DNA of 64,000 nt from Zobellia uliginosa. GTDB taxonomy: Bacteria > Bacteroidota > Bacteroidia > Flavobacteriales > Flavobacteriaceae. Each line of letters starts with the position of its first letter. Within the stretch, counting starts at the first letter, position 1. Location: positions 124,001-188,000 of the forward strand of contig NZ_JAHKPY010000003.1 in NCBI RefSeq assembly GCF_018860745.1, read 5' to 3'. The notes beneath the pieces are model-generated. The model saw nothing but the letters and a program-made list of their open reading frames with translations, was not told where the DNA came from and searched no databases. The translations under genes were made by a program, and so were the position numbers. Of the stretch, positions 1-64,000 are shown piece after piece.

Positions 1-1
1 T

Positions 2-2629
2 AGAATTCCTAGCCAGGGAGAAGTTCGTAAGGTTTTAGTAGATAGTAATGACTTTCTTTGGATAGGTACAACGGGAGGTCTGTATAAAATCCCTACAAAT
101 TTTTCTGCAGGGGAGAAGGTAGTTTCTTTAGTAGAATGTATGTACGCAACTAATCGTCAAAATTTAATCGTAGATAGGGTTGTATCATTATTTGAGGATA
201 GCCGCAATATGATATGGATAGGCACAACTGGTGGTGGCCTCTGTCAATACAATCCTCAAGAGGATTCATTTACTTGGTATAGCCAAAAAGAAGGTCTAGG
301 CCAAGAGAATATTGCTTCAATTCAGGAAGACGATAAAGGCGATATTTGGTTAAGCGGAAACAATGGTATTTCTAGACTGAATGTGGGAGAAAGTGAGTTT
401 AAGAATTTTGATGTACATGACGGCTTGTTCGCTAATGATTTTAATTATAACTCTGCATACAAAGATGAATCTGGCACTTTATATTTTGGTAGTTACGAGG
501 GCGTAAATTCTATAGATCCCGAAAACTTGAATTTCAACCAAAACATGCCACAAGTTTACTTTACGGACTTTAAACTTTTTAATAAGTCGGTCGTTCCAAA
601 CGTGAAAGATTCTCCTTTAAGCAAGGTAATTGGGCGTACGGAAAAGATTACGCTAAAGCATAATCAATCTGTTTTTAGTATAGACTATGCGGGAATTAAC
701 TTTACGAGACCCCAGAAGAATCAATATGCTTATTTTCTACAAGGTTTTGATAACCGTTGGAATTATGTTGGGGAAACTAGAAGCGCTACCTACACGAATC
801 TACCTGTGGGCGATTATGTTTTTAAGGTAAAAGCAGCTAATAATGACGGTTTTTGGAGCGAGACTCCAAAAACACTACGATTAACAATTTTAGCACCTTG
901 GTGGAGTACAAATACTGCCATTACACTATATATATTGGCAGCTTTTCTTATCTCATACTTTTTGGCCAAGTTTGCAAATCAGCGAGTTCAGGAAAAAAGA
1001 ATGGTTCAATTTGAACGCGAAAAGCGGTTACAGGAAGAAGTTTTGAACGATAGAAAAATTCAATTTTTCACTAATATCTCCCATGAATTTAGGACTCCGC
1101 TTACGCTTATCTTAAATCCGTTAGAAGATATTATTAGAGATCCAGGAACTAGTTTTTCTCAAAAAATGAAAGAAAAGTTGGGGATTATCCACAAGAACAC
1201 CAGCAGACTAAAACGGTTAATAGATGAGTTAATGGATTTTAGAAAGCTAGATATTAATAAGCTTAACGTAAAGGTGTCAGAATTAGAGGCGGTTTCATTT
1301 GTAAATGAAATCACAGGACATTTTGAAGAGGAAGCAATCTTAAAGGATATTCATTTTTTAATAGAATCAGAAGAAACTGCAATTACACTTTGGAGCGACC
1401 CTTCCATGTTGGAAAAAGTTATATTTAACATTCTTTCAAATGCCTTTAAAATTACACCCGATAGAGGAATCATAACGGTTTCCATTTTTAGATGTGCTAA
1501 TGAAATTATATTTCCTCTGATAAATGAAACGGAATCTTTTCAAGCCTTGGAAATAAGTATTGAGGATACTGGTACCGGTATTGGAAAAAAAGATTTAGAA
1601 AAAGTTTTTGAACGCTTTTACCAAGTAGAAAAGATGAATAGCCAGTACTATGGGGGTACGGGTATTGGCTTGGAAGTGGTAAAAAGTTTTCTGGATCTTT
1701 TAAAAGGAAAAATAATTGTTGAGAGTGAAGAGGGGTTAGGTACCAAGTTTAGAATATTTTTACCGCTTGGTAATGCCCACTTTATGCCTGGTGAGCTGTT
1801 CTTAAAACCGTCGGTTGGAATCAATGAGGTATATTCCGTTGAGGCAGGTGAAGATATCGTAAATCAATTTTCGGAGAATGGAGCAGTAACGACCCTACTA
1901 ATAGTAGAAGATAACGCAGAATTAAGGGCATATTTAAAAAGTGAATTAATAGGAAATTACAAGGTTGTAGAAGCAGTAAATGGTAATGAAGCATTAAAAG
2001 CTGCCGAAAAAATAATCCCAGATATAATTCTTTCTGATGTGGTTATGCCAGAAATGGATGGCTTAGAGTTTTGCAGAAATATTAGAGAAAATCTAAAGAC
2101 GAGTCATATTCCTATTCTTATGTTGACCGCAAAAACAATGACGGATGATTGGGTTAAAGGAATTGATAGTGGTGCGGATATTTATTTGACCAAGCCATTT
2201 GAAATGACAGTATTAAAGGCACAATTAAAACAGATATTGAGCAGTAGGCAGGTCTTGTTCAATAAGTATTTGAATGATTCAAATAATGTAAAAGTACCGG
2301 AGAATACTTCAGAACTTGACAAAAATTTTATCGCTAAGGTGTTGAAGTACATTACTGTTAATCTCTCTGATGAAAATCTAAATGTAGAACAATTGGCAGA
2401 AGAGGTAAATCTTAGCAGAAGTCAATTATATAGAAAAATAAAGGCACTTACCGGGTATTCGGCAATTGAATTCTTAAGGAATATTAGACTTGAAAAAGCA
2501 AAGCAGATGATAGAAACGGGGAACGAGTCTATTAGTGAAGTATGTTTTAAAGTCGGTTTTTCTTCACCTTCTTACTTCACAAAGTGTTTCAAGGCTCATT
2601 TTGGTTTTCTTCCTACGGAATTAAAATAG
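2..2629 (+). CDS. Hybrid two-component system protein (sensor kinase, receiver and AraC-type regulator in one chain), 5' end outside window
   Basis: The frame is open from base 2, so this is the C-terminal 875 residues of a longer protein. In order it shows the end of a propeller sensor (WIGTTGGGL-type repeats), a Y_Y_Y domain before one membrane helix (bases 900-980), a HisKA domain with H-box SHEFRTPLTLI near base 1083, a HATPase domain with DTGTGIG and GGTGIGLEV, a receiver with phospho-acceptor Asp in LSDVVMPEMDG near 2035, and an AraC-type DNA-binding domain at about 2370-2620. This is the full hybrid two-component layout of Bacteroidota, which senses glycan fragments in the periplasm and switches on a nearby utilisation locus. 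No SusC/SusD or CAZyme lies directly to its right, so its target is probably to the left, outside the window. Confidence 0.95.
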   Translation, partial: RIPSQGEVRKVLVDSNDFLWIGTTGGLYKIPTNFSAGEKVVSLVECMYATNRQNLIVDRVVSLFEDSRNMIWIGTTGGGLCQYNPQEDSFTWYSQKEGLGQENIASIQEDDKGDIWLSGNNGISRLNVGESEFKNFDVHDGLFANDFNYNSAYKDESGTLYFGSYEGVNSIDPENLNFNQNMPQVYFTDFKLFNKSVVPNVKDSPLSKVIGRTEKITLKHNQSVFSIDYAGINFTRPQKNQYAYFLQGFDNRWNYVGETRSATYTNLPVGDYVFKVKAANNDGFWSETPKTLRLTILAPWWSTNTAITLYILAAFLISYFLAKFANQRVQEKRMVQFEREKRLQEEVLNDRKIQFFTNISHEFRTPLTLILNPLEDIIRDPGTSFSQKMKEKLGIIHKNTSRLKRLIDELMDFRKLDINKLNVKVSELEAVSFVNEITGHFEEEAILKDIHFLIESEETAITLWSDPSMLEKVIFNILSNAFKITPDRGIITVSIFRCANEIIFPLINETESFQALEISIEDTGTGIGKKDLEKVFERFYQVEKMNSQYYGGTGIGLEVVKSFLDLLKGKIIVESEEGLGTKFRIFLPLGNAHFMPGELFLKPSVGINEVYSVEAGEDIVNQFSENGAVTTLLIVEDNAELRAYLKSELIGNYKVVEAVNGNEALKAAEKIIPDIILSDVVMPEMDGLEFCRNIRENLKTSHIPILMLTAKTMTDDWVKGIDSGADIYLTKPFEMTVLKAQLKQILSSRQVLFNKYLNDSNNVKVPENTSELDKNFIAKVLKYITVNLSDENLNVEQLAEEVNLSRSQLYRKIKALTGYSAIEFLRNIRLEKAKQMIETGNESISEVCFKVGFSSPSYFTKCFKAHFGFLPTELK

Positions 2630-3180
2630 TAACTAAGAGTTTCACACTTCATTTTTTGGTTTGAAATACAACTGTTTTTACTAGATATATATTATGAATA
2701 ATATAGTACGGAGTTTGTCCTCTACAAAGGTATAAGCTTGCAATATAGGGCCTTGTTCGATTTGTTTTTTAAGCAAAAAAATTTAAATCGATTTCCAAAT
2801 AGTTGAAAAAATATCATTTCGTTAATTCAGTTATTGAATAACGTTACTTATTCTATCATAGTTGAAGCTATACAAAGGCTACTAACTCCATTTGGTATTT
2901 GTACACCATCCTGTAATCAACTACAATAATAGCAGAACTCTAGATTTTAATTATAAATAACTTTATTGGTATTTATAGTTGAACGGCCCACAATAAACAT
3001 AGTCGTACTTATTGTTTTATTTTGATGAGCAACATCACCATAATTTTATATAAGGTGTAAAAACTAGTCTAGTAGAAGTAAGGGAACAAACAGCTTATAA
3101 TATCTGTTCAGAGTTAATTAGAAATCTGCCAATATTAAAAAAAAGAGTGTCAGATTAAATTAGGTTCTAGCCGATATGAA
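2630..3180. other. Intergenic region, no gene seen
   Basis: This AT-rich gap lies between the hybrid sensor and the terminator of the MFS gene. I found no convincing reading frame or RNA. The only structure noted is a weak inverted repeat, TATAAATA (2952-2959) with TATTTATA (2970-2977), which may be chance in AT-rich DNA. Confidence 0.5.
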
Positions 3181-3184
3181 GCAG

Positions 3185-3217
3185 AAAAAAAGCCCAATAT
3201 AAAATCGGGCTTTTTTT
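3185..3217 (-). terminator. Rho-independent terminator of the MFS gene
   Basis: AAAAAAAGCCC (3185-3195) pairs with GGGCTTTTTTT (3207-3217) across an 11-base loop. The T-run on the minus strand follows the stem directly, about 20 bases after the MFS stop codon. The stem is symmetrical and could work in both directions. Confidence 0.8.
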
Positions 3218-3237
3218 ATAATTTTTAATATTTGAGG

Positions 3238-4479
3238 TTATACAACTTCAACTTCCGGGTTCTCTTTTCTTTTTTTCATCCAGAAATAAAGTACGGTAAA
3301 AAGGACAATTAAAATACCGGGAAAGATGGTCATTGTAAGTAAGGTAGCTTGCCCGGATACCAATTCTAATTCATCACCGGTGAAACCTTCAGCAGCAGCT
3401 ATAGCTTTGTCAGAGTCAATCCATCCACCAATAATCGGTTGAAATATAGAGCTAGAGAACATACCCACAGCACCAACAATAGAAAGTCCTAGAGCACCAC
3501 TTTTTGGGATTTTATCTGCAACAAAACCAATCATATTAGGCCAGAAGTAAGCAACTCCTAATGCAAAAAAGATAGCAGCAACGTAAGCCATTGTTCCAGT
3601 TTGCGTGCTGAAAAGGTATATGCCTAACGTAGCAAGAACTGCCGAGCCTAAAAGAACCCCGGTTTGGTTGAACTTAGCAACCATGTTACCTCCAAAGAAT
3701 CTAGCTACTGCCATTAAACCTGCAGTTAGCGCCAAAATTATCATAGGGTTGGCTCCACTTTTAGATAAGATAAGCCCTACCCATTGGTTGGGACCAAATT
3801 CTGAAATAGCGGTCAACGCCATACAAACAAGCATGAATATAAAAAGAGGAGAAAACATTGCTTTAAAGTTTCCGCTTATAGTAGCTGCTTCTGCTTCTTT
3901 TGCTTTTGGCCATGATTGGCCAAAGAAAAGATAGGCATAAATCAATGTAGGTATAAGAATCAACCAAATTTGACTTTCCCAGCTAAAAGACATATCGGTC
4001 ATAAAACCAGAAACAAGGCTTCCAATAGCAATGCCGCCAGGAAACCACATATGAAAGCGGTTCAGCATGGTACTCATTTTGTTTCCTTGATATGCATCTG
4101 CGATCATAGGATTACAGGCCGCTTCGGTACAACCGTTCCCTAAACCTATGAGAAGGGTAGAAATGAGAAGACCCACATAACTTCCTGAATAAATAGTTAA
4201 TATAATACCAATGGCATGAGCAAAGAATGCAAATTGCATAATGGCTTTTCCGCCTACTTTATGATAAATTAATCCGCCTACGACCATAGACAAAGGAAAT
4301 CCTAAAAACCACATAGAGTTTATGAAGCCCAGTTGCTCAGCACTTAAACTTAGTTCTTCTCCTAGTTGAGGAAGAATTCCTGCCCTGATACTAAAAGAAA
4401 ATGCAGTTGTAATCAATGCAAAGCAGCTTGCATAAAAAAGTCTATTGGCGTTTGAGGCCATTCCATTTGTTGTTTCCAT
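3238..4479 (-). CDS. MFS transporter, sugar-type
   Basis: The product is a 413-residue polytopic inner-membrane protein with about twelve hydrophobic segments, the usual length for the major facilitator superfamily. It starts with a hydrophilic stretch before the first helix and ends in a Lys/Arg-rich tail (MKKRKENPEVEVV). GLGNGCTEAACNPMIAD in helix 4-5 and the general layout resemble the fucose/glucose:H+ symporter-like branch found in Bacteroidota. It is divergent from a Tat-exported Gfo/Idh/MocA oxidoreductase across about 495 bases, a common pairing in sugar catabolic loci. The substrate cannot be read from sequence; a sugar or sugar acid is an inference from context. Confidence 0.85.
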   Translation of the reverse strand: METTNGMASNANRLFYASCFALITTAFSFSIRAGILPQLGEELSLSAEQLGFINSMWFLGFPLSMVVGGLIYHKVGGKAIMQFAFFAHAIGIILTIYSGSYVGLLISTLLIGLGNGCTEAACNPMIADAYQGNKMSTMLNRFHMWFPGGIAIGSLVSGFMTDMSFSWESQIWLILIPTLIYAYLFFGQSWPKAKEAEAATISGNFKAMFSPLFIFMLVCMALTAISEFGPNQWVGLILSKSGANPMIILALTAGLMAVARFFGGNMVAKFNQTGVLLGSAVLATLGIYLFSTQTGTMAYVAAIFFALGVAYFWPNMIGFVADKIPKSGALGLSIVGAVGMFSSSIFQPIIGGWIDSDKAIAAAEGFTGDELELVSGQATLLTMTIFPGILIVLFTVLYFWMKKRKENPEVEVV

Positions 4480-4974
4480 AAAAAATTGGTTTGTTGTTTA
4501 AGCTGAAATTCGTAAAAGTAACTTTTGATAAATATTTATTGCGAAAATCGAAACGAAAGATAAATCAAAAATATGTAATTGATAAAAAAAATCAGAATTT
4601 AACAACTATGTTTAATGCCGTCCAAGGCTTGATAATTAGTACTTAAATCCTATTTTTAAGCAAAAGATGTGTTAAATATACACTTGTTTGACCAAGGTGT
4701 ACTATCTTCAAGGTGCCAGAACTCAGGGAATTATCTTTAAAAAGTGAAGAGTCTCATTTAAGGAGGTGCGTTAAACAAAGAATAGTAACCGTAAAATAAG
4801 ACCCGAGGATTTAGATAGGTAAAATTAACATTATTACTATTTTTTGATAATTTGACCTTTACAAAATTGAGAAAAACGCAAGGCTAAGCTTAAAAAAATG
4901 CTGCATTATTTTTATATTCACACTTGCGCTGTAACTGGCTCACATACTACATTTAATTTAGAAAAATCGAGAAA
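4480..4974. other. Divergent promoter region between MFS transporter and Gfo/Idh/MocA gene
   Basis: This gap of about 495 bases separates two divergently transcribed genes and must hold both promoters. I found no open frame of note and no clean TAnnTTTG promoter element. A TACTTTTA-like box lies about 35 bases upstream of the MFS start on the minus strand, but it lacks a partner -33 TTG. Confidence 0.4.
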
Positions 4975-6315
4975 ATGAAAGAAGACAAGACCAAAACCAG
5001 TACGAACAAAAAATCTAGAAGAGATTTTGTTAAGAACACTGCTCTATTTACCGGCGGAGCTATCTTATTGCCAAACCTGCATATGAGTGGTATGGCAAAT
5101 GTAGCAGGAAACAAGAAACTAAAATTAGCATTGGTAGGTTGTGGTGGCCGTGGAACGGGTGCCGCTGTACAAGCTTTGACCGCAGATGAGAATGTAGAAC
5201 TTGTTGCTATGGCAGATGCTTTCGAAGATCGCTTAAAGGGTAGTTTGGCAAATATTTCTAAAGCGATGGGCGAAACCAAAAAAATCAATGTAAAAGAGAA
5301 GAATCAATTTGTTGGTTTTGATGCAGCAACCAAGGCTATGGATTTAGCCGATGTGGTCATTCTCGCAACCCCACCAGGTTTCCGTCCGCAACATTTTGAG
5401 TATGCCGTAAATAACGGTAAACATGTGTTTATGGAAAAACCGGTAGCAACAGACGTTCCAGGAGTACGTAAGGTATTAGCAGCTGCAAAAAAAGCAAAAG
5501 AAAATAAATTGAACGTAGTGGTGGGTCTTCAAAGACACTATCAAGACAGTTATCTGGCCGCTATAGACCAGATTAAAAAAGACTCCATAGGTAAGATAGT
5601 TTCTGGGCAGGTATATTGGAACAGTGGAGGAGTATGGGTTCGTGAAAGACAACCACAACAGAGTGAGCTTGAATATCAAATGAGAAATTGGTATTACTTT
5701 AATTGGCTGTGTGGAGATCATATTTTGGAACAGCACATCCATAATATAGATGTTGCCAATTGGTTTGTTGGTGAGTATCCTATTTCGGCACAAGGAATGG
5801 GGGGTAGACAAGTAAGAAAAGGTAAAGATCACGGAGAAATATTCGATCATCATTTTGTAGAGTATACGTATCCAAGTGGAGCTGTAATTGCTAGTCAATG
5901 TCGTCATCAGCCGGAAACGATGAGCAAGGTTTCGGAATTCTTCCAAGGAACAAAAGGTACTGTTTACACTAAAGGAGATAATGCAACTTTGACGGATTGG
6001 AACGGTAATTCCATATTTGAACACAGAGGAAAAGAAGATCCTAATCCCTATCAGGTAGAACATATTAAACTTTTTGAATCCATAAGAAACGGAGGCGTAA
6101 TTGCCGATGCAGAAAATGGTGCTAAAAGTACTATGAGTGCTATAATCGGTAGAATGGCTACGTATTCTGGTAAGGTCATAAAATGGGATGAGGCTATGCA
6201 ATCTAATATAGACTTGGCACCAGATGAATTAACGTGGGATTCTCCTGCGCCTGTACAACCCAATGCAGATGGTACATATAAAATACCAACACCGGGGGAA
6301 ACAGTTGTTATTTAA
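4975..6315 (+). CDS. Tat-exported Gfo/Idh/MocA family oxidoreductase
   Basis: The 446-residue protein opens with a twin-arginine signal (SRRDFVKN at residues 14-21, then a hydrophobic stretch), so it is predicted to be exported folded with its cofactor. A Rossmann fold follows (LALVGCGGRGTG, about residues 52-63) with the family EKPVATD motif near residue 156. The C-terminal half is the Gfo/Idh/MocA sheet domain. Family members oxidise or reduce sugars or inositols with NAD(P), and exported bacteroidotal members are usually linked to glycan breakdown. The substrate is unknown. It is monocistronic: a terminator follows 25 bases after the stop. Confidence 0.9.
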   Translation: MKEDKTKTSTNKKSRRDFVKNTALFTGGAILLPNLHMSGMANVAGNKKLKLALVGCGGRGTGAAVQALTADENVELVAMADAFEDRLKGSLANISKAMGETKKINVKEKNQFVGFDAATKAMDLADVVILATPPGFRPQHFEYAVNNGKHVFMEKPVATDVPGVRKVLAAAKKAKENKLNVVVGLQRHYQDSYLAAIDQIKKDSIGKIVSGQVYWNSGGVWVRERQPQQSELEYQMRNWYYFNWLCGDHILEQHIHNIDVANWFVGEYPISAQGMGGRQVRKGKDHGEIFDHHFVEYTYPSGAVIASQCRHQPETMSKVSEFFQGTKGTVYTKGDNATLTDWNGNSIFEHRGKEDPNPYQVEHIKLFESIRNGGVIADAENGAKSTMSAIIGRMATYSGKVIKWDEAMQSNIDLAPDELTWDSPAPVQPNADGTYKIPTPGETVVI

Positions 6316-6339
6316 TTCATAAACATCAGAGAATAACAG

Positions 6340-6369
6340 TGTCCCCTTGCTTTTTGGGGACATTTTTTT
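6340..6369 (+). terminator. Rho-independent terminator after Gfo/Idh/MocA gene
   Basis: TGTCCCC (6340-6346) pairs with GGGGACA (6356-6362), followed by a run of seven T. The loop is nine bases. Confidence 0.85.
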
Positions 6370-6406
6370 GTTTTTTTATAAAGAAAGAGACAGCTTTTAA
6401 TATAAT

Positions 6407-6434
6407 GGTTAACCAAAAAATAGGGTTAACTTTG
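6407..6434 (+). promoter_or_regulatory. Promoter with repeated GGTTAAC element ahead of the FGE-like/galactokinase operon
   Basis: TAACTTTG (6427-6434) matches the Bacteroidota -7 consensus TAnnTTTG and lies 23 bases before the start codon. GGTTAACC, a perfect 8-base palindrome (6407-6414), recurs as GGTTAAC (6424-6430), 17 bases downstream and overlapping the -7 box. That spacing is what a repressor site would look like, but the regulator is unknown. A good -33 TTG is not visible. Confidence 0.45.
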
Positions 6435-6457
6435 TTTTCCATTTTTGACATATAGTT

Positions 6458-7600
6458 ATGTATAATACAATTAAAATTTTCGCTTCAGTTGCGGTTATTT
6501 GCTTTTTTATTAGTTGTAAGGAAGAGAAATCCCAAAAGGCAGAAGTACTAAAAACTGCCGAAAAGGTAGAAAAGTCAAAATCCATTACAGTTGATACCAC
6601 GGTTGTAAAAGAAAAACCAGAAGATGTGGCAACTCCAAAAGGAATGGTTTGGATTCCGGGAACTGTTTTTTCACAGGGTGCGGTCCCACAAGATAAAGCA
6701 GCAATGGAGCATGAAAAGCCCGCGCATAAAGTTGCGATTGATGGTTTTTTTATGGATATCACGGAAGTTACTAATAACGACTTCAAAAAATTTGTAAAAG
6801 AAACAGGTTATGAAACTGTAGCAGAACGAGAAATTAATTGGGAAGAAATGAAAAAACAACTTCCTGAAGGCACCCCTAAACCCCATGATAGCATTATGCA
6901 GCCTGGTTCGCTGACTTTTAAACAAGCTAAAAGTTCGGTGCCTAATCTTTATGATTTTTCGCAATGGTGGAGTTGGACCATAGGTGCTGATTGGCAGCAT
7001 CCAAATGGCCCTGGCAGTTCTATTAAAGGAAAAGGTAACTACCCGGTAGTACATATTGCTTATGAAGATGCTTTGGCGTATTGCCAATGGGCCAATAGGC
7101 GTTTGCCTACAGAAGCGGAGTGGGAACGCGCTGCCCGTGGCAACCATTTAACAACAACTTATTTCTGGGGAGATGAGGATACCAAATTATCCGAAAAAGC
7201 CAATACGTGGGAAGGGGAATTTCCTGTAACCAATGTTGAGACGGATGGTTTTGGGCTTCGAGCTCCGGTAAAGACTTATCCTGCTAATGATTTTGGGTTG
7301 TATGATATGGCAGGTAATGTTTGGGAATGGACTAATGATTGGTATAATACCAATTACTATAATGAATTGAATTCCGCATATCCAATAGCTAAAAACCCAT
7401 TAGGAGCGGACCAGGCTTATAATGAAAGAGACCCTTACGCAAAGGAAAAAGTCATGAAAGGCGGGTCGTTTTTGTGTAATGCAAGTTATTGTGCCAGTTA
7501 TAGAGTATCATCTCGTATGGCTACTAGTTTAGATTCATCATTAGAACATTTAGGTTTTAGGACTGTTGCTACACCAGAAATGGTGCGCAATTCAAAATAA
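6458..7600 (+). CDS. Lipoprotein of the SUMF1/formylglycine-generating enzyme family with both catalytic cysteines
   Basis: The 380-residue protein starts with a lipoprotein signal (FFISC, Cys at about residue 21) and a Lys/Glu-rich linker. The FGE-sulfatase fold then runs from MVWIPGTVF (about residue 67) through RRLPTEAEWERAARG and DMAGNVWEWTNDWY to the end. Most family members lack the catalytic pair, but here C340 and C345 sit in GGSFLCNASYCASYR, the same five-residue spacing as the copper-binding Cys336/Cys341 of human FGE. It is therefore a good candidate for an enzyme that oxidises a sulfatase Cys to formylglycine. The lipid anchor would place it outside the cytoplasm. It shares an operon with galactokinase, 12 bases downstream. 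Alternative: a non-catalytic binding protein of the same fold. Confidence 0.85.
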   Translation: MYNTIKIFASVAVICFFISCKEEKSQKAEVLKTAEKVEKSKSITVDTTVVKEKPEDVATPKGMVWIPGTVFSQGAVPQDKAAMEHEKPAHKVAIDGFFMDITEVTNNDFKKFVKETGYETVAEREINWEEMKKQLPEGTPKPHDSIMQPGSLTFKQAKSSVPNLYDFSQWWSWTIGADWQHPNGPGSSIKGKGNYPVVHIAYEDALAYCQWANRRLPTEAEWERAARGNHLTTTYFWGDEDTKLSEKANTWEGEFPVTNVETDGFGLRAPVKTYPANDFGLYDMAGNVWEWTNDWYNTNYYNELNSAYPIAKNPLGADQAYNERDPYAKEKVMKGGSFLCNASYCASYRVSSRMATSLDSSLEHLGFRTVATPEMVRNSK

Positions 7601-7612
7601 ATTATTTCTCTT

Positions 7613-8740
7613 ATGCAGTTTTTAGAAAATTTTAAGCCAGAATTGGTTATTTCATCACCAGGTAGAATTAACTTGATCGGTGAACACACTGATTATAATA
7701 TGGGATATGTGCTTCCAACGGCCATAGAAAAGAATATTACATTCGGTTTTAAGAAGAACGGTTCTGATAATCAATGTCATGTGTACAGTAAAACGTATGA
7801 TACAGGTTTTGAAATCGATTTAAATAAAATAGCGGTCAGTAAAGTTGAGTGGGAGAATTATATTCTTGGTGTACTAAATGAAATTTCAAAACGAACGGAT
7901 AAAGTTCGAGGTTTTGATTGTATCGTAGAAAGTAACTTGCCTACTGGTTCTGGTCTTAGCTCGTCTGCTGCTTTGGAATGTGGTTTGGCTTTTGGGTTGA
8001 ACGAGATTTTTGACTTGGGGCTTTCAAAAATAGAAATTGTTCAACTTTCACAAACTGCAGAGCACACCTATGTGGGAACGCAATGCGGTATAATGGATCA
8101 ATTTGCTTCGGTTATGAGTGAACCGGGAAAAGTGATTCTATTGGATTGTCGTTCATTAGATTACAAGCATATTCCTATTGATTTAAATCCATATAAAATT
8201 ATCTTGTTGAATACCAAAGTATCTCACAACCTGGCTTCTAGCGAGTATAATACAAGAAAACAAGAATGCGAACAAGGTGTTGCCGTTATTCAAAAGGAAT
8301 ATCCAAACGTAAAATCTTTAAGGGATGTTGACAAAGAAATGCTTTTAGCATCTAAAGAAAACATGAGTCCTATAGTTTACAATAGATGTTCTTTTATAGT
8401 GAAAGAAAACGATAGAGTATTAGAAATGGTTGAGGCTCTAAAGCAAAACGATTTAAAAGCGGTAGGGCAAATTCTGTACAAGGCCCACGATGGTATTAGT
8501 AAAGAATACGAGGTTAGTTGCCCTGAATCTGATTTTTTGGTAGATTTTTCCAAGGATAATAATCGGGTTTTAGGAGCTAGACAGACCGGTGGCGGTTTTG
8601 GTGGCTGTACTTTAAATATCGTACATGAAAGTGCGGTAGGAGATTTTGTAAGTGAAGCAACAAAAGCATACAAAGATAAATTCGATATTACTTTAGAAGC
8701 GTTTGAAGTGCGGCCAAGTGGTGGTACATCTGCTATATAG
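7613..8740 (+). CDS. galK: Galactokinase
   Basis: The 375-residue protein is a GHMP kinase with the galactokinase signature GRINLIGEHTDYN (about residues 18-30), the ATP-binding motif LPTGSGLSSSAALE (about 111-124) and the C-terminal GGGFGGCTLNI. It phosphorylates D-galactose to galactose 1-phosphate, the first Leloir step, in the cytoplasm. It lies 12 bases after the FGE-like lipoprotein and shares its promoter. No galT, galE or galM is present in the window. Coupling a sulfatase-maturation candidate to galactokinase fits use of sulfated galactans, but that link is inference. Confidence 0.95.
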   Translation: MQFLENFKPELVISSPGRINLIGEHTDYNMGYVLPTAIEKNITFGFKKNGSDNQCHVYSKTYDTGFEIDLNKIAVSKVEWENYILGVLNEISKRTDKVRGFDCIVESNLPTGSGLSSSAALECGLAFGLNEIFDLGLSKIEIVQLSQTAEHTYVGTQCGIMDQFASVMSEPGKVILLDCRSLDYKHIPIDLNPYKIILLNTKVSHNLASSEYNTRKQECEQGVAVIQKEYPNVKSLRDVDKEMLLASKENMSPIVYNRCSFIVKENDRVLEMVEALKQNDLKAVGQILYKAHDGISKEYEVSCPESDFLVDFSKDNNRVLGARQTGGGFGGCTLNIVHESAVGDFVSEATKAYKDKFDITLEAFEVRPSGGTSAI

Positions 8741-8745
8741 TGTTA

Positions 8746-8779
8746 AAAGGCCAATCTTAAAATTGGCCTTTAATTTTTT
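8746..8779 (+). terminator. Rho-independent terminator after galK
   Basis: AAAGGCCAAT (8746-8755) pairs with ATTGGCCTTT (8762-8771), followed by AATTTTTT. It closes the FGE-like/galK operon just before the convergent LytTR gene ends. Confidence 0.85.
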
Positions 8780-8790
8780 AGAAAAAGCAA

Positions 8791-9495
8791 TTATTCAGCC
8801 TGAGAGTTCATTAAGGCATCCTCCAGTGCAAGTTTCTTATGCCTACTTAGGGGAATGGCCTGTCCGCAAACTTCAACTTGTGATCCATTGAATTTATCAA
8901 CTTTATCCAAGTTTATAATGTATGATTTATGAACACGTAAAAATCTGTCTTCAGGAAGCTTCTCAGCAAAAGATTTCATGGTAGAAAGGATTAGAACGTT
9001 CTTTTCATCCGTTACTATTTTAATATAGTCTCCAAGACCTTCAATCCATTTTATCTCACTAAGAGATAGCTTTACTTTTTTAAGTTTACTGTTCACATAA
9101 ATATAATCTTCCTCTTTTTCCTCAGTTTCAATACTGTTCAGTAACGCCCTTTTTATAGCGATATTAAAGCGGTTTTGACCAATTGGTTTAAGTAGATAAT
9201 CGGTTACATCGTAATCGAAAGCCTGCATGGCATATTCTTCCTTTGCGGAAATAAGGATAATCTGAGGCCGGTTTTTTAAAGAGTCTATAAACTGAAAACC
9301 ATTGATCAGGGGCATTTCAATATCAAGAAAAACAAGATCTACATCATCTTTTTCCATATTTTTTTGCGCTTCTATTGCATTCTTGTAATCAGCAAGAAAA
9401 CGAAGATTAATATGGTTTTTTATTAGTTTGGTAACCGCAGTACGTTGCGTTTTAGAGTCATCTATAACTACACACGTTAATTTTACAGAGTTCAT
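8791..9495 (-). CDS. LytTR-family response regulator (intact receiver)
   Basis: The 234-residue protein has an N-terminal receiver with acidic pair D12/D13, phospho-acceptor D58 in LVFLDIEMP, and the conserved Lys in YLLKP, so it should be phosphorylatable. A LytTR DNA-binding domain follows (about residues 130-230; FLRVHKSYIINLDKV). No histidine kinase is adjacent, so it is an orphan regulator. It is a close paralogue of the regulator at 10614-11312, and the two flank a universal stress protein gene. Confidence 0.93.
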   Translation of the reverse strand: MNSVKLTCVVIDDSKTQRTAVTKLIKNHINLRFLADYKNAIEAQKNMEKDDVDLVFLDIEMPLINGFQFIDSLKNRPQIILISAKEEYAMQAFDYDVTDYLLKPIGQNRFNIAIKRALLNSIETEEKEEDYIYVNSKLKKVKLSLSEIKWIEGLGDYIKIVTDEKNVLILSTMKSFAEKLPEDRFLRVHKSYIINLDKVDKFNGSQVEVCGQAIPLSRHKKLALEDALMNSQAE

Positions 9496-9758
9496 AGTAA
9501 GAGGATTGTTTAAAAAGTATATAACTTCTTAAAGAGGTTAAATATTCATTAATTAATCACCTTCTTTTTACAGTTGTGGGGCCAGATAAAAATATAGGTC
9601 AGCTATTGCAAATATATAGTTTATAAATTTATTGATCCTTGGACAGTTTCATAATAGGTTCTGAAATCCTAATTTTTCAATCATAAGCCGAAAAACTGAT
9701 GGATGTCATATTTTTACCTCTTAGAAGGTTATAGTTTTATTAAAACAAATCAAAAGTC

Positions 9759-10604
9759 ATGCTAAAAGTACTTCTCCCGACAGATTTTTCAGAAAATTCT
9801 AGAAATGCAATAGATTATGCTCTGCATTTTTATAAGGATATAGAGTGTACTTTTTATCTTTTACATACATACACGCCAACAGCGTTACGAATTGATTATA
9901 TTCTTGGTTCTCCCGCACAGGTAGGTTTAGGAGATAATTGGCAGGTGGAAACTGAGGTTCAAATTAATGAATTTCGTGATGAGTTAAATCGTACGAACCA
10001 TAATTCAAAACACCAATTTATAACTCACATTGCATTAGAATCTTTATTGGAAGAAGTTCTAAAAGTAACTACCAAAGAGGGTATAGATATTATAGTTATG
10101 GGTACACAGGGTGCATCTGGCGTCAAATCCGTTTTTTTAGGCACTAAAACCATGAATATTTTAAAAATAGCGGCATGTCCTGTGCTTGTGGTACCAAATG
10201 GATGTTTATATAAAGAACCAACTAATGTGGCCTTGGCAACTAATTTTAAGCGTAATTTCTCTGCAGAGGTAATGATGCCCATAAGACGAATACTTTCTCG
10301 TTTTAAGGCAGCCATGCGTATTATGCATATAAATGAGGAAGAACGGTTAGATTCTATCCAGGAGTCCAATAGAAATACTTTGGATGCCTACTTGGGTGAT
10401 TTTAACCCTACCTATCATTGGATGCCTAATTTTTCTAATAAAACTAAAAGTATTCAGGTTTTTCTAAAGGAATTGGAAATTGATATCTTGACGATGATAC
10501 AATACGATCATGATTTTTTTGAAGGTTTAATGCGTGAGCCTATTATTAAAAAAGTGAGTTTCTGTATAGAAATCCCATTCTTGGTGATACCGGTAGTAGA
10601 CTAG
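9759..10604 (+). CDS. Universal stress protein with two Usp domains
   Basis: The 281-residue protein is a tandem UspA. The first domain ends in GTQGASGVKSVFLGTKT, which fits the ATP-binding pattern G-x2-G-x9-G-T, followed by PVLVVP. The second domain (about residues 150-281) lacks the glycine motif and probably does not bind ATP. Such proteins respond to starvation or redox stress in the cytoplasm. Both neighbouring LytTR genes are on the opposite strand; the one to the right converges with a gap of only nine bases. Confidence 0.9.
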   Translation: MLKVLLPTDFSENSRNAIDYALHFYKDIECTFYLLHTYTPTALRIDYILGSPAQVGLGDNWQVETEVQINEFRDELNRTNHNSKHQFITHIALESLLEEVLKVTTKEGIDIIVMGTQGASGVKSVFLGTKTMNILKIAACPVLVVPNGCLYKEPTNVALATNFKRNFSAEVMMPIRRILSRFKAAMRIMHINEEERLDSIQESNRNTLDAYLGDFNPTYHWMPNFSNKTKSIQVFLKELEIDILTMIQYDHDFFEGLMREPIIKKVSFCIEIPFLVIPVVD

Positions 10605-10613
10605 CTATAGATA

Positions 10614-11312
10614 TTAAGAAGTTTGAATGGCGTTCATAAACGAGTCTCTTCTACTTCGGCTTAAGGTTATTCTTTTGCCTTCAACTTCAACCGTAGTATT
10701 GGTGAAATTTTCTATTCTTTTTAAGTTAATGATGTATGATTTGTGTATCCGTAGGAACTGTGAGTTCGGTAGTTTTTTTTCAAAAGCTTTCATTGAGGAC
10801 AAAACAATGTGGTTAGATTTCTCAGTAACCAATTTTACATAATCTCCTAAAGCTTCTATCCATTTAATATCTCCATAGTTCACTTTCACTTTTCTAGAAT
10901 TACTTTTTACGAAAAAATGCTTTTTATCCTGTGGGTCACGTAAAAGTTGTGCGTTATATACGGCTCTATTTATAGCCTTGTCAAATCTTGTAGGGGAGAG
11001 GGGCTTTAATAAATAGTCCGTTATATTATAATTAAAAGCTCTAAAGGCATTATCCGGAGTAGTACTGAGCAATATTATTTGTGGACATTCTTTAAAAGTT
11101 TCAAGTAAGTCAAAGCCATTTATAAAAGGTAGTTCTATGGTAAGGAAAAGAAGGTCTACATTTTTATTAGCTCGGTTATTTTTGGCTTCTATTCCATTCC
11201 TATATGTCTTTTCAAGTTTTAAATTGGGATGACGGTAGATTGACTGCGATAGTTTGTGGCTATGCACGGGCGAATTTTCAATGATTGTACAAGATAGTTT
11301 TAGATTGTCCAT
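10614..11312 (-). CDS. LytTR-family regulator with degenerate receiver (phospho-acceptor Asp replaced by Thr)
   Basis: The 232-residue protein aligns without gaps through the receiver with the paralogue at 8791-9495. Its phosphorylation site is changed: position 58 is Thr (LLFLTIELPFINGF), and the acidic pair is E12/N13 instead of D12/D13. The conserved Lys (YLLKP) and the LytTR domain (FLRIHKSYIINLKRI) are intact. It should still bind DNA but not accept phosphate in the usual way. It may be constitutively active, ligand-controlled, or a partner in heterodimers with its paralogue. Confidence 0.92.
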   Translation of the reverse strand: MDNLKLSCTIIENSPVHSHKLSQSIYRHPNLKLEKTYRNGIEAKNNRANKNVDLLFLTIELPFINGFDLLETFKECPQIILLSTTPDNAFRAFNYNITDYLLKPLSPTRFDKAINRAVYNAQLLRDPQDKKHFFVKSNSRKVKVNYGDIKWIEALGDYVKLVTEKSNHIVLSSMKAFEKKLPNSQFLRIHKSYIINLKRIENFTNTTVEVEGKRITLSRSRRDSFMNAIQTS

Positions 11313-11529
11313 ATTACTTTATTTTTTTTCAACAAGTATTTACGAGAGTGGGATGGTCAAGGTTTGGTTTTTCAACAAATTTTTGTGAACATGGGTATAA
11401 AAAATGATTAGGTTTACTCGTGAATGGTAATATTTACAGTCTACTTGAAGGTTTGTAAGAACTTGAATTGAAAACGACCAATACATAAAACTTTTAATAA
11501 CTTTTATAATGGTCTTTTTACAAAAAGGC

Positions 11530-11537
11530 TATTTTTG
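11530..11537 (+). promoter_or_regulatory. Putative -7 promoter element of trxB
   Basis: TATTTTTG matches TAnnTTTG and lies 32 bases before the ATG at 11570. The -33 TTG is not clear, so support rests on the -7 box and position alone. Confidence 0.35.
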
Positions 11538-11569
11538 TTTATTAACTATTTTAAAATGAGTATTTGATT

Positions 11570-12535
11570 ATGTCTGAGAAAATAGAAAGGCTAAAAACGT
11601 TGATTATAGGATCGGGACCTGCGGGTTATACCGCTGCAATTTATGCGGCCCGAGCGGATTTAAAACCGGTTGTGTATACGGGAATGGAGCCCGGAGGGCA
11701 GTTGACCACTACAACTGAGGTCGATAATTTTCCTGGATATCCAGAAGGTATAGATGGCCCAAGTATGATGGTGCAATTACAGCAACAAGCAGAGCGCTTT
11801 GGAACAGAGGTCCGAATAGGAATGGCAACTGCTGTTGAGTTGAGTGATACCGTTGGTGGCATTCATAAAGTCACTATAGATGATAATAAGACAATAGAAG
11901 CGGAATCCATAATTATTTCCACAGGCGCTTCTGCAAAATATTTAAATATTCCTAGTGAACAACGTTTGCGTGGTGGTGGTGTTTCGGCATGCGCCGTCTG
12001 TGATGGATTTTTCTATAAAGGTCAAGATGTAGCCATTGTAGGCGCGGGAGATACTGCTGCCGAAGAGGCTTCTTATTTGGCTAACATCTGTAATAAGGTA
12101 ACTATGTTAGTCCGGAAGGACTATATGCGTGCTTCTAAAGCTATGCAGCATCGTGTACAGAACATTAAAAATATAGAAATTCGCTACAACACAGAAGTAG
12201 ACGAAGTTTTGGGAGAGCAAGTAGTTGAAGGCTTACGTATGGTCAACAACCAAACAGGAGCCAAGGAAGATATTGCTATTACAGGTCTTTTTATTGCTAT
12301 TGGTCATAAACCCAGTACGGATATATTTAAAGGTCAGTTAGATATGGACGAAACAGGATATATCATTACCAAAGGAAAATCTACAAAAACTAACAAGCCT
12401 GGTGTTTTTGCAAGTGGCGATGCTCAAGATAGAGAATATCGTCAAGCAGTAACAGCGGCAGGTACAGGTTGCATGGCTGCATTGGATGCTGAGCGTTATT
12501 TAGCAACTGTGGAAACTCCTCAGGAAACGGTATAA
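11570..12535 (+). CDS. trxB: Thioredoxin-disulfide reductase
   Basis: The 321-residue flavoprotein has an FAD-binding GSGPAGYTAA motif (residues 14-23), the redox-active C141-A-V-C144 followed by DG, an NADPH-binding GAGDTAAEE motif, and the C-terminal FASGDAQD FAD motif. It transfers electrons from NADPH to thioredoxin in the cytoplasm. I chose the ATG at 11570 over an upstream in-frame TTG at 11564 because MSEKIERLK is the normal family start. No thioredoxin gene is adjacent. A strong terminator follows. Confidence 0.95.
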   Translation: MSEKIERLKTLIIGSGPAGYTAAIYAARADLKPVVYTGMEPGGQLTTTTEVDNFPGYPEGIDGPSMMVQLQQQAERFGTEVRIGMATAVELSDTVGGIHKVTIDDNKTIEAESIIISTGASAKYLNIPSEQRLRGGGVSACAVCDGFFYKGQDVAIVGAGDTAAEEASYLANICNKVTMLVRKDYMRASKAMQHRVQNIKNIEIRYNTEVDEVLGEQVVEGLRMVNNQTGAKEDIAITGLFIAIGHKPSTDIFKGQLDMDETGYIITKGKSTKTNKPGVFASGDAQDREYRQAVTAAGTGCMAALDAERYLATVETPQETV

Positions 12536-12554
12536 AAGAATCGCTACATAAAAC

Positions 12555-12585
12555 AAAAAAAGGCTGCTAATTGCAGCCTTTTTTT
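12555..12585. terminator. Bidirectional terminator between trxB and the secreted-protein gene
   Basis: AAAAAAAGGCTGC (12555-12567) pairs with GCAGCCTTTTTTT (12573-12585) around a five-base loop. The A/T flanks allow it to stop transcription from both sides, serving trxB (+) and the convergent gene ending at 12602. Confidence 0.88.
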
Positions 12586-12601
12586 GTTTGTTACAATCGC
12601 A

Positions 12602-13048
12602 TTAATCCAGACGTTTATAATTTTCCGAATTAATTTTATTTCCTTCCTCATCAGTAAAAATCTGACTGAAACTATTTTTTTCTAATTTCAGTTCCATACT
12701 CCATATCATATCAGGATTGGTAATCTTATGCATAGAGGCAGACATATACTCTAGCTTTTCAGTAAGGGTGCTGTCCGTAGTTTCATATGAACCATATCCA
12801 AACCACTCTACAGAATCGTTGGGCACATAACGCGTCCACATTACTTTGCCATTATAATACATTTTAATTTGGCGGTATCCATCGGCTACCAATAAAGTAT
12901 CGGTAGGAATACCATCTTCATAATTATAATGGCTTACCAATTCCCAAGTTCCTTCTATACTTGGATGGTATGGGGCGTTAGGTGTTTCAAGGGTTGTTGC
13001 AGAAACAAGTAAAAATGAAATACAGATTACAGTAATTATTTTTTTCAT
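12602..13048 (-). CDS. Secreted small protein, lipocalin-like, copy 1
   Basis: The ATG at 13048 (MKKIITVICISFLLVSATT) gives 148 residues with a signal peptide; an in-frame TTG six bases upstream is unlikely. The mature part has HPSIEGTWELVSHYNYEDG and a predicted all-beta, Trp-rich pattern reminiscent of lipocalin-like domains (family not identified with certainty). It is a tandem paralogue of the next gene, of the same 148-residue length. Both lie divergent from a SusC/SusD pair. The role is unknown; binding a small ligand outside the cytoplasm is a guess. Confidence 0.8.
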   Translation of the reverse strand: MKKIITVICISFLLVSATTLETPNAPYHPSIEGTWELVSHYNYEDGIPTDTLLVADGYRQIKMYYNGKVMWTRYVPNDSVEWFGYGSYETTDSTLTEKLEYMSASMHKITNPDMIWSMELKLEKNSFSQIFTDEEGNKINSENYKRLD

Positions 13049-13123
13049 GGCCAAGTGTTTTAAGGTTTATGTATAAGAGTATATAAACCAGTCTGCAAAA
13101 TGTGCAGACCGTAAGGAGCCGTT

Positions 13124-13570
13124 TTAATCTATACGGTGATAATTTTCAGAAGCAATACGCCCACCGTCCTCGTCTAACGAAATTTGCGTGAAACTGTTAT
13201 TGTCCAATAGTAGTTCCATACGCCACTGCATATCTTCGTTCGCGATTTTACGCATTGAAGCAGACATATATTCTAATTTTTCAACCAGAGTATGGTCTGT
13301 AGCTTCATAAGAGCCGTAACCGAACCATTCTACGGTTTTGTTGGGCGTATACCTTGTCCACATTACTTTACCGTTATAAAACATTTTAATTTGGTTGTAA
13401 CCTTTTACAGGGGTAAGTGTGTCGGTAACGTTTTCGCCATCATAATTGTAACGGCTAACGAGTTCCCATGTGCCTTCAATAGAAGGGTGTAGTTCAGTGT
13501 CAACAGATTTTGTGCCTGTTGCCGAGATGAGCAAAAGCATTAATAAAGCCAATCCTAATAGTTTTTTCAT
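13124..13570 (-). CDS. Secreted small protein, lipocalin-like, copy 2
   Basis: The ATG at 13570 begins a clear signal peptide (MKKLLGLALLMLLLISATG), giving 148 residues; the frame extends upstream but without a sensible N-terminus. HPSIEGTWELVSRYNYDGE and VEWFGYGSYEATD match the neighbouring copy closely, showing a recent tandem duplication. The two genes are 75 bases apart on the same strand and probably co-transcribed. This copy is promoter-proximal and divergent from susC. Function unknown. Confidence 0.8.
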   Translation of the reverse strand: MKKLLGLALLMLLLISATGTKSVDTELHPSIEGTWELVSRYNYDGENVTDTLTPVKGYNQIKMFYNGKVMWTRYTPNKTVEWFGYGSYEATDHTLVEKLEYMSASMRKIANEDMQWRMELLLDNNSFTQISLDEDGGRIASENYHRID

Positions 13571-13840
13571 AATAGTGTAGTTTAAATGGATAAGCGGTTT
13601 GTACCAATAAGTTACAACAAAATTTATGAATATCGTATTTTTTGAAACAAAAAAGTACGATATTCTCAGTGTAGGTAAAATCTTCAGTTTTGGTGATTTG
13701 AAATCTAAATCGATAAAAATCGACATATCTATAATTAGAGGGCTTTATTATGTTAAACTGTTATTTCGGCAGGGTTCAGCGATGTTTTTACTTTACTATT
13801 TGCTAAATTTATAATATAAACTAACTCCAAATAAATATAT

Positions 13841-16800
13841 ATGAAGAATATTACACTCGCAATGTTTGCGCTCTTGTGTTCGTACACGTCTTTTGGGCAA
13901 ACAATTTCAGGAAATGTCACCGACGCAAAAAATCTTCCGCTTCCGGGCGTATCAATTGTGGTCGAAAGAACAAACAAAGGGGCCACTACGGATTTTGACG
14001 GTAATTATACCATATCAGCTTCAGAAGGTGATGTACTTAACTTTTCGTACATAGGTATGAAGAGCAAAAGTATGACCATTGGTACCGACCAAACTATAAA
14101 TATAGTCCTAGAAGAAGACGCCCAACAGTTAAACGAGGTGGTCGTAACAGCATTAGGTATTAAAAAAGAAAAGCGCTCAGTGGGTTACGCTATTCAGGAA
14201 ATTGGTTCGGAAGAACTTAACCGTGATAATAATGGCGATGTATTAAGTGGTATACAAGGTAAGGTAGCCGGTGTTAATATCAATTCCAGTAGTGGTGCTG
14301 CTGGAGCTGGGTCTAGCATTATAATAAGGGGTATAACTTCTTTAAATCCGTCAGCGAACAATCAGCCCCTATTTGTTGTTGATGGCATTCCTATTAGTAA
14401 TGAGGCTTCAACGGGAAGTCTTTTGCCAAGTACGGGGTCTAACGCGCCATCATCTTCAGAGCAGTTTTCCTTTACCAATAGGGGAGCGGATTTAAATCCT
14501 AATGATATAGAAAGTGTTTCTATTTTAAAAGGCCCCGCGGCTACGGCACTATATGGGGTAAGAGCTGCAAATGGTGTTGTTGTAATTACAACAAAGAAAG
14601 GTAAGAACGGAGAAACAAAATTCAATCTTAAGACAAGCATAGGCTGGCAAGAGGTGAATAAAACTCCTGATGTTCAGACCAAATGGAGAGAAGGTAGAGG
14701 GGGCGAAAGTATTTCAACTTCAAATAACAACGCTCCGGATGGTTATGATTTTGCTGATGACAATAGCTTTGGGTTTTGGACATTGGGACCAGAATACGGA
14801 CCTAATGATAAAAACTATGATAATTTTAAAAACTTTTTTAATAGAGCTTTTACCACCAATAACTCTTTGAACATTAGTGGTGGTGGCGAGAGCTATACTT
14901 ATTTTGGTTCTATTTCCCGTTCCGATGATGAAGGCTTAGTACCTAATACGTATTTTGATAGAACCTCTCTAAAGTTATCGGGAACTATCAATATTACGGA
15001 TAAGTTTACTGTTGAACCTTCTTTATCGTACATTGTTTCTGACGGAAGGTTGCCAAATGGAGGTGATAAATCCGTTATGAGTTCTCTGTCCTATTGGTCA
15101 CCGACTATAGATGTAAATGATTACGTTTTACCTAATGGGGATGAGAAAAACTATACGGCCGGAATTGTGGATAACCCTCGGTATTTTGCTGAAGTAAGTT
15201 ATTTGGATAGTAAGGTGAATAGAATTTTAGCGAACACCAAGTTTAATTATAAGTTTAATGATTGGGCGTCCGTTCAGTACCAATTAGGGGTGGATAATTA
15301 TCATGATTCACGCCTTCGTTTTGTACCGCCGGATATTGACCCGGGTTCTGCTACTGGTGGCTTTATTGTTGATGAAGGTTTAAATTACAATGAATTAACT
15401 TCTAATCTATTTGTAACGCTTTCCAAAGACTTTAATGAGGATTTAACGGGTTCATTACTTGTAGGTAATCAAATTTCCGATACTAAAAGTAGGCGGTTAA
15501 CAACCCGTGCAGAGGGTCTAGACCCAGATAATATGACAGCGTTTGGTCAGGCCAATAACTTTTTTGAGGATATAGGTGGTGCAGAGCGTAAGATTGTGGG
15601 GCTTTTTGGAGATTTTAGATTGGAGTACAAAAACACCTTGTTCTTAAATGTAACAGGAAGAAATGATTGGTCTTCTACCTTGCCCAAAGAAAATAGAAGT
15701 TTCTTTTATCCGTCTTTTAACTTAAGTTATGTTCTTTCACAAACACTACAAGATGCAGGAAGCTTACCGGATTTCTTAACATATGCCAAGTTTAGGGCGT
15801 CTTATGCGGAAGTGGGTAAGGATGCATCGGCGTATGTTGGTATCTACTATGACCAACCATCTAATTTTCCATTTGGTACCGTAGACGGTTTGTCAAGAGA
15901 TACTTCTGGAGGTTCAAGCACCTTAAAACCAGAAAGAACGGCTTCTGTTGAATTTGGTGGTGAGTTTAAGTTTTTCAATAATCGCTTCGGAATAGATTTC
16001 ACCTATTATAAGCAGAACAGTAAAGACCAAATTCTACCAGTTCCGGTTGCTCAATCTTCAGGATACGATACTTTCGTTTTAAATGCTGGGGAAATTGAGA
16101 ATACGGGTCTTGAAGCACTGGTAAACATTGTACCGGTCAAAACGGATGATTTTAGGTGGGATGTTACCTTAAACTGGTCTAAAGTAGATGCTGAGGTTAT
16201 TTCATTGCCAACTGGCGTAGATGAGATTATTTTTGCGGATAGTGGTTTTCCAGGAGTTATTTCAAAATTAGAAGTAGGTGGTGCACCTGGTGATCTTTTT
16301 GGTTATGTCTGGGCGCAGCATGAAAATGGAGGTAGATTAATTGGAGACGATGGTTTTCCTTCTATTGTAGCCAATAATCCTTCTGATAGGGTAAAAGTAG
16401 GGAGTGCTTTGCCAGACTGGTTAGGTAGTATTAGCAGTACCGTAAAATATAAAGGATTGGCACTGTCCTTTCTGTTAGAACGAAAAGAAGGTGGTGAGTT
16501 GTATGATTCTGGACAAAGAAATGGAATTAGGAACGGTGTGTTGCAGATTACGGAATTTAGGGATGCTACCACGGTTCTAGATGGTGTCTTGGCCGATGGG
16601 TCTCCAAATAATATACCTGTTTTTATAGATGAAAATTATTATAGAAGCTCTGCGGTATACAATCGTGCATCTGAAATTTTGGTACAAGACGCTTCATGGT
16701 GGCGATTACGAAATGTTACTTTGTCTTACGACCTTCCTTCCAAGCTTATAAAGAACACGCCGTTTACCACAATGGGATTCAGTTTTACGGGAACCAACCT

Positions 16801-16936
16801 ATGGCTGGATACGCCATTTAGAGGGTATGATCCAGAAGGCAGTCAGTTTAGTGCTGGTACAAACGCTTATGGTTTTACTGGTCTTAACATACCTAATACA
16901 AAGTCGTTCATATTTGGTCTAAACCTTAATTTCTAG
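13841..16936 (+). CDS. SusC/RagA-type TonB-dependent outer-membrane transporter
   Basis: The 1031-residue protein has a signal peptide ending TSFGQ (residue 20), a carboxypeptidase-regulatory-like domain (about 23-95; ISGNVTDAKNLPLPGVSIVV), a plug domain (about 110-230; IIIRGITSLNPS, PLFVVDGIPI) and a large beta-barrel ending in Phe, typical of outer-membrane proteins. With the SusD-like lipoprotein it forms a lidded importer for oligomers, driven by TonB. The cargo is not readable from sequence. There are no CAZymes nearby; the closest metabolic genes are a dipeptide epimerase and a PLP enzyme, hinting at peptides rather than glycans. Confidence 0.95.
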   Translation: MKNITLAMFALLCSYTSFGQTISGNVTDAKNLPLPGVSIVVERTNKGATTDFDGNYTISASEGDVLNFSYIGMKSKSMTIGTDQTINIVLEEDAQQLNEVVVTALGIKKEKRSVGYAIQEIGSEELNRDNNGDVLSGIQGKVAGVNINSSSGAAGAGSSIIIRGITSLNPSANNQPLFVVDGIPISNEASTGSLLPSTGSNAPSSSEQFSFTNRGADLNPNDIESVSILKGPAATALYGVRAANGVVVITTKKGKNGETKFNLKTSIGWQEVNKTPDVQTKWREGRGGESISTSNNNAPDGYDFADDNSFGFWTLGPEYGPNDKNYDNFKNFFNRAFTTNNSLNISGGGESYTYFGSISRSDDEGLVPNTYFDRTSLKLSGTINITDKFTVEPSLSYIVSDGRLPNGGDKSVMSSLSYWSPTIDVNDYVLPNGDEKNYTAGIVDNPRYFAEVSYLDSKVNRILANTKFNYKFNDWASVQYQLGVDNYHDSRLRFVPPDIDPGSATGGFIVDEGLNYNELTSNLFVTLSKDFNEDLTGSLLVGNQISDTKSRRLTTRAEGLDPDNMTAFGQANNFFEDIGGAERKIVGLFGDFRLEYKNTLFLNVTGRNDWSSTLPKENRSFFYPSFNLSYVLSQTLQDAGSLPDFLTYAKFRASYAEVGKDASAYVGIYYDQPSNFPFGTVDGLSRDTSGGSSTLKPERTASVEFGGEFKFFNNRFGIDFTYYKQNSKDQILPVPVAQSSGYDTFVLNAGEIENTGLEALVNIVPVKTDDFRWDVTLNWSKVDAEVISLPTGVDEIIFADSGFPGVISKLEVGGAPGDLFGYVWAQHENGGRLIGDDGFPSIVANNPSDRVKVGSALPDWLGSISSTVKYKGLALSFLLERKEGGELYDSGQRNGIRNGVLQITEFRDATTVLDGVLADGSPNNIPVFIDENYYRSSAVYNRASEILVQDASWWRLRNVTLSYDLPSKLIKNTPFTTMGFSFTGTNLWLDTPFRGYDPEGSQFSAGTNAYGFTGLNIPNTKSFIFGLNLNF

Positions 16937-16940
16937 AAAG

Positions 16941-18449
16941 ATGAAAGTTTTAAAATATTTATATATAATTACGGTAACGACTACCCTTTTGGTAAGTTGT
17001 GAAGATTATTTGGGCGATAACGTAGACCCAAATAAAGAGCTTCCAGAGAATGTTACGGAAGCAGATTTGTTGCCTACGGCAATTTATAGGTCTTCTTCTG
17101 CACAATATAGTATAGCTTTAAGTATCTGTCAATATTCGCAACAATTGGCTTCTTATTTTGAGCCTGGTGCAGATACTCAGGAAGAAGTTCAATTAAGTGG
17201 AGGATGGAGCAATATTTATTTGCAAGCATTAGCAGATTTAGGTCAGGTGGTTACTATTGCCGAGAATAACGGCGCCAGTAATTATATTGGTGTTGCAAAG
17301 ATTTTGCAAGCGTTCAATTTAGGACTTGCCACAGACCAATGGGGAGATGTTCCTTTTTCAACCGCTTTACAAGGTGAGGCAGATTTTAGACCATCTTATG
17401 ACACCCAAGAAAGTGTATATGAGCAAATTAATACATTATTGAATGAAGCTATAACCTCATTAGAAGCTGCTGATAGTTCCGGATTTACAATTGGCGAGGA
17501 TGATTTAATTTATGGAGGTGATATTTCAAAATGGATTAAAACGGCCCATTTTCTAAAAGCAAAATATGCGCTGCATCTTTCTGAAGTAGACCAAAATCTT
17601 GCGATTGAAGGCGTTTTAAATAATGTAGACAATAGTTTTTCTAGCAATGAAGACGATTTTCAGTTGGTATACAATGAAAGGAATTTTAATCCATGGAATT
17701 CCGGAGTCGTATTACCGAACAACACCGGTAACTTCTCTGTATTATTATCGGACCAATTGGTTAGCCTAATGGATGGTACATCAATTCCATTTGCTATAAT
17801 AGAACTGGACCCACGGTTACCTTTAATCACCACCATAGGAGAGGGCGACACGGAATACAGAGGAGCCATAAACGGTACTGCCGGAAGTCATGAACTTGCG
17901 GAAACAGAGGGAGAAGATAATATTAGTGCCAATACAGATTTGGGGGCGGATAATTTTTATTCTTCCCAGAGCGCTCCCATTATAATGGGAAGTTATTCTG
18001 AGCTAAAATTTATGGAGTCTGAAGCCTTATTTCTTCAAAACGGAGGCGATGCTACATCAGTTGGCACCTCTGCAGATGCTTATAATGCTTATTTGGAAGG
18101 AATAGAAGCAAACATGGATAAACTTGGTGTTCTACCAACAGATAAAGCGGCTTATTTAAGTGATGCTTCAATTGCTGTAGGGGAAGCTAATTTAACAATG
18201 GCCTTGATTATGAGAGAAAAGTTCATTGCTACTTTTCTAAACCCCGAGTCGTTTGTAGACTTAAGAAGATATGATTTTGATCCTGCTGTTTTCATAGGAT
18301 TGGAATTACCTGTTGGGCACAACGAAATTCTTAATGGACAATGGGTTAGAAGAGCTCAATACCCAACCTCTGAGCAAACCAGAAACGGAGAGCAAGTAGA
18401 AGCAGTAACTAAAGAGATAGGAGATCCGGTCTGGTGGGATAGAGATTAG
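16941..18449 (+). CDS. SusD/RagB-family outer-membrane lipoprotein
   Basis: The 502-residue protein has a lipobox (TTTLLVSCEDY, Cys 20) and begins four bases after susC, so the two are co-transcribed. The TPR-like helical core (LQAFNLGLATDQWGDVPFS) and the C-terminal WWDRD ending are those of the SusD-like 2 branch, which differs from the starch-binding SusD and is often linked to uncharacterised or peptide substrates. It acts as the lid of the SusC transporter on the cell surface. Confidence 0.92.
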   Translation: MKVLKYLYIITVTTTLLVSCEDYLGDNVDPNKELPENVTEADLLPTAIYRSSSAQYSIALSICQYSQQLASYFEPGADTQEEVQLSGGWSNIYLQALADLGQVVTIAENNGASNYIGVAKILQAFNLGLATDQWGDVPFSTALQGEADFRPSYDTQESVYEQINTLLNEAITSLEAADSSGFTIGEDDLIYGGDISKWIKTAHFLKAKYALHLSEVDQNLAIEGVLNNVDNSFSSNEDDFQLVYNERNFNPWNSGVVLPNNTGNFSVLLSDQLVSLMDGTSIPFAIIELDPRLPLITTIGEGDTEYRGAINGTAGSHELAETEGEDNISANTDLGADNFYSSQSAPIIMGSYSELKFMESEALFLQNGGDATSVGTSADAYNAYLEGIEANMDKLGVLPTDKAAYLSDASIAVGEANLTMALIMREKFIATFLNPESFVDLRRYDFDPAVFIGLELPVGHNEILNGQWVRRAQYPTSEQTRNGEQVEAVTKEIGDPVWWDRD

Positions 18450-18465
18450 CAAACGTTAATTGATT

Positions 18466-19509
18466 TTAAGGAAGGATATTGATACAATGTAAAACATGTT
18501 CAATATCCTTTTTTTTATGAGATGCACTCAATACAATACGGCTCATGAGCGGAGCATTTTTATCAGGATACGGAAAACTGGTCACTATAATACGGTTTGC
18601 TTCTAGATATTCCGTCAATTGTACATCGGAAAATGTATAGGCGGGGTGGCCTTTCATAAAATGAAATGCCTTACGCTTTTTAAGCTTATTGAAGAACAAA
18701 TCCATATTACGTTTCAATCGTTTCCTTTTGATTTCATAAATAGCATCGGCTTCTATAAGAGTGGCCATAGCTGCCGGTATTGCGGGGCTAGCACCACCAA
18801 AAAAAGAAGATTCGGTTAAAAGATCAATACGCTCTTTGGAGCCTAAAATGGCACCTGCCTGTATTCCAAAACCTTTTCCCAGTGAACCACAGACTATTAG
18901 TTCCTTGATTTTTAATTGGTTTAGTATAGCGTACACACCACCTCCATTTTTGCCAACAATTCCTAACCCATGAGAATCATCCACAACCAAAATTATTTCT
19001 TCCAAAGGAAGAATTTTTAAAGCTTCAAAATCGGGAAAATTACAACCGGAAAAATCAATACTATCCAAAAAAACAATAGGTGTAGATTTACTTGATTCTA
19101 AATGTTCACGTACAGCAATGTTCAACGCGGCAAAGGTGGTGTAGGGTTTTGTTTTTGTTTGATAAAGAGCAGAATGTGTATTGGGTGCATAAAAAAATTG
19201 ATGAGCTTTGGTTTTCAAGGCCTGAGCTATAAACTGACCGGCAAGATAACCGGATGATAATGTGATGCATGCTTCACTGCCTGCTAAACGGGCCAAGTAT
19301 ATTTCAGCTTCATCAAATACAGATAACCGTATATTAGATTTTCTCGAGGCGCCGTAATTTGTACCGTATTTTTTAATATTGCTAACGAATAACTTCTGAA
19401 AATCACCATCGGTTTGGAGGCCTAAATATGAAGTGCCACCAAAATAAAGGTGTGAAACCCCGCTTAAGGTGATTTTTCTTCCAGGGAATGTATCAATATA
19501 ATGGCTCAT
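18466..19509 (-). CDS. PLP-dependent acyl-CoA:amino acid acyltransferase-like enzyme (AONS/KBL family)
   Basis: The 347-residue protein starts at the ATG at 19509, overlapping the epimerase stop (TAATG), so translation is coupled. A longer frame upstream only reads the epimerase in another frame. It shows VVDDSHGLGIVG (PLP-ring Asp/His) and SLGKGFGIQAG with the PLP-binding Lys, as in 8-amino-7-oxononanoate synthase and 2-amino-3-ketobutyrate CoA ligase. It is shorter than BioF (about 384 residues), and no other biotin genes are nearby, so a role in biotin synthesis is doubtful. Coupling to a dipeptide epimerase suggests amino-acid or peptide metabolism. Confidence 0.85.
   Translation of the reverse strand: MSHYIDTFPGRKITLSGVSHLYFGGTSYLGLQTDGDFQKLFVSNIKKYGTNYGASRKSNIRLSVFDEAEIYLARLAGSEACITLSSGYLAGQFIAQALKTKAHQFFYAPNTHSALYQTKTKPYTTFAALNIAVREHLESSKSTPIVFLDSIDFSGCNFPDFEALKILPLEEIILVVDDSHGLGIVGKNGGGVYAILNQLKIKELIVCGSLGKGFGIQAGAILGSKERIDLLTESSFFGGASPAIPAAMATLIEADAIYEIKRKRLKRNMDLFFNKLKKRKAFHFMKGHPAYTFSDVQLTEYLEANRIIVTSFPYPDKNAPLMSRIVLSASHKKKDIEHVLHCINILP
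18473..18516 (+). terminator. Terminator of the susCD operon lying inside the convergent gene
   Basis: AAGGATATTGA (18473-18483) pairs with TCAATATCCTT (18500-18510), followed by at least six T. It sits 24 bases after the susD stop but entirely within the last codons of the convergent PLP-enzyme gene, whose stop is at 18466. Confidence 0.75.
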
Positions 19510-20519
19510 TATCTTAGCGTAACACCGGTTCCGTTCAATTTTGAAAAAATTAGTTTTCCGTCCGGTAATATTCTTACACCATCTGCAATATCGTCTTTTA
19601 GTAGTAGAGGTCCATCCATATCTACAAAATCTAGTTGTGGTACCAATTGAGCAATAGCGGAAATACCAACTGTAGATTCTGTCATACAACCTATCATCAC
19701 TTTAATTCCCATTTCCTTTGCCTCGGTAATCATACGTAGAGCAGGGGTAATACCCCCACACTTGGTGAGTTTTATATTGATACCGCTATAATGCAGCGCA
19801 CATTTTTGAACATCACTCTCTACAATACAACTTTCATCTGCAATTACAGGAAGCACACTATGGTGCATAACTTTTTCCATACCTTCCCAGTCATCCGCTT
19901 TTAAGGGCTGTTCCAAAAATTCAACTCCTAATTCTTTAAGCAACGGAGCATTGGTAATTGTTTCTTCTGCAGACCAAGCACAGTTAGCATCAATTCTAAA
20001 GATAGAATCTGTATGTTCGCGCAGAGCCCTTACGATAGCAACATCATCTTCGGTACCCAGCTTTATTTTATAAATGGGCCATGGCATTTCTTTCATTTTC
20101 TCTACCATTTTTTCTATGGGCGCAATGCCTATGGTATAATTTGTAATGGGGTAAATAGTATTACCGGTTCCCCATAGGTCGTAAAGAGGTTTCCCCTTTA
20201 GTCGTCCAAAAAGGTCCCATGCGGCTAGGTCTAGTGCACAGATAGAAAAATTCGATAGCTTTTTTGAAGTTAAAAAAGCATGAAAATTTTCTGGGTGGTC
20301 TAGGTTAAAAGCTTCGATTTCTGCTCTAATATTTTCTATTTCAGCCATCATACTTTCTACCGTTATGTTGTAGTATGGGTTTGATGTAGTTTCTCCATAT
20401 CCGGTTTCCCCATTCAAGGAAAGACTAACAATAAGGGTGTTTTGAAAATCGTGGGATTCACGGGAAATACTGAAAGTATGCTTTAAGGCTAAAACGTATT
20501 TTTTTAAATCTAACTGCAT
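19509..20519 (-). CDS. Dipeptide epimerase (enolase superfamily)
   Basis: The 336-residue protein starts at ATG 20519 (MQLDLKKYVL); an in-frame TTG at 20552 is rejected. It has the enolase-superfamily signature: KIKLG (catalytic KxK), RIDANCAW, FLEQPL and ADESC (the three metal-binding acidic residues), and IKLTKCGG (second catalytic Lys). This is the set of L-Ala-D/L-Glu and related dipeptide epimerases, used in recycling murein peptides or in handling unusual dipeptides. It is the first gene of a two-gene operon with the PLP enzyme. Exact dipeptide specificity cannot be assigned. Confidence 0.88.
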   Translation of the reverse strand: MQLDLKKYVLALKHTFSISRESHDFQNTLIVSLSLNGETGYGETTSNPYYNITVESMMAEIENIRAEIEAFNLDHPENFHAFLTSKKLSNFSICALDLAAWDLFGRLKGKPLYDLWGTGNTIYPITNYTIGIAPIEKMVEKMKEMPWPIYKIKLGTEDDVAIVRALREHTDSIFRIDANCAWSAEETITNAPLLKELGVEFLEQPLKADDWEGMEKVMHHSVLPVIADESCIVESDVQKCALHYSGINIKLTKCGGITPALRMITEAKEMGIKVMIGCMTESTVGISAIAQLVPQLDFVDMDGPLLLKDDIADGVRILPDGKLIFSKLNGTGVTLR

Positions 20520-20632
20520 GTTCCAATTGTTTCTACTAATATAAAAAGACAAATAGGCTTTGCGCTTATCTAATCGTATTTTTTTGGAAAGCAGAAAAGA
20601 TTAACAGTAATACCTATTTAAACCAAAAACAA

Positions 20633-20652
20633 GCTGCCGAAAATTCGACAGC
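20633..20652 (-). terminator. Terminator after the DUF2807 gene
   Basis: On the minus strand GCTGTCG pairs with CGGCAGC (plus-strand positions 20646-20652 and 20633-20639, one G-T pair), followed by TTGTTTTTGG. It lies 30 bases after the stop at 20682. Confidence 0.6.
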
Positions 20653-20681
20653 CTGCATTTAGGATTGTTCGTTTTTTGATT

Positions 20682-21413
20682 TTAATATTTATGCACGTTA
20701 CCTGAAACGGATTTTTTAGTTTTTACGGTAGCATTTCCAGAATAGGCAACATTACCACCACTACTAGCATCTGCCTCAAGATTTTCGGAAACAAGAACTT
20801 TTACGTTCCCCCCGCTACTGGCATCTGCGGTACATGTTTTAAGAGAAAGGGTTTTAGCATTTATGTTTCCACCACTACTGGCATCTATATCACCACGGTT
20901 TGCTTTTCCGGATACATTTATGCCTGCGCCACTACTTACATCTATGTCAATTACATCTGCAACTACATCTACATTAATTTGGCCCCCGCTACTGCCATCC
21001 AATTCCAGGTCATCACTTTTAATTGTGTTTTCAACACGAACTTGTGATCCACTGGAAGCACTTAAATTGGAAATAACCGGAAGTGAAACGTAGACTGTCT
21101 TTGTAGCCCTGCCAATATTTTGCTTGGCATGAATCCGTAATTTTCCATTATTGATATCTGTAGCAATAAGGTCTATAATATTCTCATCTGCCTCAACTTT
21201 AATATCAAATTTGTTGGACTGGGTTACATAAACCGTTAATCCTTCCGAAGCTGATATGTTTGTGAATTCTTCGGTAACTTCTCTTTTGGCCGTTACTACG
21301 GTGCCATTACCTTTTTCACCGGTGCCAAAATCACCTATATTAACGTCAAATCCACAGGAAGATAAAAACAGTGTTACTAAAAATGCAATTGCAATACGAA
21401 TTAAAGTTGTCAT
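20682..21413 (-). CDS. DUF2807 (head GIN) lipoprotein with SSGG repeats
   Basis: The 243-residue protein has a lipobox (LFLSSCGF, Cys 20) followed by a DUF2807 domain. Six repeats carry an SSG core about 19-20 residues apart (SSGSQ, SSGGQ, SSGAG, then three DASSGGN), which is the pattern of a right-handed beta-helix with one repeat per turn. Such proteins sit in the envelope of Bacteroidota. Function is unknown; 'adhesin' in the family name is not supported here. It is downstream of the PspC-domain gene and probably in the same operon. Confidence 0.85.
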   Translation of the reverse strand: MTTLIRIAIAFLVTLFLSSCGFDVNIGDFGTGEKGNGTVVTAKREVTEEFTNISASEGLTVYVTQSNKFDIKVEADENIIDLIATDINNGKLRIHAKQNIGRATKTVYVSLPVISNLSASSGSQVRVENTIKSDDLELDGSSGGQINVDVVADVIDIDVSSGAGINVSGKANRGDIDASSGGNINAKTLSLKTCTADASSGGNVKVLVSENLEADASSGGNVAYSGNATVKTKKSVSGNVHKY

Positions 21414-21554
21414 GATTGTTGTTTTAAGATTGATGTTTTATGCTTGGTGTAAAATTGAGCTATTAGTTACTTTCCTACCAGATTTTCAGACTCAAACGTC
21501 ATATTTTGATACTGAATTGATTACACTGGTTACCAGTATTGAAAATTACTTTTT

Positions 21555-23402
21555 TTATATACTATCTTCTGGTTCTGGGCGGTTATCGTCTACATCTATA
21601 TTAATACCGTTTTCATCTATATTGATTCGGTTTTTACCGTCCACACCACCGTCGTTAGAATTTATATGCACTCCGTCTTCACCTATTTTCATTTTAAAAG
21701 ATTCCCCATCATCTTGAATGTCAATGTCAATACCGTCTTCATTGATTCTGATTTTGTTTCTTCCATTGTTGTCATCATCAAAATCATCCTCATCTTCATC
21801 AATTAGTTCTGGACATTCTTGACATTTAAATTCACCATCAGAACCCATTTTCCAAATATAATTACCCATCTCGCAGGCATCTAGGTTTCTATCATTTTCA
21901 ATGTGAAAACGATGGCAACGATAATCACTATCAGTAGTGTATTTTACTACCGTACCTTCTGGAATATAGAGATTTACGCGCACCCCTTGGTTCATCATCT
22001 TATTTTTACGTGCGGTGGTTATAAAATCTTGGAGATAGAGTATGTTGTTATCAACCTTATAATCATAGTTTATAGCTTCTGCATATTTCTCGGCAACTTC
22101 AAAAGAAGAACCGTCAGATTCTTTTATGATTTCTATTTTGGTTAAACTATCCCTAGATTTTTCAATATATATACTTACTTCATCCATTACCATTACTTCT
22201 TCGCCAGAGGCATTTCTGGTAATTGTAAGTCCGTTGCGCATTTCTACTTTACGCTTGTTACGGAATTTACGGTCGTAAGATTCCAAATTGATTTCTAAAG
22301 TATCTGTTGCTGGCGGAAAATAAAGGTGCTCAGTACTTACAGTAGACTCAGAAAACGCCCTTGCCGAAGCTTGTTTAATTCCAAAAACAATAAGCATAAT
22401 GATGGAAATCAACCAAAGACCTAATAATGAAAATTTAGCTATGCTTCCAATAGATTTGAGGTTGTTGACCAAGATTTTAAGTCCTAAATAAAGAAGGAAG
22501 AAAAACGGAATACCTATGGCAAAAAAACCAAGTAGTGAAATTACCCATATAGACATATCACTAGCATCTACTATATGATACATATTAATACCGGGTACAT
22601 GAACCATATCTGCAATACCCACGGTTATCATGCCTATAAAAAGCCCAATAATAGTAGCCGCACCAATAATGACCAGAAGAACACCAATAAATTTTCCAAA
22701 GATTTTAAAGCAGAACATAATTATATCACCTAGGGTGTCAAAAAACGATTTACCTCCACTTTTAACTTTGTTCCCTACATCTTCGTAATCTACACTTTTA
22801 ATTTTTTGGGCAACATCATCAAAGCCTTCCTTGACCTTACGTTCTATATTGCTGATGTTGATATCCTCCCCCCGCATATCCAATTTTTGGGAAGTAGTTA
22901 CGGCTTCGGGAATCAATAACCAAAGTAGTCCATAGATCAAGATAAAACCACCGGAAGAACCAATAGTTAATAATACCCAAATAAGGCGTACCCAAAGTGG
23001 GTCTATATTAAAATAATGTGCTAAACCAGATGAAACACCGGCCACATATTTCTGATCTGTATCTCTATATAGTTTTTTGGATTTTCTTGGTTCCGCCTGT
23101 GCTTTCTGGGTATGGGGTTCATCCTCAAAAATGTCTTCATCAACCATATAATCTTCTGGCTGGCCCATAATAGCTATGACCTCGTCTACCTGTTTTTGAG
23201 TAATCACCTGGCGCTCATTGTCCAATTTCTCATGAAAAAGTTCTGCTATACGCGCCTCAATATCTGCTAGTATTTCATCACTGCCAGGTGTGTTGGCAAA
23301 GGATCGCTTTACAGACTCTAGATAGCGCTGCATTTTGTTATATGCATCCTCATCCATATGGAAGAGCATATTTGCTAGATTAATATTTATAGTTTTGTTC
23401 AT
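21555..23402 (-). CDS. PspC-domain membrane protein with acidic C-terminal repeats
   Basis: The 615-residue protein has a helical cytoplasmic N-terminus, a PspC domain at about residues 105-165 (KYVAGVSSGLAHYFNIDPLW), several further membrane helices up to about residue 350, and a long extracytoplasmic domain. The C-terminus is strongly acidic, with imperfect repeats of the type INEDGIDIDI, IGEDGVHINS and IDENGINIDV that resemble calcium-binding loops. PspC proteins take part in envelope stress responses. It is preceded by a PadR regulator, the usual bacteroidotal arrangement. Confidence 0.88.
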   Translation of the reverse strand: MNKTININLANMLFHMDEDAYNKMQRYLESVKRSFANTPGSDEILADIEARIAELFHEKLDNERQVITQKQVDEVIAIMGQPEDYMVDEDIFEDEPHTQKAQAEPRKSKKLYRDTDQKYVAGVSSGLAHYFNIDPLWVRLIWVLLTIGSSGGFILIYGLLWLLIPEAVTTSQKLDMRGEDINISNIERKVKEGFDDVAQKIKSVDYEDVGNKVKSGGKSFFDTLGDIIMFCFKIFGKFIGVLLVIIGAATIIGLFIGMITVGIADMVHVPGINMYHIVDASDMSIWVISLLGFFAIGIPFFFLLYLGLKILVNNLKSIGSIAKFSLLGLWLISIIMLIVFGIKQASARAFSESTVSTEHLYFPPATDTLEINLESYDRKFRNKRKVEMRNGLTITRNASGEEVMVMDEVSIYIEKSRDSLTKIEIIKESDGSSFEVAEKYAEAINYDYKVDNNILYLQDFITTARKNKMMNQGVRVNLYIPEGTVVKYTTDSDYRCHRFHIENDRNLDACEMGNYIWKMGSDGEFKCQECPELIDEDEDDFDDDNNGRNKIRINEDGIDIDIQDDGESFKMKIGEDGVHINSNDGGVDGKNRINIDENGINIDVDDNRPEPEDSI

Positions 23403-23464
23403 TTTAGTTGTTTTAAAACTGTAAACACATACTGATTATGGAATTACAGGATAGATTTTTAGGT

Positions 23465-23794
23465 TTATTTATTGTTGGTTACCAAATTAGTTGCTGTTCT
23501 TAGCTCATCCCAAGTACTGTCCAGTTCTTTTAAAAACAGTTTGCCGGTTTCTGTTAGTGCATAGTATTTTCTTGGGGGGCCAGATGTTGATTCTTCCCAG
23601 CGGTAGCTGAGTAGGCCCGCATTTTTCAAACGGGTCAGTAAAGGGTAAATGGTGCCCTCTACTACAAGCATTTTCGCATCTTTTAGCGTTGCGAGAATTT
23701 CAGAGGCGTATTTGTCTTTTCCGTTTAAGATAGACAGGATACAATACTCCAAAACGCCCTTGCGCATTTGTGCTTTTGTATTTTCTACATTCAT
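23465..23794 (-). CDS. PadR-family transcriptional regulator
   Basis: The ATG at 23794 (MNVENTKAQMRKGVLEYCIL) gives 109 residues, the standard length; an upstream in-frame ATG at 23866 would add 24 basic residues and is less likely. The winged helix shows LEYCILSILNG, TIYPLLTRLKNAGLLSYRW and GPPRKYYALTETG, all typical of PadR. It is the first gene of the PadR-PspC-DUF2807 set and probably represses that operon until an envelope signal arrives (inference). Confidence 0.9.
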   Translation of the reverse strand: MNVENTKAQMRKGVLEYCILSILNGKDKYASEILATLKDAKMLVVEGTIYPLLTRLKNAGLLSYRWEESTSGPPRKYYALTETGKLFLKELDSTWDELRTATNLVTNNK

Positions 23795-24004
23795 AATTTC
23801 TTTCTTCTTTTTATGCAGTTCCTTTAAATTGGGGGAACGTGTCTGTTTATAAATGGTACGCTGCATAGTGTGATTGTTCGTTTTTTTCTATTCAGAGTTT
23901 GTTTTGGTTATTGCCACGTGATTAATGAAGCCCTTATGCAAACCCGGAATAAATTGATTGATGAATAAACTCCTTTTTGACTGAGGTGTGATGAGTACCT
24001 TTTT

Positions 24005-24484
24005 TTATTTTAAAAATTTTATAGTAATAGGATAAGAAAATTCTTGTCCTTCATTAGTCCTAATAATCGCTAGGATGGTATAAACTACGTTTACAACAAA
24101 CAAAGCTCCATGGGCCAAACCGGCAATACCAATAGGAAACAGCCATGAACTTAACCTGAAACTTTCTGCAAAATCAATATTTAAATTATTGTAATCGTTC
24201 AAATGATTTAAACCGAATAAACTACTATCTAATAAATCTGGAACGAAGCCGATAAATACAGGTATACTAACAATGCCTAAAACAATAGAGTAGAGTAGTA
24301 GGCTGATTTGAAAATTTAAAACCTGCTTTCCTGCGTTATCTACAATTGAATAATCCTTCTTATTGGCAGTCCATAAAACTAACGGAATAATAAAATTGCC
24401 GAAAGGAATAAAGAATTTTGAAAAGGAAGAAGCATGCACCATTGCAGCTAAATTTCGTTCGTGTTTTGATATTGTACTTTCCAT
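24005..24484 (-). CDS. DUF4870 membrane protein
   Basis: The 159-residue protein has about three to four membrane segments and the DUF4870 pattern HASSFSKFFIPFGNFIIPLVLW, then ANKKDYSIVDNAGKQVLNFQ. The function of the family is unknown. It lies about 210 bases upstream of padR on the same strand, a frequent association with PspC/PadR clusters in flavobacteria, so it may belong to the same envelope system. Confidence 0.85.
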   Translation of the reverse strand: MESTISKHERNLAAMVHASSFSKFFIPFGNFIIPLVLWTANKKDYSIVDNAGKQVLNFQISLLLYSIVLGIVSIPVFIGFVPDLLDSSLFGLNHLNDYNNLNIDFAESFRLSSWLFPIGIAGLAHGALFVVNVVYTILAIIRTNEGQEFSYPITIKFLK

Positions 24485-24617
24485 GACTTAGTAATTTCTT
24501 ATGCAAATATATGTCTAAAAAAAGGTACTATGCAAAACAAAGTACTAAAAATTAACATGAAATTAACAATTGTAAAAAGAAAAAATTTCAATACATTTAG
24601 AAAAATTATATAAGACA

Positions 24618-25073
24618 ATGGCAGTATCTGCGGGGAAATTCAACACATTTACGTTCTTTAAATTACCATCTGCTTGGTGGAGTGGAGTACGATTACGTTC
24701 AATAGATGAAAACAGGGCAGTGGTAACGGTAAGGCATAAATGGTTTAATCAAAATCCGTTTAAAAGCATGTTTTGGGCAGTTCAAGGAATGGCAGCTGAG
24801 TTAAGTACAGGTGCAATGGTTATTGTTCAAATTAAGGACAGTGGTAAAAAAATATCTATGCTTGTAGCTAATAACACTGCCAACTTTTCTAAGAAAGCTA
24901 CGGGGAAAATTACTTTTACCTGCGAAGATGGTCATTTAATAAAGGAGGCTATAGATAAAACTATTGAAACAGGTGAAGGACAAGCATTTTGGATGAAATC
25001 CACTGGTGTAAATGAGGATGGAGTAGTGGTGTCTACCTTTAATTTTGAGTGGACGGTTCGGTTAAAAAAATAA
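24618..25073 (+). CDS. DUF4442 hotdog-fold protein, probable thioesterase-like
   Basis: The 151-residue protein matches the DUF4442 layout: PSAWWSGVRLRSID near the N-terminus, NPFKSMFWAVQGMAAELSTG as the hotdog helix, and a beta-rich C-terminus. Members are distant relatives of acyl-CoA thioesterases, but no substrate is known. It is a single-gene unit followed by the TIGR00266 gene 74 bases downstream, with which it may be co-transcribed. Confidence 0.8.
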   Translation: MAVSAGKFNTFTFFKLPSAWWSGVRLRSIDENRAVVTVRHKWFNQNPFKSMFWAVQGMAAELSTGAMVIVQIKDSGKKISMLVANNTANFSKKATGKITFTCEDGHLIKEAIDKTIETGEGQAFWMKSTGVNEDGVVVSTFNFEWTVRLKK

Positions 25074-25147
25074 TTATTTATTGGTTATTCTTGTAACATT
25101 TTAGTCCTAAGTTCCAACTAACAGGCATCAACAAAAAACAAAAAGAA

Positions 25148-25945
25148 ATGAATGCACACGAAATAGATTATCACATTTATGGTGAAGAAATGCAATATGT
25201 AGAAATAGAACTAGACCCGCAAGAAGCTGTGGTGGCAGAAGCAGGAAGTTTTATGATGATGGAGTCCGATATTAAAATGGACACTATATTTGGTGATGGG
25301 TCTAATCAGGAAACTGGAGTTTTAGGAAAGATTTTTTCCGCAGGAAAACGCATACTTACCGGAGAAAGCCTGTTCATGACGGCTTTCCTTAATATAGGAC
25401 AAGGAAAAAAGCTTGTCAGTTTTGCTTCGCCTTACCCAGGAAAAATACTTCCTATTGATTTATCTGAAAAGCAGGGTAAGTTCATATGTCAAAAAGATGC
25501 TTTCCTATGTGCGGCCCAAGGTGTATCTGTTGGAATTGAGTTTTCAAAAAAATTGGGACGTGGACTGTTTGGCGGTGAAGGTTTCATTATGCAAAAGTTG
25601 GAAGGCGACGGTATGGCCTTTGTGCATGCGGGTGGTACGTTGGCAAAGAAAGAACTTGCCGCTGGTGAGGTACTTAAAGTAGATACAGGTTGTATTGTTG
25701 GTTTCTCACAGACGGTAGATTATGATATTGAATTTGTAGGCGGAATTAAAAATACGGTTTTTGGTGGTGAAGGTCTATTCTTTGCAACACTAAGAGGTCC
25801 AGGAACAGTTTATATTCAATCATTACCATTTAGTAGACTTGCAGGAAGGGTTTTAGCTTCAATTCCCAGAGGAGGCAAGGATAAGGGAGAAGGAAGTATT
25901 CTAGGTACTTTAGGTGATATTGTAGGCGGTGATAATCGCTTTTAG
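25148..25945 (+). CDS. TIGR00266/AIM24-family protein
   Basis: The 265-residue protein is rich in Gly and beta strands, with EAGSFMMMESDIKMDT near the N-terminus, a GGEGFIMQKLEGDG motif, and the C-terminal FSRLAGRVL. This is the AIM24-like double-stranded beta-helix family, found in bacteria and mitochondria with no defined activity. Length is normal. It is followed by a DUF2461 gene 61 bases downstream. Confidence 0.88.
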   Translation: MNAHEIDYHIYGEEMQYVEIELDPQEAVVAEAGSFMMMESDIKMDTIFGDGSNQETGVLGKIFSAGKRILTGESLFMTAFLNIGQGKKLVSFASPYPGKILPIDLSEKQGKFICQKDAFLCAAQGVSVGIEFSKKLGRGLFGGEGFIMQKLEGDGMAFVHAGGTLAKKELAAGEVLKVDTGCIVGFSQTVDYDIEFVGGIKNTVFGGEGLFFATLRGPGTVYIQSLPFSRLAGRVLASIPRGGKDKGEGSILGTLGDIVGGDNRF

Positions 25946-26006
25946 AATAACATCTGTATAGAGCAATTGCCCGTATAATAGAATACACACGGATTACGAT
26001 ATCTAA

Positions 26007-26663
26007 ATGGATTTCAAAAATCAGATAGAATTTTTAAAAGCACTCAATTCAAATAATTCCAAAGAGTGGATGGATACCAACCGTAAATGGTACAAAAACG
26101 TTCGTAATGATTTCATAAGATGGTTAGACCATATGAATGATACTATGGCGGCTATAGACGATACGTATTATGATACTCCCGGCAAGAAGGGAATTAACCG
26201 GATTAATAATAATCTGATGTTTCATCCCAATAAGCCGGTATACAAAGACCATTTTGGAGCCGGATTGGACAAAAGACCTTCAACCGCGGATTTTTATATT
26301 GAAATAGGGATTGAGAGGTGTATTATGGCAGGTGGCTTTTGGCGTCCGGACTCGACAAAATTAAGAAGTATTCGTGATGCTATAGATTATGACGGAGATA
26401 TATTTCAGAAAATAATCAACAGAAAATCTTTCAAGACTATTTTTGGTGGACTTTATGAGGATTCTAAGCTTGTAAAAGCCCCAAAAGGATTCTCAAATAC
26501 TCATGTGCATATTGAACTTTTAAAAAATAAAACGTTTGCGGTAGCACACGAATTTCCTACAAGTGAGGTATTTACGAATCATTTTGAAGAAAAAATCATC
26601 AATGTGTACAAAGAAATGCTCCCTTTCAGGAAATATCTCAATAAAGCGGTATCAGTGGCTTAA
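26007..26663 (+). CDS. DUF2461 (TIGR02453) family protein
   Basis: The 218-residue protein shows the family features LKALNSNNSKEWMDTNRKWY near the N-terminus, RINNNLMFHPNKPVYKDHFG, and a C-terminal basic segment. It is full length for the family, which is widespread but uncharacterised. No signal peptide is present, so it is probably cytoplasmic. Confidence 0.88.
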   Translation: MDFKNQIEFLKALNSNNSKEWMDTNRKWYKNVRNDFIRWLDHMNDTMAAIDDTYYDTPGKKGINRINNNLMFHPNKPVYKDHFGAGLDKRPSTADFYIEIGIERCIMAGGFWRPDSTKLRSIRDAIDYDGDIFQKIINRKSFKTIFGGLYEDSKLVKAPKGFSNTHVHIELLKNKTFAVAHEFPTSEVFTNHFEEKIINVYKEMLPFRKYLNKAVSVA

Positions 26664-26718
26664 AAAGGTTAAAGTAAGATTTTTTATATAAATTTATTTT
26701 AAGTTTTGGTTATTTTTT

Positions 26719-26750
26719 TTGTAAATGAAAGTTTTTTCTTACTATATTTC
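26719..26750 (+). promoter_or_regulatory. Promoter of the single-domain response regulator gene
   Basis: TTG (26719-26721), a 21-base spacer and TATATTTC (26743-26750) resemble the flavobacterial TTG/TAnnTTTG promoter. The start codon at 26759 is only eight bases after the -7 box, so the transcript would have almost no leader. Confidence 0.4.
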
Positions 26751-26758
26751 AGGGAACT

Positions 26759-27178
26759 ATGGAATTTGAGGACGTAACCCCCTTAACGATTTGGATTATA
26801 GATGACGATCTTGTTTCGTTGTTTGCGGCACGCTATGGTATTGAGCAATTGAACAAGCCTTATATCGTTGTTGATTTTGATAGTGCCGAAGTTGCTCTAA
26901 AAGTACTTTCCGATAGTATGGAGGGAGCGGAAGAATTACCCGATGTTATACTTTTAGATTTGGTAATGCCAAAAATGGACGGCTGGGAGTTTCTAGAAAA
27001 ATTGGAAAAAATGCCTGATTACGTAAAAACCTCCGATATTTATATTCTATCTGCATTTTTAAGTACAAAAGAAAGACAGCGTGCATCTCAGCACCCCGTA
27101 GTAAAGGGTTATTTTGATAAACCTATTTCAAAACGGGCGCTTAGTCGTATTTTTGGAGAAAAAGAAGGAGCTAAATAG
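26759..27178 (+). CDS. Single-domain response regulator
   Basis: The 139-residue protein consists only of a receiver: acidic IIDDD (about residues 14-18), phospho-acceptor Asp in VILLDLVMPKMDG (about residue 65), Ser in ILSAF, and the conserved Lys in FDKPIS. There is no output domain, so it acts by protein contacts or as a phosphate relay. No kinase is adjacent. Confidence 0.92.
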   Translation: MEFEDVTPLTIWIIDDDLVSLFAARYGIEQLNKPYIVVDFDSAEVALKVLSDSMEGAEELPDVILLDLVMPKMDGWEFLEKLEKMPDYVKTSDIYILSAFLSTKERQRASQHPVVKGYFDKPISKRALSRIFGEKEGAK

Positions 27179-27236
27179 TTTTTTTTTGAAAACGAACAGC
27201 TTTGAATAATGTAAACCTACCAACGAACATTTTATA

Positions 27237-27821
27237 GTGAAGAACGGTAAAATAAAAAACATTAAAAAAGAGGTCTTATCGGATAATTGGTACACTTTAA
27301 ACAAATACGTTTACGAATACCAAAAAGAAGATGGTTCATGGGAAACTCAAGAACGTGAAGCTTATGACCGTGGCAATGGTGCGGCAATCCTATTATACAA
27401 TCAGAATAAGGGAACGGTAGTATTAACGCAACAATTTCGTATGCCCACTTATATAAACGGGAATGCCAATGGTATGATGATAGAAGTTTGTGCGGGTCTT
27501 TTAGATGGCGATAATCCCGAGGATTGTATTAAAAAAGAAGTGGAAGAAGAAACGGGTTATAAAATAGAAAATGTCAAAAAAGTCTTTGAATCGTATATGT
27601 CCCCTGGTTCGGTTACGGAGATACTTCACTTTTTTGTTGGGGCATACGAGGAGAAAATGAAAATTGGCGATGGAGGCGGTGCCGATGATGAAACAGAAAA
27701 TATAGAGGTTCTTGAATATCCGTTTGATGTGGCCATGAGTATGATCGCTTCTGGTGAAATCAAAGATGCAAAGACCATTTTATTGTTGCAGTATGCTGCT
27801 GTCAACAATTTATTGGTTTAA
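27237..27821 (+). CDS. nudK: NUDIX hydrolase, NudK/GDP-mannose pyrophosphatase-like
   Basis: The 194-residue protein begins at a GTG codon (KNGKIKNIKKEVLSDNWY) and carries the Nudix box AGLLDGDNPEDCIKKEVEEE followed by TGY, with Lys in place of the usual Arg. QQFRMPTYING and MSPGSVTEILHFFVG are typical of the NudK/ADP-ribose pyrophosphatase branch, which cleaves nucleoside diphosphate sugars using Mg2+. The exact nucleotide sugar is not certain. Confidence 0.85.
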   Translation: MKNGKIKNIKKEVLSDNWYTLNKYVYEYQKEDGSWETQEREAYDRGNGAAILLYNQNKGTVVLTQQFRMPTYINGNANGMMIEVCAGLLDGDNPEDCIKKEVEEETGYKIENVKKVFESYMSPGSVTEILHFFVGAYEEKMKIGDGGGADDETENIEVLEYPFDVAMSMIASGEIKDAKTILLLQYAAVNNLLV

Positions 27822-27851
27822 ATAACTCAAAATGTTATTATACCAGTATTC

Positions 27852-29120
27852 TTAATATAGGTCTGCTATTTGCCTCAGCACCTGTTGCATCTTCTTTTTT
27901 ACTTCAGAAGTAGATTGTTGGTAATGGTTGTTCATAAAGCTGAAAACCAATATTTTCCCTGTACTTGTAATCAGATATCCGCTCAAGCAATAATTATTGC
28001 TTAAACTTCCTGATTTGGCGTACATTTTTGGGTATCCTCCGTTATAGTCCCATGATTTTAAAGTCCCTGAAACCGCATTTTCAGGAAAGATGGTGAATAA
28101 ACGCTGCTTTGGTACAGTTTGGTACATCTTGTTTAACACCGCAACCATAGACTCTGGACTAAAAAGATTATAACGCGATAACCCAGAACCATCAACCCAT
28201 CTAGGCGGTTGCTCAAGGTCAGCTAATTGATTCTTGAGAATATATTCTCTAGTTTTTTTACCGCTAAGGGTATCGGATAGAGTTGACGAGGATAAAATCA
28301 ATAACTGCTCTGCAATGAAATTATCGCTTTCGTGCATCATTCTAATATAAAGGGAATCTGAGGGCTGTCCATAAAGTATTTGTTTATCCCCCTCTATGGG
28401 TTGTTTTGTTAGAGTTACTTCTTTGTTCAATGCAGATTCTAATAGTTTTTTGGTCAAAAGAGTATCAGTTCTGTAAGGTATTTCAATGGTGTCTTTGCGG
28501 GATTTGGAAAAATAAAATGTATTGTGATCCAATTCGCGGTTCTTCTTGTACCAAGTACGCACAACATCGTCTTTAAAAAAATCGGGCGTTACATCTAAAC
28601 CGTTTGTATTGAAAATGGTAGTTACGTTTCCATAGAGGGGTAGAGGGGTCATTTCTGGTTGATAGTAATATTGATAATCATCCCAAGCCCATCCTTGTCC
28701 TAACTTTTCTCCTTCAAAATTGGTTAGGTCAAAAACTATGTTGTTAAATTTTTTTAAAAAATGAAAGGAAGTACTGTCTTGAAAATGCGGATGCAAAAAG
28801 GAAGGGTCTCCCGTTCCTTGAATATAGAGTGTATTTTTATCTACGGCATACTTTAATGCCGGAACATTTTCGGGTAATAATTGCAGTGAAGAATACAGGG
28901 TAAAAATTTTTGTGTTGCTAGCGGGAGTAAAGTATTTCTTACTTTGATGGGCATATAGGGTATCATTTGTTTCCGGGTCTAAAACCAATAGTCCCGCAAA
29001 TTGATTTTTATAAAAATCGGAAATAAGAACGTTGTCCGTAGTTTTACGAATAGCCTTTTGGTATGAGCTACAGCTAGTTGCAAAAACGATAATAATAAGG
29101 ACAAATAAATTTTTTTTCAT
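27852..29120 (-). CDS. dacB: D-alanyl-D-alanine carboxypeptidase/endopeptidase, PBP4 (S13) type, lipoprotein
   Basis: The ATG at 29120 starts a lipoprotein signal (MKKNLFVLIIIVFATSCSS) and gives 422 residues; the frame extends upstream without a sensible N-terminus. The three penicillin-binding motifs are present: SNTK (SxxK, in TPASNTKIFTLYS), SDN (SxN, in SDNFIAEQLL) and KSG (KTG, in YAKSGSLSNNY). It trims or cleaves peptidoglycan cross-links in the periplasm. It is somewhat shorter than E. coli PBP4 (477 residues), so the inserted domains are probably reduced. Confidence 0.88.
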   Translation of the reverse strand: MKKNLFVLIIIVFATSCSSYQKAIRKTTDNVLISDFYKNQFAGLLVLDPETNDTLYAHQSKKYFTPASNTKIFTLYSSLQLLPENVPALKYAVDKNTLYIQGTGDPSFLHPHFQDSTSFHFLKKFNNIVFDLTNFEGEKLGQGWAWDDYQYYYQPEMTPLPLYGNVTTIFNTNGLDVTPDFFKDDVVRTWYKKNRELDHNTFYFSKSRKDTIEIPYRTDTLLTKKLLESALNKEVTLTKQPIEGDKQILYGQPSDSLYIRMMHESDNFIAEQLLILSSSTLSDTLSGKKTREYILKNQLADLEQPPRWVDGSGLSRYNLFSPESMVAVLNKMYQTVPKQRLFTIFPENAVSGTLKSWDYNGGYPKMYAKSGSLSNNYCLSGYLITSTGKILVFSFMNNHYQQSTSEVKKKMQQVLRQIADLY

Positions 29121-29273
29121 TTTTTTTGGTCTGTGACCTCCCATGTCATGGATATTTAACAAGAATTTAGCTAACATTTAACTATACCAATGCAATATAG
29201 TAAATGCATTATTGTTTAACTTTATGAAGAGATAATATCTCTTGGACAACTAATAACTTAAACATTTTGAAAT

Positions 29274-29471
29274 ATGGCTAGAGCTATGCTTGAATACTCT
29301 AAAACAGTATTGAAAAAAGTTAGTTTTGACACAAGATTATTTATTAAAGAATTACAAAAAGCAGTATCAATGTTACTTCCAGAAGAAGTAGATGAATTAA
29401 AACTCTGGTTACAACAATATATTACAGATAAGCCAGAGCTAGAACAAACACTTATTTATATTAAGTCATAG
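29274..29471 (+). CDS. Small conserved-looking protein, unknown function
   Basis: The 65-residue protein is charged and predicted to be mainly helical (FDTRLFIKELQKAVSMLLPE, then EEVDELKLWLQQYI). It has no signal peptide, no Cys and no recognised domain. Its own strong terminator starts two bases after the stop, and codon use resembles the neighbours, so it looks like a real, separately transcribed gene. Confidence 0.75.
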   Translation: MARAMLEYSKTVLKKVSFDTRLFIKELQKAVSMLLPEEVDELKLWLQQYITDKPELEQTLIYIKS

Positions 29472-29472
29472 T

Positions 29473-29501
29473 AAAAAGCCCTCCATTAGGAGGGCTTTTT
29501 T
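29473..29501 (+). terminator. Strong terminator after the 65-residue protein gene
   Basis: AAAAAGCCCTCC (29473-29484) pairs with GGAGGGCTTTTT (29489-29500) around a four-base loop, one of the most stable hairpins in the window. Confidence 0.88.
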
Positions 29502-29565
29502 AATATTAGAACTTTATCACACACTAGTATAGCATAACCATTTATTATATAAATGGAATATATCC

Positions 29566-30504
29566 TTATTTATTGATAGGGCTAATAATCTGCACATCCT
29601 GAAATGCGATAGCTCCTCTAACAATGCTAGAGATTACGTCTCTTAACGCATCTGTAATTTGAATCTTCAATTCACTTTTATGGTAAATCAAGCTTATCTC
29701 ACGAGCGGGTGAGGGGGCTTCAAAATACTTCAGTTTACTTTTCTTTTTCTCGTCCAATACTAAAGTGTTCAAATAGGGCAGAAGTGTCATCCCTAAATTC
29801 TCATCGGCTAAATTTATTAGGGTCTCAAAACTGCCGCTTTCCAGACGAAACTGCTTGGTATCTAAATTTCTTGGTGCTTTACAGAGATTAATTACATTAT
29901 CCCTAAAGCAATGACCATCCTGTAATAGCAGTACATCGCTAATATCTAAATCTTCAGGCTTTAGTTTTTCAGCTTTACCCAGTCTATGCTCTTTAGGAAC
30001 ATAACCAACGAATGGTTCATAATACAAAGGTCTTTCTTTAATAAACTCAATACCTAACGGAGTAGCTGCTATTGCAGCATCTATATGTCCGTCTTGAATA
30101 TTTCTAATGAGAGTCTCTGTGCTCTGCTCTTTTATAATCAAGTTTACCTTTGGATATTTATTGATAAAAGTCTTTAAAAACATAGGGAGTAAGGTAGGCA
30201 TAATGGTGGGTATGATGCCTAACGTAAAATCACCTCCTATAAATCCTTTTTCCTGATCTACAACATCTTTTATTCTACTGGCTTCATTTACGATGTTCTT
30301 TGCCTGGGCTACTATTTTTTCTCCCACCTCAGTAATGGAAATAGGTTTTTTGCTTCGGTCAAAAATTAGCACATCTAACTCGTCTTCCAATTTTTGCACT
30401 TGCATACTAAGTGTAGGTTGGGTGACGAAGCTTTTTTCTGCGGCTAACGTAAAGTTTTTATACTCGGCAACGGCCAGTACGTACTGTAATTGAGTAATTG
30501 TCAT
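29566..30504 (-). CDS. oxyR: OxyR-type LysR-family peroxide sensor
   Basis: The 312-residue protein has an N-terminal LysR winged helix (residues 1-60; AAEKSFVTQPTLSMQVQKLE) and a periplasmic-binding-like sensor domain. C199 and C208 in LLLQDGHCFRDNVINLC occupy the same positions and spacing as the peroxide-reactive cysteines of E. coli OxyR, so the assignment is more than generic. It is divergent from dps, a classic OxyR target, with start codons about 107 bases apart. Confidence 0.94.
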   Translation of the reverse strand: MTITQLQYVLAVAEYKNFTLAAEKSFVTQPTLSMQVQKLEDELDVLIFDRSKKPISITEVGEKIVAQAKNIVNEASRIKDVVDQEKGFIGGDFTLGIIPTIMPTLLPMFLKTFINKYPKVNLIIKEQSTETLIRNIQDGHIDAAIAATPLGIEFIKERPLYYEPFVGYVPKEHRLGKAEKLKPEDLDISDVLLLQDGHCFRDNVINLCKAPRNLDTKQFRLESGSFETLINLADENLGMTLLPYLNTLVLDEKKKSKLKYFEAPSPAREISLIYHKSELKIQITDALRDVISSIVRGAIAFQDVQIISPINK

Positions 30505-30537
30505 TTGCTATAAGTTCGAGTGATAAAAATATAAAAA

Positions 30538-30564
30538 CTATCAATGATATCAATCATGAAATAG
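30538..30564. promoter_or_regulatory. Possible OxyR-binding region between oxyR and dps
   Basis: The intergenic segment contains CTAT (30538-30541), the perfect palindrome TGATATCA (30545-30552) and ATAG (30561-30564). ATGAT/ATCAT form an inverted repeat with a four-base spacer (30544-30557). The spacing does not match the E. coli OxyR consensus exactly, so this is only a candidate. Confidence 0.25.
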
Positions 30565-30611
30565 GGTCTATTATGAAGTACCTTTATACCATAGTAAAAA
30601 CAACAAGAACC

Positions 30612-31091
30612 ATGAAACTAAATAGTATAGGATTAAGCGAAAAAGATTCAAAATCATTAAGTCAAGATTTAAATGAGCTTTTGGCAAATTTTCAACGTTA
30701 TTATCAGAACCTAAGGGGTATTCACTGGAATATAAAAGGAAAACGTTTTTTTGAATTGCACCCTAAATTTGAAGAGTTATATACCGAAGCAAATTTAAAT
30801 GTCGATGAGATTGCGGAACGTATACTTACCTTAGGTGGCGTACCATTGCATACTTTTGAAGATTACATTAAAAATGCAAAAGTGCCGGTAGGCAAGAATG
30901 TTACCAAAGATGAAGAAGCTATTCGTTTAATAGTCGATTCATTAAAAGAACTGCTGGTTATAGAAAGACGCATTTTAGATGCTTCTGATAAGTCAGGAGA
31001 TGAAGGAACGAATTCTATGATGAGTGATTTCATCACTGGCCAAGAAAAAACGGTTTGGATGATGAAGGCTTGGTTGGCAGAAGAGATATAG
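30612..31091 (+). CDS. dps: Dps family DNA-binding ferritin-like protein
   Basis: The ATG at 30612 (MKLNSIGLSEKDSK) gives 159 residues, the normal Dps length; the frame extends upstream but only through the promoter. H38, H50, D65 and E69 (GIHWNIKG, FELHPKF, NLNVDEIAER) keep the spacing of the inter-subunit ferroxidase centre. It stores iron using peroxide as oxidant and protects DNA. Divergent OxyR suggests induction by peroxide. Confidence 0.94.
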   Translation: MKLNSIGLSEKDSKSLSQDLNELLANFQRYYQNLRGIHWNIKGKRFFELHPKFEELYTEANLNVDEIAERILTLGGVPLHTFEDYIKNAKVPVGKNVTKDEEAIRLIVDSLKELLVIERRILDASDKSGDEGTNSMMSDFITGQEKTVWMMKAWLAEEI

Positions 31092-31111
31092 TTTAAGTGT
31101 TTAGGAATTAA

Positions 31112-31151
31112 GAATCCTTGTTGGACATTGATGTCTATCAGGGATTTTTTT
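31112..31151 (+). terminator. Terminator after dps
   Basis: AATCC (31112-31116) pairs with GGATT (31141-31145) outside an inner GACAT/ATGTC stem, followed by a T-run that starts at 31144. Confidence 0.6.
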
Positions 31152-31518
31152 ATTTTTTATTTTTCTTTTTGCTTTTTTTGGCTAAAGGATTGAAGTCTAA
31201 ACAAAGTTGAATCCAGCCTTCAAGTTCTTCGTCCGTATCCATTCCATCGGCATACACATAAACATAGCTTTTCATCTTCCGTCCGGTTAAATCCATAGGT
31301 CCGCAATAGGGCTGTTCAAGTGCTTTTTCGTAATTATCCATTCCCACTCTTGCCATCATACGAGACTGCTCATTGTCTTTGTCTATATTAATGGCAAAAC
31401 ACATTTTTTCATCTACCATGAAACAAAGGCTGCCCATCATTTTTTTTTCTTCAAAGAATATATGTTTCTGCTTTAAAATCTGTCTAGACCGGTCAGCAAG
31501 GTATTCGTCGTAAGCCAT
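31150..31518 (-). CDS. TfoX N-terminal domain protein
   Basis: The 122-residue protein has the TfoX-N pattern: KKMMGSLCFMVDEKMCFAIN, then MARVGMDNYEKALEQPYCGP and a basic C-terminal tail (AKKSKKKNKK). It lacks the C-terminal helix-hairpin-helix domain of full TfoX/Sxy competence regulators. In flavobacteria such stand-alone domains are common and have no proven link to competence. Confidence 0.85.
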   Translation of the reverse strand: MAYDEYLADRSRQILKQKHIFFEEKKMMGSLCFMVDEKMCFAINIDKDNEQSRMMARVGMDNYEKALEQPYCGPMDLTGRKMKSYVYVYADGMDTDEELEGWIQLCLDFNPLAKKSKKKNKK

Positions 31519-31697
31519 TTATTTTGATGAAAGTTTTAATAGTGGAAGATTGCCCATCTTTCAAAAGTAAAGTTTTGTTGCGTGCTATTTAAAACATCTC
31601 CTAAAATGACGAGATATTTTGCCTATTTCGTCACTGAACTCTTATAGAATTACCGTTGCTTATGTTTATATTCGAACAACAAATAATCAATTGCGCA

Positions 31698-32681
31698 ATG
31701 AAGGTTTTATTTATAGGGGGAACAGGAAATATTAGTACAGCATCTAGTCGTTTGGCAGTAGAAAGAGGAATTGATCTGTATCACCTTAATAGAGGTACGA
31801 ATAAAGCGGGAATGGAAGGAGTTAATACAATTTTTGGTGATATAAACAAACCAGAAGAACTTTCTGAACTGCAAAAACATTCTTGGGACGTAGTAGTAAA
31901 TTGGATTGCTTTTACACCAGAGGATATAGAACGAGATATTGCTTTATTTCAAGGAAAAACGAAGCAGTACATTTTTATCAGTTCCGCGTCATGTTACCAA
32001 ACGCCATTGCAATACCCTGTTATAACGGAATCTACACCGCTTTGTAATAATTTATGGGATTATTCTCAAGAGAAAATCAAGAGCGAAGATCGTTTAATGA
32101 AAGCGTACAGAGAATCTGGCTTTCCTATAACCATCGTGCGTCCTTCATTAACGTATGACACGGTGATTCCTATTGCCATTGGGGGTTTTAGGGAGTACAC
32201 CACCGCTGACCGTATTTTAAAGGGAAAAGAAATTATCGTTCATGGAGATGGTACTTCTTTATGGACCGTTACGCATGCAGATGATTTTGCCAAGGGCTTT
32301 GTTGGGTTATTGGGTCTTACTACAGCTATTGGGCATGCTTTCCATATTACTTCAGATGAAATTCTAAGCTGGAATATGATTTACACCATTCTGGCAGATG
32401 CCCTTGGGAAAGAGGCTAAAATGGTGCACATAGCTTCAGACTTTATTTGTAAAATTGAACCTTCGTTTACAGGTACATTATTAGCGGACAAAGCTGAAAG
32501 TGTAATTTTTGATAATTCAAAAATCAAAACCTTTGTACCCGGTTTTAAAGCTACGATTCCTTTTTCCGAAGGAATTAGAAGAACTTTAAAATGGTTGGAT
32601 AAAAATCCGCAGTACAAGATTATCAATAGGCAAAAAGATGAGCAGATAGAGCGTATTCTAAAAGCTTATAAATCTCTATAA
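31698..32681 (+). CDS. NAD-dependent epimerase/dehydratase-like short-chain dehydrogenase
   Basis: The ATG at 31698 (MKVLFIGGTGNISTASS) gives 327 residues; a longer frame upstream is rejected because it lacks family similarity. The Rossmann motif GGTGNIS, the substrate-side ISSASCY and the catalytic-type YSQEK (Tyr-x3-Lys) are present. The extended-SDR length suits nucleotide-sugar or isoflavone-reductase-like enzymes. The substrate is unknown. It converges with the PaiB-like gene across seven bases. Confidence 0.85.
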   Translation: MKVLFIGGTGNISTASSRLAVERGIDLYHLNRGTNKAGMEGVNTIFGDINKPEELSELQKHSWDVVVNWIAFTPEDIERDIALFQGKTKQYIFISSASCYQTPLQYPVITESTPLCNNLWDYSQEKIKSEDRLMKAYRESGFPITIVRPSLTYDTVIPIAIGGFREYTTADRILKGKEIIVHGDGTSLWTVTHADDFAKGFVGLLGLTTAIGHAFHITSDEILSWNMIYTILADALGKEAKMVHIASDFICKIEPSFTGTLLADKAESVIFDNSKIKTFVPGFKATIPFSEGIRRTLKWLDKNPQYKIINRQKDEQIERILKAYKSL

Positions 32682-32688
32682 AATAGAA

Positions 32689-33294
32689 CTATTCATTTTT
32701 CATGGCTTTTGCAATTTCCTTACTCATAGGGTTTTTGGTGTCTTCAAGTTCTTCAATGATTTTTGGGTGATCTTGTTCTCGATTTTGAGATAGTTTATAT
32801 TTTGCCTGAATGTCAGTTATTTCAATCTGAAAACCGACGACACCTTTAATTTGCTTCAAAGTTTGAGGCGACATATCGTTCAGCGAGATAGGATTTTTGG
32901 AATTTGCTTCGTACTTATCTACCAATCGGTGCATATGTGCCATAACTTCTTCTTCGCTCAAGATTTTTAGTTTTCCATAAACGTGTACGGCAATATAGTT
33001 CCAAGTGGGTACTTCTTCCTCTTTGTACCAAGAGGAGGATATGTAGGAATGCGGACCATTAAAAATGCAAAGCACTTCTTCGTTTTGCTCAAACTCGTGC
33101 CATTGTGGGTTGGCCTTTGCAATATGAGCGGTAAGCACTTCTTTTCCTTCTTTATTAATTTCCAATTCAAGCGGAATATGTGTAGCCCAGGGTTTACCTT
33201 GGTATTGGCTTACGAGAACACCAAAGCTGTTAGCCATTATAAACTCTTTGATTTCTGATAGATTATCATTGCGTTGGTGGGCCGGAATAAACAT
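32689..33294 (-). CDS. FMN-binding negative regulator, PaiB-like
   Basis: The 201-residue protein begins MFIPAHQRNDNLSEIKEFI and has the split-barrel FMN-binding pattern SFGVLVSQYQGKPWATHIPL and YISSSWYKEEEVPTWNYIAVH, typical of PaiB. B. subtilis PaiB is a negative regulator of sporulation and degradative enzymes, but in most bacteria the family is better seen as a flavin-binding protein of unknown role. Confidence 0.9.
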   Translation of the reverse strand: MFIPAHQRNDNLSEIKEFIMANSFGVLVSQYQGKPWATHIPLELEINKEGKEVLTAHIAKANPQWHEFEQNEEVLCIFNGPHSYISSSWYKEEEVPTWNYIAVHVYGKLKILSEEEVMAHMHRLVDKYEANSKNPISLNDMSPQTLKQIKGVVGFQIEITDIQAKYKLSQNREQDHPKIIEELEDTKNPMSKEIAKAMKNE

Positions 33295-33436
33295 AACTTT
33301 AAATTGGATTGATGTTTTTTAAAGTTTCTGTTTAAAGAAAAGGTAAAAAACGAGTATTGGGCAAATTTAAACTCGAATAAAGCCATAATCATTGCTGATA
33401 TTCTCGTAAATTTAAATTCAATTAAAAAATAAATAT

Positions 33437-34270
33437 ATGCCATTTATAACGAACAAAAAAGGAAAAGAAACGGTAGACATTTTTTATGAAGATTATGGTT
33501 CTGGGCAGCCCGTTATACTTATACATGGGTGGCCGTTGAGCCATAAAGCATGGGAACAACAAGTCTGGAAGATAGTTGAAGAAGGTTACCGTTGCATAGC
33601 TTATGACAGAAGAGGTTTTGGAGCATCTTCTGCCCCTTGGGAGGATTATGATTATTCTGCCTTGGCAAGTGATTTAAATGCTATTATAGAAGATTTGAAT
33701 TTAGAGAATGCGATAATCGTTGGTTTCTCTATGGGTGGGGGCGAGGTTGTGCGTTATCTCACGGATTATGGAGCTGATAAAATTGCGAAAGCCGTGCTCA
33801 TAAGCTCTATTATTCCTTTGGTAAAAAAGAAAGAAGACAACCCGGATGGTGTACCGGAAGAAACTTTGGATTGGATTAAAGGAGCCTTGCAGAATGATAG
33901 GGTAGGCTTTTTGAAAGAAAAATTCTTAACGGGATTCTATAATTACGAGGATAATAAGGATAAGGTTAGCGAGGCGCAGCTAGACTATGATTTTAGCATC
34001 GCTTCTAACGCTTCTCCTCGCGCAACTATTCAAGCGGCATTAGCTTGGATGCATACCGATTTTAGACCCGAGTTGAAAAATGTTACCGTGCCAACATTAA
34101 TTGTTCACGGCGATGCAGATGCTACGGTGCCTCAGGCTACGTCTGCAGATCAGGCAGCAAAAGGTATTGCTGACAATCAATACGAAGTTATTAAAGGTGG
34201 GCCTCATGGTTTGAACGTTACGCATGCAGATGAACTTAACGAACTTCTGATTTCGTTTTTGAAGAAGTAA
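33437..34270 (+). CDS. Alpha/beta hydrolase, non-haem chloroperoxidase/arylesterase-like
   Basis: The 277-residue protein has the alpha/beta fold with oxyanion HGWPLSHKAW, nucleophile elbow GFSMGGGE (catalytic Ser), the acid in HGDADATVP and the His in GGPHGLNVTH. Close relatives are annotated as cofactor-free haloperoxidases or arylesterases; perhydrolase activity is often incidental. The real substrate is an unknown ester. It is monocistronic with a terminator 18 bases downstream. Confidence 0.9.
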   Translation: MPFITNKKGKETVDIFYEDYGSGQPVILIHGWPLSHKAWEQQVWKIVEEGYRCIAYDRRGFGASSAPWEDYDYSALASDLNAIIEDLNLENAIIVGFSMGGGEVVRYLTDYGADKIAKAVLISSIIPLVKKKEDNPDGVPEETLDWIKGALQNDRVGFLKEKFLTGFYNYEDNKDKVSEAQLDYDFSIASNASPRATIQAALAWMHTDFRPELKNVTVPTLIVHGDADATVPQATSADQAAKGIADNQYEVIKGGPHGLNVTHADELNELLISFLKK

Positions 34271-34287
34271 TAATCTAGAATTAAAGC

Positions 34288-34321
34288 AAAAACCCGGATC
34301 TTATGAGATTCGGGTTTTTTT
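34288..34321 (+). terminator. Terminator after the alpha/beta hydrolase gene
   Basis: AACCCGGATC (34291-34300) pairs with GATTCGGGTT (34307-34316, one G-T pair), followed by T residues. It also faces the end of the convergent nuclease-like gene at 34341. Confidence 0.8.
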
Positions 34322-34340
34322 ATGGATGGAAAAGAATGCT

Positions 34341-35174
34341 TTATTTTTTGAGGGTTGCCATTATAGGAAGGTGATCAGAAATGTGTTTGTTGTTTTCCAT
34401 GCGATCATCAATATGAATGTATGCTTCAACCCTAAGTCCTTCAACGAAAATATAGTCGATACGATGGTCTAAAACTCTAGAATGGTCAAAACCACTAAAG
34501 GTTCCCGTGGGTCCGTAGAATGGAGTTGTAGAGGCTTTTTGTGCGTCTATCATTTCCTTCTTTAAAAACTGAATAGGTTTTGTTTCCGGTGATAAATTAA
34601 AATCCCCCGTAAGAACAACGGGTATTGCATCTGTATTAATCTCCCTTATCTTCTCAATAATCAATGCAGCCGATTTCTTACGTGCTTCAACCCCTATGTG
34701 GTCAAAATGGGTGTTGAAGACCCAAAGCTTTTGTTTACTTTCTTTATTTTCAAATAAACCGTAGGTGCAAATACGCTCCATGGCGGCATCCCAACCTACA
34801 CTGATTTTATCAGGAGAAGGAGACAGCCAAAACGTATTTGACTGCAAAATCTTAAACTTTTTGCTATTATAAAGAATAGGGGAGAACTCGCCTTTTTGCT
34901 TTCCATCGTCTCTGCCAACACCAATATACTTGTATTCTTTAAGGGCATCATCTAAGTAAGTGAGTTGGTTGTACACCACCTCTTGCATACCGATAAATTC
35001 AGGAGCATAATGCTTTACTAAGTTGACCATGGCGGCTTTGCGGTCGTTCCAATTATTGACCGTGTCGTTTACATTATCATACTTAATATTATAGCTCATG
35101 ACCTTAAAATCTTGAGCATGTATGGTGTTAAACACAGATAAAATGAATGAAAAGAGTAGGGTTCTAAAAGCCAT
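34341..35174 (-). CDS. Secreted endonuclease/exonuclease/phosphatase-family protein
   Basis: The 277-residue protein has a signal peptide (MAFRTLLFSFILSVFNTIHA) and the EEP fold: YNIKYDN, the metal Glu in FIGMQEV, NTHFDHIG, GDFNLSPE and the terminal SDHLPI. The family hydrolyses phosphodiesters in nucleic acids, inositol phosphates or sphingomyelin with Mg2+. Being secreted, it could serve phosphate or nucleotide scavenging. Specificity is unknown. Confidence 0.9.
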   Translation of the reverse strand: MAFRTLLFSFILSVFNTIHAQDFKVMSYNIKYDNVNDTVNNWNDRKAAMVNLVKHYAPEFIGMQEVVYNQLTYLDDALKEYKYIGVGRDDGKQKGEFSPILYNSKKFKILQSNTFWLSPSPDKISVGWDAAMERICTYGLFENKESKQKLWVFNTHFDHIGVEARKKSAALIIEKIREINTDAIPVVLTGDFNLSPETKPIQFLKKEMIDAQKASTTPFYGPTGTFSGFDHSRVLDHRIDYIFVEGLRVEAYIHIDDRMENNKHISDHLPIMATLKK

Positions 35175-35287
35175 TTGATGTTCTGTATATAAGTTAGAAA
35201 GCCAATTTAAATATTTTACATTTTAGTTCTGCGGATGGAAAATTATCAAATTATTATTTTAAGTGAAATAGAGAGAAGTACATAAAC

Positions 35288-35349
35288 AAAAACCGCAAAA
35301 AGAAAAGAAACCTATTTGTATTAGGATTCAAAATCTTCTTGCGGTTTTT
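35288..35349 (-). terminator. Long-loop terminator after the DEAD-box helicase gene
   Basis: AAAAACCGCAA (35288-35298) pairs with TTGCGGTTTTT (35339-35349) across a 40-base loop; the T-run is present on both strands. It ends 34 bases beyond the helicase stop. Confidence 0.55.
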
Positions 35350-35382
35350 TAATAGTTCAAAAACAGATTGAACAGTAATTGC

Positions 35383-36711
35383 TTAGTCGTCTCTTCGCGA
35401 AGGTCTATTTGAACTACCACGATTACGGTTGCTAGAACTTCTGCTATTAGAATTCCCAGATTTATTATTGTTGCGATTTCTGTTTCGGTTCCGGTTTCTA
35501 TTGTTATTTCTAGAATTGTTAGAAGGTCGTCTTTGCTGAGGTTTTTGCTCTTCTTGAGCGTTCTCGCCTTCATCACCATCAACAAACTGATGTTCTGGCA
35601 TGCGAGGCACCTGTTGCTTTATCAATTTTTCAATATCCTTTAAATAAGCGCGTTCTTCCTTATCACAAAAAGAAAGTGCAATACCACTGGCACTGGCACG
35701 ACCTGTTCTTCCGATACGGTGTACATAGGTTTCCGGTACATTGGGCAAATCGTAATTAACAACTAACGAAAGGTCTTCTACGTCAATTCCCCTTGCGGCA
35801 ATATCAGTTGCTACCAAGACACGGAGTTTTCCATCTTTAAATTCTCCTAGTGCCTTTTGTCTAGCAGTTTGGGATTTATTACCGTGTATAGCGGCAGATT
35901 TAATATCGGCCTGGGCTAATTTCTTAACTATTTTGTTCGCACCGTGTTTGGTACGTGAAAACACTAAAACAGAATCCGTAGGTCGCTCGTTGATAAGGTG
36001 AATCAACAATTTTGGCTTGTTTGGTTTACTTACAAAATACACACCTTGTTCAACTCTTTCGGCCGTTGCCTGTTGCGGTTTTATAGTTACCCTTTCAAAA
36101 TCACCTAATAATGTTTTTGAAAGCTCCACAATGCTAGAAGGCATCGTAGCCGAAAAGAAAAGCGATTGTCTTTGCTTCGGTAATTTCGCAATGATTTTTT
36201 TGATATCGTGAATGAACCCCATATCAAGCATCTGGTCGGCTTCATCTAAAACCACAAACTCAATATCCCGTAAAGAGATGATATTTTGGTTCATCAAGTC
36301 TAACAACCTTCCTGGCGTGGCAATAAGTGCATCAACCCCATTGCGCAGTGCATTTACTTGTCGAGACTGTTTTACACCGCCAAAAATCACTGTATTTCTA
36401 ATGCTTGTATGTTTGCTATACGCAGTAAAATTATCTGCAATTTGTATAGCAAGTTCCCTTGTGGGGGTTACAATCAGCGTTTTAATACGTCGCTTACCTC
36501 TAGTTTGCTCTTGATCGGTATGTAAATGATGTATAATAGGAATACTAAAAGCAGCCGTTTTACCGGTTCCTGTCTGGGCAACTCCTAATAAATCTTTTTT
36601 GTTAAGTAAAATCGGAATGGCTTGTTCCTGAATGGGAGTGGGATTTGTATATCCTTGTTCCTCAATAGCTTTGAGTATAGGCAAAGCAATACCTAAATCT
36701 TTAAATGTCAT
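35383..36711 (-). CDS. DEAD-box RNA helicase, RhlE-type
   Basis: The 442-residue protein has all core motifs: Q motif (NPTPIQEQAIP), Walker A (AQTGTGKTAAF), DEAD (VLDEADQMLDMG), SAT (FFSATMPSS) and HRIGRTGRA. After about residue 375 it has a low-complexity Arg/Asn/Ser tail (NRNRNRNRNRNNNK) typical of RhlE-like cold-shock and ribosome-assembly helicases, giving non-specific RNA binding. Confidence 0.93.
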   Translation of the reverse strand: MTFKDLGIALPILKAIEEQGYTNPTPIQEQAIPILLNKKDLLGVAQTGTGKTAAFSIPIIHHLHTDQEQTRGKRRIKTLIVTPTRELAIQIADNFTAYSKHTSIRNTVIFGGVKQSRQVNALRNGVDALIATPGRLLDLMNQNIISLRDIEFVVLDEADQMLDMGFIHDIKKIIAKLPKQRQSLFFSATMPSSIVELSKTLLGDFERVTIKPQQATAERVEQGVYFVSKPNKPKLLIHLINERPTDSVLVFSRTKHGANKIVKKLAQADIKSAAIHGNKSQTARQKALGEFKDGKLRVLVATDIAARGIDVEDLSLVVNYDLPNVPETYVHRIGRTGRASASGIALSFCDKEERAYLKDIEKLIKQQVPRMPEHQFVDGDEGENAQEEQKPQQRRPSNNSRNNNRNRNRNRNRNNNKSGNSNSRSSSNRNRGSSNRPSRRDD

Positions 36712-36769
36712 GTATATTTAATATGCTGTAAAGATACGGCGAATGTTTGGATAACCGCATAGTTAACGG

Positions 36770-38323
36770 CTATAGCCCGGCAATGGCAGCCTCGGCGCAG
36801 CGTTCACCATCCATAGCAGCGGAAACTATTCCGCCTGCATACCCGCCACCTTCTCCGCAAGGAAAAAGACCTTCAATTTCGGGGTGTTCCAATTTTTCGG
36901 TTCTGGGGATGTTTACCGGTGATGAGGTACGGGATTCAACCCCCACAATATTTGCTTCGGCCGTATAATAGCCTTTCATTTTATCACCAAAAGCTTTAAA
37001 ACCTTGGCGTAACCTTCCGCCAATTAATTTTGGTAGTAAGGAGTGTAGGGGAGACGATTTTAATCCGGGTTGATAGGAAGTAGGGTTGAGGTCGGCCGAA
37101 AGTTTTCCTTCTACAAAATCGGTCAAACGTTGGGCGGGTGCGGTCTGCGTTCTTCCGCCTGCGGTAAAAGCCAACCGTTCTAAATCTTTTTGGTATTCCA
37201 ATCCTTTTAAAACGCCAAAACGCTCGTATTTGTACAAATCTTCATCGGCATTGATTTCTACAACGATACCTGAATTGGCAAATTTGTTATTTCTTTTGGA
37301 AGGAGACATACCGTTTACAACCACTTCGCCAGGTGCAGTTGCTGCAGGTACGATAAAACCACCAGGACACATACAAAAAGAGTACACACCGCGATTCTTT
37401 ACTTGTTCTACCAAACTATAGGCAGCGGCAGGGAGCAATTCGTTTCGCTCTCCCGAACAATGGTATTGAATGGAATCGATAATATGCTGAGGATGTTCCA
37501 CCCGAACCCCCATGGCAAAAGATTTTGCTTTTAAGCTGATTTTCTTATCGTTCAGTAAATAATAAATATCACGTGCCGAATGCCCCGTAGCTAGAATAAC
37601 TCGGTTTACCTTCATTTCAGTGCCGTTCTGCAATTGAAGGCTTTCAATTTTGTTGTTTTTAATTGTAAAGTTGGTCAGGCGTGTATTAAAATGGACTTCA
37701 CCGCCGTGTTCAATAATCGTTTCCCGAATGTTCTGAACAATTTTAGGTAGTTTGTTCGTTCCGATATGTGGGTGCGCATCTACCAATATCTCTTCCGTTG
37801 CACCATGATGCACCAAACTTTCAAATATTCTACGAACATCTCCTCTTTTTAAGCTTCGGGTGTAAAGTTTTCCGTCGGAATAGGTTCCTGCACCGCCTTC
37901 GCCAAAACAGTAATTGGAATCTTCGTTTACGGTATGGTCTTGATTAATGGCCTTCAAATCTCGTCTTCTATTCTTTACATTGTTGCCACGCTCTAAGACA
38001 ATGGGCTTGAACCCTAATTCTAAACAACGTAATGCAGCCCACATTCCCGCAGGGCCAAAACCGACGATGTGAACTTCCTTCGCTCTTGAAACATCTTGGT
38101 AATTGAAAACGTAGTCGGCTTTTTTAGAAGGTTCTTCATTAATGTAGACCTCCATCTTGTAATTAAAGTAAATAGAGGGTTTGCGTGCGTCAATAGACTT
38201 TCGCAGCACTTTAATAGTGATGTTATTCTCGTCTTCGCTCAAATATTTAGCGGTTTTTTTTAAAAGGATGTTAGGCTGACTTTCCTCTTTTAACGAAACC
38301 CGTAATTGAATTCTTCTTACCAT
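36770..38323 (-). CDS. FAD-dependent oxidoreductase (COG2509-type)
   Basis: The 517-residue flavoprotein has a short N-terminal domain (MVRRIQLRVS) and then an FAD motif GFGPAGMWAALRCLELG at about residue 97-113. RVILATGHSARD and the C-terminal FPCGEGGGYAGGIVSAA motif, which contacts FAD, are typical of this uncharacterised dehydrogenase group. No partner gene is obvious; it lies between the helicase and metE. Confidence 0.85.
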   Translation of the reverse strand: MVRRIQLRVSLKEESQPNILLKKTAKYLSEDENNITIKVLRKSIDARKPSIYFNYKMEVYINEEPSKKADYVFNYQDVSRAKEVHIVGFGPAGMWAALRCLELGFKPIVLERGNNVKNRRRDLKAINQDHTVNEDSNYCFGEGGAGTYSDGKLYTRSLKRGDVRRIFESLVHHGATEEILVDAHPHIGTNKLPKIVQNIRETIIEHGGEVHFNTRLTNFTIKNNKIESLQLQNGTEMKVNRVILATGHSARDIYYLLNDKKISLKAKSFAMGVRVEHPQHIIDSIQYHCSGERNELLPAAAYSLVEQVKNRGVYSFCMCPGGFIVPAATAPGEVVVNGMSPSKRNNKFANSGIVVEINADEDLYKYERFGVLKGLEYQKDLERLAFTAGGRTQTAPAQRLTDFVEGKLSADLNPTSYQPGLKSSPLHSLLPKLIGGRLRQGFKAFGDKMKGYYTAEANIVGVESRTSSPVNIPRTEKLEHPEIEGLFPCGEGGGYAGGIVSAAMDGERCAEAAIAGL

Positions 38324-38352
38324 AGTGCAAAGCTACTGCGCTTTATGGTATA

Positions 38353-38389
38353 AAAAAATGCATCCTACGAATTGTGGGATGCATTTTTT
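38353..38389 (-). terminator. Terminator after metE
   Basis: A 13-base stem, AAAAAATGCATCC (38353-38365) with GGATGCATTTTTT (38377-38389), lies 20 bases beyond the metE stop. Confidence 0.85.
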
Positions 38390-38408
38390 AAAACGGGTAT
38401 GAAGTTTA

Positions 38409-40733
38409 TTAAGCTAAAACAGCATGGTTTTGACGGCATTCTCTAGCAGCAGCTACCATTTCTATAAGTGCCTCACGAGTTTCTGGCCAATGTCTGGTCT
38501 TTAAACCACAATCAGGATTAATCCAAAGTTGATTAACTGGAATCTGTTTTGCAGCTTTTTCCATCAAAGCGACCATTTCGGCTCTTTCCGGAACTCGTGG
38601 TGAGTGAATATCATAAACACCAGGTCCAATTTCGTTGGGATATTTAAACGTCGCGAAAACGTCTAAAAGTTCCATTTGAGACCGTGAACATTCAATGGTG
38701 ATGACATCGGCATCCATATCGGCTATGTTCGAGATAATATCATTGAACTCTGAGTAGCACATATGGGTATGAATCTGCGTTTCATCTTTAACCCCACTAG
38801 CTGAAATTCTAAAAGCTTTTATAGCCCAATTCAAATAGGTGTTCCACTCTTCTTTCCGTAAAGGGAGTCCTTCGCGAATAGCAGGCTCATCAATTTGAAT
38901 AACCTGTAATCCGGCTGTTTCTAAGTCTACCACTTCGTCTCTTATGGCTAATGCAATCTGTGTGCAGGTTTCAGAACGTGGTTGGTCATTTCTGACATAA
39001 GACCATTGTAGAATAGTTACAGGGCCGGTAAGCATACCTTTTACGGGCTTTTTGGTCAATGATTGTGCAAAAAAAGACCATTTAACCGTCATAGGTGCCT
39101 CTCTGGAAACATCACCAAAAATAATAGGTGGCTTTACACAGCGACTACCATAACTCTGTACCCAGCCAAAACTGGTAAAAACGAATCCGTTTAATTGCTC
39201 TCCAAAGTACTCAACCATGTCATTTCTTTCGAACTCCCCATGTACAAGTACGTCAAGACCGGTGCGCTCTTGAAATTCAATAGTATCCTTGGTTTCTTTC
39301 TCTAGAAGCACATTGTAGTCGTCTGCAGATAGATTCCCTTTTTTGAAATTTGCTCTCCAACTTCTCACCTCTTTGGTCTGAGGAAAGGAGCCAATAGTGG
39401 TGGTCGGGAATAATGGAAGGTTCAATGCCTCTTTCTGAAGTTTTTGACGGGTTGCAAAAATGTGTAGTCTTTGGTCGTCTTTTGAAGTAAGTGCGTCAAC
39501 ACGTTCTTTTACCTTTTGATCGTGAATTAAGGTTGAGGTTACTCTATTGGTATGTGCCTCTGTATTCTTTCTGAGTTTCTCTAAATTAGTAGAAAGGTCT
39601 TCTTTGCTGGCTAATTTTTTAAGAGTAGCTACTTCGTCTAATTTTTGTTTTGCAAAGGCTAACCATTGTTTAATTTCTGAGCTCAGGTTCTCTTCGTTAT
39701 TTTCTAAGCCTAAATCACATGGCGAGTGTAATAGGGAGCATGAAGGTGCAATTAAAATACGCTCAGAACCCACATAATCGATTGCTTTTTGAATCAGCTT
39801 TAAAGACTGCTCAAAGTTATTTTTCCAAATGTTACGACCATCAACTACTCCTAAAGATAAATGTATATAACTATTTAGTTTATTAGACGCTATGATGTCA
39901 TCTAATTGTGAAGAGCAACGTACCAAATCTAAGTGCAACGTATGTACGGGCAGGCTTAAGGCGGTCTCAATATTATCTCCAAAACAATCAAAATAATTGG
40001 CTACCGTAATTTTTAGATTCGGAAATTTCGCAGCGAAATAGGCGTAAGTCTGGTGTATGGCACGCTGTTCTTTTTCGGTAAGGTTGAGGGCTAGATACGG
40101 CTCATCAAACTGAATGTGTTCAGCATCAATATCTACTAATTGCTGAAGGATGTTTTCGTAAGCTGGAAGCAGTCGTTCTAGCAATTCTATTCTATGGAAA
40201 CCATCTTCTTTTTCTTTTCCTAATAACAGGTAAGAGACAGGGCCTATTAATACCGGTTTGGTTTTGATACCTAGCTCTAAAGCTTCTTTAAATTCATTGA
40301 TGATTTTGTCAGAAAAAACAGTGAATACCTGATTTTTAGTAAATTCAGGAACTATATAATGGTAGTTGGTATCAAACCACTTGGTCATTTCCATAGCAGT
40401 AATATCTACTCCGTCTTGTTGAATACCTCTTGCCATGGCAAAATATAAATCGTGGCTTGAGAAAGATGGGTTGTTAGCTAGGGCAGCGTAACGCTCAGGA
40501 ATGCATCCCAAAGTTGTAGATAAGTCTAACACTTGGTCGTAAAGGGAGAAATCATTACTTGGAATAAGGTCTATGCCTTGTTCTTTCTGTAATAGCCAAT
40601 TCTCTTTACGAATTGTTTTAGCCGTATTCAATAGCGTATCTATGTCGGCTTTGCCTGACCAATATTGTTCTAAGGCTCTTTTCAATTCTCTTTTACTTCC
40701 AATTCTGGGATAGCCAAGGTTGGTAGTTTTCAT
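38409..40733 (-). CDS. metE: Cobalamin-independent methionine synthase
   Basis: The 774-residue, two-barrel enzyme is full length. TTNLGYPRIGSKRELKRAL at the start is the MetE signature. Zinc-site residues appear in the C-terminal barrel: THMCYSEF (His and Cys), ITIECSRS (Glu) and NPDCGLKTR (Cys). It transfers a methyl group from 5-methyltetrahydrofolate-polyglutamate to homocysteine in the cytoplasm. It is divergent from an Lrp/AsnC regulator and has its own promoter and terminator. Confidence 0.97.
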   Translation of the reverse strand: MKTTNLGYPRIGSKRELKRALEQYWSGKADIDTLLNTAKTIRKENWLLQKEQGIDLIPSNDFSLYDQVLDLSTTLGCIPERYAALANNPSFSSHDLYFAMARGIQQDGVDITAMEMTKWFDTNYHYIVPEFTKNQVFTVFSDKIINEFKEALELGIKTKPVLIGPVSYLLLGKEKEDGFHRIELLERLLPAYENILQQLVDIDAEHIQFDEPYLALNLTEKEQRAIHQTYAYFAAKFPNLKITVANYFDCFGDNIETALSLPVHTLHLDLVRCSSQLDDIIASNKLNSYIHLSLGVVDGRNIWKNNFEQSLKLIQKAIDYVGSERILIAPSCSLLHSPCDLGLENNEENLSSEIKQWLAFAKQKLDEVATLKKLASKEDLSTNLEKLRKNTEAHTNRVTSTLIHDQKVKERVDALTSKDDQRLHIFATRQKLQKEALNLPLFPTTTIGSFPQTKEVRSWRANFKKGNLSADDYNVLLEKETKDTIEFQERTGLDVLVHGEFERNDMVEYFGEQLNGFVFTSFGWVQSYGSRCVKPPIIFGDVSREAPMTVKWSFFAQSLTKKPVKGMLTGPVTILQWSYVRNDQPRSETCTQIALAIRDEVVDLETAGLQVIQIDEPAIREGLPLRKEEWNTYLNWAIKAFRISASGVKDETQIHTHMCYSEFNDIISNIADMDADVITIECSRSQMELLDVFATFKYPNEIGPGVYDIHSPRVPERAEMVALMEKAAKQIPVNQLWINPDCGLKTRHWPETREALIEMVAAARECRQNHAVLA

Positions 40734-40760
40734 ACTGTAATTTTTGAATTAATATCTATG

Positions 40761-40768
40761 CAAAGCTA
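40761..40768 (-). promoter_or_regulatory. Putative -7 element of the metE promoter
   Basis: Minus-strand TAGCTTTG matches TAnnTTTG and is 28 bases upstream of the metE start codon. I see no SAM or cobalamin riboswitch fold in the short leader. Confidence 0.45.
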
Positions 40769-40892
40769 TTGTAAAGGTTATTTTATCCATAATTAGAAAT
40801 ATAATTAAGAGTATTTAACTGTAAATAGGTATTTTTAAGGTGTAAATACAAAGTTAGTGCTTCGTGATAGGCATTTTAAAGACGATTTATCT

Positions 40893-41354
40893 ATGGAAAA
40901 TTTGGATTTGACCGATTTAGAGTTGTTAAAACAGCTTCAAAAAAACTCGAATATTACTACAAAAGAACTGGCAGCTACAGTTAATCTTTCACCAACACCG
41001 GTGTATGAACGTGTTCGGAAATTGGAGAAAGAAGGTTATATTAAGGGGTATTCCGCTCTGTTGGATGCCGAAAAAATGGGGCTTGAGCTTATTGTCTTTT
41101 GTGACATTACCTTAAAGCAGCATACAAAAGACATCGGAAACCAGTTTGTAAGAGATATTTGTGCCGTAAGAGAGGTGACGGAATGCTACAATATATCTGG
41201 AGATTATGATTTTAGGCTAAAGGTATTGGTACGCGATATGAAGCATTATCAAGATTTTGTAATCAATACATTAGGAGCAGTAAATAATATTGGCAGTGCA
41301 CACAGTACTTTTGTGATCGGAACAATAAAACAGAGTTACGGTATTCCGTTTTAG
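40893..41354 (+). CDS. Lrp/AsnC-family transcriptional regulator
   Basis: The ATG at 40893 (MENLDLTDLELLKQL) gives 153 residues; an upstream GTG at 40857 is unlikely. The helix-turn-helix TTKELAATVNLSPTPVYERVRKL is followed by the RAM ligand-binding domain with GDYDFRLKVLV. Divergence from metE across about 160 bases suggests that it regulates methionine synthesis, which is inference. Confidence 0.92.
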   Translation: MENLDLTDLELLKQLQKNSNITTKELAATVNLSPTPVYERVRKLEKEGYIKGYSALLDAEKMGLELIVFCDITLKQHTKDIGNQFVRDICAVREVTECYNISGDYDFRLKVLVRDMKHYQDFVINTLGAVNNIGSAHSTFVIGTIKQSYGIPF

Positions 41355-41478
41355 TTCATGAAGAATACAGTTTGGAGTATTTTATCTACAATTGAGTCGT
41401 ATTGATTTTAGAAATGAAGTGTTGTATAGCATCTTTGTGTTAATACGCGCAGTAATCCGCACATTTTAAACAGTACAA

Positions 41479-42822
41479 ATGGAAGGTAATAAAATTTTAA
41501 AAGAGCTTTTGTGGGGCTTTATCATTGGTAACTTGGTCTTCTTTGGGTTTATTACCTATAGTTATTTTTTAGATGAGCAGCGGTTTGAATTGATTTATGA
41601 AGATATCTGGCGAGAGTATTTTACGAACATTGTGTTTTCGATTATACTGTACCTTGTTAACATGTCTTGGTTCTATTTTCTTTTGAAAAAATATGAAAGA
41701 AACATATATACGGTTAAACGTATGGCTCTTGCTGTCTTTGGCAACGTTGTGATAACTTGTATGGGTGTTTTTGTGGCGATATCTATTATTGCTACAACCC
41801 TTTATGATATACCTTTTGAAGAGGTTATGGGTGTTCATACGGTAGAGAATTACGTACGTTCGGTTTTTATTTCCCTAGGGGTTTCATTAATTTTTTATGC
41901 TATCTTTTATTATAGATATCGGCAGGAAAATAAGGTTAAAGAACAAAAAATTATAGCCAATACGGCATCAGCAAAATTCGATGCTTTAAAAAATCAATTG
42001 GATCCACATTTTCTGTTCAACAGTTTAAATGTGTTGTCTAGTCTTATTGAAGAAGACCCATATCAAGCACAGAAGTTTACTTCTTCATTATCAAAGGTTT
42101 ATAGGTATGTACTTGAACAAAAAAGTAAAGATTTGGTACTTGTTGATGAAGAGCTTCAATTTGCTAAAACATATGTGCGGCTTTTAAAAATGCGCTTTGA
42201 GGATAGTATCGTTTTCGATATCATAGAAAAGAGTGCAGACCCAGAGGCTAAAATAGTTCCATTATCACTTCAATTATTAATTGAAAATGCGGTAAAACAC
42301 AATGTAGTAACTTCTAGTAAACCTTTAAAACTACAGGTTTATGAACAGGGAGGTGAGTTGGTTGTGGTGAATAATCTACAGGAAAAACAAGTGGTCAAAA
42401 AAAGTAGTGGCGTAGGACTGTATAATATTCGCGAGCGCTACGCACTTCTAACCCATAGAAAAGTTCAAATAGATAAAACGGCTACTGATTTTAGTGTTCG
42501 GTTGCCTATACTTTTAAAACAAATATCAGCTATGGAAATACAACATGAATATATAGAGGACAAGCGCTATAAAAAGGCGAAAGAGAAAGTAGAAGCCATT
42601 AAAGGTTTTTATGGCAATCTATTGGCGTACTGTATTGTAATACCGTGCCTTGCTTTCTTAAATTACAGAACCACAAGTTTCCCTTGGGTGATATTTCCTA
42701 TTTTAGGTTGGGGTTTTGGTATTTTGATGCACGCTATGGAGGCTTTTGGAACAAATCCGCTTTGGGGAAGACGATGGGAGGAAAAGAAGATGCAGGAATA
42801 TATGGATGATGAAAATTTCTGA
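41479..42822 (+). CDS. LytS-type sensor histidine kinase with C-terminal 2TM domain
   Basis: The 447-residue protein has four N-terminal membrane helices (about residues 10-145), a LytS-type kinase core with H177 in LDPHFLFNSLNVL, and an ATPase with LLIENAVKHN and SGVGLYNIRERY. Residues after about 355 form a 2TM domain (YKKAKEKVEAIKGFYGNLLA, then two helices and RRWEEKKMQEYM), so the chain ends in a second membrane module. Two stand-alone 2TM genes and a LytTR regulator follow in the same direction, forming a signalling operon. Confidence 0.92.
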   Translation: MEGNKILKELLWGFIIGNLVFFGFITYSYFLDEQRFELIYEDIWREYFTNIVFSIILYLVNMSWFYFLLKKYERNIYTVKRMALAVFGNVVITCMGVFVAISIIATTLYDIPFEEVMGVHTVENYVRSVFISLGVSLIFYAIFYYRYRQENKVKEQKIIANTASAKFDALKNQLDPHFLFNSLNVLSSLIEEDPYQAQKFTSSLSKVYRYVLEQKSKDLVLVDEELQFAKTYVRLLKMRFEDSIVFDIIEKSADPEAKIVPLSLQLLIENAVKHNVVTSSKPLKLQVYEQGGELVVVNNLQEKQVVKKSSGVGLYNIRERYALLTHRKVQIDKTATDFSVRLPILLKQISAMEIQHEYIEDKRYKKAKEKVEAIKGFYGNLLAYCIVIPCLAFLNYRTTSFPWVIFPILGWGFGILMHAMEAFGTNPLWGRRWEEKKMQEYMDDENF

Positions 42823-42971
42823 GTCGAATTTTTTCAAATCAATTAGTAGTTTGAATTGAGAGTTACAATTCAGTCGTAAAATAGTACAATTCAGAAAGTA
42901 ACATTTAGAAAGACAATCACTTTTAGCGAAATTTGACCCTGTAGTCAATAACCAACAAAATAACAATTACT

Positions 42972-43265
42972 ATGGAAAGAGAAAGTAAATACCTTAGAGC
43001 AAAAGAAAGAGTTGAGAACGAGAAAAAATTCTATAACGGGCTTATCGCCTATATAGTAACTATAAGTTTCTTGGCGGCTATTAATTATTACACAAATGGT
43101 TTTGCATATGCTTGGTTTCTGTGGGCAGCATTTGGTTGGGGCATAGGTGTTGTTGTTGGTGCGATAAAAACATTTGGTGTCAGTCCGTTTTTTGGTCGTG
43201 GCTGGGAAGAGCGTAAGATAAAGCAATTCATGCAGGAGGATGAGCAAAGAACCAGGTGGGAATAA
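42972..43265 (+). CDS. 2TM-domain protein, copy 1
   Basis: The 97-residue protein is nearly all 2TM domain: basic YLRAKERVENEKKFYNGLIA, two membrane helices with WAAFGWGIGVVVG between, and the FFGRGWEERKIKQFM end motif. It is clearly paralogous to the C-terminus of the upstream kinase. Function unknown; it probably interacts with the kinase in the inner membrane. Confidence 0.9.
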   Translation: MERESKYLRAKERVENEKKFYNGLIAYIVTISFLAAINYYTNGFAYAWFLWAAFGWGIGVVVGAIKTFGVSPFFGRGWEERKIKQFMQEDEQRTRWE

Positions 43266-43301
43266 GTTGATTTTAACATAAGTAATTATAAAAATATAGA
43301 A

Positions 43302-43640
43302 ATGGAAACATCGTCATTAGATAGAAGAAGTAAGCAGTTGAGGGCTAAAAAAAGGATAGAGCGGTTAAAAGGGTTTTATATTCATTTAGCGGTTTTTGTA
43401 ATAGTGAACATTATGGTCATGACGGGTGCTGTTGTAGGTAATATGAACAATGGTGAAAGTTTCACGGAGGCATTCTTTAATTTCGGCACTTTTTCAACAT
43501 TTATTTTTTGGGGCATTGGTGTATTGTTTCATGGGGCTAAAGTGTTTTCTTACAGTCCTTTCTTCAGTAAAGCTTGGGAAGAGCGTCAAATTCAGAAATA
43601 TATGGATTCAGACAAGACTGATATGAAAAAATACTTGTAG
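43302..43640 (+). CDS. 2TM-domain protein, copy 2
   Basis: The 112-residue protein has the same layout: LRAKKRIERLKGFYIHLAVF, two helices, FWGIGVLFHG and FFSKAWEERQIQKYM. It has a somewhat longer loop between the helices (GNMNNGESFTEAFFNFG). It lies 36 bases after copy 1 and 22 bases before the LytTR gene, so these genes are probably one transcript. Confidence 0.9.
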   Translation: METSSLDRRSKQLRAKKRIERLKGFYIHLAVFVIVNIMVMTGAVVGNMNNGESFTEAFFNFGTFSTFIFWGIGVLFHGAKVFSYSPFFSKAWEERQIQKYMDSDKTDMKKYL

Positions 43641-43662
43641 TTTATCAACCAACAATCCAACT

Positions 43663-44418
43663 ATGAAGACCATTATTATAGAAGACGAGAAGCCTTCAGC
43701 AAGGCGATTAGCGCGTTTATTGTCAAATTTAGGTGTGGAAGTGTCAGAAATGCTGCATTCCGTAGAGGAGGCTGTAGCTTGGTTTTCAGGCAACCCGCAC
43801 CCAGACCTTATATTTTTGGATATTCAGCTTTCAGACGGACTCTCATTTGAAATTTTTGATACCGTAGAGGTGAAAAGTGCTATCATTTTTACAACGGCTT
43901 TTGATGAATATGCATTGCAGGCGTTCAAATTGAATAGTATTGACTATTTATTAAAGCCGATTGATGACGAAGAGTTGGAAGCCGCGGTAAATAAATATCG
44001 GTCATTTAAGCCTGAGAAGCAAAACATGACGCTCAATTTTGATGACATAAAAAACCTTTTGGTGAATCCGTTGGAGCGGGAATATAAAAAACGATTTACC
44101 GCTAGAGTCGGGCAGCATCTAAAAATTATAAATGCAGATGAAGTGGAAAGTTTCTATAGTGAAAACAAGGGAACGTATGCGGCAACTTCAGACGGCAGAA
44201 ATTACCTTTTGGATACCACTTTGGAAAATCTGGAAACTGACTTGGAACCGCAAACTTTCTTTAGGGTGAGTCGCAAATTTTACATCAACATCAATCATAT
44301 AAAAGATATTGTTTCTTATACCAATTCTAGGCTTCAAATCAAGTTAAATCACTTTAATGAGCAAGAAATAATCGTAAGTAGAGAGCGTGTAAAAGACTTT
44401 AAGTTATGGTTAGAGTAA
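43663..44418 (+). CDS. LytTR-family response regulator
   Basis: The 251-residue protein has a receiver (IIEDEKPSARRL, phospho-acceptor Asp in LIFLDIQLSDG, Lys in YLLKP) and a LytTR domain with FFRVSRKFYINI. As the last gene of the operon it is the obvious partner of the LytS-type kinase at 41479. Confidence 0.93.
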   Translation: MKTIIIEDEKPSARRLARLLSNLGVEVSEMLHSVEEAVAWFSGNPHPDLIFLDIQLSDGLSFEIFDTVEVKSAIIFTTAFDEYALQAFKLNSIDYLLKPIDDEELEAAVNKYRSFKPEKQNMTLNFDDIKNLLVNPLEREYKKRFTARVGQHLKIINADEVESFYSENKGTYAATSDGRNYLLDTTLENLETDLEPQTFFRVSRKFYININHIKDIVSYTNSRLQIKLNHFNEQEIIVSRERVKDFKLWLE

Positions 44419-44499
44419 AATACTCTATTTAATTGATTTAAAATTTTTTAAACACTATCATAGATTTTTCTTATACTGCCTTTTTTGCAGTAAAAAGCA

Positions 44500-45687
44500 T
44501 TATTTTTCTATTCTGTTTTCGTCAAAAGAGGATGGGAGTAATTTTGGAATCAATTTTATGAAAATAGGTAGTAAAACGGCTCCTCCTGGAAGAATAAAAA
44601 TTGCCAAAGAGGGGATGCTTTTAAAAATATCTATCAGCTGATTTTGCACCTTTTTCTTTTCTTCCGGAGTAAGGTCTCTTAAGGTAGATTTGGAAATCAG
44701 ATAAACTAATTCTTTGCTTTCGGCTAGTTCTTTTTGTAATCGCTTACTATTCCTTAAAATTAGTTTATTTACCATTTTGGACATGTTCTCATAAAACTGA
44801 ACCGCCAGATTATTGTCTTTTAAAAATGGAATAGTACTGGAATTTTTCATGAAGAAAACCTGAACGTTTTCAAGAGAATCTTTAATGTAATCTTCCTTCA
44901 GTCCTAGGTCTTTTCCAAGGCCAAAAATGAATTCGGATTCTTGGTATTCTAAAGACTTATCTTCCCATACCGCTAGACATGCAACATCTAGAAAATATCT
45001 GTTTTCCATTTCGGACCGGTCTTCAAGCAGCTGTTGGCGATACGAACCGTCAAAATCTTGGGCATCACTTTTTATAAAGGTTAAGGAAGAGCCGAATAGT
45101 AGAGCTAAGCGTTCGTCATTCTTATTCTTTTCTTTGGAACTCAGTGCGTGGTAAGTAATGTTTATGGTTAAATATTCTAATAGTTGTGCTTGAGCTTTTA
45201 TATCCTTCGGGTCGCTCAAATAACACTTAAATAACAGGACATCTATAAACAATAAGGAGTTGGTGATAACACTATTGAATGTTTTGTTAAGGAGAGTGTC
45301 ACCTAATGAAACCCTGGTTTCAATTAATTTTTCTAATTGTGCGGATGTTTTGGAACCTGTGAGAATTTTGCTTAAAAGTGAGAAATGGGCTATTTCCAGA
45401 ACTTTATAGAATTCAAATATCTTTTCGAGGAAAGTCTCAAATTCATTGTCGTTGGTTTCCAAGGTATATGTGCCGTACAAGGCATGAAGCAAGTTTATTT
45501 TTGCCTTCTCGTCTTCGGAGAGCTTGTATTCGGGAGAAATAAAACCAGGTATCTCCATATTCATACCATATACAAACCCCGTATTTCGTAAATCGCGGTA
45601 ATGCGAAGTGAAATCGGTATAGAGGGCCTGCTCTTTTTCTACAAGCGAACCAAATTTATTAATCCAACCAGAGGCCGAAGGGTTCAT
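44500..45687 (-). CDS. LETM1-like domain protein
   Basis: The ATG at 45687 (MNPSASGWINKFGSLVEKEQ) gives 395 residues; an in-frame ATG at 45744 would add 19 residues. Most of the chain is helical and unrecognised. The C-terminus matches the LETM1 core: DLTPEEKKKVQNQLIDIFKS, then FILPGGAVLLPIFIKLIP and LLPSSFDEN. Mitochondrial LETM1 is an ion-handling inner-membrane protein; bacteroidotal relatives are often named biofilm-associated. One C-terminal membrane segment is likely. Function is not known. Confidence 0.8.
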   Translation of the reverse strand: MNPSASGWINKFGSLVEKEQALYTDFTSHYRDLRNTGFVYGMNMEIPGFISPEYKLSEDEKAKINLLHALYGTYTLETNDNEFETFLEKIFEFYKVLEIAHFSLLSKILTGSKTSAQLEKLIETRVSLGDTLLNKTFNSVITNSLLFIDVLLFKCYLSDPKDIKAQAQLLEYLTINITYHALSSKEKNKNDERLALLFGSSLTFIKSDAQDFDGSYRQQLLEDRSEMENRYFLDVACLAVWEDKSLEYQESEFIFGLGKDLGLKEDYIKDSLENVQVFFMKNSSTIPFLKDNNLAVQFYENMSKMVNKLILRNSKRLQKELAESKELVYLISKSTLRDLTPEEKKKVQNQLIDIFKSIPSLAIFILPGGAVLLPIFIKLIPKLLPSSFDENRIEK

Positions 45688-45980
45688 GTCACTATAGTTT
45701 TGAAAGTGCCAAATTACGTTAAAATGAGCAAACGAAAACCTCATTTACAGGAGAATTCTACTATATGGCTAATTTTTATAAAAGTGAGATTTTAATCGTT
45801 TTTTATTGGTTTATACTTAATAATCAGGGTTTTAATTCTTGTATAGCTGTAATAAGGATATCTACCTGCTGTACGATTTGCCTGTTATTTCCTTTTAACA
45901 TTGTTTTAACATTTAAAACCAAACCCTACCATCAATACCTCGTAAGTAGGGGTGAATTAATAATCATTTAAAACTTAAAA

Positions 45981-46661
45981 ATGAAAAAGACAAAACTTTT
46001 ATTCGGCATGGGAATCCTTGCTGTAGTTGGTGCGGTTTTAGTGGCAGCAGATCATATTGATGCGCCAGGCACTACAGGTAATACAGCGGATATTGCTGAT
46101 TTTTACGGATTTGAATCGCCTTCCAATTCAGATAATACCGTGTTTATTGTAGACCTACAAACAAATGTGCTTCCAGATTTAGCTTACGGTACGTTTGATG
46201 AGAATGTATTGACCGAAATTAATATTGACACCAATAATGATTTAATTGAAGATTTGGTAATACAGGCCATTCCAAGAAAAGATACCATGTATTTCTTTGG
46301 TCCAGTAATTCCGGCAGAGACAGGTAAGATCAGTGAAGTAATGGTAGATTCTCCGTTAGGACAAGTTGCCATATCTGGGGAAAATGCTCTGACTACAACT
46401 ACTGAGGATGGTATTTCTCTTTTTGCCGGGCCAAGACAAGATGCTTTCTTTTTTGATTTTGGACAGTTCAATAAGGTAATTGGTGGTACTGCACCAGAAG
46501 GCTTCTTGCCCGCAGGCGAAGCTGTAGATACTTTTGACGGAGCCAATACTATGGCGCTGGTATTAGAGATTCCCAATAGCATTTTGGGAGAAACTACTGG
46601 CACGAATGTTTTAGGTTTAAAAGTGTACAAGACTTGGGTAACTACCAATAGAAAACAATAA
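45981..46661 (+). CDS. Exported DUF4331 protein, N-terminal-half type
   Basis: The 226-residue protein has a signal peptide and the DUF4331 opening DHIDAPGTTGNTADIADFYG, which is the N-terminal part of longer DUF4331 proteins. It ends after GLKVYKTWVTTNRKQ with a normal stop. The next gene, 28 bases downstream, resembles the C-terminal half of the same family, so together they may form the complete fold. Confidence 0.85.
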   Translation: MKKTKLLFGMGILAVVGAVLVAADHIDAPGTTGNTADIADFYGFESPSNSDNTVFIVDLQTNVLPDLAYGTFDENVLTEINIDTNNDLIEDLVIQAIPRKDTMYFFGPVIPAETGKISEVMVDSPLGQVAISGENALTTTTEDGISLFAGPRQDAFFFDFGQFNKVIGGTAPEGFLPAGEAVDTFDGANTMALVLEIPNSILGETTGTNVLGLKVYKTWVTTNRKQ

Positions 46662-46689
46662 TAATAACTAATCTTAAAAATAAAATATA

Positions 46690-47484
46690 ATGAAATTATA
46701 TACTTTAAAATATATGGCACTCTCAATTTGCGCAGCTACTATGTTTGTTGCCTGTGATGATGATGATGATGCTTTAGAAATGGTAGAAACCAGTTGTACG
46801 GATGGTATCATGAATGGTACGGAAACTGGAGTTGATTGTGGTGGTACTTCTTGCGCTCCCTGTGAAGATGGCGGTGGTGAAATGATGGTAACGCCTCTAG
46901 ATTTTTCAGGTACTTACGCTCAGGTAGATTTTATGGGTAGACCAGGTATAAATACGGTATTGAGCATTCCTGACTTTAAAGATCCTTACAACCAAGCGGT
47001 GCCGTCTACTATAGCAGAATTTTATCAGAAAGATTTTGAAGATAGATTAGAAAGTTTGCATGATGTGTATGCAGAATTATTAGGTCTTAATCCAGATGAC
47101 GTTAACTATCAGCCAAATATTTTAGGCGATATCCTTAACGGTCCTGAAAAGGATGGGTTTACGGACAATATTGTTAGCGCAGAGGTTTTGACTACTGTTT
47201 TAGCAAATGATGTTTTAGAAGTAGCTCCGGATTTACCCACAACCTATTTTAATCCAGGTACCGGTGCTCCTAATTTTGAAGGTGCAATAGGGCTTACAGG
47301 TAGAACCCCGCAGGATGATGTTATTGATGTTTCCTTAACCCTTCTTTTTGGAGGTGGGGACGGCACACGTTTTAACGGTCAAGAAGTTGAAGGTGTGGGT
47401 ACATTCCCAAGATTGGTTTCTGATGGAGTATCTATTACTGCAGAGCCTACAAATACATTTCCATACTTGGGAGCTCCTGAGTAA
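46690..47484 (+). CDS. DUF4331 lipoprotein, C-terminal-half type, with Cys-rich linker
   Basis: The 264-residue protein has its own lipobox (ATMFVACDDDDD, Cys 18), then a Cys-rich GVDCGGTSCAPC linker of the kind found next to secreted domains, and DUF4331-like features (VDFMGRPGINTVLSIP, GRTPQDDVIDVSLTLL) that normally lie in the second half of one protein. A separate lipoprotein signal argues against a simple frameshift. Confidence 0.82.
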   Translation: MKLYTLKYMALSICAATMFVACDDDDDALEMVETSCTDGIMNGTETGVDCGGTSCAPCEDGGGEMMVTPLDFSGTYAQVDFMGRPGINTVLSIPDFKDPYNQAVPSTIAEFYQKDFEDRLESLHDVYAELLGLNPDDVNYQPNILGDILNGPEKDGFTDNIVSAEVLTTVLANDVLEVAPDLPTTYFNPGTGAPNFEGAIGLTGRTPQDDVIDVSLTLLFGGGDGTRFNGQEVEGVGTFPRLVSDGVSITAEPTNTFPYLGAPE

Positions 47485-47579
47485 GATGTAAGTCTTTGAA
47501 AAAGAAGAGGGGGGAGGATGGTGTTTCCGTCCTCTCTTTTTCTAACTCAAAACCAATTTCCAAACCTAAATAAAAGAAG

Positions 47580-48857
47580 ATGAAATATTTTACCATTTGC
47601 ATTACTTTACTTTTTCTTTTCTCATGCCAAACAGAACCTAAAAGTTCGTTAACGGATGCTCGGGATTATAATAAATACTTGGTTTCAAATCCGTCCCGGA
47701 CAACTTCAAAATATTTTGAACTCTGGAATTCAAAGATTAAACCGGATAGTTCTCAATTAATGAGTTTTGGAATCGTAGGAGGGGAGTACAATCGCTATTT
47801 TCAGAATACTGGTGATATACAATATTTAAAAAAATCAGAACAGGTATTAAAGAAAGCGGTAGCTATTGCTGCTATGGATGAAGCGGGTTACTACAGGGCT
47901 TTGGCAAGAAATTATATCTCTCAACATCGTTTTAGGGAAGCTGCGCAACTTGCAGATTCTGCTCGTGCAATACGGAGTGGAATAGACCAGACTTTGGGTC
48001 TTATGTTTGATGTGAATATGGAATTGGGTAACTATGATATTGCTCAAAAGTATTTAGACAGCTTAAAGAATATGAATGATTTTGCATATTTAATTCGAGT
48101 TTCCAAATGGAATGATTATAAAGGTGATTTGGATACCACCATTCGCTTTATGGAAAAGGCAAAACTAAAGGCCGAGGATTCTAAAAATAAAGAATTAAGA
48201 TTATGGGCATATACTAATCTAGCTGATTATTACGGACATGCAGGAAGAATTGAAGATTCTTATAAGCATTATCTAAAGACTTTGGAACTAGATCCTGAGA
48301 ATGCCTATGCAAAAAAAGGGATTGCTTGGATAGTCTTTTCTTATGAAAAGAAAGCAGCGGAAGCTATGCGAATCCTTGATTCTGTCACTAAAAATTACAA
48401 AGCACCTGACTATTATTTATTAAAGGCTGAAATCGCTGATTTTATGGGGGATGATTTAAAAAGCCTTTCCAATTTTGACACCTATTTTGAAATGGTTCAA
48501 AATCCAGCGTATGGAGATATGTATAACGCTTATAACGTTTCACTTTATTTAGACAGAACAGACCAGTTTGATAAGGCGTTAAAATTATCTAGAAAAGAAG
48601 TGGGTAATAGGCCCACTCCAGAATCGTATAGTTTATTGGCATATAGCCACTTCAAAAAAGGAGATAAAGAGAAGGCGCTAGAAATCGTCCAAAAGTATAT
48701 TGAGGGAAAAACATTTGAACCGGGTATACTACTCTATGCTGCTGAGATTTATAGCGCAAATGGTCTGTTTGAAAAGGCAAAAGAGATAAAAATAGAGCTA
48801 GCAGAGGCAATTTACGAATTAGGACCATCATCAGAAGTCGCTATTTCCAATCTGTAG
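47580..48857 (+). CDS. TPR-repeat lipoprotein
   Basis: The 425-residue protein has a lipobox (LLFLFSCQTEP) and tetratricopeptide-like helical repeats through the chain (for example AKKGIAWIVFSYEKKAAEAM and SLLAYSHFKKGDKEKALEIV). It is third in the DUF4331 operon and probably anchors protein contacts at the membrane. A terminator follows. Confidence 0.88.
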   Translation: MKYFTICITLLFLFSCQTEPKSSLTDARDYNKYLVSNPSRTTSKYFELWNSKIKPDSSQLMSFGIVGGEYNRYFQNTGDIQYLKKSEQVLKKAVAIAAMDEAGYYRALARNYISQHRFREAAQLADSARAIRSGIDQTLGLMFDVNMELGNYDIAQKYLDSLKNMNDFAYLIRVSKWNDYKGDLDTTIRFMEKAKLKAEDSKNKELRLWAYTNLADYYGHAGRIEDSYKHYLKTLELDPENAYAKKGIAWIVFSYEKKAAEAMRILDSVTKNYKAPDYYLLKAEIADFMGDDLKSLSNFDTYFEMVQNPAYGDMYNAYNVSLYLDRTDQFDKALKLSRKEVGNRPTPESYSLLAYSHFKKGDKEKALEIVQKYIEGKTFEPGILLYAAEIYSANGLFEKAKEIKIELAEAIYELGPSSEVAISNL

Positions 48858-48931
48858 TTTGAAATTTTGGTTTAAGCTCTTATGTGTAACCGTCTGATAA
48901 TGATTTAGGTTGAATTTTATGTGGTTTTATT

Positions 48932-48970
48932 AGGGTGGCTAGACGCGAGTTTGGCTACCCTGATATTTTT
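48932..48970 (+). terminator. Probable terminator of the DUF4331/TPR operon
   Basis: AGGGTGGCTA (48932-48941) pairs with TGGCTACCCT (48952-48961) with two G-T pairs, followed by GATATTTTT. Confidence 0.6.
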
Positions 48971-49130
48971 AAAAAACAAATTATTTGTGTTTTTTTTAAC
49001 TTTGATGTAGGAAAATACAAAAGTAATTATTATGTTTACCTTCCAAATGACACATATGCTATTCTATGGTAGTTAGATTTACTGTAGAAAAAATGAAATT
49101 TAACCTAATAGTCCCCAAACCAATTTCGTT

Positions 49131-49238
49131 ATGGAGTACATTCTTTTCTTCGCTTGGCTTTCATTCATGTCTATTTTAGTTTACAGAGTTATTACGGCTC
49201 GTAAAGAACTCAGAAAAACGCTCAGAACTGAGGATTAG
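49131..49238 (+). CDS. Possible 35-residue single-span membrane protein
   Basis: In the 490-base gap before the RND gene, an ATG at 49131 opens a 35-codon frame: one hydrophobic stretch (YILFFAWLSFMSILVYRV) followed by a basic tail (RKELRKTLRTED). It has the shape of a small membrane protein but no homology I recognise. The rest of this gap (about 48970-49130 and 49239-49348) shows nothing. Confidence 0.3.
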   Translation: MEYILFFAWLSFMSILVYRVITARKELRKTLRTED

Positions 49239-49348
49239 TCCGTTCAAATTTTAGGGTTTAGTGCTTGTCATCTTGCAATAGTGAAACTTATTTGTTACCT
49301 ATTATAATCTTCTCATGAGATATAAGTAATATTTAAATGTGGTTCCTG

Positions 49349-51592
49349 TTATTTTAACCAAGCTCTTATTAGCACTGGTAATAGAAGCAGATCTAGTACT
49401 AAAGCTGTCAGGAGGGTTACACTTACTAGTAAACCTATGGTTACACTAGGGGCGTGAGCAGAGAATAATAATATCAAGAACCCGAAGAACAATGTTAGGG
49501 TAGTAATAATAAGAGCTCTGCCGGTCTCGGCAAAGGTAATTTCTAGCGCAATCTCTTTGTGCAAGCCTTTATCCCTGCACAATTTATACCTTCCCAAAAA
49601 ATGAATGGTATCATCTACCGCAATACCAAAAACAATTGCGAACACAACGGAGATGGTAGATTCTAACGGAATATTCAAGTAACCTAATAAAGCTCCGGCA
49701 AATAAAAGCGGGACTAAGTTGGGAAGTAATGAGATCAGGAGTAGTTTAAAGTTTTTAAAAAGTAAAGCCATGATAAGAGCTACCATTAATAAACCTGCTA
49801 AAAGACCGGTTACAAGGCTTTCTTGAATATAAAAGGAATTTTTGTCCAGTAGTACGCCACTACCGGTTAGTTTAAATTTCACTTGTGTGGAGTCTGTTTG
49901 TGCTGCGGCAAATTTATCGAACCTTTTATATAATAAGTTTAGTGTATCTGTCCCAACATCTAACACTCGTGCTCTAATACGAGATTTTGTTTCGTTCTCA
50001 TTTACGAATTTAGCGTACTGTTTACCCGCCATATTTTTAATATCGTCTTTATATTTTTCAAAGGTCTTAGCATCATTCGGAAGGGAGAAAAATTCCGTTT
50101 TATTCAGGTTATGCGCCTTGTTTAGAGCTTTGTATAAAGTAGAAACAGATTGTATATTTCGTATAGGGGACTCACTTTTGAGTTGTTGCTCCATAAGTTC
50201 TATTTGTTGTATCACATTAAAATCGGATATTCTACTATTGCCTTGCGTCATAACGGCAACTTCCAAAGGCCTAAATCCGGAATAATTCTCTTGAAAGTAT
50301 TTAAAATCGGTTGCGATAGGGCTGTTTGTGGGTAGACTCTCCTTAATCTGGTAGTTAGTGTCTATTTTGGTGGTTCCGTACATACAGGCAAGGGTAAATA
50401 GCAAGCTGAAGTATAATATAGGACGATGTGTTTTTTTTGTAAAATCGTTTATTCGCGCCAGAAGCTTTGGCCATCCGGTAGTAGCTTCTTTCTTTGGTAA
50501 TAAATGTTCTTTCTTAGGGAGTAATATAAGGGCACTGGTCAAGAAAACAACAGTAATGAAAGCAGTTAATACGCCCAATGCGGCATTCATGCCAAAATCA
50601 CTTATACTACTTGATTTTGAAGTTAAAAGAGAGGCAAAACCAATTGCAGTAGTAGCGGAAGTCAATAAGGTAGAAGTACCTACTTCTTTTAAAGCGGACA
50701 TTAGTGCATTCTCTTTTGTTAGCCCGGTCTTGAGCTTATTTAGATAGTCATCTACAATATGTATAACATCAGAGGTGCCAACAATAAGCATGAGAATGGG
50801 ATAGAAAGCTGCCATTGCATTTAGTTCTATTTCCAGTACGGATAGTAATCCTAAAAATAATAGAAGAGCTATTGTAATAGAAAAAAGAGCGATTAATACT
50901 ATTAGTATTCTACGGTATATTAAGAATAAAACTATAAAAATCAGAAGGATAGAGGCAATACTGCTAACTATGACCTCATGTTTTTGCATAGCTACTATCG
51001 CTTCATAGAAATAAACACGACCTAGTAGATGGTGATTTTTAAAATCATACTTTTTCAATAAGGCTCGCACTTCCGTTAATAGGATAATACTCTGCTCATA
51101 ATCTAACTTATTCTCGGTCTCTAGAGCTAATACTAATGAGCTAGCCTTTTCATCTATTAACGCATTTACATATAAGTTGTCTTTTGTTATTTTGTTGAGG
51201 TCCGAAGTATATTTAGTGGTATCCTGTAAATGTATAATTGGCAATTTTGTATAGCCAAAAGATGTCTTTAAGGGGTAAAAGAGAGTCGTTAGTGATTGCG
51301 ATTCGGTAACGAAAGAAAGCTTTCGGGCTTCTTTTGAAAGTGCATCAAATCGTTCAAGAAAATCTTGCTCGAAAACGGTTGGATTATTCTCTACGGCAAT
51401 TAGTAGAAAATTGTCGTCTGTACCAAATTCTTCAATAAAATCATTATAAAAAACAAGGTCGGGATCTCCTTCGGGGAAAAATTGACTAAAATCAAAAGAG
51501 AACTTCAAGTCCTCCAGAGATAAGGCGGCCAATACGCTTAAGGCTCCAAAAATAAGTAGTATGGTTTTCTTTACTGCAAATAATTTATACAT
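49349..51592 (-). CDS. RND/MMPL-family transporter
   Basis: The 747-residue protein has about twelve membrane helices and two large extracytoplasmic loops, each half beginning with a helix and an SSD-like block (YPILMLIVGTSDVIHIVDDY; VFAIVFGIAVDDTIHFLGRY). This is the two-fold RND/MMPL layout of lipid or hopanoid exporters rather than tripartite drug pumps, and no membrane-fusion partner is adjacent. Cargo unknown. Confidence 0.88.
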   Translation of the reverse strand: MYKLFAVKKTILLIFGALSVLAALSLEDLKFSFDFSQFFPEGDPDLVFYNDFIEEFGTDDNFLLIAVENNPTVFEQDFLERFDALSKEARKLSFVTESQSLTTLFYPLKTSFGYTKLPIIHLQDTTKYTSDLNKITKDNLYVNALIDEKASSLVLALETENKLDYEQSIILLTEVRALLKKYDFKNHHLLGRVYFYEAIVAMQKHEVIVSSIASILLIFIVLFLIYRRILIVLIALFSITIALLLFLGLLSVLEIELNAMAAFYPILMLIVGTSDVIHIVDDYLNKLKTGLTKENALMSALKEVGTSTLLTSATTAIGFASLLTSKSSSISDFGMNAALGVLTAFITVVFLTSALILLPKKEHLLPKKEATTGWPKLLARINDFTKKTHRPILYFSLLFTLACMYGTTKIDTNYQIKESLPTNSPIATDFKYFQENYSGFRPLEVAVMTQGNSRISDFNVIQQIELMEQQLKSESPIRNIQSVSTLYKALNKAHNLNKTEFFSLPNDAKTFEKYKDDIKNMAGKQYAKFVNENETKSRIRARVLDVGTDTLNLLYKRFDKFAAAQTDSTQVKFKLTGSGVLLDKNSFYIQESLVTGLLAGLLMVALIMALLFKNFKLLLISLLPNLVPLLFAGALLGYLNIPLESTISVVFAIVFGIAVDDTIHFLGRYKLCRDKGLHKEIALEITFAETGRALIITTLTLFFGFLILLFSAHAPSVTIGLLVSVTLLTALVLDLLLLPVLIRAWLK

Positions 51593-51735
51593 ATGAAATA
51601 TCCGTTCTTCAAGTATGCAGCTAAATTACCCCATCATAATCGATTATCAATTACTTTATTAAAACATAAAGTATCCTAAAAGAAATAATGACCCATACTT
51701 ATGAAATTTAGCCATTAATAGTGCTAAGCTGTTGT

Positions 51736-52002
51736 ATGCATTTTATCATGGCACAGAAGAAAGAAATAGCTAACCAAGACTCAATTGTTACGCATTTAAA
51801 ACAAAAAAACATTCTTCTTCAGTTATAAATGGAACGGTGTTCGTATTCGTGCAGACTATGGCATCTCTAGTGAGGGCGGAAATTTTTATTTTACGATAAA
51901 AGAGACATTTTAAAAGAAGTCGCTAAAGGTCTATACAGTTATCTAAGTCAGAAGTCCGGTCATCGTTTTTATACTTTACATACATATATACTTAGAGGGT
52001 GA
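51736..52002 (+). pseudogene. Decayed gene with two apparent frameshifts
   Basis: A 26-30 residue frame from ATG 51736/51748 (MAQKKEIANQ...) breaks at 51826. The adjacent frame continues without a start as FFFSYKWNGVRIRADYGISS (51812-51913), and a third frame as YDKRDILKEVAKGLYSYLSQ to a stop at 52000-52002. Overlaps of a few bases at both joints suggest one former gene of about 90 residues. I do not recognise the family. Confidence 0.4.
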
Positions 52003-52008
52003 AAACTA

Positions 52009-52038
52009 AAAGAGCTTTACAGTAATGTAAAGCTCTTT
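52009..52038 (-). terminator. Terminator after the anti-sigma factor gene
   Basis: A 13-base stem, AAAGAGCTTTACA (52009-52021) with TGTAAAGCTCTTT (52026-52038), lies 20 bases beyond the anti-sigma stop; the minus-strand T-run is interrupted (TTTTAGTTTTC). Confidence 0.6.
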
Positions 52039-52058
52039 CAGTTTCTACTTATTGGCAT

Positions 52059-52862
52059 CTACGAAGATGCAACTGCACCTAAAGTATATAGTTGCTCTAA
52101 GTTGGGTCCTTCACTACCACCTGCTGGTTCTAGTGTTATACCAAAAGCTTCGGTTTCATTTGGATTATCCAAAGTGAAAATCTTGTTTTCGTCCTGGGCG
52201 AAGTCATCCAAAAGCCCCATACTTGTTGGAGTTAAAGGTTCTAGTTTAAGAGACCATACTTGGTAGACCATACCATCCGGTGGTTCTGGTAATCCTTGGG
52301 CATCTATATAAACCTTGTTTTCTTTTTTGTTCCAATACGCTTTTGCATATGAGGTAGGGGAGACTTCTTGGCCGCCTAGTGGAGTTAAGATTACATCCTT
52401 ATCCCTTAAACTGTTCAGTAATTGATTAGTGTTCGCCAATGAACCGCGAGCTTCAAAAATCTGCTGTTCTAAAATTTGCTTCTCCTGCTCAACTACATTC
52501 ATGTTAGACTTAAGTTGGCTATTCTCATTATAGAACCACGCGACACCAATACCCAATAAAATAGCTGCAGCCCAACCTGTATAAGTACTCCAATTAGACT
52601 TCTCTTCAGGGAACTGAACAACTTGAGGATCTTTTCTTTCTCCTATACGTACTTTGACGTCATCAAATCCTTTTCTTTTGGAAAGTTTTGGAGAAACGGA
52701 TTTTGTTAATTCCAATATAGATGATTCTATAGCCAAAATCTCATCACGTATTTCTGGATACTCACGAGCATATTGAAATACTTCCACATTCTGCTCTTCC
52801 GTGAGCGATCCCGCTACGTAAAGTTCCAAAATTCCCGATGCTATGTATTTGTCTACTTCCAT
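52059..52862 (-). CDS. Anti-sigma factor, RskA-type
   Basis: The ATG at 52862 (MEVDKYIASGILELYV) gives 267 residues; its first 10 bases overlap the sigma factor gene. A cytoplasmic anti-sigma domain, one membrane helix at about residue 100-115 (WAAAILLGIGVAWFY), a coiled coil (VEQEKQILEQQIFEARG) and an extracytoplasmic RskA domain (YWNKKENKVYIDAQGLPEPP) are visible. It should hold the adjacent sigma factor at the membrane until an envelope signal triggers its release. Confidence 0.92.
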   Translation of the reverse strand: MEVDKYIASGILELYVAGSLTEEQNVEVFQYAREYPEIRDEILAIESSILELTKSVSPKLSKRKGFDDVKVRIGERKDPQVVQFPEEKSNWSTYTGWAAAILLGIGVAWFYNENSQLKSNMNVVEQEKQILEQQIFEARGSLANTNQLLNSLRDKDVILTPLGGQEVSPTSYAKAYWNKKENKVYIDAQGLPEPPDGMVYQVWSLKLEPLTPTSMGLLDDFAQDENKIFTLDNPNETEAFGITLEPAGGSEGPNLEQLYTLGAVASS

Positions 52863-53401
52863 TCTAATGTAACATTTTCCCGTAACTGAGAAATACAACT
52901 TCTATTTCTGGTCTTAACAGTACCTAAGGGAATATCTAGTTCTTTGGACGCTTCTGTTTGGGTATACCCTTTAAAATATAGCATTTCTATAATTTCCAGA
53001 CACTTTTCCTTTAAATTCAACACTAATTTTTTGAGGGCGGAGGTATCTATTTCTGCTTTACTTTCATCTGTATTATCCGCTCTGTTCAAAATACCTACGA
53101 AGTAATCTGCGGATAGGTTCTTTTTTTGGTCTTTAAAGGATTTTGAGCGCACTTTATCGATAGCGGCATTACGGGCAATGTTCAAAATCCAAGTAAAAAA
53201 GCGACCCTTGGAAGCATTGTAGCTATCTGAGTTGTTCCAGACTTTGGCAAACACATCTTGAGTGATTTCTTCGGCCAAGCCTTTATCCTTTACTATGGTA
53301 TGAACAACGCCACATATATTTACCCAATACATATCGTAGAGTTTCTCAAAAGCCAGAATGTCCTTTTTTTGGAAGCGAACGACCAAAGTATCTAAATCCA
53401 T
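52853..53401 (-). CDS. ECF-type RNA polymerase sigma factor
   Basis: The 182-residue protein shows sigma region 2 (FEKLYDMYWVNICGVVHTIV, EITQDVFAKVWNNSDSYN) and region 4 (LNLKEKCLEIIEMLYFKGYT, LDIPLGTVKTRNRSCISQLR). It overlaps the anti-sigma gene by 10 bases, so the two are co-translated. The genes next to it (sodC, yceI) are plausible but unproven targets; their promoters look housekeeping. Confidence 0.93.
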   Translation of the reverse strand: MDLDTLVVRFQKKDILAFEKLYDMYWVNICGVVHTIVKDKGLAEEITQDVFAKVWNNSDSYNASKGRFFTWILNIARNAAIDKVRSKSFKDQKKNLSADYFVGILNRADNTDESKAEIDTSALKKLVLNLKEKCLEIIEMLYFKGYTQTEASKELDIPLGTVKTRNRSCISQLRENVTLEWK

Positions 53402-53427
53402 ATTTATTTTAATTCAGTTAAAGATAG

Positions 53428-53449
53428 AAAAAACCGCTTTGGAAAGCGG
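53428..53449 (-). terminator. Terminator after sodC
   Basis: CCGCTTT (53434-53440) pairs with AAAGCGG (53443-53449); on the minus strand six T follow. It separates sodC from the sigma factor gene. Confidence 0.8.
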
Positions 53450-53477
53450 CTCTTAATGTTAAAGTAAATAGGAATAT

Positions 53478-54089
53478 TTATTTGGTAATTCCTGCACAAC
53501 CAACCCTAGAACCTGCATCTCCACTGGGCTGAGATGTAAAATCATCCGTTCCTTGGTGTACGATAACCGATCTCCCAACAATGTTCATGGCATCATCACC
53601 ACAACCTATACACCATTGGTCTGTAGAAAAGTCTACTGTAGCGTTCCCATCCGCATCGGCTTCAAAATTACCTATATCTCCTTTATGGTATCCTTTTTCA
53701 TCGCCCCATTTACCGTGGCGTTCATCTACCGGGTTCCAATGTCCACCAGCGGATTTTCCATCTTCAGAAGAGCAATCGGCATTTTCATGAAGGTGAATCG
53801 CATGTGTACCTTCTTCTAAACCCGTGAATTCTGCTTTCATAACAACTTCGTCTTCCTCTTGAGTAAAGGTTATTTCACCTTTCATTTTACTGTTGTTCTT
53901 TGCGTTCATCATTATGGTAAGCGATTCCCCCATGCCATCTTCTGTCATTTCCGGGCTTCTTGTTTCCATCTGGTTTACGCTTTTATCAAGCCCTTCACTT
54001 GACGAATCTGCTGCATTTTTCTTTGTTTCCTTACAATTTACCATTGTCATGGCCAATATGGCTATGACACTTATTTTAATATATTTCAT
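53478..54089 (-). CDS. sodC: Lipoprotein Cu,Zn superoxide dismutase
   Basis: The ATG at 54089 (MKYIKISVIAILAMTMVNC) gives 203 residues with a lipobox; a longer TTG frame is rejected. The Cu/Zn ligands are in place: HAIHLHE (two Cu His), then His and Asp in GGHWNPVDERHG, and a C-terminal His in VHQGTDD, with Cys near each end for the disulfide. It removes superoxide in the envelope and would need copper supplied there. Confidence 0.94.
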   Translation of the reverse strand: MKYIKISVIAILAMTMVNCKETKKNAADSSSEGLDKSVNQMETRSPEMTEDGMGESLTIMMNAKNNSKMKGEITFTQEEDEVVMKAEFTGLEEGTHAIHLHENADCSSEDGKSAGGHWNPVDERHGKWGDEKGYHKGDIGNFEADADGNATVDFSTDQWCIGCGDDAMNIVGRSVIVHQGTDDFTSQPSGDAGSRVGCAGITK

Positions 54090-54112
54090 TGCTCTGATTT
54101 TTATATTTTGAT

Positions 54113-54143
54113 GAAATTTAAAAAGAAATCCGTCTGCTTTCAA
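54113..54143 (-). promoter_or_regulatory. Promoter of sodC
   Basis: On the minus strand TTG (plus 54141-54143), 20 bases, then TAAATTTC (54113-54120) resemble the flavobacterial promoter; about 24 bases to the start codon. Confidence 0.45.
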
Positions 54144-54200
54144 CCTCCAAAATCATATGCGGCACGATTTTTAGGTATTGAATCAATAATGATTTCGCAT

Positions 54201-54240
54201 AAAAAAATCCGCTTATCAAATGAAATGATAAGCGGATTTA
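54201..54240 (-). terminator. Terminator after the YceI gene
   Basis: A 14-base perfect stem, AAATCCGCTTATCA (54205-54218) with TGATAAGCGGATTT (54226-54239); on the minus strand seven T follow. It separates yceI from sodC. Confidence 0.88.
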
Positions 54241-54287
54241 CTATTTGTGATTTTCAAAGCGACTTTAACGCCTAATTGAAAGTAATT

Positions 54288-54926
54288 TTAGTTTTTCTGA
54301 AGCAATACTTCGGCATGAACCGCTACATCGCTCCATGTTTTACTAACACCATCAGGACCAGTATGTAGGGCTTCACACGCTTTATTAATAGAAGCAACCG
54401 CATCTAGGGCATCCCAATCTTCAAGATTCATAACACCATCAAAAGTAAGGGCGTTATCCGATACCATTTTACGGGTAAGCGCAATATTTTCTGTCTTGCC
54501 GTTTAGAGTAACATCTATAGAGCATGAGTTATCTTCCGCAACATTGAATACTCCAGAAATAAGTTCTGTATTTTCCATTACACCAAAGAAGAATTCCAAG
54601 ATTTTTGGATCTCTTGTACCCGTAGCATCATTGGTAAATAAACTACTTACGGGAATACTGAATTCAGTTCCGTTTAAAGCTTCAATTGCAGAAGCCCCTT
54701 CTCCGGCTTTCGTAATATTTATGGTTTTGAACTGGCCACCAACCGGTTTTTTCTCAGTGGTCTTATATGCTGTGAAGCTAACTTTCGTAGAATCTTGTAC
54801 CAAGCTATAAGCTTCTGTTGAGGCTTGCGCCTCTGTGCTTTGTTCAGTGTTTTCTTTTTTGGCGTCTTTACAGCTAAAAGCACCAACTAACAGTAGCCCA
54901 AGGGCTATAAGTTTGATTTTTTTCAT
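54288..54926 (-). CDS. YceI-like lipoprotein
   Basis: The ATG at 54926 (MKKIKLIALGLLLVGAFSC) gives 212 residues with a lipobox; a GTG six bases upstream is unlikely. The YceI beta-barrel core binds isoprenoid-type lipids in characterised homologues (DSTKVSFTAYKTTEKKPVGG, SIDVTLNGKTENIALTRKMV). It has its own near-consensus promoter and a strong terminator, so it is transcribed alone. Confidence 0.88.
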   Translation of the reverse strand: MKKIKLIALGLLLVGAFSCKDAKKENTEQSTEAQASTEAYSLVQDSTKVSFTAYKTTEKKPVGGQFKTINITKAGEGASAIEALNGTEFSIPVSSLFTNDATGTRDPKILEFFFGVMENTELISGVFNVAEDNSCSIDVTLNGKTENIALTRKMVSDNALTFDGVMNLEDWDALDAVASINKACEALHTGPDGVSKTWSDVAVHAEVLLQKN

Positions 54927-54954
54927 ATTCACTGTGAATTTTTAGGTTTGGCAT

Positions 54955-54984
54955 CAAAGTTAAACATTCTTACATCCAAATCAA
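54955..54984 (-). promoter_or_regulatory. Near-consensus promoter of the YceI gene
   Basis: Minus-strand TTG (plus 54982-54984), 19 bases, then TAACTTTG (54955-54962), 28 bases from the start codon. This is the clearest flavobacterial promoter I found in the window. Confidence 0.6.
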
Positions 54985-55056
54985 GTTTGCTGTAAGATGA
55001 TTTTAACACATAAAAACCTAATTACTAAGTGATACAAATTGGAATATTGGAATTAC

Positions 55057-56277
55057 CTAGTCAATTAATTTAGTAATTACCTGTGTTTCATTGTGTAAAG
55101 TCTTGTGAACAGGGCATTTGTCGGCAATTTGAAGAATTCGTTTTTTCTGTTTTTCATCTAAATCCGCTGAAAGCTTTATATCTCTGTCAAAAGTGTCTAT
55201 TTTGGCCGCATCGGACTCACAATTCGTACAATCTACAGCATGGCTTCTACTGTACGATGTATGAACCTCTATATTATCTATTTCCCAACCCTTTCTTTTG
55301 GCATACATCTGTACGGTCATTGCCGTACATGCAGAAAGCCCTGCAGAAACCAATTCATAGGGCGAAGGCCCAAAATCATTACCACCAATAGCAGTAGGTT
55401 CGTCCGCAGTTAAAAAATGATTGCCAACTTTCATCTGTGTCGTGAATCCATCTGAGTCATCTAAGCTAGCAACTACATGGTGTTTTGTTTTTGGTTCTTT
55501 TGGTGCTTCGTTTTCAAGTGACAAATATCTTTTGGCCCAACCAGATATGATTTCGCCGGCATAATGGGAATCTCTCTTATTAGATAATAAATGATCCGCA
55601 CCATCTAAAGAAACAAAACTCTTTGGGTGATGGGCCGCCACGTATATTTCTTCTGCATTCTTTATTTCTACCGTATTGTCTTGAGGGGAATGTAGAATTA
55701 ATATGGGTTTACGAAGTTTACGTAATACTTGTGCAAGCGGCTTATGCTGTAAATCGTCTAAAAATTGTTTTTTAATTGTAAAATCTCTTCCACTAAGATT
55801 TATGACGGCTTTACCATTTTCCTCAATTTCATGGATTCCACTTTTTAAAAGGTGTTCTATATGTATTGGGTTGGATGGCGCACCAATGGTCGTTATGGCT
55901 TTTACAGACGAAATTTTTTCGGCGGCAAAGATAACGGCGGCGCCACCTAAAGAATGGCCAACCAATAACGTAGGAGCCTTATAGTCCTCTTTCAGATAAT
56001 CTGCGGCGGCCACCAAATCTTCTACGTTTCCTGAGAAATTAGTATCTGCAAAATCCCCTTCGCTTTCACCTAAACCTGTAAAATCAAAACGTAATACTCC
56101 AAAACCATTTGCGGTCAACGCTTTACTAATGTTCCTGACCGCTGTCAAATTTTTAGTACATGTAAAGCAATGGGCGAAAATGGCAAAATTATGCGGATGT
56201 CTATTAGCAGGTAATTCTAACCTACCCACTAAATCTTGTCCGCTTTTGTTTTTGAAGCTTACTTTTTGAAGGTTCAT
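55057..56277 (-). CDS. Alpha/beta hydrolase fused to OsmC domain
   Basis: The 406-residue protein has an N-terminal alpha/beta hydrolase with GHSLGGAAVI (catalytic Ser) and a C-terminal OsmC domain (about residue 265 onward) with its two redox cysteines (SACTAMTVQMYA and CPVHKTL). OsmC domains reduce organic hydroperoxides. The fusion is a known bifunctional family; the hydrolase substrate is not known. Confidence 0.9.
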   Translation of the reverse strand: MNLQKVSFKNKSGQDLVGRLELPANRHPHNFAIFAHCFTCTKNLTAVRNISKALTANGFGVLRFDFTGLGESEGDFADTNFSGNVEDLVAAADYLKEDYKAPTLLVGHSLGGAAVIFAAEKISSVKAITTIGAPSNPIHIEHLLKSGIHEIEENGKAVINLSGRDFTIKKQFLDDLQHKPLAQVLRKLRKPILILHSPQDNTVEIKNAEEIYVAAHHPKSFVSLDGADHLLSNKRDSHYAGEIISGWAKRYLSLENEAPKEPKTKHHVVASLDDSDGFTTQMKVGNHFLTADEPTAIGGNDFGPSPYELVSAGLSACTAMTVQMYAKRKGWEIDNIEVHTSYSRSHAVDCTNCESDAAKIDTFDRDIKLSADLDEKQKKRILQIADKCPVHKTLHNETQVITKLID

Positions 56278-56316
56278 ATGTTGCTGGTTTTTGTTTCATT
56301 AAGTAAGCAGTTCTTT

Positions 56317-57012
56317 CTAACTACCACTATCATTCTTTTTGAATATACCTCTTAGGTCGGGATTATAGATAACACCTATCTGCAAACGGTCAAAATTTGC
56401 CGATGGAAAATGGTTTTTTAAATATCCCGCCTGTACACTTAGGTTATAGGTAACATTGGCGCCAACAGCTGCATAAAGGCGGTTTTGCCCAAAAACATCA
56501 TCTTGTAAGTTCAGAAAAATCTCGTCATAAAAATTAAGGAAGAAAATATCGGTTAACGGTAACGTTACTTGTAATCTATATCTGGCCCTGTGCTGTGTAT
56601 CAGTAGTTTCACCAAAATCAATAAAACGTTGTTCAAGTCTGTAGCGATGTTCAAATAAAAATTCCCATACTTTGTTTTTAAGGATGAGCTGTTCAAAAAT
56701 GCGGTGTTCTCTTGAATTGGTCTCACCGGGAAATTCTTCAAAGGTACCATCTGTAGTTATGTAACCGTAGCCCATGGTGACTATAGCGTCTGGATTGATA
56801 TGATAATTGAGGCCTGTACGTAGCAAAAGCTGATTAAAATTATCGGCTTGTTCATAATAACGTAGCTGACCTTCCGTATGGATACTGAATTTATCCGAAA
56901 CTTTATTGGTACCAAAATACATATGCCAAGTACCAAGGCTGCTTTCGCCAGAATCTTGGGCATAGGATAAGATAGAACATAAAAATATTAGACCTAGTAG
57001 AATACGCTTCAT
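56317..57012 (-). CDS. DUF2490 family, likely outer-membrane protein
   Basis: The 231-residue protein has a signal peptide (MKRILLGLIFLCSILSYA) and the alternating beta pattern of a small barrel (FSIHTEGQLRYYEQADNFNQ, HRYRLEQRFID, RARYRLQVTLPL). This is the DUF2490 family of unknown function. It is 39 bases from the OsmC fusion and could share its transcript. Confidence 0.85.
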   Translation of the reverse strand: MKRILLGLIFLCSILSYAQDSGESSLGTWHMYFGTNKVSDKFSIHTEGQLRYYEQADNFNQLLLRTGLNYHINPDAIVTMGYGYITTDGTFEEFPGETNSREHRIFEQLILKNKVWEFLFEHRYRLEQRFIDFGETTDTQHRARYRLQVTLPLTDIFFLNFYDEIFLNLQDDVFGQNRLYAAVGANVTYNLSVQAGYLKNHFPSANFDRLQIGVIYNPDLRGIFKKNDSGS

Positions 57013-57200
57013 TAAAATTTAGAGATTTAGTTTTCGTATGAAAACAAGTTGGGTTTTTCTTGAGTAAGTTCTAAATATACCAAAACTTTGAATTACAATT
57101 CATAAAAAGTTATCACGTGGCTAAAGAGAAGAACTTATGAATTAGTTTTCAATAATATAGGACATGAACTTTGCATTTATATCTCATGTATAGAAATAAA

Positions 57201-57244
57201 AAATCCTGCTCCCAATGACTATCAAACATTGAAAACAGGACTTT
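57201..57244 (-). terminator. Terminator after the predicted outer-membrane protein gene
   Basis: On the minus strand AGTCCTG pairs with CAGGATT around a secondary CAATG/CATTG stem, followed by TTTTTTA (plus 57201-57244). It closes the copper-cluster operon. Confidence 0.65.
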
Positions 57245-57260
57245 CGTAAAAAGCGGTATG

Positions 57261-58253
57261 CTATAAATTTATATTCACGTAGACTGATAGTCTATTACGG
57301 AGTTCTACTTTATCGCTATTTAAATTTTGACTAATCGGAAGCATTCCGGTCAAACCTAATGCGTACCTATTATAACTTGCCTCTACACTTAATTTTCCTA
57401 GGAAAATATCACCTTTGGTATCTGCTACTTCAAAACCTAATTCTTTATTGGTGCCATAAATTTCTTCCGCAATTCCAACGATAGGGGTTAATGAAACATC
57501 GCCTAAAAAATAGGTTTTAAATGCATTGATTCCCAAGTTCAATTGGTTTCCAAATTGATAATTTTTTGGATTTTTAGTTTTGATAGTATAATTTACCATA
57601 GAGCTAATCCCCCAGTTTCTATAGGTAAATCCATAATTCATGGCAAGAACATAGTCCCAACTACCATTGCCTAATTGGAAACTTGGGTTTACACTTCCTT
57701 CGTTGTTATCCTTGTCATATTTACCCGTTGGCATTTTAATTCCCCCTCCTAATTGCAGAAAATGTTGAGGTTTTATGGTTACAACGCTATCTGGTCTAGC
57801 TTTGATTAAATTATAGTAACCAAGTACACTAATATCACCAATACCATTAATGTTCTGTTCTGTATTATCCGGTAATATTCTGTTGTGAAATTGATAAGGA
57901 ACTATAACATTTAGAATAACTCTTTTAGTAACAGGTATATTGGCCCAAGCCTGTACGGTATTGAAGTTTTCGGTAATCCAAGGAGAGTCTGCAAAAATTC
58001 CATCACGAGAACGATACTCTTGACCAATATAACGTACGCCTATAAAATTATTATTTAATCCGGTGCCATACCCCATGCTACCGCCACTACTTCCACAACC
58101 ACACGTATCGCAAAAATCAAAATATTCACTATTGTAATACAGTAATTTTGTACAATCAATTGGGTCTGGTAAAGACGCTTTTGCTTTGTCATTTCCATAA
58201 GAAAGCGCGGTGTTGAGACTTATACCTAGTATGGCTATAAGCCTAAATAGCAT
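57261..58253 (-). CDS. Predicted outer-membrane protein with N-terminal Cys cluster
   Basis: The ATG at 58253 (MLFRLIAILGISLNTALSYG) gives 330 residues with a signal peptide, one base after the peroxidase stop. An in-frame ATG at 58280 would overlap that gene. The mature N-terminus carries C34, C48, C51 and C53 (FCDTCGCG), a likely metal site. The remainder is a barrel-type, Asn/Tyr/Gly-rich chain ending in a typical YVNINL. No exact family is recognised; a role as channel for copper is inferred from the operon. Confidence 0.8.
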   Translation of the reverse strand: MLFRLIAILGISLNTALSYGNDKAKASLPDPIDCTKLLYYNSEYFDFCDTCGCGSSGGSMGYGTGLNNNFIGVRYIGQEYRSRDGIFADSPWITENFNTVQAWANIPVTKRVILNVIVPYQFHNRILPDNTEQNINGIGDISVLGYYNLIKARPDSVVTIKPQHFLQLGGGIKMPTGKYDKDNNEGSVNPSFQLGNGSWDYVLAMNYGFTYRNWGISSMVNYTIKTKNPKNYQFGNQLNLGINAFKTYFLGDVSLTPIVGIAEEIYGTNKELGFEVADTKGDIFLGKLSVEASYNRYALGLTGMLPISQNLNSDKVELRNRLSVYVNINL

Positions 58254-58254
58254 T

Positions 58255-59301
58255 CTAATATTCTGCAAATCTTTCGTCATTTATATAAGTTTCATCTGTT
58301 AATGTGCCCAAAAAGGCCAGTAACGTAGTTTTTTCATTATCACTTAGGGAAATTCCTAATTCACCATCTTCATTTAAAATGGGGTCCAAAGTAGGGGAGT
58401 CCGTAACTGAATTGCTATAAAAATCAAGTACGGCCTCTAAAGTGCCAAACCTACCATCGTGCATGTAAGGAGCGGTAAGCTCAACATTTCTTAAACTGGG
58501 TACTTTGAACTTGTGGCGGTCAGCAGCATCTCCACTTACTTCTTCTCTACCTATATCATTAAGAGAAGGGTTTGGAGCTAGACCATTATTTCTAAAAGCG
58601 TCATCGCTAAAAAGATCTGAGGTATGACAAGAGGCGCATTTGTTTGTAAAAACAGCAAAGCCTTCTTTTTCTTCATCGGTAAATGTTCCACCTACTTCCT
58701 GACGCACGTATTTGTCATATTTAGAATCTGCGGAAACCATCATTACCATAAATTGAGCAAGGGCTTTTAAGAAATTCTCATTGTTGACTTCGCCATCTTC
58801 AAAGGCAGAAGCAAACAACTTTTGATATTCCTCATCACTTTTAATTTTAGCAAGTACACCGCTTACCGTTTCGCCCATTTCTACCTCGTTGGTAATGGGA
58901 ATAATAGGAAAGAGGTCCAAATGATTTGTAGCACCATCCCACGCAAATTCTTTCATGAATGCTGCGTTCTGAATGGCAGGTGTATTTCTAACCCCTTCCA
59001 AATCATCAATACCATGGCTAAATTGGTGACCGTGATGTGTAAATGCAGTGCGTTGTTCATGACAAAAACCACAAGAAATAAATCCATTACTAGAAAGGCG
59101 ACCGTCGTAAAAAAGCTTTTTACCAAGCTCAAAACCTATAGTTGTTGGCGGATTTGCCTCTAGGTTATAAACAGCATCTGGGAAATTAGAAGGCACAGAA
59201 AATTCTAAAGGTTCATTTATGGTTTCATATGTATCATCAGAAGAATTACAGGACCAAAAAACCAGCGATAGAAGTGCCGTATATAGGGTTGCTTTAAGCA
59301 T
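58255..59301 (-). CDS. Di-heme cytochrome c peroxidase, MbnH/MauG-type lipoprotein
   Basis: The 348-residue protein has a lipobox (LSLVFWSC, Cys 18) and two c-heme motifs, C77-G-F-C80-H81 and C222-A-S-C225-H226, plus W121 in FAWDGA, which corresponds to the conserved interheme Trp of this superfamily. It belongs to bacterial cytochrome c peroxidases, the group containing MauG and MbnH. Adjacency to an MbnP-like gene points to MbnH, which in a methanotroph modifies MbnP; simple peroxidase function remains possible. Confidence 0.9.
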   Translation of the reverse strand: MLKATLYTALLSLVFWSCNSSDDTYETINEPLEFSVPSNFPDAVYNLEANPPTTIGFELGKKLFYDGRLSSNGFISCGFCHEQRTAFTHHGHQFSHGIDDLEGVRNTPAIQNAAFMKEFAWDGATNHLDLFPIIPITNEVEMGETVSGVLAKIKSDEEYQKLFASAFEDGEVNNENFLKALAQFMVMMVSADSKYDKYVRQEVGGTFTDEEKEGFAVFTNKCASCHTSDLFSDDAFRNNGLAPNPSLNDIGREEVSGDAADRHKFKVPSLRNVELTAPYMHDGRFGTLEAVLDFYSNSVTDSPTLDPILNEDGELGISLSDNEKTTLLAFLGTLTDETYINDERFAEY

Positions 59302-59372
59302 TTTAATCTAATTATGACAACCGACTTTTGTGAAGCCGGTCGTCAATTATTGTAGATGTATGGCAATTGTAA

Positions 59373-60176
59373 TTAGTGACCGTTACCATTATGAACGTGG
59401 TCTACTACAAACATCTCAGAAGTATTAACCGCAATCTGAGGAGATTTTTCGGCGTCTACCATGATTACCGACTTTTCGGTAAGTTCAATATCAGTAGTAG
59501 CTCCTGCTAATATTTTAGAAGCATCGATTTTTAAGTGAATGTTAGAATCAATACCATCTCCAACAACAACGTTTTCTGGTAATTCCAAAGTAACTTCTTT
59601 GTAATTGTCAAGACTTGACCCGTGGCTGCCCATGTGAATTTTGAACTCCGTAGCTTCCGTTATGGTTGCAGATGTAAATGTACCCTCAAAGTTTAAAAAC
59701 TTGTAACCTGCTTGCCATGCCCACATCATGTTGTTTTCTTCTGCAAGCGTTAAGAAATCACCTTGGCCTTCAGCACCTTGTAGGTATTTTTCTTGATCAA
59801 CACCAACTCCGAACTTTAATGTAGTATACTCACCGGCAGGAACATCTGCAAGAGCTACTTGGTCTTCCTCATTTTCTTGATTGATGATGAAATAGCTATC
59901 ATCTTTAGCATAAACAAATTCTTCACCATCTTTATTAACAAGTCTAATGTTACTTATGATATAATTAAAACGGTTTATAGTTATTGTTTCACCATTGGCA
60001 TTAGCTGCGTTTGCAGTTCCTAAAACCAAGTCGTTACCATTAAAGCCATTATCATAGGTTAGGGAAATTTCTCCACTTCCAGTTAGGGTTTCTTCGCTAG
60101 TTGCATCATCATCGTTTGAGCAAGAGGTCATAAAAAGTGCGAATACAGCGGAAAGAGCTAATAAAGAATTTTTCAT
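59373..60176 (-). CDS. MbnP-like copper-binding lipoprotein
   Basis: The 267-residue protein has a lipobox (LFMTSCSND, Cys 19) and an all-beta domain matching MbnP in layout: INRFNYIISNIRLVNKDG and FKIHMGSHGSS, with W152 and W154 in MMWAWQAG and His-rich ends (H181, H185, H260, H262, H267). In the methanotroph MbnP a Trp is oxidised by MbnH to kynurenine, creating a Cu site. It sits directly upstream of the di-heme gene, 71 bases apart. Confidence 0.85.
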   Translation of the reverse strand: MKNSLLALSAVFALFMTSCSNDDDATSEETLTGSGEISLTYDNGFNGNDLVLGTANAANANGETITINRFNYIISNIRLVNKDGEEFVYAKDDSYFIINQENEEDQVALADVPAGEYTTLKFGVGVDQEKYLQGAEGQGDFLTLAEENNMMWAWQAGYKFLNFEGTFTSATITEATEFKIHMGSHGSSLDNYKEVTLELPENVVVGDGIDSNIHLKIDASKILAGATTDIELTEKSVIMVDAEKSPQIAVNTSEMFVVDHVHNGNGH

Positions 60177-60382
60177 CAGTAAATATTTTATTCTCAGATC
60201 ACGAACCTAAAAGCATTTGTTTTATTGCTGTTCAGGTATACAAGATCCAATTGTTTTTTGGATATTATTTATGCGATAAGTGCTTACCTAATTAAAAGAT
60301 AAGATTATCATAGTTTTTAAGGGAAATTTGCCTGTCAGGTACCATAAAAGGAACAATATAGACAAGCTAACATAGAGAAGTA

Positions 60383-60760
60383 CTATGCTAATTCAGGCGG
60401 ATGGGAAATGTCTGCTGTAAGTAGAAGCGAGGATAAGTTTTGTGGTATTTTGTAATTTCCTTTATGGACGTCAATATTTTCAACATTGAAATCTAATTGC
60501 AAAAGGGACTGGAAAAATACAGTTGTCTGCATTTCTATTTTAGAACTCTTTTCTCCAAAAGGGTTTTTACTGTTCTCCTCTGATTCTTTGGCAAGTTGCT
60601 TGGCAAGGTAGCATTTACCGTCGCAGTTAAGCATCGGTTTATCTCTATTCTCACATAATACATTTTTGATATAGGTATAGTTGGCGATATACTCCGCCAC
60701 TGGCCAAAGAGGTTTGACCATCATTATAAATGCTACAAAAAGTATTACGCATTGCTTCAC
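60383..60760 (-). CDS. Small Cys-motif membrane or secreted protein of the copper cluster
   Basis: The 125-residue protein starts at a GTG (KQCVILFVAFIMMVKPLWPV), with no in-frame ATG nearby, and has one N-terminal hydrophobic segment. C36, C46 and C50 form a Cx9Cx3C motif (LCENRDKPMLNCDGKC), flanked by charged helices. I do not recognise a named domain. Position upstream of the MbnP-like gene on the same strand suggests a role in copper delivery. Confidence 0.7.
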   Translation of the reverse strand: MKQCVILFVAFIMMVKPLWPVAEYIANYTYIKNVLCENRDKPMLNCDGKCYLAKQLAKESEENSKNPFGEKSSKIEMQTTVFFQSLLQLDFNVENIDVHKGNYKIPQNLSSLLLTADISHPPELA

Positions 60761-60861
60761 ATCGCAAAAATACTTTCTTTTTTCTTTTGAAGAAATATAT
60801 TGCGACCAAAATGATAATATTTAGTTAATAAACACCTGTGGATAAGAAACTAGAATACTTT

Positions 60862-61455
60862 CTATTTCTTGAGAAAAATTCCAAAAAATTCGTTGTCTTT
60901 GCGTGGTGGAATAGAATTATAGGAACTTGAAAAAGTGGTTGTACTAAAATGCGGATTTAGATAATTAAGATATAATTCCTTAGAACCTCCAAAAGGACGT
61001 TTTACCATATCATCCGTTAGTGGAATATTAAACCAAAGACCTACAAGCTTGCCGCCAGGCTTTAGTAGATTTGCCATTTGTTGGGCATATGTGCTTCGAT
61101 TTTTGGCAGTGGGTACGAAAGAGCAGAAAAAGGTTTGCTCAAAAATAAGGTCGTATTGGTTATTGTGCTCAAAGAAATTTTCCTGTAATAATTGTTCTTT
61201 AGGAAAATCTGGAATTCTCTTTTGAAAGTGTTGTAATGGGATTTCTGAAATATCCATAACATGAACATTTTTAAATCCTTTGTTCCATAAATACTCTGCC
61301 TCGTAGGCGTTACCAGCACCCGGTATTAAAATAGAAATATTCTTGTCCGTAAGCTGATCTATGTATTCTTTGATTGGAGTAGAAGGGTAGCCAATATCCC
61401 AACCCGTTTTGTTTTCTTTATAACGTTCCGTCCAATATGCATGCTCGTCGTTCAT
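60862..61455 (-). CDS. SAM-dependent methyltransferase, TPMT-like
   Basis: The ATG at 61455 (MNDEHAYWTERYKENKTGWD) gives 197 residues; a longer TTG frame is rejected. The N-terminus and the SAM motif ILIPGAGNAYEAEYLW are those of thiopurine S-methyltransferase relatives; FEQTFFCSFVP and KLVGLWFNIP follow. Bacterial members methylate thiols or tellurite/selenite. The natural substrate is unknown. Confidence 0.88.
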   Translation of the reverse strand: MNDEHAYWTERYKENKTGWDIGYPSTPIKEYIDQLTDKNISILIPGAGNAYEAEYLWNKGFKNVHVMDISEIPLQHFQKRIPDFPKEQLLQENFFEHNNQYDLIFEQTFFCSFVPTAKNRSTYAQQMANLLKPGGKLVGLWFNIPLTDDMVKRPFGGSKELYLNYLNPHFSTTTFSSSYNSIPPRKDNEFFGIFLKK

Positions 61456-61633
61456 CGATAATTTGTATTTGAAAGTCTTCTGAATTTTCAAGTTATGATA
61501 AATTCATGGTCAAAGTATATTAATATTTTCCCAAAATGGTATTTCTGACGCTACATTTTGGGCGATTCGATAGCTAATCATTACATTTAAAACTTGTTTT
61601 CAAACTAAACCAAATAAGTCAAGCATTTCATTT

Positions 61634-64000
61634 ATGAAAAAAATAGTATCGATACTTGTCCTAGTATTAGGGCTGATTGTTGCCAGTTGTGGCGATAGTA
61701 ATCACAAGAGAGAAGGTAAGCCTAAAGTTTTGGTTTTTTCAAAAACCGTAGGTTGGCAACACAAATCTATTCCGGCAGGTATTGCTGCCATACAGAAACT
61801 TGGCGTTGAGCAGGGCTTTGAGGTAGATAGCACAAAAAACTCCGAGCTTTTTAATGAAGAGAATCTAAAACAATATTCTGCCATCATCTTTTTGAGCACC
61901 ACATTAAATGTTTTGGACGCTAAACAAGAGGCTGCTTTTGAAAGATACATTCAAGCTGGAGGGGGTTTCGTTGGCGTACACGCTGCGGCAGACACAGAAT
62001 ATGATTGGGGTTGGTACACAAAATTAGTGGGAGCTCAATTCAGAAGTCACCCTAAAGGTACGCCAGAAGCGGACTTTATTGTAACCGATAAAAACTTTGG
62101 TGCAACGGAATTTTTTACCGACTCTGTTTGGCATAGAAGTGATGAAATCTACAATTACAATAAGTTGAACCCAGACGTTCACGTGGTGATGACGGTAGAT
62201 GAGTCTACTTATGAAGGAGGAACCAATGGAGATTACCACCCATTTGCATGGTACCATGAGTTTGATGGTGGTAGAGCATTCTATACAGGAGCTGGTCATA
62301 CAGATGAAACTTTTTCAGAAGACCTTTTCTTAAAACATTTGCTAGGTGGTATTAATTATGCCATTGGTAAGAATGAGGTTTTAGATTATTCCAAAGCTAC
62401 TACACAAATACCACCAGATGTTGACCGCTTTACAAAGAAGCAGTTAAGCGTAGGTGAGTTTTTTGAGCCTACGGAAATGGCCGTTTTACCTAATAATGAT
62501 GTGTTAATAGCACAGCGTCGCGGTCAGATTGCCTTATATAGTGATGCTACCCAAGAGCTAAAAGAGATAGCGTCTTTAGATGTGTATTACAAAACTTTGA
62601 ATACCAAGGGTGTAAATGCAGAGGAAGGTTTAATGGGCCTTCAGAAAGACCCTGATTTCGCTACCAATAACTGGATCTATCTTTATTACTCCCCTACAGG
62701 TGATAAATGGGTAAACCGTTTATCTCGTTTTCAATATAAGGATGGGGTTTTTGATTTGGCTTCTGAGCAGGTCATTTTAGATGTGGATTCACAAAGAGAA
62801 ATTTGTTGTCATACTGGTGGTTCTATTGCGTTTGGGCCAGACAAGTTGTTATACCTTTCTACAGGAGATAATTCTACACCTTTCAACGAAAAAGGAGTGA
62901 AGTATGTTAGTAATGGTTTTGCGCCGTTAAACGATATTCCGGGCCATGAGCAGTATGATGTGCGTAGAGCTTCTGGAAACACCAATGATCTGAGAGGGAA
63001 AATTATCCGATTAAAAATAAATGAAGACGGTAGTTATGATATTCCAGCAGGCAATTTGTTTGCTGAAGGAACAGAAAAAACGCGTCCAGAGATTTATACT
63101 ATGGGACATAGAAACCCATACCGTATTTCAGTTGATCAAAAGAACAGCGCGTTGTATTGGGGAGAAGTAGGACCAGATGCGCGCGAAGACAAGTTGGATA
63201 CACGTGGACCAAGAGGTTACGATGAAATGAACCGCGCTACGGAAGCCGGTAACTTTGGTTGGCCATTATTCATTGCGGATAACAAACCGTATGTAGATTA
63301 CGACTATGAAACAGGTGAAAGCGGTATTACTTTTGATCCGGAAAAGCCAATCAACGATTCTAAGAACAATACAGGACTTCGCGAGCTTCCACCTGCAAAA
63401 GGAGCTTATATCTATTATCCTTATGTAGATTCAAAAGAATTTCCAGAAGTAGGTTCAGGTGGTAGGAATGCTATGGCAGGACCAACGTATTATTCAGATT
63501 TATACCCTAATGGAGGTGGGTTGCCTTCGTATTTTGATGGTAAGACTATTATTTACGATTGGATGCGCGGATGGATGAAAGCCGTAACCTTCTTTGATGA
63601 CGGTACATTCAATAAAATGGAACCTTTTGCTTCGGATATTAAAGTGAATAGTTTAATTGATATGGAAATGGGCCCGAATGGAAGAGTCTATTTATTAGAG
63701 TATGGTAGTGGTTGGTTTACCCAAAATGAGAATTCAGCTTTAAGTTATATCGAATATAATGGAGGCAATCGTCCACCGGTTATAGATGATATGATTGTAG
63801 ACCATACTTCTGGTAAATTACCGCTTACGGTTAACGCTAAAGTAGATGCAAAAGACCGTGAAGATGATGCCATTTCTTATGTATGGAATTTAGGTGATGG
63901 AGAAACCAAAGAAACCTCTGAACCACAAATTAGCCATACGTTTGCTACTGCGGGTGAGTATAGAATTTCAGTTGAGGTTAAAGATGCTCAAGGTGATGCT
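61634..64000 (+). CDS. ThuA-glucose/sorbosone dehydrogenase-PKD lipoprotein, 3' end outside window
   Basis: The frame is open to the last base, 789 residues visible. It begins with a lipobox (LGLIVASCGDS), then a ThuA domain (about residues 30-240; FVGVHAAADTEYDWGWY, AWYHEFDGGRAFYTGAGH), a PQQ-dependent sugar dehydrogenase-like beta-propeller (about 270-690; GFEVDS is not part of it; NTNDLRGKIIRLKINEDG, GHRNPYRISV) and the start of a PKD domain (VWNLGDGETKET). Homologues usually continue with cytochrome c and CBM6 domains. It likely acts on polysaccharide-derived sugars outside the cell. Confidence 0.9.
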   Translation, partial: MKKIVSILVLVLGLIVASCGDSNHKREGKPKVLVFSKTVGWQHKSIPAGIAAIQKLGVEQGFEVDSTKNSELFNEENLKQYSAIIFLSTTLNVLDAKQEAAFERYIQAGGGFVGVHAAADTEYDWGWYTKLVGAQFRSHPKGTPEADFIVTDKNFGATEFFTDSVWHRSDEIYNYNKLNPDVHVVMTVDESTYEGGTNGDYHPFAWYHEFDGGRAFYTGAGHTDETFSEDLFLKHLLGGINYAIGKNEVLDYSKATTQIPPDVDRFTKKQLSVGEFFEPTEMAVLPNNDVLIAQRRGQIALYSDATQELKEIASLDVYYKTLNTKGVNAEEGLMGLQKDPDFATNNWIYLYYSPTGDKWVNRLSRFQYKDGVFDLASEQVILDVDSQREICCHTGGSIAFGPDKLLYLSTGDNSTPFNEKGVKYVSNGFAPLNDIPGHEQYDVRRASGNTNDLRGKIIRLKINEDGSYDIPAGNLFAEGTEKTRPEIYTMGHRNPYRISVDQKNSALYWGEVGPDAREDKLDTRGPRGYDEMNRATEAGNFGWPLFIADNKPYVDYDYETGESGITFDPEKPINDSKNNTGLRELPPAKGAYIYYPYVDSKEFPEVGSGGRNAMAGPTYYSDLYPNGGGLPSYFDGKTIIYDWMRGWMKAVTFFDDGTFNKMEPFASDIKVNSLIDMEMGPNGRVYLLEYGSGWFTQNENSALSYIEYNGGNRPPVIDDMIVDHTSGKLPLTVNAKVDAKDREDDAISYVWNLGDGETKETSEPQISHTFATAGEYRISVEVKDAQGDA

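Follow-up and report, generated by a model that had tools for sequence, protein, structure and literature searches.

In a 2021 study in PNAS, the di-heme protein MbnH was reportedly found to turn a tryptophan residue of MbnP into kynurenine, forming a copper site. The copper proteins MopE/SACCP and CorA/CorB of methanotrophs likewise have a di-heme partner gene and a tryptophan-derived kynurenine beside two histidines in the copper site (PMC3912023, accessible part), but they show no marked sequence similarity to MbnP according to the accessible text of PMC3621798. The same text stated already in 2013 that MbnPH pairs occur without methanobactin. Leader ORFs are represented by CutF of Rhodobacter capsulatus and CruR of Bordetella pertussis, which are small exported proteins heading copper operons. 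The operons headed by CruR may contain a TonB receptor gene as well as PepSY and MbnPH-like genes (PMC9426467, accessible part), and the CrtA-type operons (cruR-crtA-PepSY) combine the leader ORF with an outer-membrane transporter and a link to copper (PMC12914433, accessible part).

We analyzed a stretch of 64,000 nucleotides from Zobellia uliginosa (the window), in which inspection of the ORFs revealed four minus-strand ORFs at 57261-60760. The features of the locus are as follows.

60765..60772, minus strand: match to the -7 motif TAnnTTTG, TATTTTTG, whose end lies 4 nt upstream of the GTG codon that starts the putative leader ORF.
60383..60760, minus strand: putative Cx9 leader ORF of 125 aa with a GTG start, an N-terminal hydrophobic export signal, C36-x9-C46-x-G-x-C50, and a C-terminal HPP.
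60177..60382, minus strand: leader-MbnP intergenic region of 206 nt, of a class without promoter-motif enrichment.
59373..60176, minus strand: MbnP-family lipoprotein of 267 aa with lipobox Cys19, M150, W152, W154, and H181 (PF20243).
58255..59301, minus strand: MbnH-like di-heme lipoprotein of 348 aa with lipobox Cys18, two CxxCH motifs, E141, and Y295 (PF03150).
57261..58280, minus strand: predicted 12-strand outer-membrane channel of the FapF/COG4313 type, 339 aa, with an N-terminal C57-D-x-C60-x-C62.

If the longest ORFs are taken, the third gene shares 26 nt with the fourth; the one-base gap of the original prediction is obtained only with translation of the fourth gene from its second Met (58253).

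These four genes form a genuine unit. When loci were retrieved from genome_contigs by the channel alone, the best 80 of 335 contained the small Cys gene in 79 cases, MbnP in 79, and MbnH in 77, in agreement with the predicted co-occurrence. Because 35 of the 36 strong channel matches (at least 249 bits) in 249 genomes of the family adjoin a PF20243 match, the association goes beyond chance. A strong match to the window-type channel is present in only 35 of the 119 MbnP-bearing genomes of the family. Among 100 neighborhoods that were hand-picked from the matches listed, in favor of high scores and about one per genus, the order Cx9-MbnP-MbnH-channel was observed in Flavobacteriaceae and also beyond this family, in certain further families, orders, and classes within Bacteroidota; fractions among these neighborhoods are not frequencies. 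One Zobellia genome (L193) has lost Cx9, MbnP, and MbnH; its channel gene lacks the 5′ half and survives as a 3′ remnant between intact flanks.

The identity of the second protein as MbnP-like is confirmed by a match to PF20243 (E value of 2.3e-47) whose 161.8 bits far exceed the cut-off of 27. A profile of 55 relatives also finds the MbnP structure 7l6g at an E value of 3.9e-7. W152 and W154 are the only tryptophans of the window protein; among 55 aligned rows, W152 and H181 are kept in 55, W154 in 52, and M150 in 49, and Leu replaces M150 in 16 of the 85 rows of the named set. The pair thus shares with MbnP/MbnH the Pfam MbnP domain, the WxW motif followed by a conserved His, and an adjoining di-heme partner. 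This partner, the MbnH identity of which also stands, matches PF03150 (E value of 6.1e-51), has MbnH (6e1c) as its best PDB match, and carries two CxxCH motifs (CGFCH at 77 and CASCH at 222). E141 is conserved in 31 and Y295 in 29 of 31 aligned relatives, and Y295 aligns to a Tyr of 6e1c and to a Met of 1iqc. Classical CCP peroxidases have an axial Met at the position matching Y295.

In contrast to MbnP/MbnH, both proteins of the window score under the equivalog cut-offs (55.5 bits versus 140 for the NCBI equivalog TIGR04052 and 216.4 versus 362.85 for TIGR04039), and the four-Cys motif of the 7l6g record is absent from the window MbnP, whose sole Cys is the lipobox Cys19. A further difference is that a putative leader ORF and a 12-strand channel take the place of the methanobactin genes, and the absence of the latter noted before agrees with the lack of any PF05114 (MbnB_TglH_ChrH) match in the window's genome. 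The locus had been proposed as a separate copper-handling system, but MbnPH pairs without methanobactin were known from the 2013 statement above, and the new part is the channel partner together with the leader ORF. We found no published description of the four-gene unit in a search that stopped short of most subscription journals and of the protein lists of PMC9973294, among whose CutF-like entries the Cx9 family may already stand.

Natural variants of the locus bear on the function of MbnH. The survey of strong channel matches covered 69 of 70 strong places (30 with only 1.5 kb flanks) and one 98-bit fragment; one locus (L356) is truncated where its contig stops, and L349 and L286 share a contig and were counted once. 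An 18-bit MbnH-like match in L349 was dismissed as chance. Five distinct loci have no local MbnH (L257, L268, L286, L347, and L350). In four of them W152 is replaced (by S, P, S, and G), H181 is lost in three of the five, and W154 is kept in all five; the fifth locus keeps W152, and a 445-bit MbnH is encoded elsewhere in its genome. W152 is kept in all 117 MbnP ORFs with MbnH, of which 80 belong to the named set and 37 to a Flavobacterium set that shares species with it (two MbnP matches below 50 bits were dropped from the first set of loci, and of the split MbnP gene L244 in the named set only the C-terminal half was counted). Because W152 is lost in four of the five MbnH-less loci and kept in 117 of 117 with MbnH, the sequence comparison supports an action of MbnH on W152. 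The four loci without W152 are scattered in a FastTree channel tree, several nodes of which are weakly supported, and probably represent four independent losses of MbnH. Two genomes of MbnH-less loci (G597 and G726) still carry MbnH-like genes near another MbnP. All MbnH-less loci retain Cx9 and the channel, which therefore do not need the putative kynurenine site.

The same residue bears on a reading of the locus as a copper defense, in which copper excess or peroxide would induce the genes, MbnP would sequester copper, the di-heme protein would be mainly a peroxidase, and the channel would be an exit. W152 is kept wherever MbnH adjoins, whereas a plain peroxidase would not require it. Among 101 loci, 11 have LysR genes (OxyR-like by eye) and 10 have Dps-like genes near the cassette (Pfam on one example each), as a defense would suggest, but the recurrent cassette includes no efflux pump, multicopper oxidase, or CusF. 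We consider the defense reading unlikely.

The fourth protein was modeled as a 12-strand barrel of the FapF/COG4313 type, with FapF as the closest fold. No solved relative was found by sequence at E ≤ 10, and PF13557 matched 3 of 47 relatives and not the window channel. A strict partnership with MbnP and a near-invariant CxxCxC motif in the N-terminal segment distinguish it from COG4313/Phenol_MetA_deg proteins and FapF. The original prediction placed this motif at the mature N-terminus; the motif is present (C57, C60, and C62), but in the window it starts at residue 57, approximately 28 residues past the end of the hydrophobic signal (assigned by eye and from the model). In several relatives it directly follows the signal. 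In the model, CxxCxC precedes strand 1 and the barrel ends at the C-terminus; the segment before strand 1 comprises residues 57-78, and the alignment with FapF starts at residue 58. This topology indicates that the CxxCxC tail is most likely periplasmic, although residues 40-70 have pLDDT values below 50, and it speaks against the surface part that had been proposed.

The likeness to FapF, a polypeptide exporter, might mean that the channel secretes or displays MbnP or a part of it, like the partly secreted MopE, so that the copper site would work outside the cell. MopE and CorA are surface proteins according to the accessible parts of PMC3912023 and PMC3621798. However, MbnP/MbnH pairs also occur without a window-type channel, beside TonB-receptor-like proteins or other lipoproteins instead, and an uptake function is ascribed to COG4313 channels (PMC4493636, accessible part), which makes secretion very unlikely. 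The description of FapF as a secretion channel (PMC5557850, accessible part) would also suit the channel as an exit in a copper defense.

The small Cx9Cx3C protein (Cx9) had been regarded as an extra copper-handling part, whereas its features fit a regulatory leader ORF. It looks like a copper-sensing leader of the CutF/CruR type because it stands at the operon head and combines an invariant Cys motif, a linker that varies in sequence but hardly in length, and Pro-Pro at the C-terminus. Three Cys and one Gly are invariant in the family. Pro-Pro occurs at the C-terminus of 192 of 195 distinct relatives, no more than four residues from the end in 180 of the 192 (the background for Pro-Pro comes from the full set of ORFs, which includes many that are not genes). 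It is mostly [HKR]PP and lies 62-72 residues from the Cys motif, and the linker has a pairwise identity of 22% versus 18% in shuffles with a length standard deviation of 2.25 residues. The AlphaFold model is poor (pTM 0.25), for which reason a fold search was dropped; it contains a hydrophobic N-terminal helix at residues 2-26.

According to the accessible part of PMC9973294, CutF-like proteins are defined by fewer than 150 aa, Pro-Pro in the last 15 residues, a same-strand gene within 1000 nt, an N-terminal signal peptide, and copper-dependent cis control of the next gene, and many are reported from Bacteroidota. The window Cx9 agrees with the first three of these rules, with 125 aa, an HPPELA end, and the next same-strand gene 206 nt away. 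Its likeness to CutF and CruR extends to the small, putatively exported protein at the head of a putative copper operon, the Cys motif, the C-terminal Pro-Pro, the kept spacing, and the poor structure. It differs in having C-x9-C-x3-C instead of CXXC, a spacing of 62-72 instead of 45, no DUF2946 match, and Bacteroidota hosts. None of 66 Cx9 members was listed for PF11162 (DUF2946) at E ≤ 5, where HMMER filters drop weak matches, and the window's genome gave no match at E ≤ 1; with CxxxC and mostly [HKR]PP at 62-72 in place of CXXC and RAPP at approximately 45, membership in DUF2946/CruR was rejected. A different small frame in locus L383 looks DUF2946-like and is distinct from Cx9. The 66 members have no convincing Pfam or NCBIfam family, and matches of single members to unrelated families (best 0.001, DAN, 5 of 66) were taken as chance. 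A search for solved relatives by sequence at E ≤ 10 gave none, and no relative in viral contigs was confirmed.

A promoter motif is also enriched at the Cx9 start. TAnnTTTG, which we take to be the Bacteroidota -7 promoter consensus, was found within 180 nt around the Cx9 start in 53 of 79 named loci (shuffle mean 8.8); in 35 of those 53, it ends no more than 4 nt from the approximate start. Between Cx9 and MbnP it occurs in 3 of 79 (shuffle mean 7.1). The full two-box promoter pattern is present in 7 of 79 loci (shuffle mean 1.0) and absent from the window. Single-sequence folds of the Cx9-MbnP intergenic RNA from the window and 15 relatives revealed no obvious shared structure.

Cx9 accompanies outer-membrane proteins of three types. 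With the next gene defined as the longest ORF on the same strand that starts no more than 700 nt away, a protein of TonB-receptor size follows Cx9 in 28 of 39 picked loci without MbnP, and 26 of these 28 match PF07715; the 40 Cx9 stretches were picked among the matches listed (L193 for its channel remnant), and such fractions are not frequencies. The transporter of the window, a TonB-independent-looking channel, differs from that of the CrtA-type operons, yet in other loci Cx9 stands at the head of receptor-PepSY pairs. A second channel type behind Cx9 has a His/Met motif (GDHMH or GDHTH in 6 of 9 seen) and no Cys plug; a 140-residue fragment of this type was observed in locus L178. The TonB-receptor-like proteins behind Cx9, which are importers, argue against a copper defense. 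A point in its favor is that CutF switches its own operon on with copper and that RND efflux genes are often headed by CutF-like proteins (PMC9973294, accessible part); because genes for efflux and detoxification may also follow such a leader, its presence is no proof of uptake.

Alternatively, Cx9 might not be a regulatory leader and might instead serve as a secreted chaperone for copper or as a structural partner to the outer-membrane proteins. Its hydrophobic export signal, its invariant Cys and Gly residues, and its association with the three types of outer-membrane proteins agree with this role. A chaperone does not readily account for the lack of a confident fold, a linker that keeps its length and hardly its sequence, Pro-Pro so close to the end, and the position of the gene directly behind an enriched promoter motif, and we regard this alternative as unlikely.

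On these comparisons, and by analogy with the known systems, we consider it fairly probable that the locus is a Bacteroidota operon for copper acquisition, regulated by copper and equipped with a kynurenine copper site, and that it probably brings copper into the cell envelope. A single promoter at the Cx9 start would drive the operon. Cx9 would be translated first and exported during synthesis, with its Cys cluster sensing copper, and its C-terminal [HKR]PP would slow the ribosome, so that copper status would set the expression of the downstream genes, as in CruR and CutF; that copper represses the operon is a guess. MbnH would oxidize W152 of MbnP, probably to kynurenine, and H181 would complete the copper site, as suggested by MbnP, MopE, and CorA and by the co-loss. 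The channel would admit copper or a small copper complex independently of TonB, with its CxxCxC tail at or inside the periplasmic mouth, and in the least certain step this tail would pass the metal to MbnP. The more specific proposal of a TonB-independent copper entry route that is widespread in Bacteroidota, with a gated 12-strand channel whose copper-binding CxxCxC plug leads to a kynurenine-copper lipoprotein under a cotranslational leader ORF, is a tentative possibility. Since a His/Met motif replaces the Cys plug in the sister channel, the plug ligands would define the metal or redox state.

SodC had been suggested as a natural client of the system. In the loci searched, a sodC gene close to the cassette was found exclusively in Zobellia (the window, L063, L193, L214, L215, L216, and L231), and the gene is kept in the Zobellia genome that lost the cassette; it was therefore rejected as a conserved part. 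The window's genome encodes nosZ, and nosZ lies near Cx9 in 5 of the 40 picked stretches. Nitrous-oxide reductase, a copper enzyme of climate interest, is a possible client of the operon.

The passage of copper across the outer membrane and its delivery to envelope enzymes are poorly known beyond a few TonB receptors. The locus would join kynurenine copper sites, copper-sensing leader ORFs, and small-molecule channels, which have hitherto been studied apart. The natural MbnH-less loci, mostly without the first Trp of WxW, make the step from MbnH to Trp testable in cultivable marine and soil bacteria without methanobactin.

The locus under study comprises four open reading frames in one stretch of the window:

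57261-60760, minus strand: four-gene locus encoding Cx9 (a small Cx9Cx3C protein), an MbnP-like lipoprotein, an MbnH-like di-heme lipoprotein and an outer-membrane protein (the predicted channel)

The window MbnP scores 161.8 bits against Pfam PF20243, for which the cut-off is 27; the MbnH-like partner matches PF03150 (E 6.1e-51). Both proteins fall below the NCBI equivalog cut-offs (55.5 versus 140 bits and 216 versus 363 bits, respectively); therefore, the pair is related to the narrow NCBI group yet lies outside it. A profile built from 55 MbnPs found MbnP 7l6g at E 3.9e-7, and MbnH 6e1c was the top match for a profile built from 31 MbnH-like partners. The window's genome contains a single MbnP match and nosZ, and no match to PF05114, the family of MbnB. 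MbnP/MbnH pairs without methanobactin genes had already been described in 2013 (PMC3621798). Elsewhere in the window, 55057-56277 encodes an alpha/beta hydrolase fused to an OsmC domain.

The four genes form a unit. A PF20243 match is present in 119 of the 249 genomes from the family and in 78 of the 296 from the phylum. In a first set of 101 loci (100 neighbourhoods picked by hand from PF20243 matches, plus the window), every locus had an MbnH-like gene, 61 had Cx9 and 47 had the channel. The prevailing order was Cx9-MbnP-MbnH-channel on a single strand; the channel is 5' of MbnP in L125 and L144, and the MbnH-like gene lies ~5 kb further on in L096. The link is tighter from channel to MbnP than from MbnP to channel: MbnP is the neighbour of 35 of the 36 strong channel matches from the 249 family genomes, whereas a strong channel match is present in 35 of the 119 MbnP-bearing family genomes. 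The one exception comes from G015, whose genome is fragmented and gave no MbnP match. Using 12 channel sequences as queries, we found 335 relatives in named genomes. Among the best 80 of these 335, Cx9 accompanies 79, MbnP 79 and MbnH 77, and the only locus without Cx9 and MbnP (L291) stops at a contig edge. The closest relatives among these 80 are from Zobellia species. One Zobellia genome (G236, locus L193) looks as if a single deletion had removed Cx9, MbnP, MbnH and the 5' half of the channel gene, leaving the 3' part and both flanks in place. The channel-gene remnant (L193, 5898-6517) lies between intact flanking genes, with the neighbouring sodC retained and the cassette gone. In the loci searched, sodC lies near the cassette in Zobellia only.

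In an alignment of 55 MbnPs, every row has W152 and H181 (numbered as in the window protein), 52 have W154 and 49 have M150; position 150 is Leu in 16 of 85 rows of the named set (the best 80 channel relatives). W152 and H181 are kept by 102 of 103 distinct first-set MbnPs above 50 bits, the exception being a second tandem copy in L157. In the named set, MbnPs having an MbnH contain W152 in 80 of 80 cases and H181 in 78; the other two are second copies with Glu. In Flavobacterium, W152 is present in all 37 full-length MbnPs with MbnH directly downstream. In the MbnH-less loci L257, L268 and L286, residue 152 is Ser, Pro and Ser and residue 181 is Tyr, Met and Tyr, with W154 and the open reading frame retained. 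Two more MbnH-less loci were observed in Flavobacterium, L347 with Gly at 152 and L350 with Trp retained. Thus, W152 is absent from four of five MbnH-less loci and from no others across the named and Flavobacterium sets, between which species overlap. The L350 genome encodes a full MbnH elsewhere (445 bits), without a second MbnP. In the L286 and L268 genomes, a second MbnP (carrying a stop in the L268 genome) has an MbnH-like gene nearby. For L257 and L347, the genome yields only weaker MbnH matches, of at most 300 bits and within larger frames. The four W152-less loci are not grouped in the channel tree, some nodes of which are weakly supported. This co-loss is evidence that MbnH is required for the role of W152, whatever that is, and fits a Trp-to-kynurenine step. 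The first Trp was reportedly identified as the converted residue in a 2021 paper on MbnP. PMC3912023 describes comparable sites in MopE and CorA.

L252, L282, L334 and L335 each carry two tandem MbnP/MbnH pairs; their second MbnP has both Trp residues, and the His aligned with H181 is replaced by Glu or a gap. In L286, which lacks MbnH, the interval between MbnP and the channel encodes, at about 2929-3210, a small lipoprotein whose Cys motif resembles YHS/TRASH by eye.

Cx9 is best read, from its sequence features, as a leader open reading frame. Only six columns are invariant among 66 aligned sequences (C36, C46, G48, C50, P121 and P122). The near-terminal Pro-Pro is present in 192 of 195 distinct sequences (two of the remaining three are truncated), 62-72 residues after the last Cys (median 69). 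No more than four residues come after it in 180 sequences, and His, Arg or Lys directly precedes it in 167; among other open reading frames in Cx9 loci, 52 of 3890 have Pro-Pro within the last eight residues. The linker shows hardly any sequence conservation (pairwise identity 22% versus 18% for shuffles), but its length varies little (standard deviation 2.25). The Bacteroidota -7 promoter motif (TAnnTTTG) occurs near the Cx9 start in 53 of 79 loci versus 8.8 expected from shuffles, in 35 of these 53 no more than 4 nt from the approximate start. A stricter two-box pattern occurs in 7 of 79 (1.0 expected). Because the -7 motif is enriched there and not in the Cx9-MbnP interval (3 of 79; 7.1 expected), a single near-leaderless transcript probably begins at Cx9.

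As described in PMC9426467 and PMC9973294, CruR of Bordetella and CutF of Rhodobacter share with Cx9 an export signal (putative in Cx9), a Cys motif, a C-terminal Pro-Pro arrest-like motif and the first position in copper operons (for Cx9, a probable one); CruR and CutF control in opposite senses. MbnPH-like genes occur in CruR operons (PMC9426467). Bacteroidota supply 40% (normalised) of the CutF-like proteins in PMC9973294. Cx9 falls within the rules given there and may already be among those proteins; the main text does not mention MbnP. PMC12914433 reports on related operons for copper receptors.

Cx9 also occurs without MbnP. In 39 picked loci of this kind, the following gene encodes a protein of TonB-receptor size in 28 (26 match PF07715), a second channel type in nine (one a fragment) and others in two. 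Among 40 fetched Cx9 stretches, nosZ is nearby in five and a PepSY gene in six. Cx9 and a TonB-receptor-like gene lie near a nitrous-oxide reductase gene in L205, L210, L182, L194 and L206, with a YtkA-like gene in all except L210. The second channel-like outer-membrane protein (L180 4887-5906, L183, L184, L188, L190, L191, L196, L198 and the L178 fragment) has GDHMH or GDHTH near its start in six of nine, and a small lipoprotein with HDE[VI]MPKM is nearby in five of nine. In another family of the order, L383 (G735) contains a 117-residue frame with CDIC and a C-terminal RGPP (DUF2946 17.2 bits, below the cut-off), perhaps another type of leader.

The pair also keeps other company. Ten loci (L100-L103, L105, L107-L109, L111 and L149) have Cx9 alongside it, together with genes for a YtkA-like lipoprotein and a TonB-receptor-like protein; these last two were labelled from their homology to examples that match Pfam families. 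In L062, L082, L099 and L112, which lack Cx9 and the channel, it accompanies LVIVD-type proteins near suf-like genes (by eye); the LVIVD Pfam match is that of L112. In L067, L071 and about ten loci from the family, the cassette has LysR genes (by eye, OxyR-like) and Dps-like genes nearby.

The gene unit, the conserved residues, the co-loss, the place of the promoter motif and the leader-like features of Cx9 are what the sequences show. In the mechanism we propose, Cx9 would sense copper, with control of either sign, MbnP would carry kynurenine, and copper would be taken up via the channel, whose Cys motif has a pLDDT under 50 in the model. The nosZ product may be a copper enzyme supplied in this way. 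The MbnPH pair and a CutF-like leader are of known kinds; what is new is that the two occur with a Cys-tailed channel in one operon conserved in Bacteroidota.
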